A stretch of DNA of 37,367 bases from the NCBI GenBank assembly GCA_035703895.1, contig DASSXJ010000014.1:1-37367 (forward strand), written 5' to 3'. The notes below the pieces were generated by a model that was not told where the DNA came from, made no database searches, and worked only from the letters and a program-made list of their open reading frames with translations. Below, piece by piece: positions 1-37,367 of the stretch (positions are counted from its first letter, which is position 1; the number at the start of each line of letters is the position of its first letter). A program made the position numbers and the translations under genes. Origin of the DNA: a bacterium. Lineage in GTDB: Bacteria > Sysuimicrobiota > Sysuimicrobiia > Sysuimicrobiales > Segetimicrobiaceae.

Positions 1-573
1 CGCCGCGACATGCCGATCTTCATCCATCCCGCTCGAGGCGCCGACGTGCCCGATTACGTCGAGGAGACCAGGTCGCGGTACGACCTCTGGCAGATCTTTG
101 GGTGGCCGTACGAGACCACCATCGCCATGGCGCGGCTGGTCTTCACCGGGTTGTTCGACCGCTACCCCGACGCCGCGATCATCACCCACCACATGGGCGC
201 GATGGCGCCCTATTTCTCAGGCCGCCTGAGCGGGGGGTATGACCAGTTCGGCACGCGAAGCCCGGAGCAGCAGGTGGAGCAGCTCCCCGTCCAACTCGCC
301 CATCCCCCGCAGTGGTACTTCACCCGATTCTACGCCGACACCGCCCTCAACGGCGCGCCCCACGCCGTCCGGTGCGGGCTCGAGTACTTTCCGCCCGAGC
401 GCGTGCTGTTCGGGACCGACACACCGTTCGATGTCGAAGGGGGCGCCGGGTATATCCGCGAGGTGATCGCGGCGCTGGATCAGATCGGCCTCCCGCCGGA
501 GCGCCGGCAGATGATCGACGAGGGAAACTTCCGCCGGCTGCTGGCCCGGCTCCGAGCAGGGAACGTCTCCTGA
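1..573 (+). CDS. Amidohydrolase family 2 (ACMSD/resorcylate decarboxylase-like), 5'-truncated
   Basis: The reading frame is open from the window edge, and the residues before the first Met (Arg-Arg-Asp) are in frame, so the true start lies upstream and this is the C-terminal part of about 190 residues. Features of the amidohydrolase-2 TIM barrel are visible: an FIHP motif (metal-binding His), ITHHMG about 55 residues later (second metal His), and LFGTDTPFD (catalytic Asp, residue 137 counted from the ATG at 10). Members decarboxylate or hydrolyse small aromatic or carboxylic substrates in the cytoplasm using one divalent metal; the substrate here cannot be read from sequence. The stop TGA overlaps the ATG of the next gene (binding protein at 573), so the two are translationally coupled and may share a substrate. 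The family call is secure, the reaction is not. Confidence 0.85.
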   Translation, partial: RRDMPIFIHPARGADVPDYVEETRSRYDLWQIFGWPYETTIAMARLVFTGLFDRYPDAAIITHHMGAMAPYFSGRLSGGYDQFGTRSPEQQVEQLPVQLAHPPQWYFTRFYADTALNGAPHAVRCGLEYFPPERVLFGTDTPFDVEGGAGYIREVIAALDQIGLPPERRQMIDEGNFRRLLARLRAGNVS

Positions 574-1589
574 TGACGCGGTCTCTCCTGCTCGCGGTGT
601 CCCTGGCCCTCACCGCGCTCGCGCTTCCCCCGGTCGCGCGATCTGCCGCGCCGATCCGTATGGGCCACCTTGCGGTCTCGAGCGACGCCGGGATCTTTAT
701 CGCCCTGGACAAAGGATACTTTCGGGAGCAGGGCCTGGAGCTGTCGCTTGAACGCTTCGGGGTGGGGGCCGATCAGATGGCGCTCCTGGGCTCGGGGCGG
801 CTGGACATCGCCAGCGGGGCGCCGAGCCCGACCTTGTTCAATGCGGTCGCCCGCGGGCTGCCGATCATGGTGGTCGCCGATAAAGGCTCGCTGCGCAAAG
901 GATACGGGTTCAACGTCCTCGTGGTGCGCAAAGCCCTGATGGACGCCGGGCAGTTCAAGGGCCTGAGCGACCTCCGGGGCCGCGTCCTCGCTTCACCCAG
1001 CCCCGCGTCTATCGTGAATTTTCAGGATTACTTGGTACTCAAGCGGGGCGGGCTCGCCCCGAAGGACGTGACGATCGAGTACATCGACTTCGCCGACCAG
1101 CCGGCGGCGATGGCGAACGGCAAGATTGACGCCGCGGTCATGATCGAGCCGTTCGCGACCGCGACGGAGACCCGCGGCATTGGCAAGATCGTGATGCCCC
1201 TCGATGAGCTGTTGCCGGGGTTCCAGTCCGCCGCCATCTTCTACAACACGGAGTGGGCGCGGCAACACGCGGAGGAGGCGCGCCGTTGGATGGTGGCCTA
1301 CGTCCGGGGGCTCCGGTACTACAATCAGGCGCTCAAGAATCCCTCAGTCCGTGACGACGTGATCACGATCATGACCGTGCACACGCCCATCAAGGAGCGC
1401 GCGGTGTGGGACAGGATGATCTGGCCGGGACTCCACCCGGACGGCGTCGTCACAACACGGACCCTACTCGATTTTGAACGCTGGCTCTATAACACTCGAC
1501 AAGTCAACGAATTCCTTCCACCCACGCGCTTCGTGGATGAGTCGTTCACGGCGTATGCCGTCAAAGTCCTTGGCCCGGCGCGTCCGTAA
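573..1589 (+). CDS. NMT1/SsuA-type ABC transporter substrate-binding protein
   Basis: 338 residues beginning with a Sec signal peptide (hydrophobic residues 4-20, then an Ala-rich cleavage region before AAPIRMG). The mature part matches the periplasmic binding protein family used for taurine, sulfonates, nitrate and thiamine precursors: IRMGHLAVSSDAG at the first lobe, ALDKGYF near residue 48, and the lobe-2 segment YIDFADQPAAMANGKIDAA. The ATG shares its A with the upstream TGA, so it is coupled to the amidohydrolase. No permease or ATPase follows; a convergent gene begins 21 bp after the stop. The partner genes are either upstream of the window or shared with another locus. The ligand is unknown; coupling to an amidohydrolase suggests a small amide or aromatic acid (inference). 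Confidence 0.85.
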   Translation: MTRSLLLAVSLALTALALPPVARSAAPIRMGHLAVSSDAGIFIALDKGYFREQGLELSLERFGVGADQMALLGSGRLDIASGAPSPTLFNAVARGLPIMVVADKGSLRKGYGFNVLVVRKALMDAGQFKGLSDLRGRVLASPSPASIVNFQDYLVLKRGGLAPKDVTIEYIDFADQPAAMANGKIDAAVMIEPFATATETRGIGKIVMPLDELLPGFQSAAIFYNTEWARQHAEEARRWMVAYVRGLRYYNQALKNPSVRDDVITIMTVHTPIKERAVWDRMIWPGLHPDGVVTTRTLLDFERWLYNTRQVNEFLPPTRFVDESFTAYAVKVLGPARP

Positions 1590-1610
1590 GCCGGAGGATC
1601 ACCGTTCCGG

Positions 1611-2786
1611 TCATATGACGTTCAGCTCGACGAGCGGCCGCCCGGTGAGGATGCGGTCAAACGAGAGCGGGCTGAGGTCCAACGTTCTGAACCCGCCGTC
1701 CACGATCAGTTCCGCGATGCCGCGCCCTACCCCCGGCGCATGTTGCAGCCCGTGGCCGCTGAAGCCGTTCGCGAAGAAGACGTTGCTCATCGACGGGTGC
1801 GGCCCGACGATCCCGTTGTGGTCGAGAGTGTTCAACTCGTAGTAGCCGGACCAGCCCCCGGTCACTTTGACCGCCTCGAACGCGGGAACGCGCCGCGCCA
1901 GCGCCGGCCAGATCACCTCGTCAAACTGGTGATAGTCCACCTCGAGCGGCAGATCGTCGGGGTCGTCCTCCCCTTCCTTGGGGGACGTACCTCCGATAAA
2001 CTGCCCGCCCTCGGGGCGAAAGTAGACCCCGGACGTATCGATGACAAGCGGGCAGCCGGCCAACGCTTCCCGGCACGCGAACACGAAAATCGTGCGCCGG
2101 CGGGCCCGGACGGGCAGATCCACCTCGAGCATCGCTGCGACAGACGCCGCCCATGGTCCGGCGGCGTTGACCGCGACATCGCATGGCATACTTGAGCCGT
2201 CGCCCAGGACGACCGCGTCGACCTTGTCTCCCGATCGTCGAAAGCCGGTGACTTCCCCCGTCACGTATTTGACACCCAACGAAAGCGCTTTCCGGCGAAA
2301 GGCGTGCAGCAACAAGTATCCATCGAACCACCCTTCGGCGGAAAGCCCGAGAGACCCGGCGGCGATCCCCTCCGTCGACAGCCAGGGGAACCGCGCCGAC
2401 AGTTCACCGGGTCGGAGAAGCGCCACGTCGACGCCGAGATTCCGCTGGATGCGATGCACCGCCTCGAGCGTCGACAGCCCCGCGCCGCCCACCAAGAACA
2501 GATACCCGGGCTCGCGCAGGCCGATCTCGGGGCGTTCTCCACCGACTGCCAGATGGGTGCCGATGTTCCGCATGAAGGAGATGCCAAAACGGGACAGCTC
2601 AATGTTGACCGGGGTCGAAAACTGTTGACGGATCGCGCTCCCCGAAAGGGCCGATGAGGCAAATTTGTACGTCGGGTCGCGCTCGATGACCGTGACCTCA
2701 CCCCCGAATCGCGGATGGGCTGCGAGAAAAAACGCGACCGCGCTGCCGATCGCGCCTCCCCCCACGATCACCACGCTGCGCCCCAT
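1611..2786 (-). CDS. FAD-dependent oxidoreductase, DAO/sarcosine oxidase type
   Basis: 391 residues from an ATG at 2786. The N-terminus is a textbook Rossmann fold (VVIVGGGAIGSA) with an acidic residue ending strand 2 (VIERD), followed by a long substrate domain and a C-terminal FAD-binding stretch (FANGFSGHGLQHAPGVG). This is the D-amino-acid oxidase/sarcosine oxidase/FOXRED1 superfamily, which oxidises secondary or D-amines and delivers electrons to O2 or an acceptor. The open frame continues far upstream, but the Rossmann fold begins directly after the ATG at 2786, which fixes the start. It lies 11 bp downstream of the acetyltransferase gene on the same strand, so the two probably form an operon. 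Substrate undetermined. Confidence 0.85.
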   Translation of the reverse strand: MGRSVVIVGGGAIGSAVAFFLAAHPRFGGEVTVIERDPTYKFASSALSGSAIRQQFSTPVNIELSRFGISFMRNIGTHLAVGGERPEIGLREPGYLFLVGGAGLSTLEAVHRIQRNLGVDVALLRPGELSARFPWLSTEGIAAGSLGLSAEGWFDGYLLLHAFRRKALSLGVKYVTGEVTGFRRSGDKVDAVVLGDGSSMPCDVAVNAAGPWAASVAAMLEVDLPVRARRRTIFVFACREALAGCPLVIDTSGVYFRPEGGQFIGGTSPKEGEDDPDDLPLEVDYHQFDEVIWPALARRVPAFEAVKVTGGWSGYYELNTLDHNGIVGPHPSMSNVFFANGFSGHGLQHAPGVGRGIAELIVDGGFRTLDLSPLSFDRILTGRPLVELNVI

Positions 2787-2797
2787 GCCGGCGGTCC

Positions 2798-3328
2798 TCA
2801 CTCCTGAATCAAACGCCCGGGATGGCGAGGGGACCGCCGGGCAAGATGACGGAGCGGGGCGCCCTGCAATCGGGTCAGAATCCACTCTCTGCGCAAGCCC
2901 GCGCCCAGCCGGTGATAGAAGCGGATCGCCGGCGTATTGACCCTGAGCACGGCCCATTCCATTCGTCCGCACCCCTTCCTCACGGCGATGCGCGCAACCG
3001 CGGCGAACAACGCCTTGCCGGCGCCCCGCCGCCGATGTTCGGGCTCGACGTAGAGATCCTCCAGGTACAGCGTGGGGCGGGCGAGGAACGTGGAGTAGGT
3101 GAAGAAATACAACGCGAATCCCACGGGGACCCGGCGCCGCCAGCAGATCAGCGTCTGAAAGTGGGGGCGCCGTCCGAAGCCGTCCCGCCGGAGCCGCGGG
3201 AGCGTCGCGTGGAAGTCGTGGCTCAATCCTTCGTACTCCGCCAATCCCCGCATGAGATCCAGGATGATCGGCGCGTCGCGGATGGTGGCCCGTCGAATTC
3301 GGAACGGCGCATCCGCTGATTCGGTCAT
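2798..3328 (-). CDS. GNAT acetyltransferase, diamine/SSAT-like
   Basis: 176 residues. The acetyl-CoA pyrophosphate loop RRRGAGKA is at residues 99-106, preceded by YLEDLYVEPEH, and Tyr138 in AIRFYHRLGA sits where the family's general acid is found. The segments FALYFFTYSTF...YLEDLYV and the spacing to RFYHRLGA strongly resemble spermidine/spermine or thialysine acetyltransferases (SSAT branch), so a diamine or amino-acid side-chain amine is the likely acceptor (inference). No Shine-Dalgarno precedes the ATG; instead an extended -10 (TGGTACACT) ends 6 nt before it, consistent with a leaderless message. It is the first gene of a two-gene minus-strand unit with the FAD oxidoreductase. The last ~20 residues are Arg/Pro-rich and unlike the family. 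Confidence 0.85.
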   Translation of the reverse strand: MTESADAPFRIRRATIRDAPIILDLMRGLAEYEGLSHDFHATLPRLRRDGFGRRPHFQTLICWRRRVPVGFALYFFTYSTFLARPTLYLEDLYVEPEHRRRGAGKALFAAVARIAVRKGCGRMEWAVLRVNTPAIRFYHRLGAGLRREWILTRLQGAPLRHLARRSPRHPGRLIQE

Positions 3329-3334
3329 GGTCCA

Positions 3335-3343
3335 AGTGTACCA
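3335..3343 (-). promoter_or_regulatory. Extended -10 giving a probably leaderless transcript
   Basis: On the minus strand the sequence is TGG followed by TACACT, an extended -10 element. Six bases separate the hexamer from the ATG at 3328, so the expected transcription start coincides with the first base of the start codon. No convincing -35 lies 17 bp upstream, which extended -10 promoters can tolerate. The absence of any Shine-Dalgarno supports the reading. Confidence 0.4.
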
Positions 3344-3449
3344 TTGAGATGAAAGGGATGAGGACGCCCGCTGCCGATACAAAGAATACGGGCGCGTGCG
3401 ACGAGGGTCGCGCGAGCGCGTTCCCGGGATCGGAGGCGACGACCGGCGC

Positions 3450-5246
3450 ATGTTGACGCATGACGTGACGTACGAGCGCAACACTATGATGCGGCTCAAC
3501 GACGGCACCCGGCTGGCCACGGACATCTACCTCCCCCGGGGAATCCCCGGCCCCTGGCCCGCCATCCTGGAGCGCACGCCCTATGACAAGCTCGGCGCGA
3601 ACCTGGTCCTCTCCGCGAAATACTTCGCCAGCCACGGGTACGCTGTCGTGCTGCAGGACGTGCGTGGACGCTATGCGTCCGAGGGCGAGTGGTACCCGTT
3701 TGGCAATGAGGGGCCGGATGGGGTGGAGGCGCTGGGGTGGGTGCGCGCCCAACCGTGGTGTGATGGGCGGGTGGCCACCATGGGGCTCTCTTATTCCTCA
3801 TGCACGCAGACCAGCATCGCCGCGATGAATCCGCCGGGCTTGGCCGCTCAGTTTGTCAGCATGGGCTTCCATAATTACCATACGGCGTCTATGCGGCAGG
3901 GCGGAGCGCTCGAGGTGCGGTTCTTCCTGTACGCTTTCATGATGGGGATCACGTCCAAGGAGGCACTAGTCGACCCCACGAAGCGGGTCGCCTTGGAGCG
4001 GGCGTGGGGCGACGTGCGATCGTGGCTCAAGCAGGCGCCGCCCAAGGCCGGCCTCACGCCCCTTCGCCATGTCCCGTCGTACGAGCGCTGGATCTTGGAC
4101 ATCTGGCAGCACGGCGAATACGACGCGTACTGGCGGAGCCGGCCCGCGTACTCCATCGAGGACCTCTACGATCAGCATGCCGACGTCCCCATCTATCTGT
4201 GCGGGGCCTGGTACGATTCCTACGCGCGCTCCACGGTGACGAACTATGTCGAGTTGAGCAGGCGCAAACGGGGCCCGGCTCGGCTCATCATGGGACCGTG
4301 GATTCACGGAGGGGCGAACATCGATCTCTCCTACGCCGGGGATGCCGACTTCGGCCCCGACGCGCCGCTCGGCTACAACTACTTTCGGTTGCGCTGGTTT
4401 GACGCGGTGCTGAAGGGCGCGCGGAACGGGCTGCTGGACAAGCCGCCGGTGCAGATCTTTGTGATGGGCGGCGGTTCAGGTCGGAAGGTGCCGGGGAGCG
4501 GCAGACTCGACGTTGGCGGCCGGTGGCGATTCGAGCACGAATGGCCCTTGCGACGCACCGAGTACACGCCTTTCTACCTGCTGGCCGGGGGTGGCCTGGC
4601 TCCGCGCAAACCGGCCGCCGGGGCGAGCCCCTCGCGGTACGTCTACGACCCGGCCGATCCCGTGCCCACCATCGGAGGCAATATCTCCGTAGGCTACGAC
4701 GTGATGCCCGGCGGGGGCTTCAACCAGCGCGGCGGTCCGCACATCTACGGGGCGACGGACACCCTGCCGCTCTCCGCGAGACGAGACGTCCTGGTCTTTT
4801 CGACGCTGCCCCTCGAGCGTGACGTGGAAGTGACAGGGTCTGTGACCGTGACACTCTGGGCCGCCTCCTCGGCTCCGGATACCGACTTTACGGCCAAGCT
4901 CATCGACGTCTATCCGCCCAACGGCGATTACCCCGACGGATACGAGTTGAACATCGGCGATTCGATTATCCGGGCGCGGTACCGTGACTCCCGAGAGCAG
5001 GCGGCGCTCATGGAGCCGGGCCGCGTCTACGAGTTCACGATCACCCTATATCCGACGAGCGTCGTCTTCCAGCGGGGCCACCAGCTCCGCCTGCACATCG
5101 CGTCGTCGAATTTCCCTCGCTTCGACATCAACCGCAACACGGGAGGGTCCTTGGGGATCGAGCAGGTCTCACAGGCGGCGGTCCAGACCATCTTTCACGA
5201 TGCGGATCGACCGTCCCACGTCCTCCTGCCCATCATCCCGTCCTGA
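3450..5246 (+). CDS. CocE/NonD family alpha/beta-hydrolase (X-Pro dipeptidyl-peptidase S15-like)
   Basis: 598 residues. The N-terminal catalytic domain has the nucleophile elbow GLSYSS with Ser114, after the characteristic VVLQDVRGRYASEGEW strand-turn. The charge-relay Asp is probably in WYDSY and the His in GPWIHGG. The C-terminal half is the jelly-roll domain of this family (FSTLPLERDVEVTG, then LRLHIASSNFPRFD). Members hydrolyse esters or amides (cocaine esterase, glutaryl-7-ACA acylase) or act as X-Pro peptidases; the substrate is not deducible. There is no signal peptide. The start at 3450 has GGAGG 13 bp upstream and removes an Arg-rich extension that is open upstream; a GTG a few codons later is an alternative. 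It is transcribed divergently from the acetyltransferase. Confidence 0.88.
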   Translation: MLTHDVTYERNTMMRLNDGTRLATDIYLPRGIPGPWPAILERTPYDKLGANLVLSAKYFASHGYAVVLQDVRGRYASEGEWYPFGNEGPDGVEALGWVRAQPWCDGRVATMGLSYSSCTQTSIAAMNPPGLAAQFVSMGFHNYHTASMRQGGALEVRFFLYAFMMGITSKEALVDPTKRVALERAWGDVRSWLKQAPPKAGLTPLRHVPSYERWILDIWQHGEYDAYWRSRPAYSIEDLYDQHADVPIYLCGAWYDSYARSTVTNYVELSRRKRGPARLIMGPWIHGGANIDLSYAGDADFGPDAPLGYNYFRLRWFDAVLKGARNGLLDKPPVQIFVMGGGSGRKVPGSGRLDVGGRWRFEHEWPLRRTEYTPFYLLAGGGLAPRKPAAGASPSRYVYDPADPVPTIGGNISVGYDVMPGGGFNQRGGPHIYGATDTLPLSARRDVLVFSTLPLERDVEVTGSVTVTLWAASSAPDTDFTAKLIDVYPPNGDYPDGYELNIGDSIIRARYRDSREQAALMEPGRVYEFTITLYPTSVVFQRGHQLRLHIASSNFPRFDINRNTGGSLGIEQVSQAAVQTIFHDADRPSHVLLPIIPS

Positions 5247-5278
5247 CGCCCGAGACATCACATCTCAAGGGGTGGCTC

Positions 5279-5809
5279 ATGGAAGAGCGAACCGGTGAAG
5301 CCTACGAATTGAACGAACGCCTCACGGTGATCGGCCCAAAGCTGCGGCCCGGCGATGCGGCGCCCGAGTTCGCCCTCGATTACTTCGATCCGAAGACGTC
5401 GACCATGCAGACGGTGCGACTCGTCGATTCCGCCGGCACGGTGCGCCTGCTCAATATCATCAACTCACTCGACACACCGGTGTGCCACGTCGAGACCCGC
5501 CGCTGGGAGGAGCTGCGCGCCGGCCTCCCGCCAACTGTGCGGGTGTATACGATCAGCATGGATCTTCCTTTTGCGCAGGCCCGCTGGTTCACCGCGGAAC
5601 GCGTCGGTCATCAAGCGCTCTCCGCTCATCGCGACGACGCATTCGGGCGGGACTACGGCGTGCTCATCAAGGAATGGCGGCTGCTGCAGCGCGCCGTGGT
5701 GGTGATCGATCGCCAGGGCCGCATCGTCCACACGGAGTATGTGGCCGACCAGATGCGCGAGCCGAATTATGAGGACGCCGTGCGCGCCGCTCGGAAGGCC
5801 GCCGAGTAG
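5279..5809 (+). CDS. tpx: Thiol peroxidase (Tpx-type peroxiredoxin) without resolving cysteine
   Basis: 176 residues in the thiol peroxidase subfamily, which reduces hydroperoxides with thioredoxin. The peroxidatic site SLDTPVC is at residues 63-69 (Thr66, Cys69) and the partner Arg138 is in QRAVVVID. The block DLPFAQAR at 95-102 is where the resolving cysteine normally follows (E. coli Tpx reads DLPFAQSRFC); here that position is Phe104, and Cys69 is the only cysteine in the protein. It should therefore act as a 1-Cys enzyme needing an external thiol. AAGGGG precedes the ATG at a good distance. It lies 32 bp after the CocE-like gene on the same strand and may be co-transcribed. Family call secure; mechanism inferred. 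Confidence 0.92.
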   Translation: MEERTGEAYELNERLTVIGPKLRPGDAAPEFALDYFDPKTSTMQTVRLVDSAGTVRLLNIINSLDTPVCHVETRRWEELRAGLPPTVRVYTISMDLPFAQARWFTAERVGHQALSAHRDDAFGRDYGVLIKEWRLLQRAVVVIDRQGRIVHTEYVADQMREPNYEDAVRAARKAAE

Positions 5810-5929
5810 CGCATTTTAGGGCGAGAATATGGTTGACAACTCAACTCTCCGAAAAATCAGCCAATTCGAGGACGTGATTCTGTCAAGGGGTGATATTCAC
5901 AGTTCGCCGTGTACCCACTCGCGCCTTGT

Positions 5930-6097
5930 TCATGGACGCCTGAGGAATCTCAAGTAGAAAGCTGCGAACACCAAAACAATGCCAATATTCACTGTCAGCC
6001 GTTCCCATGATCGGTTTCTGAAGAACACGAAATCTACACCGACTATGACAGCTACCATCGCCACCACGTAAAGCACGACAGCTACCTGTCTGCCCAT
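5930..6097 (-). CDS. Small two-helix membrane protein, 55 aa
   Basis: The frame starts at ATG 6097 and ends at TGA 5930-5932. The product is 55 residues: short basic start (MGRQ), helix 1 at about 5-25 (VAVVLYVVAMVAVIVGVDFV), a charged loop FFRNRSWERL, helix 2 at about 35-50 (TVNIGIVLVFAAFYLRF) and a basic tail LRRP. The hairpin topology with positive ends is clear. AAGGGGG lies 12 nt before the ATG, and a TTGAAA/17-bp/TAAACA promoter candidate lies upstream. The gene sits in an otherwise empty 420-bp interval with lower GC than its surroundings, which makes an intact hydrophobic frame by chance unlikely. Function unknown. It resembles conserved hypothetical small membrane proteins, but I cannot name a family. 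Confidence 0.72.
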   Translation of the reverse strand: MGRQVAVVLYVVAMVAVIVGVDFVFFRNRSWERLTVNIGIVLVFAAFYLRFLRRP

Positions 6098-6140
6098 TTC
6101 AGCTCAATTCCCCCTTCGAGATGTGTTGCGTCCGGCCTTG

Positions 6141-6169
6141 TGTTTATTATCGGCCCGCGTCCGTTTCAA
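6141..6169 (-). promoter_or_regulatory. Candidate promoter of the small membrane protein gene
   Basis: On the minus strand TTGAAA (6164-6169) is followed after exactly 17 bp by TAAACA (6141-6146), in an AT-rich patch. The -35 is strong and the -10 weak. The initiation point would be about 40 bp before the ATG at 6097, leaving room for the Shine-Dalgarno. Confidence 0.3.
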
Positions 6170-6229
6170 TCGGGCCTCGCTCTTCAGCAGCGCCTCCTTC
6201 GGCACGTGTCAACGATATTATTGCCCATT

Positions 6230-8563
6230 TTAGGGATGCTCCTGCGGAGCGAGGCGCTGATGGTGCTCGGCCTCCGCGCGGATCCGGCTCCAATCGTAGC
6301 GCATCGGCCGGAGGCGGATACTCGCCCAGTCCTGGGCTTGATCCGCGTAGTGCGGGCTGCCCGGGTGGCCGGATGTACCCAGGGGGACGATCCAGGCGCT
6401 CTTGCTCCAGTCGCCCAGGTCGAAGACATAGCGGGCTACCGACGTCATCGTCACCACATAACCGGCGGCGGGGATGTACCCTCCGGCCTGCACGGTCTCG
6501 CCGTCGCCGCCCGCCGAGACCGACGGTGGATCGAGGAGCGCGGCATCTCCCGGGAAGACGGCGGAGAGCGGATGGCGAGGCCGCGTCACGTGCACCCGTC
6601 CCCAGCGCCAGGCGTCCGGGTCGGGGCCGAGCGCCGCGCGCAGTTCGGCCACCGCCTCCTCTAGAGCGCGGCGGAGCGCGGCCGGCCAGTCGTCTCCCGT
6701 TGGGAGCAGGGTCCGATCGTCGCGGCGGATCCAGTCGGCGAGGAGCGCTTTGAGCCGCGCCGCGTGACTGACCGGACCGCTCGGCGTGGTCCCGAAGGCC
6801 TCGGGAGCGAGCGGGCCGAGCAGCGGGGCCAGCAGGCCGCGCATGAGCCGCTCTCGGACCGCGGCGTAGATCGTCGGGGCCACGCCGTCGGGATCCATCA
6901 CGCCGTCCCAGGCCCGGAGCCGCTCCAGGGCCAGCCGCGCAAGGGCATCGGCGGAGGCGACCTCGTCGAGAAGGGCGATCAACTCGCGGGCTGGGATCGA
7001 TACCCGGTCGGCGTGGATCGCGGCCATGTCGGCGGCGGTCGCGCGTTCAGCGAGACGGAGATGCGCGATCACGCGGCGAGTTCGGAAGTCAGGGGCGAAG
7101 TCGAGCCCGAGGTAGTGGGGGTAGTCGGGCCCCGCGATCCGGCTGTTGGCGGTGGCGATCCAGCCTGTGTCCGGGTTCCGCTGCGCCGGCATCTCCTCGA
7201 ACGGGATCACGCCCTGCCACTCGTGATCGCCATCCCAGCCGGGCACGGGCAGCCAGGCGTTGGCGGCGGCCCGCACCGGAACCTGGCCGCGCGTTCGGTA
7301 GCCGATCGTCCCGTGGACGTCTGCAAAGACGAAGTTGTTCACGGGATCGACCCACGGGCGCATCGTGGCCTCCATCTCGTTGGCCGACTTTGCCCGCAGC
7401 ATGGGCCGGAGCGCTTCAAACGTCCGGTTGGGGCCGGCAGTCGCGCTGTAGCGAAAAGCGATCGCGCGCCCGCGCCGCGGGTCGCCGAGAGCGATCGGTC
7501 CGTGGTGCGTGATGGTGACGTCGACCTCGACCGGATCGGCGCCCCTCACCCGGATCGTCTCCCGAGCCACGACCGCCTGCAGCCATTCTCCTCGAAACCA
7601 GTACCGGTCGGGGGTGTTGGGGTCGAACCGCTCGACAAAGAGATCCTGACAATCCGCCATCGCGTGGGTCACGCACCAGGCCACGAACTGATTGTGGCCG
7701 AAATGCGGCAGGCCGGGGACTCCCGGGAAGGACAACCCGATCGCGTCGAACTCGGGGCACCCGATGTGGTTCTGGTAATACACGTTCGGCACATCGAGGG
7801 CACGATGCGGATCCCCGGCGACCAGGGGCTTGCCCGATGCCGTCCGGTGTCCGGAGAGCGCCCAGTTGTTGCTCCCGCTTCCCCAATCGCCGACCTCCGC
7901 GAGGAGCGCTGAGCCGGCAGTGAGGATCTCGAGCCCCTGGGGCGCCGGACCGCGATATTCCGCTCCCGGCGGGACGATCAATGTGGGGTTCGGTTGCGTG
8001 CCCGGGCAAAGCTTGACTGTGCGTTCGGGCCCGAGGTGACGGAGCAGCCGGGCGCGCCAGAGTTTTGCCTGCCACGCCCCCATGTCCACATGCCGCACTT
8101 TGAACACGGCCAGGCTGTCCCACGGCGTCCACGGATCGGGCGGCCCGTCGAGCAGCCGAAGCTCGACCGGAAGGGTCCGAGTCGTCGCAAGGAAGGCGTT
8201 GACCCCGGCGGCATACGCGTCCAGCATCGCCCGTGTCCCGGTATTGACCGCGTCGTAATCTGCGCGGGCGCTCTGACCGAGCTGCAGGCGGCGGAGATGG
8301 ATGTCCTGGGCGAGGGCGGCCGCGCCGGCGCATTCCGCCCAGCGCCCATACGCGCGGCGCCGATCGTATTCCATCTGCCAGAGCCGGTCCTGGGCGTGGA
8401 CAAAGCCCTGAGCGAAAAACGCGTCATACGCCGACGCCGCCATGATGTGAGGGATGCCGTCGCTGTCGCGCCAGACCTCGACCTTCGAGCGGAGGCCGGG
8501 AAGATCGATCGGCCCGTCGAGGTCGGGAAGGGCAGCTGCGAGATCCTGTCGAGTCAGCGCCAT
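6230..8563 (-). CDS. Penicillin acylase family (Ntn-hydrolase) enzyme
   Basis: 777 residues, typical length for an uncleaved penicillin/acyl-homoserine-lactone acylase precursor. The start (LPGLRSKVEVWRDSDGIPHI) and AQGFVHAQDRLWQME are hallmark alpha-subunit motifs. The autocleavage junction is GSG/SNNW with Ser231 as N-terminal nucleophile of the beta chain. Later family motifs include GVPGLPHFGHN and, near the C-terminus, GTSGHPGSPHYADQ. These enzymes hydrolyse the amide between an acyl group and an amine (beta-lactams, N-acyl homoserine lactones, N-acyl amino acids). Unlike most members it shows no signal peptide: the N-terminus is MALTRQDLAAALPDL, suggesting a cytoplasmic location. It follows the hydroxyacid dehydrogenase by 39 bp on the same strand. 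Substrate unknown. Confidence 0.9.
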   Translation of the reverse strand: MALTRQDLAAALPDLDGPIDLPGLRSKVEVWRDSDGIPHIMAASAYDAFFAQGFVHAQDRLWQMEYDRRRAYGRWAECAGAAALAQDIHLRRLQLGQSARADYDAVNTGTRAMLDAYAAGVNAFLATTRTLPVELRLLDGPPDPWTPWDSLAVFKVRHVDMGAWQAKLWRARLLRHLGPERTVKLCPGTQPNPTLIVPPGAEYRGPAPQGLEILTAGSALLAEVGDWGSGSNNWALSGHRTASGKPLVAGDPHRALDVPNVYYQNHIGCPEFDAIGLSFPGVPGLPHFGHNQFVAWCVTHAMADCQDLFVERFDPNTPDRYWFRGEWLQAVVARETIRVRGADPVEVDVTITHHGPIALGDPRRGRAIAFRYSATAGPNRTFEALRPMLRAKSANEMEATMRPWVDPVNNFVFADVHGTIGYRTRGQVPVRAAANAWLPVPGWDGDHEWQGVIPFEEMPAQRNPDTGWIATANSRIAGPDYPHYLGLDFAPDFRTRRVIAHLRLAERATAADMAAIHADRVSIPARELIALLDEVASADALARLALERLRAWDGVMDPDGVAPTIYAAVRERLMRGLLAPLLGPLAPEAFGTTPSGPVSHAARLKALLADWIRRDDRTLLPTGDDWPAALRRALEEAVAELRAALGPDPDAWRWGRVHVTRPRHPLSAVFPGDAALLDPPSVSAGGDGETVQAGGYIPAAGYVVTMTSVARYVFDLGDWSKSAWIVPLGTSGHPGSPHYADQAQDWASIRLRPMRYDWSRIRAEAEHHQRLAPQEHP

Positions 8564-8602
8564 TGCCCGCTCATCGCCGAGCGCGTCCCGCGGCTGCGGT
8601 TT

Positions 8603-9628
8603 CTACGCTCCCGGGCCACGTTCCATAGAATAGGGCTGCCAGCGTACCAGGGCCGTCCGTTCCAGGACCGAGGGGTTCACGCAGCTCATCGGCCATCTGC
8701 CGCGGAGCACCAGGGCAATCTCCTGGCCCACGCGCCGCCACCGTGCGGGATCCATTCGGGAGGAGGCCGATGCCACGTGCGGCGTGAGGATCACGTTGTC
8801 CATCTGCAGGAGTGGATTGGCGGGGGCAGGGGGTTCCTGCTCGAGCACATCCAGCCCTGCGGCGGCGATCCACCCTTGTTGCAATGCCTTGATCAACGCG
8901 GCTTCGTCCACCGTCGCCCCCCGGCCCGTGTTGACGAAGACCGCGTGCGGCTTCATCGACCGGAAGTGGTCCTCGGTCAACAGATGGCGCGCATCCGGGG
9001 TCGCCGGCGCGTGCATGGAGACGATGTCGGCCCATTGCAGCAGCTCTGCCAAGCCGACGGGCTCCACCCCGGACTGGGTCATGACCAGCTCTTCGACGTA
9101 CGGGTCATAAGCCAGCATCCGCACGCCGAACGCCTTCACGCGGGCCGCCACCGCCCTGGCCACGTGGCCAAAGCCGATGAAGCCCAACGTCTGTCCCATG
9201 AGTCGCGAATACTGCGACAGCAGGGGCCGGCCGTCTCGCCACCGACCCTCTCTGACGAACCGGTCCATGATGGTCACCCTGCGCCAGGTGGCCAGAATCA
9301 GCATCACGGCATGGTCGGCGACTTCCTCGATGAACGTGTCCGGGACATTGGTGACCGGGATTCCTCGCGCCGTCGCCGCGGCCACGTCCACGGAGTCCAC
9401 CCCGACGGACCCCAGGGCGATCACCTTGCACTTTTCTAGGCCGTCGATAATGCGCTTGGTGATCGGACGCCCTCTGCCGATCAGCGCGTCGGCGTCGCGG
9501 GCGGCGCTCAGGAACTCCTCTTCAGCCGGACTCGCGACTTCGACAATCTCCGCCCCGAGCGGGCTCAGGGCTTCCATCTCCGGTCCACCGGCTCCTCCCG
9601 GCGTCGTCACGATCTTGAAATGCGCCAC
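8603..9628 (-). CDS. D-2-hydroxyacid dehydrogenase (NAD-type, phosphoglycerate dehydrogenase-like)
   Basis: 341 residues from a GTG at 9628 with a strong AAGGAGGAGG upstream. The nucleotide-binding motif is GFGHVA at 152-157 in the context LGFIGFGHVARAVA, with Asp175 ending the second strand (AYDPY), which favours NAD over NADP. Catalytic residues of the family are all present: Arg236 (NTGRGATVDE), Glu265 (LDVLEQEPP) and His284 (TPHVAS). It interconverts a 2-keto acid and a D-2-hydroxy acid in the cytoplasm; the actual substrate is not readable. It is the promoter-proximal gene of a pair with the penicillin-acylase-family gene. Confidence 0.9.
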   Translation of the reverse strand: MAHFKIVTTPGGAGGPEMEALSPLGAEIVEVASPAEEEFLSAARDADALIGRGRPITKRIIDGLEKCKVIALGSVGVDSVDVAAATARGIPVTNVPDTFIEEVADHAVMLILATWRRVTIMDRFVREGRWRDGRPLLSQYSRLMGQTLGFIGFGHVARAVAARVKAFGVRMLAYDPYVEELVMTQSGVEPVGLAELLQWADIVSMHAPATPDARHLLTEDHFRSMKPHAVFVNTGRGATVDEAALIKALQQGWIAAAGLDVLEQEPPAPANPLLQMDNVILTPHVASASSRMDPARWRRVGQEIALVLRGRWPMSCVNPSVLERTALVRWQPYSMERGPGA

Positions 9629-9892
9629 GCTCCTCCTCCTTGGCCCCTGCCCGACTCACTTTAGCCGGTATTCGTCTACGGAAGGACGTTCTCCAAGACC
9701 TCCGTCCTGGCCTGTGGCCTCGGTGTCCCTGCCCGAGCGCTCGGAACCGCGCCGTCTTCACAACTTATTCATAACTTCTTCAATTCTGAGGAGTATGCTC
9801 CAAATAGGTGACGCTCAACCGCGGCGGCTTCCGGAGCAGCTGGGCGTGACGCAACGGTACCGACGAGGACACGACCGGAGAGGGGATTTGCG
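9629..9892. other. Divergent intergenic region with AT-rich island
   Basis: 264 bp between the divergently transcribed dehydrogenase (start 9628) and repeat-protein (start 9893) genes. A distinctly AT-rich stretch lies at about 9757-9810, with closely spaced TTCA-containing hexamers, and must hold the promoter of at least one gene. I could not choose a single -35/-10 pair. No gene or stable hairpin seen. Confidence 0.4.
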
Positions 9893-10999
9893 ATGCGACA
9901 GGCCACTGCACTTCTGCTGGGAGTGCTCCTGCCGCTCCTCGGCTTATCGGGGATCGGCAACGCTCAATCTGCCGTCCAGCTGCAGGGGACCATTCAGGCG
10001 GTCGATTGCCAGGCGCAGACGATTGTGGTGAGCGGGCCGGGCGGGACGAACACGGTCCCGGTTGCACCAAACACCCCGGTGCTGGTCAACTCGACCAGCG
10101 TCCCGTTCTGCGCCTTGCAGCAATACATCGGAGCCCCGGCGTCGGTGTGGTTGGCGGCTTACGGGAACGAGTTTGTGGCGACGCGGATTGACGTGGTCGG
10201 CGAAGCCGCCGTGGTGCCTCCGCCTTACGTAGCGCCGGTCGAGGAGGTGAGCGCGGACCCGTTGCCCATCGTGGGGATCGTTCTGGGCACGATTGCCGTA
10301 GCGGGGCTCATTTTCCTGCTCACGCATGACCGCGACGACCACTACTACCGGTATCCCTACTACGGTTCGTACTATCGGTACTATTATCGGCCGGAGTACC
10401 GGCCCTACTTTGGGTGGTACCCTGGCCAGCCCCCGATCATCACGCGTCCGGCGATCATCGGGGGATTTGTGCTCGGCACGACCGTCGTCGGCGGGCTCGA
10501 GTATCTCGTGACGCGCGATCGCGACGGCCGATTCTACCGGTATCCCTACTATGGTCCCTATCGCACGCATTATTACCGGCCCGACTATAGGCCGTATGGG
10601 GGGCCGTATCGCGATGCGCCGGTTCGTCAGGTAGACCCTCGCTGGGAGCCACCGGCATATCGTAATGTGAATAATGCGCCGGTGAACAACTATCACCCGA
10701 ATTTTAACGCCCCGGTGAACCAGGGTGGCCCGCAGCGGTGGACGCCGCCGGCGAACCAGAACGCGCCGGTGATCAACAATCATCCAAACTTTAACGCCCC
10801 GGTGAACCAGGGTGGCCCGCAGCGATGGACGCCGCCGGCGAACCAGAACGCACCGGTGATCAACAATCACCCGAACTTTAACGCCCCGGTGAACCAGGGT
10901 GGCCCTCGCCGGGATGCGCCGGCATACCGTCAACCCAGCCAGGGTCAGGGGTGTCAGGGAAGGGACCAATCATGCGGAGGCCGCGAGACCACCAGGTGA
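9893..10999 (+). CDS. Exported Tyr-rich/Asn-Pro repeat protein with duplicated membrane module
   Basis: 368 residues, family unrecognised. Signal peptide at 1-24 ending GNAQS. Residues 28-103 look like a small OB/DUF5666-like beta domain (LQGTIQAVDCQAQTIVV ... ATRIDVVG) with two cysteines. Then comes a module present twice: a hydrophobic helix ending in THDRD or TRDRD followed by YRYPYYG and a Tyr/Arg/Pro-rich stretch (about 124-175 and 187-237). The tail carries three 29-residue Asn/Pro repeats (from residue 261) and ends in a Cys/Gln/Gly-rich segment. A purine-rich Shine-Dalgarno (GAGAGGGG) precedes the ATG. Likely anchored in the membrane with a low-complexity cell-surface tail (inference). 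Antisense frames are open but compositionally poor. Confidence 0.75.
   Translation: MRQATALLLGVLLPLLGLSGIGNAQSAVQLQGTIQAVDCQAQTIVVSGPGGTNTVPVAPNTPVLVNSTSVPFCALQQYIGAPASVWLAAYGNEFVATRIDVVGEAAVVPPPYVAPVEEVSADPLPIVGIVLGTIAVAGLIFLLTHDRDDHYYRYPYYGSYYRYYYRPEYRPYFGWYPGQPPIITRPAIIGGFVLGTTVVGGLEYLVTRDRDGRFYRYPYYGPYRTHYYRPDYRPYGGPYRDAPVRQVDPRWEPPAYRNVNNAPVNNYHPNFNAPVNQGGPQRWTPPANQNAPVINNHPNFNAPVNQGGPQRWTPPANQNAPVINNHPNFNAPVNQGGPRRDAPAYRQPSQGQGCQGRDQSCGGRETTR
10673..10933 (+). repeat. Three tandem 87-bp repeats inside the repeat protein
   Basis: Units at 10673-10759, 10760-10846 and 10847-10933 each encode 29 residues beginning NAPV and containing HPNFNAPVNQGGP. Units 1 and 2 are nearly identical in DNA as well as protein; unit 3 diverges in its last third (RRDAPAYRQ). 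Each unit itself contains two NAPV half-repeats, so the array probably grew from a shorter motif. The unit stays in frame throughout. Confidence 0.95.
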
Positions 11000-11087
11000 C
11001 GCGCCGGTCCCCATACCAACTCGCTGCGATGGAACGCCGCCGCGCCAGGCGGTAGACGACGACCTCAGGTAACGAGGGTCGGCCTCC

Positions 11088-11945
11088 TTATGATCGCCCC
11101 ACACTGCGGGCGTGAAGGAGGCCGATTCCGGCCACCACGATCGCGATTCCAAGGGCTCTCAGCCATGTCATGAGATCCCCCAGCAGCAGGACGCTCAGGA
11201 CCACTGCGACAACCGGTTCGAGCATCCCGAGCGCGGCTGTTCGTGCCGCGGGCGTGACCTGAAGCGCCAAGAGTACCAGGAACGACGCGAGCGAACCGGC
11301 GATGGTGACGCTTCCGACCGCGAGGAGGGCGGGCAGGGGCATCGCAAGGTGTAGCTGCCGCGTGGCAAGCCCCGCGGTCCAGTAGATCGCCGCCGATGAC
11401 GGGAGAACCACGGACAAGACCCCGAGGGGAGAGACATCGCGCACATACCGGCGCTGGGCGACCAGGTAGAATGCCGATCCGAGCGTCCCGGCCGCGAGCG
11501 CCGCCATGCCCAGTGCCTGACCGGCGTACGGAGTCTGGCCCGCGACGAGCATGGCGCCGGCGACGATGCCGGCGAGGATGGCGATGTCGGCGGCGCGCAA
11601 CGACTCGCCCAAGAAGAGCCGTCCCATCCAGGCGACATGGACGGGCGCTGAGTTGGCGATCACCGACGCGGAGGACGCGGGCAGCACCGACAGCGCGTAG
11701 AAGTACGCCAACACCTGGAAGGGCACGACCGTCGTGCCGAGGGCGAGCAGGGGAGCGAGGAGCGACCACGGCACAGACACGACGCGCCGTGTGACCACCA
11801 GGCCGACCCACACAAACAGGGCCCCGAGCGTGGCTCGTACGGAGAGGAGCGTCAGTGGGGTCACCCCATGCGCGTAGGCGATTTTGGCGAGGATCGGGGA
11901 CACGCCAAACAGAACGGCCGCGACCAAGATAAACACCGACGCCAT
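11088..11945 (-). CDS. EamA/DMT-superfamily transporter
   Basis: 285 residues composed almost entirely of about ten hydrophobic helices, arranged as two EamA repeats (roughly 1-135 and 145-280). Family features are the opening ILVAAVLFGVSPILAKIAYAHGVTPLTLLSVRA, ALSVLPASSASVIANSAPV in repeat 1 and PAARTAALGMLEPVVAVVLSVLLLGD in repeat 2. Such carriers usually export amino acids, nucleosides or other small metabolites across the inner membrane; substrate not deducible. It starts 12 bp after the M81 metallopeptidase gene on the same strand, so the two are probably an operon, and the carrier could export that enzyme's product. Confidence 0.9.
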   Translation of the reverse strand: MASVFILVAAVLFGVSPILAKIAYAHGVTPLTLLSVRATLGALFVWVGLVVTRRVVSVPWSLLAPLLALGTTVVPFQVLAYFYALSVLPASSASVIANSAPVHVAWMGRLFLGESLRAADIAILAGIVAGAMLVAGQTPYAGQALGMAALAAGTLGSAFYLVAQRRYVRDVSPLGVLSVVLPSSAAIYWTAGLATRQLHLAMPLPALLAVGSVTIAGSLASFLVLLALQVTPAARTAALGMLEPVVAVVLSVLLLGDLMTWLRALGIAIVVAGIGLLHARSVGRS

Positions 11946-11957
11946 GGAGTCCGAATC

Positions 11958-13460
11958 CTAGAGGCGTTCGTGCCTGCGAAAGATCTGCGGGCGGGGCACA
12001 AAGGTCACGTCGTCATCCAGGGGAAAGATCGGCCGCCGGCAAATCTTGTGCCCCAGCGTCTTCAAATTCGCGCTCGTCGCGCCGGGCGCATCGATGTTGA
12101 AGTTCTTCTGCGCCCATTGATCGTACATGTGGTACTCGCAGTGCGGCGATTTGACGACGACGAGGTCATAGTCCCGGGGATTGCGGCCGTGCGCCAGGAA
12201 CATGGCCCGGTCGAAGAGGCTGACGGACCGAGTCATCGCGACGATCGTGAAGGTGCCCGCAACGAGGACCGCGGTGGGACCGGCATTGAGCTCGTTACCG
12301 CTGGTTTCCAGGACTGCGCGCCCCTCTGAGAGCATGTCGACCACGGCCGTCACCTCGATGGGGGGAAAGCGCCTGTCTAAGGCGCCGCCAAGGGGGACGC
12401 GGAGGGTGGCCCCGACGCCGGCCTCGAAGGCGGCCGCGACCGCCGGAGGGTCGACGATCGGCAGCAGGACCCGTTTCTCATATCCCGCCGCCATGAGCCC
12501 CACAAGGATCGCGTTGCTGTCGCCGGTTGCCCCGGAGGAGGTGGCGTCGGCGGCATCGGTAAAAATCACCGGTCCCGCCATGTGCCGGGCCTGCGCGATC
12601 GCCCGGTCGAGCGAGATGAGCTTCGATTGCATCCGGAAGCGGTTGGCCCAAAATTCCTCTGAGAGGCGGATCGCCTCAGCGCCCGCCAGCTGAGCATCGC
12701 TCTCGGCAACGACCACGGCTTGGCTGCACAGCTCCGGCACGTCGGTGAAGGGGTTGCCGATCATCACCCCGGCCGCAAGCGCGCGGCCTTCACGCTCGAG
12801 ACGTTGCGCCTCCCGGAGGACGTCGCCATAGCACCCCGTCTTCGTCACCAGTTCGTCGCCGCGTACGAGCGCGGGGATCACCACCCGGGCGATGACAGGA
12901 TTGAGCCGCCGGTCCATGATCTGCATCAGCAGACGCGCCGCGCGGGCCCCGGTATCGGAGAAATCGACGTGCGGGTAGGTGTGATAGATGGTCAGCCCAT
13001 CGATCGCGCGCAGCATGCGTTCGGTGAGGATGCCGTGGAGATCGAGCGAGATGACCACGGGAACCTCGGCGCCGACCATCCGCCGCACCCGCTCGAGCAG
13101 ATGCCCCTCGGGATCGAGCTCGCCGTCGGCGCCCATCGCGCCGTGCAGCGAGAAATACACGCCGTCGATGTCGCGTGCGCCCCCGGCGATCGCCTCGAGG
13201 AGCTCGCCCGACAAATGCTCCCACCCGCTCTTCGAGAGGAGGCCCGCGCTGCCCGCGCGCGTACTGCACGTGGGCACCACCTGGATCCCCCGCGCGTCGA
13301 ACACCGCGAGCGCGCCGGCCATCGAGGTGTTCCGACCTCTCCGCGTGAGCAACTCGGGGCCGCGCTGGACGGAAAAGTTTTCATACTGGCTCGGAACGGG
13401 ATTGAACGACGAGATCTCCTGCATGCATTCCACAAGGAGGACCCGGGGCAATCTGGTCAC
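11958..13460 (-). CDS. M81 family metallopeptidase (MlrC/microcystinase C-like)
   Basis: 500 residues from a GTG at 13460 with GGAG about 10 bp upstream; the frame is open further upstream but the conserved domain starts right after this GTG. MlrC family pattern: RVLLVECMQEISSFNP at the N-terminus, SLHGAMGADGELDPEG around 104-119, and the zinc site SLDLHG (Asp140, His142) plus YPHVDFSDTG (His164). The C-terminal DUF/MlrC domain contains KSPHCEYHMYDQWA. MlrC itself cuts linear peptides containing the Adda residue; most relatives have unknown substrates, so a microcystin role should not be assumed. First gene of an operon with the EamA transporter. Confidence 0.88.
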   Translation of the reverse strand: MTRLPRVLLVECMQEISSFNPVPSQYENFSVQRGPELLTRRGRNTSMAGALAVFDARGIQVVPTCSTRAGSAGLLSKSGWEHLSGELLEAIAGGARDIDGVYFSLHGAMGADGELDPEGHLLERVRRMVGAEVPVVISLDLHGILTERMLRAIDGLTIYHTYPHVDFSDTGARAARLLMQIMDRRLNPVIARVVIPALVRGDELVTKTGCYGDVLREAQRLEREGRALAAGVMIGNPFTDVPELCSQAVVVAESDAQLAGAEAIRLSEEFWANRFRMQSKLISLDRAIAQARHMAGPVIFTDAADATSSGATGDSNAILVGLMAAGYEKRVLLPIVDPPAVAAAFEAGVGATLRVPLGGALDRRFPPIEVTAVVDMLSEGRAVLETSGNELNAGPTAVLVAGTFTIVAMTRSVSLFDRAMFLAHGRNPRDYDLVVVKSPHCEYHMYDQWAQKNFNIDAPGATSANLKTLGHKICRRPIFPLDDDVTFVPRPQIFRRHERL

Positions 13461-13595
13461 CTCGGCTGCTCCGGCGCGATGCTCGTCCGGCTTCCCGGTA
13501 TTTCCCAGGGTGTGCGGATATCCCTTGTGTCCGGGCCGCCGCGCGAGCGGAAAGGACACAGAAGATTCACAAGGTATTCAAGGGTTCTTCACGGG

Positions 13596-13620
13596 CGTCT
13601 CCTACGTTGGAGTGGAGACG
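13596..13620 (+). promoter_or_regulatory. Leader hairpin upstream of small exported protein
   Basis: CGTCTCC (13596-13602) and GGAGACG (13614-13620) form a perfect 7-bp stem with an 11-nt loop, ending 13 bp before the AAGGAGG ribosome site at 13634-13640. It could shelter or expose the ribosome site or stabilise the message. Short stems are common at this GC content, so confidence is low. Confidence 0.3.
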
Positions 13621-13649
13621 AACTCGTTCCAATAAGGAGGCGACGAATC

Positions 13650-13997
13650 ATGCGTATGCTCGCCTTGGGTCTTGTGCTCGGGGTCGTGTTTGGAACAGCC
13701 TTTCAGGCCGGAGCCGCGTACATGGAAGAACCGCTGTGGTCCCGGCTGGACCGGCAGGCGCAAACCGCGTACGTAGCGGGAGTGACGGATGCGCTCGAGT
13801 CGATTACGGAATTCGCCAGGCACGTCGGGCCCGTGCAGGCCATGCAGCGCGTCAGGATTGCCTCCGGCTGCGTGGGCCGCGTCCCCGCCAATCGGTTGGC
13901 CGATGTGGGAGCTCGGGCGATGGAGCAGACTCCGCAGGCTCCGCCGGCCACGGCCATCATCATGCGGATGGTCCAGTGCGGGAGCCGTCCGTATTAG
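13650..13997 (+). CDS. Small exported hypothetical protein, 115 aa
   Basis: Starts at ATG 13650 behind a near-perfect AAGGAGG. Residues 1-22 form a signal peptide (MRMLALGLVLGVVFGTAFQAGA). The mature ~93 residues are mostly helical with the pattern QAQTAYVAGVTDALESITEFA, one internal cysteine in ASGCVGRVP and a second near the C-terminus in MVQCGSRPY, which could form a disulfide outside the cytoplasm. The layout (helix with YxxGxxDA, middle Cys, terminal Cys) is loosely like Rap1a/Tai-type immunity proteins, but too weakly to name it. It stands alone: a divergent operon lies upstream and a hairpin 18 bp downstream. Confidence 0.7.
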   Translation: MRMLALGLVLGVVFGTAFQAGAAYMEEPLWSRLDRQAQTAYVAGVTDALESITEFARHVGPVQAMQRVRIASGCVGRVPANRLADVGARAMEQTPQAPPATAIIMRMVQCGSRPY

Positions 13998-14015
13998 GGA
14001 TGCTCGCCGAGATGG

Positions 14016-14046
14016 ACCGGGACCGAAGCGCTCCGTCGGTCCCGGT
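14016..14046 (+). terminator. Hairpin after the small exported protein
   Basis: ACCGGGACCGA (14016-14026) and TCGGTCCCGGT (14036-14046) are perfect 11-bp complements around a 9-nt loop, beginning 19 bp after the TAG at 13997. There is no U-run, so it is terminator-like rather than a classical intrinsic terminator; it could equally protect the 3' end. Confidence 0.5.
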
Positions 14047-14075
14047 TCCGAAGAGGGGTCCGCAGCAATAGCGCC

Positions 14076-14089
14076 CGACGGATCCGTCG
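14076..14089. promoter_or_regulatory. 14-bp palindrome upstream of the gamma-glutamyltransferase gene
   Basis: CGACGGATCCGTCG is a perfect palindrome about 60 bp before the ATG at 14151, in the gap where the promoter of the GGT/Gfo-Idh operon should be. Could bind a dimeric regulator. No clear -10 was identified beside it. Confidence 0.25.
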
Positions 14090-14150
14090 CGCGCTCGGTG
14101 ACTGCAACGGTAGAGGAGACTTCGGGTGCGGCCATGGAATTGTTGCGGGC

Positions 14151-15938
14151 ATGAGCACCCGATCGGGCTACCACGACTGGCAGTTCACGAGCGCCACACG
14201 GCCAATCATTCGGGGCCGGAGCCTCGTGGTGTCATGCGGGCACTACCTGGCCAGCCTCGCCGGCATGCGGATGCACGCGCTCGGCGGCAACGCGTTCGAC
14301 GCCGGTGTCGCCATGGTGTTCGCGCAGTCCGTGCTGGAGTTCCAGAGCTTTGGGTTCGGGGGTGAAGTCCCCATCCTGGTGTATTCGGCGAATGACCGCA
14401 AGGTCATCGCCGTCAACGGGAACATGTGTGCCCCCGAGGCGGCGACGATCGAATGGTTTCGCGCGCAGGGGATCACCCTGATCCCGGACGACGGGTTCCT
14501 CCCCGCGGGTGTCTGCGCCGTGCCGGACGCGCTGATCACGACACTCGGGCGCTACGGGCGCCTGACCCTGGAGCAGGTCCTCGCTCCGGCGATTGAGCTC
14601 GCATCCCGCGGGTTCCCCATGTACGAGGGGATGCTCCGGGGCCTGGAGATAAGCGAAGCGCGATTTCGAGCGGAGTGGCCGACCGCTGCCGCGCTCTTCC
14701 TCCCGGGAGGCGCCGTGCCGAGGATCGGGGACACGTGGCGCAACCCAGACCTCGCCCGCACGTTCGAGCGCCTCGTCGACGCCGAGCGGAACGCCCGGTC
14801 GCGCGGGCGCAGCGCCGCACTCGAGGCCGCCAGGGACTGCTTCTACCGCGGCCCGATCGCGCGCGAGATCGTCGCGTTCCAGCGGGACACGGCTGTGCGT
14901 GACGCCAACGGAACGGTCGCGCACGGATTGCTCACCGAGGACGATTTCGCACACTTTCGCACGCGCATCGAGGCCCCGGTGATGATCAATTACCGCGGCT
15001 ACGACGTGTACAAGTGCGGGCCCTGGTCTCAGGGCCCGGTGTTCCTCCAGCAGCTCGCCCTGCTCGACGGCTTCGACCTTCCCGCACTCGGCCACAATTC
15101 GGCGAACTACATCCACACCATTATGGAAGCGGCGAAGTTGGCGCTGGCCGATCGCGAGCGCTACTACGGAGATCCCGAGTTTGTGGACGTGCCGGTGCGG
15201 GGGTTGCTGTCGAAGCCCTATGCGGCCGCGCGCCGCGCGCTGATCGACCCGCGCGTCGCATCGCGCGACCTGCGTCCCGGCGATCCCTACCCATTCGAAG
15301 GCAGCGAGCGCCCCGCCGGCACGGCCCCCACCAGGAGCCGCCGTTGGGACGGGGGGACGACGGGCGCCCGGGCCATCGACGCCGAGGGCAACATGTTCTC
15401 CGCCACGCCGAGCGGCGGGTGGTTCCGCAGTTCGCCGATCATCCCCGGGCTCGGGTTCTGCCTCGGGACACGCGGGCAGATGTTCTGGCTGGACGACCCC
15501 AACCACCCGGGAGCGCTGCGGCCCCGGAAGCGCCCCCGCACGACGCTCTCACCCTCCCTGGTCATGCAGGCAGACCGGCCGTCCATGGTCTTCGGGACGC
15601 CGGGCGGCGATCAGCAGGATCAGTGGACCCTGCAGTTCTTCCTGAACGTCGTGGACTTCGGGATGGACCTGCAGGATGCGATCGACACCCCCAGTTTCCA
15701 CACCGCCCACGCCCCGAGCTCATTTTATCCGCGACAGGCACGCCCGGGGGAGGTGGTCGTCGAAGGTCGGATCCCCCGCGAGGTGGTCGAGGACCTTGAG
15801 GCGCGAGGTCACACCGTCAGGGTCGTCGGCGATTGGAGCCTCAATTACACGACGGCGGTGGCGTTCGACGGCGCGCGCGGGCTCATCGAGGGGGCGGCAA
15901 GTTCTCGGGGCGAGCGGAACTACGCGCTCGGGTGGTAG
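14151..15938 (+). CDS. Gamma-glutamyltransferase family (Ntn-hydrolase) protein
   Basis: 595 residues. N-terminal motifs of the family are present (ASLAGMRMHALGGNAFDAGVA; SFGFGGEVPILVY), along with GYDVYKCGPWSQGP and, in the small subunit, TPGGDQQDQW. The autocleavage site reads DGGTTGARAID with Thr403 as expected nucleophile; classical enzymes have TTH there, whereas this has TTG. No signal peptide is seen, so it is predicted cytoplasmic, unlike periplasmic GGT. The family hydrolyses gamma-glutamyl amides such as glutathione or cleaves related acyl amides; many distant members have unknown substrates. It is followed after 10 bp by a Gfo/Idh/MocA gene preceded by its own GGAGGG, giving a three-gene unit to 17936. 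Confidence 0.88.
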   Translation: MSTRSGYHDWQFTSATRPIIRGRSLVVSCGHYLASLAGMRMHALGGNAFDAGVAMVFAQSVLEFQSFGFGGEVPILVYSANDRKVIAVNGNMCAPEAATIEWFRAQGITLIPDDGFLPAGVCAVPDALITTLGRYGRLTLEQVLAPAIELASRGFPMYEGMLRGLEISEARFRAEWPTAAALFLPGGAVPRIGDTWRNPDLARTFERLVDAERNARSRGRSAALEAARDCFYRGPIAREIVAFQRDTAVRDANGTVAHGLLTEDDFAHFRTRIEAPVMINYRGYDVYKCGPWSQGPVFLQQLALLDGFDLPALGHNSANYIHTIMEAAKLALADRERYYGDPEFVDVPVRGLLSKPYAAARRALIDPRVASRDLRPGDPYPFEGSERPAGTAPTRSRRWDGGTTGARAIDAEGNMFSATPSGGWFRSSPIIPGLGFCLGTRGQMFWLDDPNHPGALRPRKRPRTTLSPSLVMQADRPSMVFGTPGGDQQDQWTLQFFLNVVDFGMDLQDAIDTPSFHTAHAPSSFYPRQARPGEVVVEGRIPREVVEDLEARGHTVRVVGDWSLNYTTAVAFDGARGLIEGAASSRGERNYALGW

Positions 15939-15948
15939 GAGGGTCCTC

Positions 15949-16998
15949 GTGCAGCCGGTGCGGGTGGGGCTGATCGGGTGCGGGAGCATTGCCCGGGCGG
16001 CGCACCTCCCCGCGATGAGTGCCTTGAGCGACCGCGTGACACTGGTCGCGACCGCCGATACGAGCGAGCCGGCGGCGCGGGCCGCGGCCGCTCCGTGGGA
16101 AGCCGCCGCCTACACGGACGGCTACGAGCTCATCCGCAGGCGGGACATCGACATGGTGATGATTGCGACGCCGGAGGCCGCGCACCGCGAATGGACGGTG
16201 GCCGCTGCGGCGGCGGGGAAGCACGTCCTGTGCGAGAAGCCGATGGCTCCCACGCTGGTCGACGCGGATGCGATGATCGCCGCGTGCCGCACGGCCGGCG
16301 TCCGCCTCATGATCGGCCACAGCCGGCGGTTCACGCGGCGGTACATCGAGATCCGCCGCGCCGTCGATCGGGGCGACATCGGCGCCGTGCGACTGCTGCG
16401 CGAGAACGAACGGCGGTCTCGCGCGCGTCGGGGAGCCCCAGGAGGATATTATTCGGCCGCGCACTGGACTGGCGACCCGAAGGTGTCCGTTGGCGCGGCG
16501 CTGACGAACGGGATCCACGAGATGGATCTCCTCCGCTGGTTTGCCGGTTCCGAACCGATCTCGGTGTTCGCCGAGCACAAGGTCACCGTGGAGGGGAACA
16601 TCGGCGTGCCCGACTTCCTCACGTGCACCGTCCATTTTGCGGATGGGACCATCGGGTCCTCGGAGATCAGCAACTGTCTGCCCCCGGGGTATCCGGCGTT
16701 TCACCAGTTCGAGATCTACGGGACGCGAGGCGCCGTGCGCGCCAAAGATCATGACCTGATCGGCGTCACCAGGTACCGCGATGAGGGAGCCGATTTTCCC
16801 GAGAGCGACCGGACGCTCCTCCACAACCCCCCGGCCTACGTCCGGGAATGGGTCGCGTTCCTGGAGGCGGTGCAGCACGACCGCCCCGTGCCGATGCCAC
16901 CCGAGGAAGCGCGTGCGGCCCTCCGGCTCGCCCTTGCGGTCGTGGAGTCGGCCCGCACCGGACGGACCGCGCACCTTGACGCTCGGGGTGTCGGGTGA
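15949..16998 (+). CDS. Gfo/Idh/MocA family NAD(P)-dependent oxidoreductase
   Basis: 349 residues from GTG 15949, preceded by TAGGAGGG. Rossmann motif GLIGCGSIARAAHLPAM at 7-23; the signature Glu96-Lys97-Pro98 occurs in GKHVLCEKPMAP, and His190/Asp193 in NGIHEMDLLRW form the catalytic site with Lys97. Members oxidise or reduce sugars, inositols, sugar acids or, in some cases, dipeptides and hydroxy acids. The downstream gene overlaps by 4 bp and encodes a degenerate relative. Substrate unknown; all catalytic residues are present, so this should be the active member of the pair. Confidence 0.92.
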   Translation: MQPVRVGLIGCGSIARAAHLPAMSALSDRVTLVATADTSEPAARAAAAPWEAAAYTDGYELIRRRDIDMVMIATPEAAHREWTVAAAAAGKHVLCEKPMAPTLVDADAMIAACRTAGVRLMIGHSRRFTRRYIEIRRAVDRGDIGAVRLLRENERRSRARRGAPGGYYSAAHWTGDPKVSVGAALTNGIHEMDLLRWFAGSEPISVFAEHKVTVEGNIGVPDFLTCTVHFADGTIGSSEISNCLPPGYPAFHQFEIYGTRGAVRAKDHDLIGVTRYRDEGADFPESDRTLLHNPPAYVREWVAFLEAVQHDRPVPMPPEEARAALRLALAVVESARTGRTAHLDARGVG

Positions 16999-17936
16999 GC
17001 CGTCCCGTTCCGATCGGCATCGTCGGGGCCGGCCGGCACGCGCAGGCCCTTGCGGGCCACGAGGCTCCCCTCCCGGGGGCGCGGGTATCCCGGTGGGCGG
17101 CCAGCCCGTGCGGGCATGACCGCGATCGGGCCGCCGCCCTCGCCGAGCGGATCGGCGCCGAATTCTCGGCTGACTGGGAGGCCGTCGCAGGCGATCCTTC
17201 CCTCCCGGCGGTGCTGGTCTTGAGCAGCGATCCGGGGAGGCGCGCGGTCCTGCACCGCGCGTTATCGGCAGGCAAGGTGGTGCTGAGCCCCCTGCCCACC
17301 GTCACCACCGAAGCCGAGGTCGACGGCGTGGCCGCGGCAGAGGCGCGGGGCCGCGGTGTGCTCCTGTCCCCGAGCGCGCTGCGGCACACCGCCGCGGGCA
17401 CGAGCGTCCTCAAGATGGTCGCGGAGGGTGAGCTGGGGACGCTTCACTCCGTGTACGCCGCCGGCCGGTTCCCGCGGGGCGATCGGCAGGGGCGGCCCGG
17501 GGTGCTCGAGGACGCGGGATGGGAGATCTTCGACTTCCTGCTCGCGGTCGCCCCCGCGCCTGTGCTGCGCGTTCACGCGCAGACCGGCGCCCTCTTCGGG
17601 TCCCACGGGCAGGACACCGCCGTCCTTGTGATCCGGTTCGAGAACGACGTGATCGCGACGATCGAGCTCTCACGCTGCCTGCCGCCGTCGATCCCCGTCC
17701 CCCCTTCTGGGGAGATGGAGATCGAGCTGATCGGGTCCCGGCAGGCCGTCAGGCTGCAGCCATACGCCTCGTCGCTCAGCCTTTTCGGTCCCACGGCCGT
17801 TCGGTGTCCGTGGGTCGATGATCCCGTGGTTTCCATGGTGCGCGAGGTCGTGGACGTGGTCACGGGCGAGGCGGATCGAATCGATGGCGCGGCCTCCCTT
17901 CGCCGGGTCGTGGCGCTCATGAACGCCGTGCGATAA
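16995..17936 (+). CDS. Degenerate Gfo/Idh/MocA homologue, probable non-catalytic partner
   Basis: 313 residues from a GTG whose GTGA overlaps the TGA of the upstream gene, giving tight translational coupling. The Rossmann start PIGIVGAGRHAQALA (residues 6-20) and overall layout are Gfo/Idh/MocA. The catalytic EKP is replaced by Pro99-Leu100-Pro101 (VVLSPLPTV) and the active-site His by Glu177 (DAGWEIFDFL), while the neighbouring Asp180 is kept. Without Lys and His normal hydride-transfer chemistry is unlikely. It may be a structural or regulatory subunit of the upstream enzyme (inference). The C-terminal domain is intact (IELSRCLPPSIPVP parallels ISNCLPPGYPAF of the partner), pointing to duplication. 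Its last 20 bp overlap the convergent gene. Confidence 0.82.
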   Translation: MSRPVPIGIVGAGRHAQALAGHEAPLPGARVSRWAASPCGHDRDRAAALAERIGAEFSADWEAVAGDPSLPAVLVLSSDPGRRAVLHRALSAGKVVLSPLPTVTTEAEVDGVAAAEARGRGVLLSPSALRHTAAGTSVLKMVAEGELGTLHSVYAAGRFPRGDRQGRPGVLEDAGWEIFDFLLAVAPAPVLRVHAQTGALFGSHGQDTAVLVIRFENDVIATIELSRCLPPSIPVPPSGEMEIELIGSRQAVRLQPYASSLSLFGPTAVRCPWVDDPVVSMVREVVDVVTGEADRIDGAASLRRVVALMNAVR

Positions 17937-18954
17937 TGTCGTTTCCCCAGACGAGAAACCGCCCATCCGCGAGCCGATCGAGCGCATCCACCTGCGCCCT
18001 CGTCCCTTCCGGGGTCGCCCGCCACCGCTCCACCGAATCGCCGAGCTCGAGCGTGTAGAGCACCTTGACGGGCGTGCCGGTCAGCGCCTCCCTGACCGTC
18101 ATGAGATTCTTCACGTTGGCGTTCAAGTCGAACCGGCTCTGATACTCTACCATCAAGTACTCTCCCCAGGCCTGGGGATAGGACTGGTAGATGAGCAGGT
18201 CCAACCCGGCGTCGGCGAGCTGGCGATAATCCACACCGTGCTTCCGCGCCTCGCGATACGGGAATCCCAAATGATCGTACGCGAGGAGCACGCCTCGCGC
18301 GCGGTGCACGGCATCCGCGATGACCCGGTACAGGCGCGTCCACTGCGGAATCGCGCGCTCGTTGTTCGCGTATCGATCCGGATCCCACACACTGCCGAAC
18401 CCGCACAATCCATCGCCCAGCATCAGCCCGTCGAATCCAAATGCCGTATGAAGCCGCTCGTACTGGCGGGCGATGTACTCGGCGTACTCCATGCCCTCGC
18501 GCCGCAACCGCACAAACGGGTTCAAGTGGCTGCTCAACGGCAGTTTCTTCAACTCGGGGTGCTCGCGCAGCCACGGCGGTTTTCGGTGGAACCACCCGCC
18601 TCCATAGCTCCAAAATCCGATCGCGACCTGGAGCCCCTGCGTGTGGAGTTCGCGGACCAGCCCTTTCAGATCTTGCTGGGTGGACCAGAGGCGAAGAGGG
18701 CCGTGGCGGTTCAGCCGGGTGTCTGCGTGCGGGTCATAGGTGCGGAAGGAGAGGAAAAATTGCGGATCCCGATCCTCCATGATCACGACGCCCTGCAACC
18801 CCACAAGCCGCCGCAGCGGCCGCTGGAAGGCGCCGAGGTCGACGCACGCCCAGGTGCGATCGTTCACCACCTCCGCGTAGGGAATGGGGGATGGACCGTA
18901 GCGCCGAAACATCCAAAGCCACGCCGCTTTGAGGAGATGGAGGGGCGGCCTCAT
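17917..18954 (-). CDS. Unrecognised protein, possibly TIM-barrel glycosidase-like
   Basis: 345 residues from ATG 18954 (an in-frame TTG four codons upstream is possible; neither has a Shine-Dalgarno). Alternating beta-strand/helix segments and motifs such as GVVIMEDRDPQFFLSFRTYD, VAIGFWSYGGGW, FGFDGLMLGDGLCGFGSVWD and GVLLAYDHLGFPYREA suggest a (beta/alpha)8 barrel with acidic residues at strand ends, as in glycoside hydrolases that act on sugars or uncharacterised DUF families. No signal peptide is evident. It converges on the degenerate Gfo/Idh gene with a 20-bp overlap of the 3' ends. Product exists with good confidence (long, balanced composition); function is only suggested. Confidence 0.65.
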   Translation of the reverse strand: MRPPLHLLKAAWLWMFRRYGPSPIPYAEVVNDRTWACVDLGAFQRPLRRLVGLQGVVIMEDRDPQFFLSFRTYDPHADTRLNRHGPLRLWSTQQDLKGLVRELHTQGLQVAIGFWSYGGGWFHRKPPWLREHPELKKLPLSSHLNPFVRLRREGMEYAEYIARQYERLHTAFGFDGLMLGDGLCGFGSVWDPDRYANNERAIPQWTRLYRVIADAVHRARGVLLAYDHLGFPYREARKHGVDYRQLADAGLDLLIYQSYPQAWGEYLMVEYQSRFDLNANVKNLMTVREALTGTPVKVLYTLELGDSVERWRATPEGTRAQVDALDRLADGRFLVWGNDIIARRS

Positions 18955-19062
18955 GAAGTGGGGCAATTACGCGGGGGGCCGCAACTCTCCTTGGCGCAGG
19001 TGGTGCGGTTTGGGGGGCAGGAACCAGGAGAGGGCGATCCTAACTCCTGCATGGAGGGGCCA

Positions 19063-20280
19063 ATGGGAACGATCAGGGCAGGGAGCAGCGGCCAGCGGTT
19101 CGACACGATCGTCGCCGGCGGAGACGTGCGGGACCCCGGAGCGGGGATCGTGGGCCGCTACGATATCGGGATCGCAGGAGGCCGGGTGGCCAGCATCGAG
19201 CCGCGGCTGGATCCGGCGCTCGGAAGCCGGGTGCTCGATGCCGTCGGTCAGATCGTCACGCCCGGGCTGGTGGATCTCCACACCCACGTCTACTGGGGCG
19301 TCACGTACTGGGGGATCGAGGCAGATCCCGTGGCGGCCCGCACCGGCGTCACCACGTGGATCGATGTGGGGAGCGCTGGGGCCTACAGTTTTCCCGGGTT
19401 CCGCCGCTACATCGTGGAGCCGAGCGCGACCAGGATCTACGCCTTGTTGAACCTGTCGATGATCGGCCTGATTGCCCACACGTGGGAGTTTGCCAACCTT
19501 GACTACTGCGATGTTGATCTGGCCGCCAAGATCGTCGACGGGAACCGGGATGTGATTCTCGGCATCAAGGCGCGCATCGACAGACTCACGACGCGGGGGG
19601 TGGGCATCCGGGCCCTCCAATTGGCGCGCGAACTGGCCGACCGCGTGGGCCTCCCGCTGATGGTGCATATTGGCAGCGGACCACCCCCCATCGGCGAGAT
19701 CGCCGCGCTGCTGCGCCCGGGCGACATCCTGACGCATTGTTGCACGGGAGGGGACCACCGCCTCGTGACCCCAGAGGGCCGGGCGCGGTCTGATGTGAAG
19801 GCCCTCCACGACCACGGCCTCGTCCTCGACATCGGTCACGGGACCGGCTCGTTCAGCTACGAAGTGGCCGAGCGCATGCTCAGCGAAGGTGTTGTGCCCG
19901 ACGTCATCAGCAGCGACATCCATCAATTGAGCGTGCAGGGGCCCATGTTCGATCTCCCGACGACGCTCTCGAAGTTTCTCAACCTCGGCATGAGCCTGGA
20001 CGACGTGATCGAGCGGGCGACCGCGCGGCCGGCCGCCGCGGTGCGCCGGCCGGATCTCGGCACGCTGAGGCCGGGCAGCCAGGCCGATCTCGCGCTGTTC
20101 CGGCTCGAGGAAGGCGAGTACGCCTTTTACGATGTGGAGATGCGGAGTCGCCGCGGCACCCGGCGGATCGTCAATACGCTCACGCTGCAGCGGGGCGAGC
20201 CGCTCCCGCGAATCGCCGAGCGCCCGCCGCAGGTGTGGGCGGAACTTCCGGAACACCAGCGGCCGATCCTGAAACGATAA
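19063..20280 (+). CDS. Amidohydrolase/deacetylase family metallohydrolase
   Basis: 405 residues from ATG 19063 (GGAGG just upstream; an in-frame ATG at 19051 lacks a ribosome site). Dihydroorotase/D-aminoacylase-like fold with a full binuclear metal site: His73 and His75 (VDLHTHVYWG), Lys169 for carboxylation (ILGIKARID), His202 (MVHIGSG), His225 (LTHCCTG) and Asp285 (SSDIHQL). The flanking small beta-sandwich carries FDTIVAGGDVRDPG at the N-terminus and the GTLRPGSQADLALFRL signature at the C-terminus. These enzymes hydrolyse cyclic amides or N-acetylated compounds in the cytoplasm. Same strand as the alcohol dehydrogenase and importer genes that follow, with 93 bp between this gene and the next. 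Confidence 0.9.
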   Translation: MGTIRAGSSGQRFDTIVAGGDVRDPGAGIVGRYDIGIAGGRVASIEPRLDPALGSRVLDAVGQIVTPGLVDLHTHVYWGVTYWGIEADPVAARTGVTTWIDVGSAGAYSFPGFRRYIVEPSATRIYALLNLSMIGLIAHTWEFANLDYCDVDLAAKIVDGNRDVILGIKARIDRLTTRGVGIRALQLARELADRVGLPLMVHIGSGPPPIGEIAALLRPGDILTHCCTGGDHRLVTPEGRARSDVKALHDHGLVLDIGHGTGSFSYEVAERMLSEGVVPDVISSDIHQLSVQGPMFDLPTTLSKFLNLGMSLDDVIERATARPAAAVRRPDLGTLRPGSQADLALFRLEEGEYAFYDVEMRSRRGTRRIVNTLTLQRGEPLPRIAERPPQVWAELPEHQRPILKR

Positions 20281-20373
20281 GCGAGCTCGGCCCGGTGGGG
20301 CGGTTGGGGAGGAGGGCGCGGCGGCGATCCGTGCGTTCTTCCCCCGGCGCGCCCAGACAAAAGGAGGCGTCCC

Positions 20374-21477
20374 ATGCTTATGAAGGAAGCCGCGGTGGGG
20401 AGGATCCCAGAGGCGATGAAGGCCTGGGCGTTGTTCGGCCCCGGGGATCTCCGCCTGGTCACGAAGCCGGTTCCCCGTCCGGGCGAGGCCGAGGTGCTCG
20501 TCAAGATCGAGGCCGTGGCGATCTGCGGCACCGATCTCGACATTTTTCGCCACGGACTTCCCGCGATGGTGGACGGGAAGCCGCCGTTCAACGGCCAGCA
20601 CGTCATTGGACACGAGTACACCGGGACAGTAGTGGCGGTAGGGGATACCGTCGATGAGTTTCAGGTCGGCGACCGCGTCGTCGTCGAGGTCCACGCCGGG
20701 TGCGGGCGGTGCGAGCGCTGCCGACACGGTATGTACACGTCCTGCCTCAACTACTCCAACGCGGCCAAGCGACACCGGGCCAACGGGTTCACGACCGACG
20801 GCGGGTTCGCAGAATACGCCATCAACCACGTCAACACGCTCTACCGGCTTCCGGACCGCCTCTCATTTGAGGAGGCGACGCTGATCGTGACCGCCGGCAC
20901 CGCGATCTACGGCCTCGACGTCCTCGGCGGCCTGATCGCGGGGGAAACCCTTGTGGTGATGGGCCCCGGGCCGATCGGGCTGATGGCGGTGGCGTGCGGC
21001 AAAGCCCTTGGCGCGCATGTGATTCTGACGGGGACCCGCGAGAACCGCCTGGCCTTGGGGCGCCAGCTCGGTGCCGACGACACCGTCAACGTCAGGACGC
21101 ACCACGCCGTCGACGCCGTCAAGGCATTGACTGGCGGCGCCGGTGTGGATCTCGTCCTCGAATGCTCGGGAGCGGCCTCCTCTATCAACGAGGCCCTCTA
21201 CGTCACCAAGCGGGGCGGACGGATCTGCCTCGCGGCGTTCAGCCGCGACCCCGTGCCGTTCGACGCCGCGCACATGGTACGCAACAATATCTACATGTAC
21301 GGGATTCGAGGGGAAGGGCAGGGGGCGGTGAAGCGGGGCCTCGCGCTGATGAGCCAAGGCAAAATCTCTGGCGCGCCGTTCATCACCCACCGGTTCACGA
21401 TGAACGAGCTTCCGCGCGCGCTGGAGACCGCGGAGAAGCGCCTGGGGGACGCCATCAAGGTCGTCGTCACGCCATAG
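20374..21477 (+). CDS. Zinc-dependent medium-chain alcohol dehydrogenase
   Basis: 367 residues, preceded by AAAAGGAGG. Catalytic zinc ligands Cys51 (AICGTD) and His80-Glu81 (VIGHEY) are present, as is the four-cysteine structural zinc lobe Cys110, Cys113, Cys116, Cys124. The cofactor motif is VVMGPGPIGLMAVA. This is the sorbitol/threonine 3-dehydrogenase branch of the MDR superfamily, oxidising a secondary alcohol with NAD(P). It is followed 8 bp later by an ABC permease, so the enzyme and the importer are probably co-expressed and the substrate or a derivative is likely the imported compound (inference). Confidence 0.93.
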   Translation: MLMKEAAVGRIPEAMKAWALFGPGDLRLVTKPVPRPGEAEVLVKIEAVAICGTDLDIFRHGLPAMVDGKPPFNGQHVIGHEYTGTVVAVGDTVDEFQVGDRVVVEVHAGCGRCERCRHGMYTSCLNYSNAAKRHRANGFTTDGGFAEYAINHVNTLYRLPDRLSFEEATLIVTAGTAIYGLDVLGGLIAGETLVVMGPGPIGLMAVACGKALGAHVILTGTRENRLALGRQLGADDTVNVRTHHAVDAVKALTGGAGVDLVLECSGAASSINEALYVTKRGGRICLAAFSRDPVPFDAAHMVRNNIYMYGIRGEGQGAVKRGLALMSQGKISGAPFITHRFTMNELPRALETAEKRLGDAIKVVVTP

Positions 21478-21485
21478 GCACGGAG

Positions 21486-22289
21486 ATGCCCACACGCGCC
21501 GCATCCCGCTGGCTGCGCCTCAACGGGTTCGTGGTCTTGATCTACCTGCTCGCGGGGATGGTCTGGCAGGTCGCCGGGACCGTGTTCCGCGTTCCCGTCT
21601 TCCTGCTCCCTTCTCCGACGGCGATCCTCGAGAGGGCGGCACACTTCCCGTCCCAGTTCCTCGGGCATTCCCTCATCACGCTGCGGGAGGTCCTCGAAGG
21701 CTTCGTGATAGGCGTCGTGGTCAGCATCCCATTGGGCATCATGATCGTCTACTCGCGCATGCTCGAACGCCTCATCTACCCGTTGCTGGTCGCTTTCCAG
21801 GCGATTCCGAAGGTCGCGCTGGCCCCGATCCTGGTGGTGTGGTTCGGATTCGGCCCCGCGTCGAAGGTCATGCTGGCGTTCATGACCGCGATATTTCCGA
21901 TCATCGTGAACACCGTCATTGGCATGAAACAGACCCCGATCGAACTCGTGTATCTGATGCGCTCCATGCGGGCGTCGGAGACGCAGATCTTTCTCAAGAT
22001 CCGTCTGTACACGGCGGCGCCCTATATCTTCGCCGGGTTCAAGATCGGCATTACGCTGGCGGTGGTGGGCGCCATCGTGGGCGAGTTCATCGCCTCGAAC
22101 GGCGGTCTTGGTTACCTGCTGCTGGCGGCCAACAACTCGATCGATACGCCGCTGCTGTTCGCCGTCGTGGGCGTCCTCTCCATATTGAGCATTGCACTCT
22201 ACTATGCCGTGGAGGCGATCGAGGGATTCGTGCTGCCGCGCCCCCTGCGGAGCAAGAGTGTGAAGATCGAGCAGAGGATCCGGCTGTGA
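21486..22289 (+). CDS. ABC transporter permease, SsuC/TauC type
   Basis: 267 residues with about six membrane helices. The coupling-loop region AFQAIPKVALAPILVVWFGFG and the later GFKIGITLAVVGAIVGEFIAS are characteristic of permeases for sulfonates, nitrate, taurine or pyrimidine precursors. The ATG at 21486 is chosen because the hydrophobic protein begins there; the upstream continuation of the frame overlaps the dehydrogenase. Its TGA overlaps the GTG of the ATPase gene. Forms the membrane channel of an importer with the ATPase and binding protein that follow. Confidence 0.92.
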   Translation: MPTRAASRWLRLNGFVVLIYLLAGMVWQVAGTVFRVPVFLLPSPTAILERAAHFPSQFLGHSLITLREVLEGFVIGVVVSIPLGIMIVYSRMLERLIYPLLVAFQAIPKVALAPILVVWFGFGPASKVMLAFMTAIFPIIVNTVIGMKQTPIELVYLMRSMRASETQIFLKIRLYTAAPYIFAGFKIGITLAVVGAIVGEFIASNGGLGYLLLAANNSIDTPLLFAVVGVLSILSIALYYAVEAIEGFVLPRPLRSKSVKIEQRIRL

Positions 22290-23116
22290 GGGGCGGGAGC
22301 TTCCCCGGCGCCATCGCGCGCGATCCCGAGAGGGGGCCGGCGCCCCAGCCGGTTTCCGTCGAAGTGGACCAGGTATCTATGGTGTATACGCTCGACACGG
22401 GGGCGACCCTTCGGGCGCTCGATCAGGTGAGTCTGAGCATCCCCGCCGCGCAGTTCTGCAGCATCGTCGGCCCGAGTGGCTGCGGAAAGAGCACCCTGCT
22501 GATGCTCGTGGCGGGGCTGTTCCGCCCTAGCGCCGGCCAGATCCTCATCGACCGGCACCGGGTCGAAGGGCCGTGGCGCGGCGTAGGCATGGTCTTTCAG
22601 CGCGACGTGCTCCTGGAGTGGCGGACTGTGCTCGAGAACGTGCTCCTGCCGATCGAGGTGGGGCGCCTCCCGCTCGCCCGCTATCGGGACCTGGCGCACG
22701 GTCTGCTCGATCGCGTCGGCCTCGGCGCGTTCTCGGCGACGTATCCGGATCAGCTGTCCGGCGGGATGCGGCAGCGCGCGGCGATTTGCCGGGCGCTGAT
22801 CTCTGACCCGCAACTCTTGCTTATGGACGAACCGTTCGCCTCCGTCGATGCGCTGACCCGCGAGCAGTTGAACACCGACCTCCTGAATCTGACTACGGCG
22901 TCCCCCAAGACCGTGGTCTTCGTTACGCACAGCATCGAGGAGGCGGTCCTGCTCGCGGATCAGGTCGTCGTCATGAGCCCCCGCCCGGGGAAGGTGCTGC
23001 GCATGTTCCCCGTAGGCATTCCACGCCCCCGCGATCTGACGACGAGACACGACCCCCGGTTCCTCGGCCTGGTCGAGGAGATTCGCACGGTCTTTCACAC
23101 CATGGGGTTGTTGTGA
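22286..23116 (+). CDS. ABC transporter ATPase, SsuB/TauB type
   Basis: 276 residues from GTG 22286, overlapping the permease stop by 4 bp. Walker A GPSGCGKST at 62-70, Q-loop Gln105 (GMVFQRD), signature LSGGM at 157-161, Walker B LLLMDEP at 177-183, D-loop SVDAL and H-loop His215 (VTHSIEEA) are all intact. The first ~20 residues are variable and Pro-rich, so a later start at the Met in SMVYTL is conceivable. It energises the importer encoded by the flanking genes. A GTG at 23113 overlaps its stop, but the next gene more likely starts at 23146. Confidence 0.93.
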   Translation: MRGGSFPGAIARDPERGPAPQPVSVEVDQVSMVYTLDTGATLRALDQVSLSIPAAQFCSIVGPSGCGKSTLLMLVAGLFRPSAGQILIDRHRVEGPWRGVGMVFQRDVLLEWRTVLENVLLPIEVGRLPLARYRDLAHGLLDRVGLGAFSATYPDQLSGGMRQRAAICRALISDPQLLLMDEPFASVDALTREQLNTDLLNLTTASPKTVVFVTHSIEEAVLLADQVVVMSPRPGKVLRMFPVGIPRPRDLTTRHDPRFLGLVEEIRTVFHTMGLL

Positions 23117-23145
23117 ACCGCGCACGAGAAAAGGGAGGATCTGAG

Positions 23146-24180
23146 ATGGCACAGGGCAGCGCGGGAACCGGGCGGCGTCGCAGACAGCGCTTCACGCGTC
23201 GCGCCGTCCTCCACGGCGGACTGACGCTCCTCGCGGCGCGGGCGTTCGCTCCGCGCGCGACCGCGGCGGCGGCTCCGGCAAAACAGGCGACGCTCCGATT
23301 CAACTGGACGGTGAAAGGGGAGTTTACGCCGTTCTTCGTGGCGCGCGAAAAAGGGTTCTATAACGAAGCCGGCGTGAACCTCCAGTTGCTGGAGGGCAAG
23401 AGCGGAACCCAGGCGGTCGAGGTGATCGGGGCGGGCCGGGACACGTTTGGCTATGTGCCGTCGGTGCAGGTGATCGAAGCGATCTCCAACGGCATTCCCC
23501 TCAAGACCGTCGCGACGATGGGACGGTACACCGGGATGTGCTGGGCGTCCTGGGCCAACGTCCCCCTCGTCAAGCCAAAGGATCTCGAAGGGCATCGGGT
23601 TTCCATCTCACCGTCCTCGACGTTCTTTCAAGTGTGGCCGGCGTTTGCGCAGACGTTCCGGATCGACACAAGCCGGGTCGAGGTCATCCACGCGGATCCT
23701 TCCGCGCGCGTCGGCCTTTTCCTGAGCCACAAGTTGGACGTGATGGCGGACATCTTCTGGGCGAACGATCTGGTGATTCTCCAGGTCAAGGCGGACGGTC
23801 CGCTCAACGTGCTGAAGCTCTCCGACCTGAACTTCGATCCGCTCGGATACCTCCTGGTGGTCAACGCGGACGTGCTGCTCCGGGACCCCGACATGGTCAG
23901 GCGGGTGACGGGCGCCACCCTCAAGGGGTTCCGGTATACGATCGATCATCCCGATGAGGCCATCGCGATCATGACCAAGCTCCACGGCGACCAGCTCGGC
24001 GTCAAAGTGATCGAAGGCCAAGTGCGTAACCTCATCCCGCTCCTCAACCAGAAGCCGGTGCTGGGGAAAGCAGCCCCAGACGCATGGGCGCGGTCGCTGA
24101 CGATCCTGTACTCCTCCGGGGTTATTCGGAAGCGGCTGGCACTCGGCGACTACTACACCGATGCGTTTGTCGGCGGGTAG
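23146..24180 (+). CDS. NMT1-type substrate-binding protein, Tat-exported
   Basis: 344 residues from ATG 23146, chosen for AAGGGAGG at 23131-23138 over the GTG at 23113. The N-terminus is a twin-arginine signal (RRQRFTRRAVLHGG, then a hydrophobic Ala-rich core), indicating export folded. Mature protein: FNWTVKGEFTPFFVAREKGFY (first lobe), GKSGTQAVEVIGAGRDTFG and a CWASWANVPLVKPKDLEGHRV hinge region. Pattern fits THI5/NMT1-like proteins binding pyrimidines, aromatic acids or similar small ligands. Completes the importer with permease and ATPase. It is a distant relative of the binding protein at 573-1589. Confidence 0.9.
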   Translation: MAQGSAGTGRRRRQRFTRRAVLHGGLTLLAARAFAPRATAAAAPAKQATLRFNWTVKGEFTPFFVAREKGFYNEAGVNLQLLEGKSGTQAVEVIGAGRDTFGYVPSVQVIEAISNGIPLKTVATMGRYTGMCWASWANVPLVKPKDLEGHRVSISPSSTFFQVWPAFAQTFRIDTSRVEVIHADPSARVGLFLSHKLDVMADIFWANDLVILQVKADGPLNVLKLSDLNFDPLGYLLVVNADVLLRDPDMVRRVTGATLKGFRYTIDHPDEAIAIMTKLHGDQLGVKVIEGQVRNLIPLLNQKPVLGKAAPDAWARSLTILYSSGVIRKRLALGDYYTDAFVGG

Positions 24181-24300
24181 GGAGCGCCGAAGCCGGACAC
24201 CCCGCCTCATCGTGTGATAGCCGCCGCCCCGCGAGCAGGGGGGTGTGAGCCCGCCCCCGAACCCCTGCCGTATCCACCCCCGGTCTAGAAAGGAGCCCGC

Positions 24301-25380
24301 ATGCCGCAGACGGCATCTTTCCCTCTGGTGTTCGACGGCCACAACGATACCGTCCTCAATCTGGCGAAAACCGGCCGTTCATTTTTCACGCGGTCCGCCG
24401 AGGGGCACATCGACCTCCCACGGGCGCGCGAGGGGGGCCTCGGCGGCGGATTCTTTGCCGTCTACATCTACGACCCCGTCACTGTGGAGAAAGGACAGGA
24501 CAGCACCGCCACCCTCGAGGCGGCGATGAAGAAATATGGCGATGAGAGCACGTGGCCCGAGCCAATGCCGCTCGACTACGCGCAGTCACACGCGCTCACC
24601 CTCCTCGGCCGCCTGTTGCAAATCGAGCAGGCGTCTGGGGGGCAGGTCACGATCATCCATACGGCGGCGGAACTGCAGCGCGCCCTCGACGCCGGCGTCT
24701 TCGCCATCCTGCTGCATTTCGAAGGCGCGGAGCCCCTCGACCCCGACGGCTACGCGCTCGAGACATTTTACGCCGCGGGTCTCCGGTCGGTGGGGCTTAC
24801 CCATAGCCGCCGGAACCGGTTCGCCCGGGGCGTTCCGTTCAAGTTTCCCCACTCGCCCGACACCGGCACGGGGCTCACCGATGAGGGGAAAGAGCTCGTG
24901 CGCCAGCTGAACCGCCGCAAGGTCATGATCGACCTGTCGCACCTCAACGAACAGGGCTTCTGGGACGTGGAGAAGATCACCGATGCCCCGCTCGTCGCCA
25001 CGCACTCGAACGCCCACCGGTTGTCGCAGTCGGCGCGCAACTTGACCGACAAGCAGCTCGACGCGATCCGCGAGAGCCGGGGCCTGGCCGGCCTCAACTT
25101 TCACGTCGGCTTTCTGCGCGAGGACGGCGGGAGGAGCGTCGACACGCCGATCGCGCGGATGGTCGACCATGTGGCATACATGGTCGAGCGCATGGGCATA
25201 GACCACGTCGGCCTCGGGTCCGACTTCGATGGGGCGACCATGCCCGCGGAGCTCAAAGATGCCGCCGGACTGCCGAAGCTCATGCAGGCGCTGCGCGATC
25301 ACGGCTTCACCGCAGACGAGCTCCGGAAGCTCGGGCACGGCAACTGGGTCCGGGTCCTGCGCGACACCTGGGGCGCGTAG
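24301..25380 (+). CDS. Membrane dipeptidase family (M19) enzyme
   Basis: 359 residues after AGAAAGGAG. Binuclear zinc ligands of renal-dipeptidase-type enzymes are visible: His14 and Asp16 (FDGHNDT), bridging Glu141 (LLHFEGAEPL), His214 (MIDLSHLN) and His235 (VATHSNAH); the C-terminal motif DHVGLGSDFDG is also present. No signal peptide or anchor, so cytoplasmic. M19 enzymes hydrolyse dipeptides, often with a D- or dehydro-amino acid at the second position, and some open beta-lactams. It is the last plus-strand gene of this block, 120 bp after the binding protein, and ends 3 bp from the convergent permease gene; with a peptide importer next door, dipeptide use is plausible. Confidence 0.93.
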   Translation: MPQTASFPLVFDGHNDTVLNLAKTGRSFFTRSAEGHIDLPRAREGGLGGGFFAVYIYDPVTVEKGQDSTATLEAAMKKYGDESTWPEPMPLDYAQSHALTLLGRLLQIEQASGGQVTIIHTAAELQRALDAGVFAILLHFEGAEPLDPDGYALETFYAAGLRSVGLTHSRRNRFARGVPFKFPHSPDTGTGLTDEGKELVRQLNRRKVMIDLSHLNEQGFWDVEKITDAPLVATHSNAHRLSQSARNLTDKQLDAIRESRGLAGLNFHVGFLREDGGRSVDTPIARMVDHVAYMVERMGIDHVGLGSDFDGATMPAELKDAAGLPKLMQALRDHGFTADELRKLGHGNWVRVLRDTWGA

Positions 25381-25383
25381 GGG

Positions 25384-26298
25384 TCAGCGCTGGCGAAGCC
25401 GAGGATCCAGGACGTCTCGGAGGCCGTCCCCGAACAGATTGGCCCCGAGCACGACGAGCGAGATCGCGAGCCCAGGAACGGTGGCCAGCCACCACGCGTT
25501 GCTCAGGTAGTCCCGGCCCTCCGCCAGCATGTTCCCCCAGGACGGCCGCGGCGCCTGGACGCCCAGACCGAGGAAGCTGAGTCCCGCCTCGAGCAGCACC
25601 ATCGTCGCGAACTGGGCGCTTGCAATCACCAGGATCGGCGCGAGCGTGTTGGGCAGAATGTGGCGGACCACGATCCGGAGGCCCCCGGCACCAAGCGCCC
25701 GCGCCGCTTCAACGTACTCCACCTGCCGGATACTGAGGAGGCTCGCGCGGAGCGTCCGCGCGTACAGAACCCAGCCGCTCAACGCCAGGACCCCGACGAT
25801 CGCGAGCTCGCTCGTCCCGACCACGGCGATGATCGCGATCGCCAGCATGATGACGGGGAAGGACAGCTGAATGTCGGCCACGCGCATAATCGCATCGTCG
25901 ATCGCCCCCCCGGCGTACCCCGAAAGCAGCCCGAGGGCGACCCCGCTGACCGCCGCCAGCACGACCGCGGCGGTCGCGAGCGATAGCGAGATCCGGCCGC
26001 CGAACAGGACGCGCGACAGGATGTCGCGCCCGAGGTTATCGGTGCCCAGGAGATGCGCCGCCGTCCCTCCCAAGCCGAGCGGGGGCCTGAGGCGGGCGCT
26101 GAACACGGTTGTGATCGGATCGGCCGGGGCCAAGGCGGAAGCCGCGGCGCAGGCCAGCACCACGAGGAGCAGGATCGTCCCCCCCACCACCATCAGCGGG
26201 CTGATCCGCCACAGACGGGCCAGGCCCCGGCCGGCCACGGCGGGGCGCACGACGTGGCTCGTCGCGGAGGCCGGTTCCGCGGCGGCGCGCGCGGCCAC
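25384..26298 (-). CDS. Peptide/nickel-type ABC permease, DppC-like
   Basis: 304 residues from GTG 26298, 9 bp after the upstream permease stop. N-terminal cytosolic segment, first helix MVVGGTILLLVVLACAAASA, then the family pattern LLGTDNLGRDILSRVLFGGRISL, the EAA loop EAARALGAGGLRIVVRHILPN and C-terminal GDGLRDVLDPRLRQR. This is the DppC/OppC partner in oligopeptide importers. Third gene of a minus-strand unit running from the binding protein at 28894. Confidence 0.93.
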   Translation of the reverse strand: MAARAAAEPASATSHVVRPAVAGRGLARLWRISPLMVVGGTILLLVVLACAAASALAPADPITTVFSARLRPPLGLGGTAAHLLGTDNLGRDILSRVLFGGRISLSLATAAVVLAAVSGVALGLLSGYAGGAIDDAIMRVADIQLSFPVIMLAIAIIAVVGTSELAIVGVLALSGWVLYARTLRASLLSIRQVEYVEAARALGAGGLRIVVRHILPNTLAPILVIASAQFATMVLLEAGLSFLGLGVQAPRPSWGNMLAEGRDYLSNAWWLATVPGLAISLVVLGANLFGDGLRDVLDPRLRQR

Positions 26299-26307
26299 TA
26301 GTGCGCC

Positions 26308-27228
26308 TCAGCCAAAACGAATCCTTGGGTCGAGCACCGCATAGAGGAGATCGACCACGAAATTCACCAGCACGAACGTGGCCGCCGAGAGGATCAACAC
26401 CGTCTGGACGACCGGAAAATCCCGGAAGAAGATCGCATCGACGATGAGCTTCCCGATGCCCGGCCAGGCGAAGACGGATTCGGTGATGACGGCGCCGCTG
26501 AGCAGCACGCCGATCTGCAGACCGATGATGGTCAGCACCGGGATGATCGCGTTCTTGAACGCGTGGCGGACGACCACCGTAGTGCCGGCGAGGCCCTTGG
26601 AGCGGGCGGTGCGGACGAAATCCTGGTTCAACACCTCCAGCATGCCCGAGCGGGTCAGCCGGGCGACGAAGGCGGTGGGATACGCGGCCAGCGTCACGCT
26701 GGGGAGAATCAAGTACCGCCAGCCTTCGAACCCAGAGGTGGGAAGCCAGCGGATCGTCACCCCAAACAGCAGGATGAGCATGATCCCGAGCCAGAAGTTC
26801 GGGAGCGACTGGCCGAGCACCGCGAAGGTCATGCCCGCGTAATCGAACACGGTGCGGCGCCGGACCGCCGCCAGCATCCCGATCGGCACCCCGAACCACA
26901 CGATCAGAAGGATCGCCGCGGTCGTAAGATCGAGGGTCGCCGGGATTCGTTCCCACACCACTGTGGCGGCGGGGGCGCGGTACTGGAAGGACTGGCCGAA
27001 GTCCCCCCGGGACACGCTCCGAAGGAAAATGACGTACTGTTCGAGGACCGGCTTGTGCAGGCCGAGCTGGCGATCGAGTTCGTCAACGGCGGACTGCGGC
27101 GCGCCCTCCGGCAGGAGCATGCGTGCCGGATTGCCGGGGACGACGCGGAGAATCACGAACACCAGGATCGACACCCCGACGAGGGTGAGGCCGGAATGCA
27201 GCGATCGCCGGATCAGGTAGCGAGACAT
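26308..27228 (-). CDS. Peptide/nickel-type ABC permease, DppB-like
   Basis: 306 residues with about six helices. MSRYLIRRSLHSGLTLVGVS at the start, PGNPARMLLPEG, the domain-linking VLGQSLPNFWLGIMLILLFG, the EAA loop RTARSKGLAGTTVVVRHAFKNA and C-terminal YAVLDPRIRFG are classic DppB features. It partners with the DppC-like gene 9 bp downstream. The intergenic space to the upstream binding-protein gene (112 bp) holds a large inverted repeat with tandem repeats in its loop. Confidence 0.93.
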   Translation of the reverse strand: MSRYLIRRSLHSGLTLVGVSILVFVILRVVPGNPARMLLPEGAPQSAVDELDRQLGLHKPVLEQYVIFLRSVSRGDFGQSFQYRAPAATVVWERIPATLDLTTAAILLIVWFGVPIGMLAAVRRRTVFDYAGMTFAVLGQSLPNFWLGIMLILLFGVTIRWLPTSGFEGWRYLILPSVTLAAYPTAFVARLTRSGMLEVLNQDFVRTARSKGLAGTTVVVRHAFKNAIIPVLTIIGLQIGVLLSGAVITESVFAWPGIGKLIVDAIFFRDFPVVQTVLILSAATFVLVNFVVDLLYAVLDPRIRFG

Positions 27229-27241
27229 CGACCCTCGGCGG

Positions 27242-27297
27242 CGGCGGCCGGCTCACGACGATCCCTCACGACGATCCCCCGGACGACCCGGCCGCCG
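27242..27297 (-). promoter_or_regulatory. Intercistronic inverted repeat with tandem repeats in the loop
   Basis: CGGCGGCCGG (27242-27251) and CCGGCCGCCG (27288-27297) are perfect 10-bp complements. The 36-nt loop contains two adjacent copies of TCACGACGATCCC (27253-27265 and 27266-27278). It lies between the binding-protein gene and the first permease gene of one operon, the position where stable hairpins often protect the binding-protein message and reduce permease expression. Confidence 0.55.
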
Positions 27298-27340
27298 TGC
27301 GGCTGAACGCGCGCCGGGGAGCGGGACGACGGGTCTCCGG

Positions 27341-28894
27341 CTAACTCACGCCGACCTCGCTCAGCAGCACGTAGTAGTCTCCCCGGGCCTCATAATTCCG
27401 GAGCGTATCGCGCACCCCGTAGATCGCCCTGCTGTAGAACGGCCAGATCGTCGGCTCCTCCTCAGTCCACAGGATCCGCTCCAGATCCTCATACCGCTGC
27501 TGGCGGATCTTCGGATCGGGCGAACGGGCGTCGACGACCAGCTGCTCCACCTTGGGATTGTTGTACCGGCTGAGCTTGGCTGCCCCGGCCTGCGTGAACC
27601 ACTGTCCGAAGTACCAGTCCGGATCGTGGGGGAGGTGCGCCCATCCCGAGTAGAACATGTCGTAATTGCCGGCCGCGCGCATCTCGCGCGCCGTCGCGAT
27701 CTCGATGTTCTTGAGGCTGACCTTGACCCCGATCCCGGTGAGCATGGACTGGACTGCCTGGGCGATCTCCAATTGTTTGGGGTACAGGTCCTTCATCAGG
27801 ACGAAGTCGAGCGGCTCCCCATTGTAGCCCGCCTGCCTGAGGAGGGCCTTGGCCCGGTCCGGATCGTACGGCTTGACGCCCAGGTCCACGTACCCGACGA
27901 GCCCCGGCGGCACCGGACACACGGCGGCGCGCGCGAAGCCGAGCATGAACTCCTTGACGATCGTGTTGCGATCGATGCCGAGGGAGATGGCCTTCCGAAG
28001 CAGGGTGTTCTTGTCGGGGTCTTTCGCCATCTGGAACAGCCACTGCTGGACCTCGATCCCGAGCACACTCACCGCCTTGACCCCGGGGCTCCCCCGCAGC
28101 GTCTGCACCATGTCGGGCGGGAGGCGATCGATCACGTGAAACTCTCCCGCGCGCAGGCCGGCCGCCCGCGTGGAGAGCTCGGGGACGAACCGGAAGATCA
28201 CCTTCTCGACCTTGGGGACCCCGGTCTTCCAGTAGTTCGGGTTGGCGCTGAGATCGACACGCTCCCCCCGGGTCCACCCCGCGAACTGAAACGGCCCCGT
28301 CCCGATCGGGTGCTGGAAGAACGTTTCCTCGCGGCCCGCCGCGCTCGGCGGGAGCATCCCGAGCATCGTCAGGTGGGACGGGAGCGAACCGAAGGGGTGC
28401 TTGGTCGCCACCTTGACCGCGTACGGCCCGTCCTTTTCGATGGCGCCGAGGTCTTGATAGACGAAGGACTTGATCAGTCTCGTGTTGTCGCGCACGCGCG
28501 AGAGCGTGTATGCGACGCTGTCCGAGTTGAACGGGCTGCCGTCATGAAACGTGACGCCCCTGCGGAGCGTGAAACGCCAAGTGGTGGGGGTGACCGCCTC
28601 CCACGATTCCGCCAGCGCGGGGACGAACTTGCTGGTGTTGGTCACGTCGATCAGGGGATCGAAGATATGCCGGAGCACCGATGTGGCGGAGATCGAATAA
28701 TGGTCGCCCGGGTCGAGCGTGAGCGCCCGTTCGGAGACCGCGGCGATGATCTGGCCGTTCCGGGTGGTCGCACCCGCCGCGCCCCGGGCCGCGGTGGCCA
28801 GCGCCGGTAGGCCGAGCGCGGTGCCGAGCAGAGCGCTTTTGGTCAGAAACTGGCGCCGGCTCAAACGGGATCGCTTCGGTCTAGGCTCAGTCAT
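27341..28894 (-). CDS. Family 5 (peptide-type) ABC substrate-binding protein, Tat-exported
   Basis: 517 residues from ATG 28894, directly behind GGAGAAGG. The N-terminus has a consensus twin-arginine motif (SRRQFLTKSALLG). Mature protein shows family-5 features: LTLDPGDHYSISATSVLRHIFDPLID, the Pfam SBP_bac_5 block LAESWEAVTPTTWRFTLRRGVTFHDG at about 100, and IGTGPFQF in mid-protein. It binds di- or oligopeptides, nickel chelates, opines or glycosides. First gene of an operon with DppB- and DppC-like permeases; no ATPase gene is in the window. The in-frame region upstream of 28894 lacks a start with a ribosome site. Confidence 0.93.
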   Translation of the reverse strand: MTEPRPKRSRLSRRQFLTKSALLGTALGLPALATAARGAAGATTRNGQIIAAVSERALTLDPGDHYSISATSVLRHIFDPLIDVTNTSKFVPALAESWEAVTPTTWRFTLRRGVTFHDGSPFNSDSVAYTLSRVRDNTRLIKSFVYQDLGAIEKDGPYAVKVATKHPFGSLPSHLTMLGMLPPSAAGREETFFQHPIGTGPFQFAGWTRGERVDLSANPNYWKTGVPKVEKVIFRFVPELSTRAAGLRAGEFHVIDRLPPDMVQTLRGSPGVKAVSVLGIEVQQWLFQMAKDPDKNTLLRKAISLGIDRNTIVKEFMLGFARAAVCPVPPGLVGYVDLGVKPYDPDRAKALLRQAGYNGEPLDFVLMKDLYPKQLEIAQAVQSMLTGIGVKVSLKNIEIATAREMRAAGNYDMFYSGWAHLPHDPDWYFGQWFTQAGAAKLSRYNNPKVEQLVVDARSPDPKIRQQRYEDLERILWTEEEPTIWPFYSRAIYGVRDTLRNYEARGDYYVLLSEVGVS

Positions 28895-29036
28895 CCTTCT
28901 CCCCCCCCAACCTGGACCGCCATCGCGCAAACTCGAGGGGCCAATTCGTCCACGCCCCAGGGGGGTTCCTTCTCCGCGTCTCGCGAATTAGTGCGGATGT
29001 CCCGCCCGCCGACGTCGTGCCCGTGCGAGGTTCGCG

Positions 29037-29738
29037 ATGGAGCAGATGACCGGCCCCCGGCTTTCGCTTGACATCGTGAAGACGGCGACGGACAGCCTCA
29101 TGCTGCCCGTGCGCCGCCCCATCTTGGCCGCGCCGTTTTTCCTCACGACCCTGCTGGCGGCCGCCCTGCTCCTGTCGGTGATCATCGCAATCATGATCAA
29201 TCCACCCAAAGCGTCGGAGTACGCCCTCCGGCACATCACGAACATCATCACGGCGACGGTCGCCATCGTCCTGGCGTCTGTCCTCGCGGCTGAGATGACC
29301 GTCGACCTGACGGCGCGGGCGGAGTTGGGGCAAGACATGGACTTGGCCCTGACGTTTTCGCACGTCCTGCGCCGCTTCCCCATCACGCTCGGGACGACCG
29401 TTGTCGTGGCGGTGGGCGTCGCGGTCGGCACGATCCTGCTGATCATTCCCGGGCTGATCCTGATGTTTCGGTGGATGCTGGCGCCGACCGCGGTACTGCT
29501 GGACCGGCGAGGGGTGCGCGAGGCGCTGGCGCTGAGCTGGCACCTGACGGGGGCGTATTTCTGGCCGTTCACCGGCCTCCTGCTGCTGGTCGCGGTGGGG
29601 AGCGTGGTCCTGAGCGCGATCCTGGCGCCCATCCCGGTGATCGGGGCTCTGGTGGCGGCGTGGCTCAGTTTTGCCTGGGCGGCGATCGCGATGACGCTGG
29701 CCTATCTCCGCCTGGGAGGGCCCGCCGATCTTTCGTAG
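29037..29738 (+). CDS. Integral membrane protein, glycerophosphodiesterase membrane-domain-like
   Basis: 233 residues with about five or six hydrophobic helices. The pattern (charged N-terminus DIVKTATDSLMLPVRRP, helix at 28-52, IPGLILMFRWMLAPTAVLLDRRGVREALALSWHLT at about 141-175) is that of the large uncharacterised group related to the GPDPase membrane domain and DUF975-like proteins. No catalytic motif. Function unknown; relatives are thought to organise membrane or stress functions. An alternative ATG at 29046 is in frame and preceded by GGAG. It is transcribed divergently from the binding-protein operon. Confidence 0.75.
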   Translation: MEQMTGPRLSLDIVKTATDSLMLPVRRPILAAPFFLTTLLAAALLLSVIIAIMINPPKASEYALRHITNIITATVAIVLASVLAAEMTVDLTARAELGQDMDLALTFSHVLRRFPITLGTTVVVAVGVAVGTILLIIPGLILMFRWMLAPTAVLLDRRGVREALALSWHLTGAYFWPFTGLLLLVAVGSVVLSAILAPIPVIGALVAAWLSFAWAAIAMTLAYLRLGGPADLS

Positions 29739-29768
29739 GCTCCGCGTGCGCGGTGTCAGACCGCCGGC

Positions 29769-29799
29769 TTGATTGCAACCGGCCGCAGGATGTTACAAT
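29769..29799 (+). promoter_or_regulatory. Sigma70-like promoter of the His-rich membrane protein gene
   Basis: TTGATT (29769-29774), 19-bp spacer, and an extended -10 TGTTACAAT (hexamer TACAAT at 29794-29799). Predicted start is near 29806, about 53 bp before the ATG at 29859. The extended -10 compensates for the long spacer. Confidence 0.5.
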
Positions 29800-29858
29800 G
29801 GCACTAGTGCGTGAGTGACGGTGCTCTGCCGGCCGCCCTGTTTCGAAGGAGAGACCAC

Positions 29859-30572
29859 ATGCGTGTGGGAGCGATCACACGGGCCTTCGCCATCCACAGC
29901 GTGCCACCCCGCATCGTCCTCATGACCGCTCTGACCTCCCTCGCGGGCCTGACGTTCACCAGCCTGCTTGGATGGCCGCTGTGGCGAATCGCGGCGACCA
30001 TGCTGATCCCATGGTGCGTGGTCCTGACGCAGGAAACCATCTGGACGTACCGCCACTACGGGGGGCTCGCGCTCTTCTACGTGCTCGTCGTGACGCAGAC
30101 CGGTCATCTCTTCGAGCATGTCGCCCAGATGATCCAGATGCACGTGCTCGGACTGACGGGGGCCAATGCTCAGGGGGTCATCGGGACCCTCGACATCGAG
30201 TGGGTGCACTTTATCTTCAACACGTGGGTCGCGCTCGCCGCGGCCATCCTGTTGTGGCGCTTCCGGAGGAATGCCTGGTTATGGGCGGTCACGATCCTGT
30301 CATTGTGGCACGAGATCGAGCACATCACCATCATGACCGCGTTCCTCACCACCGGGAAGGTGGGGACCCCGGGTCTACTCTCGCGGGGCGGTCTCCTGGG
30401 AGGGGGACTGCCTCTCGTCCGGGCCGATCTCCACTTCCTGTACAATCTCGCGGAGACGGTGCCGCTCGTGGTGGCCTTCGTGCACGAGCTGTACCGCTAC
30501 GACGAATACCGCAGGGGCTACGCCACGTCCCCTGGCGTGACGGCGGGTGTTCCGGTAGGCGAACGCGCCTGA
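29859..30572 (+). CDS. His-rich integral membrane protein, unknown function
   Basis: 237 residues from ATG 29859 with GAAGGAGAG at ideal spacing. Five or six hydrophobic segments. Histidine and acidic residues recur near helix ends: QTGHLFEHVAQMIQMH, EWVHFIFN, LWHEIEHITIM and DLHFLYNLAETV. The two HxxxH pairs plus HEIEH resemble metal-ligand patterns of membrane-embedded hydroxylases, desaturases or haem proteins, but no known eight-His motif is complete. I do not recognise the family. The stop TGA abuts the stop of the convergent lactonase-like gene within a 14-bp palindrome. Confidence 0.72.
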   Translation: MRVGAITRAFAIHSVPPRIVLMTALTSLAGLTFTSLLGWPLWRIAATMLIPWCVVLTQETIWTYRHYGGLALFYVLVVTQTGHLFEHVAQMIQMHVLGLTGANAQGVIGTLDIEWVHFIFNTWVALAAAILLWRFRRNAWLWAVTILSLWHEIEHITIMTAFLTTGKVGTPGLLSRGGLLGGGLPLVRADLHFLYNLAETVPLVVAFVHELYRYDEYRRGYATSPGVTAGVPVGERA

Positions 30573-30579
30573 TCAGGCG
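30566..30579. repeat. Palindrome spanning two abutting convergent stop codons
   Basis: CGCCTGATCAGGCG is a perfect 14-bp palindrome centred on the boundary between TGA (30570-30572, plus gene) and TCA (30573-30575, minus gene). The two coding frames end back to back with no intergenic base. It may add a short hairpin to both messages, but coincidence cannot be excluded. Confidence 0.6.
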
Positions 30580-31358
30580 AGCCGGTACATCCCCGGTTTG
30601 ACCTCGGGAAACTTTTTCCACACTTCGCCGTCGTGGCCCGGGCAGATGCGATTTTCGTCGCCCTCGGACAGCTGTTTGATTCGGGCCATCGCCCCCAAGC
30701 ACTCGGCGACGCTGTTGAGGTGGATCGCGGGCGGCGCCCAGTCCCGGAGGTTCCGGTAGGTCGTCAGCGCGTCATTCCCGATGACGAAGGGGCCCTTGGC
30801 CGTTTGCACGACGACGATCTGCATCCCGGGAGAGTGCCCTCCGACCCACTCCAACTGCACACCCTCGACGAGCTCGAGGGTGCCGTCTACGACCCGGAGG
30901 CGTCCGCTCGACTGGAGCGACCCCAGGTCCTGGGTGTAGCAGTCGCTCAGGAACCGCTGGGTCCAGCGATCGTGTCCTCCGAACCCATGCCAGAAATCCA
31001 CCTCCCGGCGCTGGACCCAAAACGTCGCGTTCGGCAAGAATCCTTCCAGGTCAAAGTGGTCCCAGTGCAGGTGCGTGAGGACGACGGTCTTCACCTCGTT
31101 CGGATTGACCCCGGCGGTCGCCAGGAGCTCGTCGCGGGTGCGCAGCCGCAACTCCTCGACCGGCACCGCCTTCAGCTTCGCCAGCCGGAAGGTGAACCCC
31201 GTGTCGACGAGAATGGGGCCGGCCGGGCCCCGGAGCAGCCACAGGAAGTAGGCTGACGTCGTTGTATCTCCGGCCGGTCCCAAGTAGAGCCGTGTCGACC
31301 AGTCGACGGTCCGCCCGCCGGGGCTCAGCGCGTAGATCTCGTAGCTCGCCGCCATCAT
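30573..31358 (-). CDS. Metallo-beta-lactamase-fold hydrolase, N-acyl homoserine lactonase-like
   Basis: 261 residues. Zinc-binding motif HLHWDH at residues 96-101 (His96, His98, Asp100, His101), His175 in GGHSPGM, Asp196 in IGNDAL and His242 in PGHDGEV complete a binuclear site. Overall order and length match the AHL-lactonase/AttM group of MBL-fold proteins, which open lactone rings; related enzymes have other esterase or lactonase roles, so the substrate is only suggested. Two adjacent ATGs (31358 and 31355) follow GAGGAGG; the second has the better spacing. It is 40 bp downstream of the hydroxyacid dehydrogenase gene on the same strand, so a lactone-to-hydroxyacid-to-ketoacid sequence is conceivable. 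Confidence 0.88.
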   Translation of the reverse strand: MMAASYEIYALSPGGRTVDWSTRLYLGPAGDTTTSAYFLWLLRGPAGPILVDTGFTFRLAKLKAVPVEELRLRTRDELLATAGVNPNEVKTVVLTHLHWDHFDLEGFLPNATFWVQRREVDFWHGFGGHDRWTQRFLSDCYTQDLGSLQSSGRLRVVDGTLELVEGVQLEWVGGHSPGMQIVVVQTAKGPFVIGNDALTTYRNLRDWAPPAIHLNSVAECLGAMARIKQLSEGDENRICPGHDGEVWKKFPEVKPGMYRLA

Positions 31359-31398
31359 TGCCTCCTCGTCAGGTGTTCCTCGCCGCGGCTAGGTGCAC

Positions 31399-32364
31399 TT
31401 ACACCACGCGGTGGACGACTTCCCCCTTCGCCAGGAACCGCGTGACGTTCTCGGCGCAGAGGTTGAGCCCGTTGGCGAGCGCTTCCGGAGTGGTCCCTGA
31501 GGTGTGGGGGGTCAGCACGACGTTGGGCGCGGAGAGCAGGGGGTTATCCTGAGAGACGGGTTCCCTCGCGAACACGTCGATGCCCGCGCCCGACAGGTGC
31601 CCCCCGCGAAGCGCCTGCGCGAGCGCCGCCTCGTCCACAATGTCGCCCCGCGCCGTATTGATGAAGATCGCCCCATGCCGCATCTTCGCAAATTGGGTGG
31701 AGCCGAGGAGTCCCCGCGTCTCGGGGCTGGACCGGAGATGGAGGGAGACGACGTCGGAGCCGCTCAGGAGGGCCTCCAGGCTTGGGACATAGGTGAAGCC
31801 GCTGCGCCTGGCCTTTTCAGGGTCGGGGTGGAGCGTCCATGCGATGACCCGCATCCCGATCGCGTGACCGAGCTCGGCAAAGCGGGTTCCAATGGCGCCC
31901 GTGCCGATGATGCCGAGCGTCTTCCCCAGACACTGAAACAGCATCCCCCGCTCCCATCCAGCCCGCTTGACGTGGGCATCCAGTTGAGGCAGGCGCCGGG
32001 CGATTGCGAGGAGCAGCGCGAGGCAGTGCTCGGCGATCGCGTCGGTCGCGGTGTTGGGCGTGTTGGAGACGACGACGCCGAGCCGGCGCGCCGCCGCGAG
32101 ATCGACGTTATCGGTGCCTGTCCCCCAGATCGCCAGGTGCTTGAGGGTGCCGCTCGCCGCGTCGAGCGCGCGGGCGGTGAACTTGCAGTAGCCACGGATG
32201 TTGACCGCGGTGTGGGCGCCGTGCAGGCGTTGGATGAGATCATCCTCGGACGCAGGCGGCGAGGTGTGCACCACCGTTTCCCCCGCGGCGCGGATGCGCT
32301 CGAGGGCCGGCGTACCCGAGATCACCGGTGGGCTGTCGTCGGGGATGACGATGCGAACCGCCAC
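31399..32364 (-). CDS. D-2-hydroxyacid dehydrogenase, possibly NADP-type
   Basis: 321 residues from GTG 32364 with a strong AAGGAGGAGG. Cofactor motif GTGAIG at 154-159, catalytic Arg239 (NTARGDIVDE), Glu268 (IDVFAREPV) and His287 (TPHTSG) are present. The end of the second Rossmann strand reads AWTLHPDPEKARRSG, without the Asp that selects NAD, suggesting NADP or relaxed use; the other dehydrogenase in this window (8603-9628) has that Asp. It probably forms an operon with the MBL-fold hydrolase. Reaction: 2-keto acid to D-2-hydroxy acid or the reverse; substrate not readable. Confidence 0.9.
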   Translation of the reverse strand: MAVRIVIPDDSPPVISGTPALERIRAAGETVVHTSPPASEDDLIQRLHGAHTAVNIRGYCKFTARALDAASGTLKHLAIWGTGTDNVDLAAARRLGVVVSNTPNTATDAIAEHCLALLLAIARRLPQLDAHVKRAGWERGMLFQCLGKTLGIIGTGAIGTRFAELGHAIGMRVIAWTLHPDPEKARRSGFTYVPSLEALLSGSDVVSLHLRSSPETRGLLGSTQFAKMRHGAIFINTARGDIVDEAALAQALRGGHLSGAGIDVFAREPVSQDNPLLSAPNVVLTPHTSGTTPEALANGLNLCAENVTRFLAKGEVVHRVV

Positions 32365-32502
32365 GCTCGCCTCCTCCTTGGACGCGTGTTCGCTCGTAGG
32401 CTATGGTTCACGTTCGGCGGCGGCATCTCCTGGCCTCTGCGCCGCGCCGGCGTCGCGTGTCCGGGGGAGGATTCGATCGCATGTCGCTGAAGACCGGATG
32501 GG

Positions 32503-33615
32503 ATGGACACGACGGACACGATCATTATCGGCGGCGGCATCATCGGCTGTGCGTGCGCATACTACTTGGCGGCGCAAGGGATCCGGTCGATCATCCTCGA
32601 GCGCCGGGGCATCGCGACGGAGGCGTCCGGGGCCAACGCCGGCATGATCGGGGCCTCGAGCGGCATCCCGGGACGAACGCTCCTCCATACGAAGAAGAGC
32701 TGGGAGCTGCTCGTAAGGGACGCTCGCGAACTCGGCCGCCCCGTCGAACTCGTCCGCGCGGGCCGGGTCGTCCTGGCTTCCAACGAGGCGGAATGGGGGG
32801 CCGTCCAGGAGTTCGTCGCCACCCGACGGCAGGAAGGGGTGGAGGCCGAGCTCCTCTCCCAAGACGAACTCCGCAGGCTTGAGCCGGGACTCGGAGACGG
32901 GTTCGTGGGGGCGGCGTTTGTCCCCGGGGACGGGCACGTGAACCCGTTCCTGCTCACGCACGCCTACGCCGTCGCCGCCCGGCGGCTGGGGGCAGAGATC
33001 CGTGTGGGGGTCGAGGCGCTCCGCGTGGAAGTGTCCGGTGAGCGAGTCACCGGCGTCGCCACCCAGGCCGGCCCGATCGCCGCGTCCCGCGTCGTCGTCG
33101 CTGCGGGCGCATGGTCCGGCGCGCTGGTCGCTCCGCTGGGCACGGCCATCCCCATCCGCCCCGGCCGCGGCCAGATGCTCGTGACCGAGGCCCTGCCCCC
33201 GCTGACCCAGAGGGTCCTCCGCACGGAGGAGATCGGAATCCGCCAAGATATCCACGGCCACATGATCATCGGGAGCACGGTGGAGGACGTGGGGTACAGC
33301 CGCGAGGTGACGCTCCCGGTCCTCTCCCAGTTTTCCCGCCTCGCCATCGCCCTGATGCCGGCGCTCAAAGACGCCCGGATCATCCGGACGTGGGCGGGCC
33401 TCAGGCCGATGACGCCGGACAGTGTGGCGATCATCGACACCGTCTCGGGGGTCGAGGGTCTGTTTCTGGCCGCGGGACACAGCCGGACCGGGGTGACGTA
33501 CGCGCCGGTGACGGCCTGGCTCATCACGCAGCTCGTCACCGAGGGCAGGACGGACCTGCCGCTCGATCCCTTCCGGCTCGGACGGTTTCCGGCGCCCGTG
33601 GCGCAGCACGTGTAG
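32503..33615 (+). CDS. FAD-dependent oxidoreductase, glycine/D-amino-acid oxidase type
   Basis: 370 residues from ATG 32503. Rossmann motif IIIGGGIIGCACAYYLA with LERRG closing strand 2, then the family segment EASGANAGMIG; the C-terminal FAD clamp is FLAAGHSRTGVTYAPVTAW and the protein ends DPFRLGRFPAPVAQHV. It should oxidise a glycine, sarcosine or D-amino-acid-like amine. Divergent from the dehydrogenase at 32364, with 138 bp between. Immediately downstream lies a decayed C-terminal fragment of a related oxidase, so a tandem pair once existed here. Confidence 0.9.
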   Translation: MDTTDTIIIGGGIIGCACAYYLAAQGIRSIILERRGIATEASGANAGMIGASSGIPGRTLLHTKKSWELLVRDARELGRPVELVRAGRVVLASNEAEWGAVQEFVATRRQEGVEAELLSQDELRRLEPGLGDGFVGAAFVPGDGHVNPFLLTHAYAVAARRLGAEIRVGVEALRVEVSGERVTGVATQAGPIAASRVVVAAGAWSGALVAPLGTAIPIRPGRGQMLVTEALPPLTQRVLRTEEIGIRQDIHGHMIIGSTVEDVGYSREVTLPVLSQFSRLAIALMPALKDARIIRTWAGLRPMTPDSVAIIDTVSGVEGLFLAAGHSRTGVTYAPVTAWLITQLVTEGRTDLPLDPFRLGRFPAPVAQHV

Positions 33616-33616
33616 T

Positions 33617-33738
33617 GGCGTGACGCTCGCGCCGTTCCTCGGCCGGGCGGTGGCGGAGGAGATCACCCGCGGCCGCAAGGTACCGCAACTCGAGCCTTCC
33701 GGCCGAGCCGGTTTGCCGCGGCCGGCGGCCGGGGGTAA
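33617..33738 (+). pseudogene. Frameshifted C-terminal remnant of another FAD oxidoreductase
   Basis: Starting right after the stop of the intact oxidase, one frame reads GVTLAPFLGRAVAEEITRGR then KVPQLEP, which matches the C-terminal FAD region of DAO-family oxidases (compare GVTYAPVTAW and the spacing to DPFRLGRF in the intact neighbour). At about 33695-33697 the frame shifts by one base: the next frame continues FRPSRFAAAGGRG and ends at TAA 33736-33738, exactly the expected PFRPSRF ending. No start codon or FAD-binding N-terminus precedes it. This is what remains of a tandem paralogue after a deletion and a one-base loss. The TAA overlaps the T-run of the opposing terminator. Confidence 0.68.
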
Positions 33739-33776
33739 AAGACGGAGGCCGGTCGCCCAGAATGGGGACCGGCCTC
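33736..33776 (-). terminator. Intrinsic terminator of the Met-rich peptide gene
   Basis: On the minus strand a perfect 10-bp stem, GAGGCCGGTC with GACCGGCCTC (33745-33776), surrounds a 12-nt loop that itself can pair CCC/GGG, followed by CGTCTTTTA. The stem begins 20 bp after the TAA at 33796. A classical factor-independent terminator for the minus-strand gene. Confidence 0.85.
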
Positions 33777-33795
33777 ACCGCTTCGCCCGTGCCGG

Positions 33796-34131
33796 TTACT
33801 TGGTCTTGCTTCCCATGCGCATTTCTTTGATCGCCTCGACGAGCTGCTTGTTCGCCTCTACCAAGCTCTTGATCATGTCCGCCATCATCTTCATCTCTTC
33901 CATCATGGCTTTTTCGTTGTCGGTCATGGGCATCTTCTTCATCGCGTCCATCTTCGTCATCGCGGCTTGCCAGGTCGTCGCCGCCTTGGTGTTGGCGGCT
34001 GTGGCTGCGTCGAGCGCCTTGTCCACGCCGGGGGCGTTCTGAGCGGTGGCGTAGTGGATCCCTCCGAGCGGGCCCGCGATGAGCAGGCCCATCAGCATGA
34101 TCATGGTCACCTTCATCCAACTGCGCCTCAT
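33796..34131 (-). CDS. Small exported Met/Lys-rich helical protein, 111 aa
   Basis: Starts at ATG 34131, seven bases after GGAGG. Signal peptide: basic MRRSWMK, hydrophobic core VTMIMLMGLLIAGPLGG, cleavage near ATAQN. The mature ~80 residues are predicted as one long amphipathic helix with 13 methionines (for example MTKMDAMKKMPM and MMEEMKMMADMIK) and many lysines, and no cysteine. The composition could suit a metal- or membrane-binding periplasmic peptide, but I recognise no family. It is a single-gene unit: a promoter candidate and palindrome lie upstream and a strong terminator lies downstream, so it is deliberately expressed rather than a chance frame. Confidence 0.78.
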   Translation of the reverse strand: MRRSWMKVTMIMLMGLLIAGPLGGIHYATAQNAPGVDKALDAATAANTKAATTWQAAMTKMDAMKKMPMTDNEKAMMEEMKMMADMIKSLVEANKQLVEAIKEMRMGSKTK

Positions 34132-34230
34132 TCGTCCACCTCCAAAGATGCGTACATCCTTGTTCGTCGGACCGGTGCACATCACCTCTCGGCCGCCCAC
34201 GCTCTGCCGGGCCTCACCCCCCCTGGCCTG

Positions 34231-34260
34231 ACCATAGTGATTACGGAATGTTCGGGTGAA
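34231..34260 (-). promoter_or_regulatory. Candidate promoter of the Met-rich peptide gene
   Basis: On the minus strand TTCACC (34255-34260), 18-bp spacer, TATGGT (34231-34236); start expected near 34224, giving a ~93-nt leader before ATG 34131. The -35 lies inside the palindromic half-sites described separately. Confidence 0.3.
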
Positions 34261-34268
34261 CGGTTCAC
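34250..34268. promoter_or_regulatory. Operator-like GTTC/GAAC half-site cluster
   Basis: GTGAACGGTTCAC (34256-34268) is a perfect inverted repeat around a central G, and GTTCGGGTGAAC (34250-34261) overlaps it as a second inverted pairing, so three alternating GTTC/GAAC half-sites are packed into 19 bp. They cover the candidate -35 of the Met-rich gene and lie ~85 bp upstream of the TATAAT of the glucosidase gene, so a dimeric regulator here could control one or both. Confidence 0.4.
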
Positions 34269-34351
34269 AGCATACGCCAGCCGCATCAAGGCCCGACAAA
34301 GGTCTCGTGAAGATTGTGCAAAAGCCCGCCGCGCCCCCGCACGCGCTCTTC

Positions 34352-34357
34352 TATAAT
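34352..34357 (+). promoter_or_regulatory. Consensus -10 element of the glucosidase gene
   Basis: A perfect TATAAT 57 bp before the ATG at 34414. No recognisable -35 lies at 16-19 bp spacing, so the promoter may rely on an activator. Expected start near 34364. Confidence 0.4.
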
Positions 34358-34413
34358 GCAGGTGGCGACCGTGCGGACGGCGTCACCGACACCGATGAGG
34401 AGTTTGGGGGCCG

Positions 34414-37164
34414 ATGGCATCTGACCAGAACGCGGGAACGCCGAGGGTGACGGCGGCTCCTGCCGGCGTGGACGGGCAGGCGGAACACCGCCGGCTCACC
34501 CAAATGCGGGAGGGCCACGTGCCGTGGTACCTCTGGGGACCGTATCTCGCTGAGCGACAGTGGGGGACCGTGCGCGAAGACTACTCTCCGGACGGCGCGG
34601 CATGGGACTACTTCCCCTTTGAACACGCCCACGCTCGAGCCTACCGCTGGAGCGAGGACGGGATGCTCGGGATCTGCGACAACCAGGGACGGCTCTGCTT
34701 CGCGCTCGCGCTCTGGAACGAAGCCGACCCCATCCTCAAAGAGCGCATGTTCGGCTTGAGCGGGACGCAGGGGAATCACGGCGAGGATGTCAAGGAGTAC
34801 TATTTCTTTCTCGACTGCACGCCCTCGCACTCGTACATGAAGGCCCTCTACAAATACCCGCAGCGCGCGTTCCCGTACGCCGATCTCCTGACGGAGAACC
34901 GGCGCCGCAGCAGGAGCCAGCCCGAGTACGAATTGATAGACACGGGCGTGTTTTCCGAGAACCGCTACTTCGACGTCCTCGTCGAATACGCGAAAGCCGA
35001 TCCGGAAGACATCCTGATCCGCATCACCGCGACGAACCGGGGGCCGGCGTCCGCCCCGCTGCACCTGCTGCCGACCCTCTGGTTCTGGAACACATGGGCG
35101 TGGGGATCCAACCCCTACCGGCCGGAGCTGCGGATCATCGATGCCGGTTCGGGGGGTGGGGGACTAGGGTACAGCCTCGTGCGGGCCACCCACGAGATCG
35201 GAGAGTACTGGCTGGCCTGCGGGGATGCCCCCCGGGTCCTCTTCACGGAAAACGAGACCAACTTCCAAAAGCTGTATGGCGTGCCCAATCGGACCCCCAC
35301 CGTCAAGGATGGGATTCAGGACGCCGTCGTCCACGGCCGGATGGAGGCGGTGAACTCGATCGGTACGGGCACTAAGGCGGCCGCCCACTACGTCCGCATC
35401 ATCGGCCCCGGTTCCGCTGAGCGGATCGAGTTACGGCTCTCCAACCGGCGGCAGGAGAGCCCGTTTGCGGACAGTTCCGAGATCTTCGCAAAGCGCCAGG
35501 CTGAAGCGGACGCCTTCTACCGGGGGTTCGGCCCGGAGGATATGTCCGAGGACGCGCGCCGTGTCCAGCGGCAGGCGTTCGCCGGGCTTCTGTGGTGCAA
35601 GCAGTTCTACCGCTACGATGTCTCGACCTGGCTGGACGGCGATCCTGCGGGTCCTCGGCCTCCCGAGGCGCGCAAGCACGGGCGGAACGCGGAGTGGCGG
35701 CACCTGGACAACGCCGAGGTCCTCTCCATGCCGGATACCTGGGAGTTTCCCTGGTATGCCGCGTGGGACCTGGCGTTTCACTGCATCCCGCTCGCGCTTG
35801 TCGACCCGGAGTTGGCCAAGCGACAGCTGATTCTGCTGCTCCGCGAATGGTATATGCATCCGAGCGGCCAGCTGCCGGCGTACGAGTGGGCGTTTGCGGA
35901 CGTCAACCCACCGGTCCATGCGTGGGCGGCGTGGCGCGTGTACAAGATTGCGAGGCGGATGACCGGGACGGCCGACCGCGCGTTCCTGGAGCGCGTGTTT
36001 CACAAGCTGCTGTTGAACTTCACCTGGTGGGTGAACCGGAAAGATATCGAAGGCCGCAACGTCTTTCAGGGTGGGTTTCTCGGGCTCGACAACATCGGCG
36101 TCTTCGACCGCGGTCAGCCGCTCCCCAACGGCGGGCATCTCGATCAAGCGGACGGGACGGCCTGGATGGGGATGTTCTCCCTGAATATGCTGGCCATCGC
36201 GCTCGAACTAGCGCGCGGGGACCACGCCTACGAGGACGTCGCGACCAAGTTTCTTCAGCACTTTCTCTATATCGCCTCCGCGCTGAACGACATCGGCAGC
36301 GAGGGCATCGCGATGTGGGACGGGCAGGAGGAATTCTTCTACGACGTGATGCACAGCGACGGACAGCAGCAGCGGCTGCAGGTCCGGTCGCTCGTCGGCG
36401 CGCTCCCGCTGATGGCGGTGGAAACGATCGAACCGGCTCTGCTCGACGCGCTGCCCGATTTCAAGAAGCGGCTGGAGTGGTTCCTCGCCCACCGTCCCCA
36501 GCTGGCGAGCCTGGTGTCCCGCTGGTACGAACCGGGCATGGGCGAGCGCCGGCTGTTCGCGCTCGTACGCGGACACCGCATGAAGCGGGTGCTCAGGCGC
36601 CTGCTGGATCCCGCGGAGTTCCTGAGCGACCATGGGCTCCGGTCCATCAGCCGGTACCATGCCGACCATCCCTATGTCGTTGACCTGAACGGCATGACGT
36701 ACACCATCGGGTACGAGCCGGCCGAGTCGCGCAGCGGATTGTTCGGCGGCAACTCCAACTGGCGGGGGCCCGTCTGGTTCCCCCTCAACTTCCTGATCAT
36801 CGAGGCGCTCCAGCGGTTCCACCACTACTACGGCGACGATTTCCTCGTGGAATGCCCGACGGGATCGGGCGTCAAGATGACGCTAGCGGGGATCGCGGAG
36901 GAGATCGGGCGGCGGCTGATGGGCATCTTCCTCCGAGGACCGGACGGCCGCCGGCCGGTGTTTGGGACGAACGAGATCTTCCAAACCGACCCGCACTGGC
37001 GCGATTACCTGCTGTTCCACGAATACTTTCACGGCGACACCGGCGCGGGGCTCGGGGCAAGTCACCAGACCGGGTGGACGGCGCTCGTGGCGAAGCTGTT
37101 CGAGCAGACCCGCCACCGGGGAAAAGCCCGGCCCGACCCACTCGACCTGCTCTTCCGAAAATAG
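34414..37164 (+). CDS. GH63/MGH1-like glucosidase
   Basis: 916 residues from ATG 34414 (GAGGAG and GGGGG upstream). N-terminal beta-sandwich domain (RQWGTVREDYSPDGAAWDYFPFEHAHARAYRW) and a C-terminal (alpha/alpha)6 barrel, as in mannosylglycerate hydrolase and processing-glucosidase relatives. Family-like stretches: SMPDTWEFPWYAAWDLAFHCIPLALVDPELAKRQL (about 431-470), PAYEWAFADVNPPVHAWAAW, GGFLGLDNIGVFDR, HLDQADGTAWM and, near the end, SHQTGWTALVAKLF. The acidic residues in the YEWAFAD and HLDQADG blocks are candidate catalytic groups (inference). No signal peptide; likely acts on an intracellular glucoside or a compatible-solute derivative. Transcribed away from the Met-rich peptide gene; the M28-like gene follows 41 bp later. 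Confidence 0.88.
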   Translation: MASDQNAGTPRVTAAPAGVDGQAEHRRLTQMREGHVPWYLWGPYLAERQWGTVREDYSPDGAAWDYFPFEHAHARAYRWSEDGMLGICDNQGRLCFALALWNEADPILKERMFGLSGTQGNHGEDVKEYYFFLDCTPSHSYMKALYKYPQRAFPYADLLTENRRRSRSQPEYELIDTGVFSENRYFDVLVEYAKADPEDILIRITATNRGPASAPLHLLPTLWFWNTWAWGSNPYRPELRIIDAGSGGGGLGYSLVRATHEIGEYWLACGDAPRVLFTENETNFQKLYGVPNRTPTVKDGIQDAVVHGRMEAVNSIGTGTKAAAHYVRIIGPGSAERIELRLSNRRQESPFADSSEIFAKRQAEADAFYRGFGPEDMSEDARRVQRQAFAGLLWCKQFYRYDVSTWLDGDPAGPRPPEARKHGRNAEWRHLDNAEVLSMPDTWEFPWYAAWDLAFHCIPLALVDPELAKRQLILLLREWYMHPSGQLPAYEWAFADVNPPVHAWAAWRVYKIARRMTGTADRAFLERVFHKLLLNFTWWVNRKDIEGRNVFQGGFLGLDNIGVFDRGQPLPNGGHLDQADGTAWMGMFSLNMLAIALELARGDHAYEDVATKFLQHFLYIASALNDIGSEGIAMWDGQEEFFYDVMHSDGQQQRLQVRSLVGALPLMAVETIEPALLDALPDFKKRLEWFLAHRPQLASLVSRWYEPGMGERRLFALVRGHRMKRVLRRLLDPAEFLSDHGLRSISRYHADHPYVVDLNGMTYTIGYEPAESRSGLFGGNSNWRGPVWFPLNFLIIEALQRFHHYYGDDFLVECPTGSGVKMTLAGIAEEIGRRLMGIFLRGPDGRRPVFGTNEIFQTDPHWRDYLLFHEYFHGDTGAGLGASHQTGWTALVAKLFEQTRHRGKARPDPLDLLFRK

Positions 37165-37205
37165 CGGGTGCAGACGACACTCAGACGAGCGGGGGTGCCC
37201 GTCCG

Positions 37206-37367
37206 GTGAACACGACGGTTCAGGTGCTGGCGACGCAGGCGGTGAGCGCGGAACGGCTCCTCCGCCACCTCCGATGGTTCTCACAGGTGCGGCGCGACAC
37301 CGGCGGACCTGGGGAGACGAGGGCGGCGGAGTATATCGCGGAGCAGTTGCGCTCCACCACCGTGCCC
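37206..37367 (+). CDS. M28-like aminopeptidase, N-terminal fragment cut by the window edge
   Basis: From GTG 37206 the frame stays open to the end of the window (54 codons). The sequence RLLRHLRWFSQ then VRRDTGGPGETRAAEYIAEQ matches the start of M28-family peptidases, where a first helix is followed by RxxxGPGxxxAAxYI. The metal-binding domain would lie beyond the window. No ATG or GTG occurs in frame between the glucosidase stop and 37206. Family assigned from the N-terminal pattern only. Confidence 0.6.
   Translation, partial: MNTTVQVLATQAVSAERLLRHLRWFSQVRRDTGGPGETRAAEYIAEQLRSTTVP

Follow-up and report, generated by a model that had tools for sequence, protein, structure and literature searches.

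The window, by which we mean the whole 37,367-nucleotide stretch of DNA that was analysed, contains two overlapping genes on the forward strand, P1 and P2, whose products both belong to the Gfo/Idh/MocA superfamily. The features at this locus are as follows.

14151..15938, forward strand: gamma-glutamyltranspeptidase-like gene, 10 bases before P1; the same neighbour is found only in genome G002
15949..16998, forward strand: P1, GTG start, 349 aa; Gfo/Idh/MocA oxidoreductase that has H79, E96-K97-P98 and H190 and is presumably the catalytic subunit
16995..16998, forward strand: GTGA start/stop overlap of P1 and P2; RTGA in 8 of 8 orthologous loci
16995..17936, forward strand: P2, GTG start, 313 aa; Gfo/Idh/MocA fold without equivalents of the EKP Lys, H79 and H190; presumed non-catalytic partner
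17286..17297, forward strand: P2 codons S98-P99-L100-P101, at the place of P1 C95-E96-K97-P98
17523..17525, forward strand: P2 codon E177, aligned with P1 H190; an acidic residue (Asp or Glu) in all 8 P2 proteins

The initial annotation described two homologous genes that overlap by 4 bp, and this is borne out both by the GTGA overlap and by Pfam, which assigns both products to Gfo/Idh/MocA. P1 scores 97.5 bits against PF01408 (cut-off 24) and 81.5 bits against the C-domain model PF22725 (cut-off 27); the corresponding scores of P2 are 25.4 bits, barely above the cut-off, and 41.3 bits, clearly above it. P2 has both the Rossmann N-domain and the Gfo-type C-domain of the superfamily, each over its curated cut-off, and the P2 profile matches solved family members at 2.9e-11. 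The best NCBIfam match of P1 is TIGR04380 (inositol dehydrogenase IolG), with 178 bits across almost the full length of the model, but this score is far under the equivalog cut-off of 355, and P1 does not fall within the IolG equivalog. A promoter and terminator scan of positions 13500-18200 gave nothing clearly over the chance level. Downstream, a gene on the reverse strand (17917-18966) shares 20 bases at its 3′ end with the end of P2; it encodes a 349-aa protein that has no Pfam or NCBIfam match and is 69% identical to a protein encoded at the same place in G002.

Orthologues of P2 (E value of 1e-20 or better) are found in 8 of the 12 genomes of the window's family, in 8 of the 9 family genomes with at least 90% completeness and at most 5% contamination, and in none of the 31 other genomes of the phylum that were searched (8 of 43 for the phylum overall). 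The four family genomes that lack P2 (G001, G003, G004 and G007, of which G003 is 68% and G004 64% complete) have no P1 at that level either. We searched 386 genomes with profiles made from the 8 sequences of each protein, scoring 5 candidates per genome. The same 8 P2 proteins scored 504-522 bits, with the next best at 67.7 bits, and the same 8 P1 proteins scored 697-721 bits, with the next best at 170 bits. The 8 genomes of the 386 that have a P1 orthologue are also those that have a P2 orthologue, the pattern expected of a heteromeric pseudoenzyme or prozyme, in which a dead relative is conserved with a live one; all 8 genomes come from one family, which limits the independent evidence that this co-occurrence provides. 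A pattern scan of genome contigs with P2 alone gave no match, although that method is too insensitive to claim absence, and the same scan with the P2 profile gave two loci, taken as those of G010 and G008.

P1 is directly upstream of P2 in all 8 loci, with an ATGA or GTGA overlap in each, and identity to the window's proteins is 71-77% for P1 and 49-58% for P2. Such RTGA overlaps are frequent in operons and do not, alone, demonstrate contact between the encoded proteins.

To compare residues, we aligned the 8 P1 and 8 P2 proteins with 71 other homologues. These were obtained from 75 matching open frames by dropping 4 copies of P1 or P2 that were already in the set; 54 are from the genomes of the family and 17 from more distant genomes. 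The family genomes hold 189 PF01408 matches at 1e-5, of which the 54 homologues read are only a part. P1 residues E96, K97, P98 and H190 align with P2 residues P99, L100, P101 and E177, so that the earlier description of EKP and His190 in the first protein and of PLP and Glu in the second holds, with numbering that matches the translations.

P2 has lost residues that most of its relatives keep. The Lys of the EKP motif is present in 8/8 P1 proteins and in 71/71 other homologues examined but in 0/8 P2 proteins, and for this reason we consider its loss in P2 to be above chance. Similarly, the EKP Glu is found in 8/8 P1, 0/8 P2 and 69/71 others, and His79 in 8/8 P1, 0/8 P2 and 66/71 others. The H190 position is His in all 8 P1 proteins, Asp (6) or Glu (2) in the 8 P2 proteins, and His (62), Tyr (6) or Pro (3) in the 71 others. 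A catalytic dehydrogenase of this superfamily would be expected to have the EKP Lys and either His or Tyr at the H190 position; P2 has neither, while Lys and His are both present in 8/8 P1 proteins. The initial annotation had asked whether the same pair exists elsewhere with the loss of Lys and His conserved; the pair is present in 8 family genomes, and the loss is seen in every P2.

The residue four before the His, an Asp that is catalytic in IolG, differs in P1. This position is Thr in 5 and Leu in 3 of the P1 proteins, Glu, Arg or Asp in the P2 proteins, and Asp in 41/71 others. In the window, positions 16504-16518 encode P1 residues 186-190, which begin with this Thr (Leu in three orthologues), followed by the invariant Asn187; none of the 71 other homologues read has Thr or Leu four before the His. 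Having Thr or Leu in place of this Asp sets P1 apart from IolG-like enzymes and counts against a simple story in which P1 is an ordinary member of the superfamily. The initial annotation also stated that Asp180 is kept in P2. An Asp is indeed present there in 8/8 P2 proteins, but it corresponds to P1 D193, three after the His (8/8 P1 and 58/71 others), and is not at the catalytic Asp position.

The constraint that remains around this site in P2 might indicate that the pocket persists and was repurposed, using an acid where the catalytic His would be and the conserved Trp that precedes it, for a non-redox reaction (hydrolysis, isomerisation or epimerisation) on what P1 consumes or produces. The restriction of the His position to Asp or Glu would fit such a role, as would the invariance of Trp176, Asp180, H151, S152, R158, K94 and R130 in 8/8 P2 proteins. 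However, the EKP segment has drifted to PLP (G000), PVP (G002), AAP (G011, G006 and G009), GAA (G010), APA (G005) and RAA (G008), and the Trp-bearing pocket loop is absent from all 8 P2 proteins. We therefore regard a repurposed active site as unlikely.

The cofactor site of P2 is similarly eroded. All 8 P2 proteins retain the first two Gly of the Rossmann turn, and 6/8 keep the second Gly of GxG (P1 G12), which is replaced by Asp in G002 and by Asn in G005. None of the 8 has the acidic residue of beta2 (P1 D37, an Asp in 46/71 others), although the alignment shows an insertion beside this site in P2, and none has the TPxxxH His. Thus, the earlier statement that the Rossmann fold is kept stands for the fold but only in part for its signature. 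P2 retains the fold but few of the contacts to the cofactor, and it is doubtful that it binds NAD(P) in the ordinary way. The C-terminal domain, which had been described as intact, is not: this part of P2 is shortened, it has no match to PF02894, which does match P1, and the Trp-bearing loop (P1 W173) next to the active helix is missing from 8/8 P2 proteins, as it is gapped in 12/71 others. AlphaFold single-chain models, made from three-row alignments, were poor (pLDDT 48.9 for P2 and 49.5 for P1), but even this low-confidence model of P2 aligns best to Gfo/Idh/MocA chains (Z 12.3, 156 residues aligned, rmsd 3.7).

A protein that keeps the fold might instead act as a sensor of a ligand or of redox state that controls P1, a transporter or gene expression, much as Gal80, a yeast regulator, has a Gfo/Idh/MocA fold. 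The retained fold and the second Gly of GxG are in keeping with a sensor, but the loss of most cofactor contacts is not, Pfam detects no DNA-binding domain in P2, and no regulator was found among the neighbours of the pair scanned with Pfam. The substrate-sensor role suggested in the initial annotation thus gains no support here, and we think a Gal80-like function quite improbable.

The genes around the pair differ between genera. The gamma-glutamyltranspeptidase-like protein of the window scores 406.8 bits, over the Pfam cut-off, but 271.8 bits against an NCBIfam equivalog cut-off of 357.85, and is 82% identical to its G002 counterpart. Its translation (14151-15938) contains the stretch GGTTGARAID where classical enzymes have TTH at the nucleophile. 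A tblastn search with this gene found no copy in the six pair loci other than those of the window and G002. The specific tie to a gamma-glutamyltransferase-like enzyme that was drawn earlier is therefore local, and we rejected a partnership with this enzyme as the basis of the pair.

Elsewhere, the pair in G009 and G011 is preceded by a mandelate-racemase/enolase-type gene; behind it come one gene of the Asp/Glu/hydantoin-racemase type and one for a family 5 solute-binding protein, with an Opp-type permease further upstream and an oligopeptide-type ATPase downstream (scanned in G011 only). Behind the pair, G008 has genes for a solute-binding protein of family 5 and for a permease, and on the other side of the pair it has divergent MFS and D-2-hydroxyacid dehydrogenase genes; genes of similar size and place occur in G005 and G010, of which the MFS gene of G005 alone was scanned. 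In G006, the contig is short, and a creatininase-type gene comes after the pair. The settings of the pair are catabolic-looking and often transporter-linked, and the P1-P2 pair is constant while its neighbours change.

The same observation bears on the idea that P2 is co-transcribed with P1 but physically independent of it, for instance as a substrate carrier or chaperone that forms a homo-oligomer. Genes that co-occur and lie in one operon need not encode proteins that touch, which leaves room for this idea, but no third partner is constant across the contexts in which the pair is seen, and we give the idea little credence.

P2 is under purifying selection. All 8 P2 frames are without internal stops at pairwise identities of 44-86%, and dN is below dS in all 28 pairs by the NG86 method, although most dS values are near saturation and only close pairs are informative. 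For the pair G008/G010, dN/dS values of P2 are 0.071/0.212 (NG86) and 0.058/0.481 (YN00), and those of P1 are 0.039/0.19 (NG86) and 0.033/0.48 (YN00). For G009/G011, the NG86 values are 0.154/0.894 for P2 and 0.077/0.648 for P1. At amino-acid-changing sites, P2 thus evolves about twice as fast as P1, yet it is constrained.

P1 and P2 each form a single clade, at 100/100, in a tree of 87 rows. Within the P2 clade the genomes group by genus (g1, g2 and g3); within the P1 clade g2 and g3 are recovered, but the two g1 sequences are not united with support, G002 joining the others at 82/66. The stem of the P2 clade is 2.13 changes per column long and joins another clade at 92/81, and joins of such long branches are unsafe. 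The loss of residues in P2, as read from these alignments, is most simply explained as a single event before these genera split. P2 may or may not derive from P1 by simple tandem duplication: it is not the sister of P1 in the tree, yet a tree in which P1 and P2 were forced together was not rejected (p-AU 0.182). A CLPP loop shared by P1 and P2 was also discarded as a link between them: 2/71 other homologues (L052 and L055) have CLPPG at apparently the same place.

The faster evolution and long stem of P2 might suggest a decaying duplicate, but this reading is already contradicted by the open frames and by dN below dS in 28/28 pairs, and is extremely improbable. The signs of decay that the initial annotation had named, P2 homologues with EKP (0/8), stop codons or high dN/dS, are all absent. 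The retained role proposed for the second protein is supported, since its gene is intact, codes for a protein stripped of the same residues in all 8 genomes, always overlaps P1 and is under purifying selection, and of the roles suggested a heteromeric partner fits the sequence evidence best.

We consider it probable, with moderate confidence, that P2 is a pseudoenzyme that acts as a non-catalytic, obligate partner subunit of P1. This partner model is supported by the co-occurrence in the same 8/386 genomes, the RTGA overlap in 8/8 loci, the stability of the pair amid changing neighbours and the stripping of 8/8 P2 proteins. The P2 lineage lacks the Lys-His pair and most cofactor-contact residues in all 8 genomes and has been kept under purifying selection, only together with P1. 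According to this model, P2 would be translated from the P1 message by way of the RTGA overlap and would assemble with P1, most likely through the C-terminal beta-sheet, which is the dimer surface in the Gfo/Idh/MocA superfamily and the most conserved stretch of P2. P1 in this assembly would carry NAD(P) and oxidise or reduce a substrate of the polyol, sugar-acid or hydroxy-acid type, and P2 may stabilise or activate P1, or shape its substrate site, in the manner of a prozyme.

The regional distribution of invariant positions agrees with a contact through the sheet: P2 has 25/128 in the N-domain and then 13/60, 24/68 in the beta-sheet and 6/57, and P1 has 66/124, 43/76, 42/68 in the beta-sheet and 27/81. 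The sheet is the most invariant region in both proteins, so this pattern supports the partner model weakly and is not specific to P2.

Two known systems resemble the pair. In the PDB entries 8w9s, 9vcm, 9vcn and 9vco, a P1-like chain and RifT are present in equal numbers (8 and 8 in the four entries), and we infer from the names that the P1-like chain is RifS. RifS and RifT, of rifamycin biosynthesis, are like P1 and P2 in that their genes are adjacent and their Gfo/Idh/MocA-type chains were deposited together, and these complexes suggest that two such chains can co-assemble. The P1 profile matches the P1-like chain of the 8w9s set at 3.2e-19; the P2 profile matches RifT at 5.7e-4, which is weaker than its match to dozens of other solved superfamily members. 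The RifT chain has 256 aa, and the match begins at position 64 of the P2 profile but at residue 18 of RifT, which suggests that the first Rossmann strands, present in P2, are missing from RifT. RifT was not among the alignments displayed when segments of P2 orthologues were compared with solved chains. The rifS-rifT operon is named in an excerpt of PMC7062684, and a passage of PMC4551226 gives cxmS and cxmT as homologues of rifS and rifT in another cluster; our literature search had no paper on 8w9s among its results.

In the second system, deoxyhypusine synthase of trypanosomatids, PMC3663545 describes a dead paralogue that forms a heterotetramer with an impaired relative, which is thereby activated. 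This prozyme is like P2 in being a catalytically dead relative of its partner, but it has another fold and belongs to another enzyme, and the complex is demonstrated there and inferred here.

More tentatively, and as a possibility that we rate below an even chance, P1 and P2 may constitute a family-specific two-subunit dehydrogenase in which the subunit without cofactor grip or catalysis is an obligate allosteric or substrate-shaping partner, that is, a bacterial prozyme. The Gfo/Idh/MocA superfamily is generally treated as homo-oligomeric, and a literature search, mostly of non-subscription journals and with the slashed superfamily name unsearchable, returned nothing, in titles or abstracts, about a pseudoenzyme pair of this kind. 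Pseudoenzyme partners as a kind are already known, and P2 would be a clade-limited example. If the partner model is correct, such subunits are mislabelled by annotation pipelines that name all Gfo/Idh/MocA proteins oxidoreductases, and enzymes of the P1 type would seem weak or inactive when assayed on their own. The pair provides a compact, testable case of a dehydrogenase family evolving a dead partner, and an arrangement like that of RifS/RifT in a catabolic context would point to heteromers being commoner in the superfamily than assumed.

Tandem runs of Gfo/Idh/MocA genes are common in these genomes. At locus L041 (contig G008:C131, 900-4010, forward strand), three more such genes lie in a row near P1-P2, all with EKP. 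A separate clade, with one homologue each in L014, L015, L017, L018, L039 and L041, has SFAHxH or GYAHVH at the Rossmann turn rather than GxGxxG/A, and keeps EKP, Asp and His.
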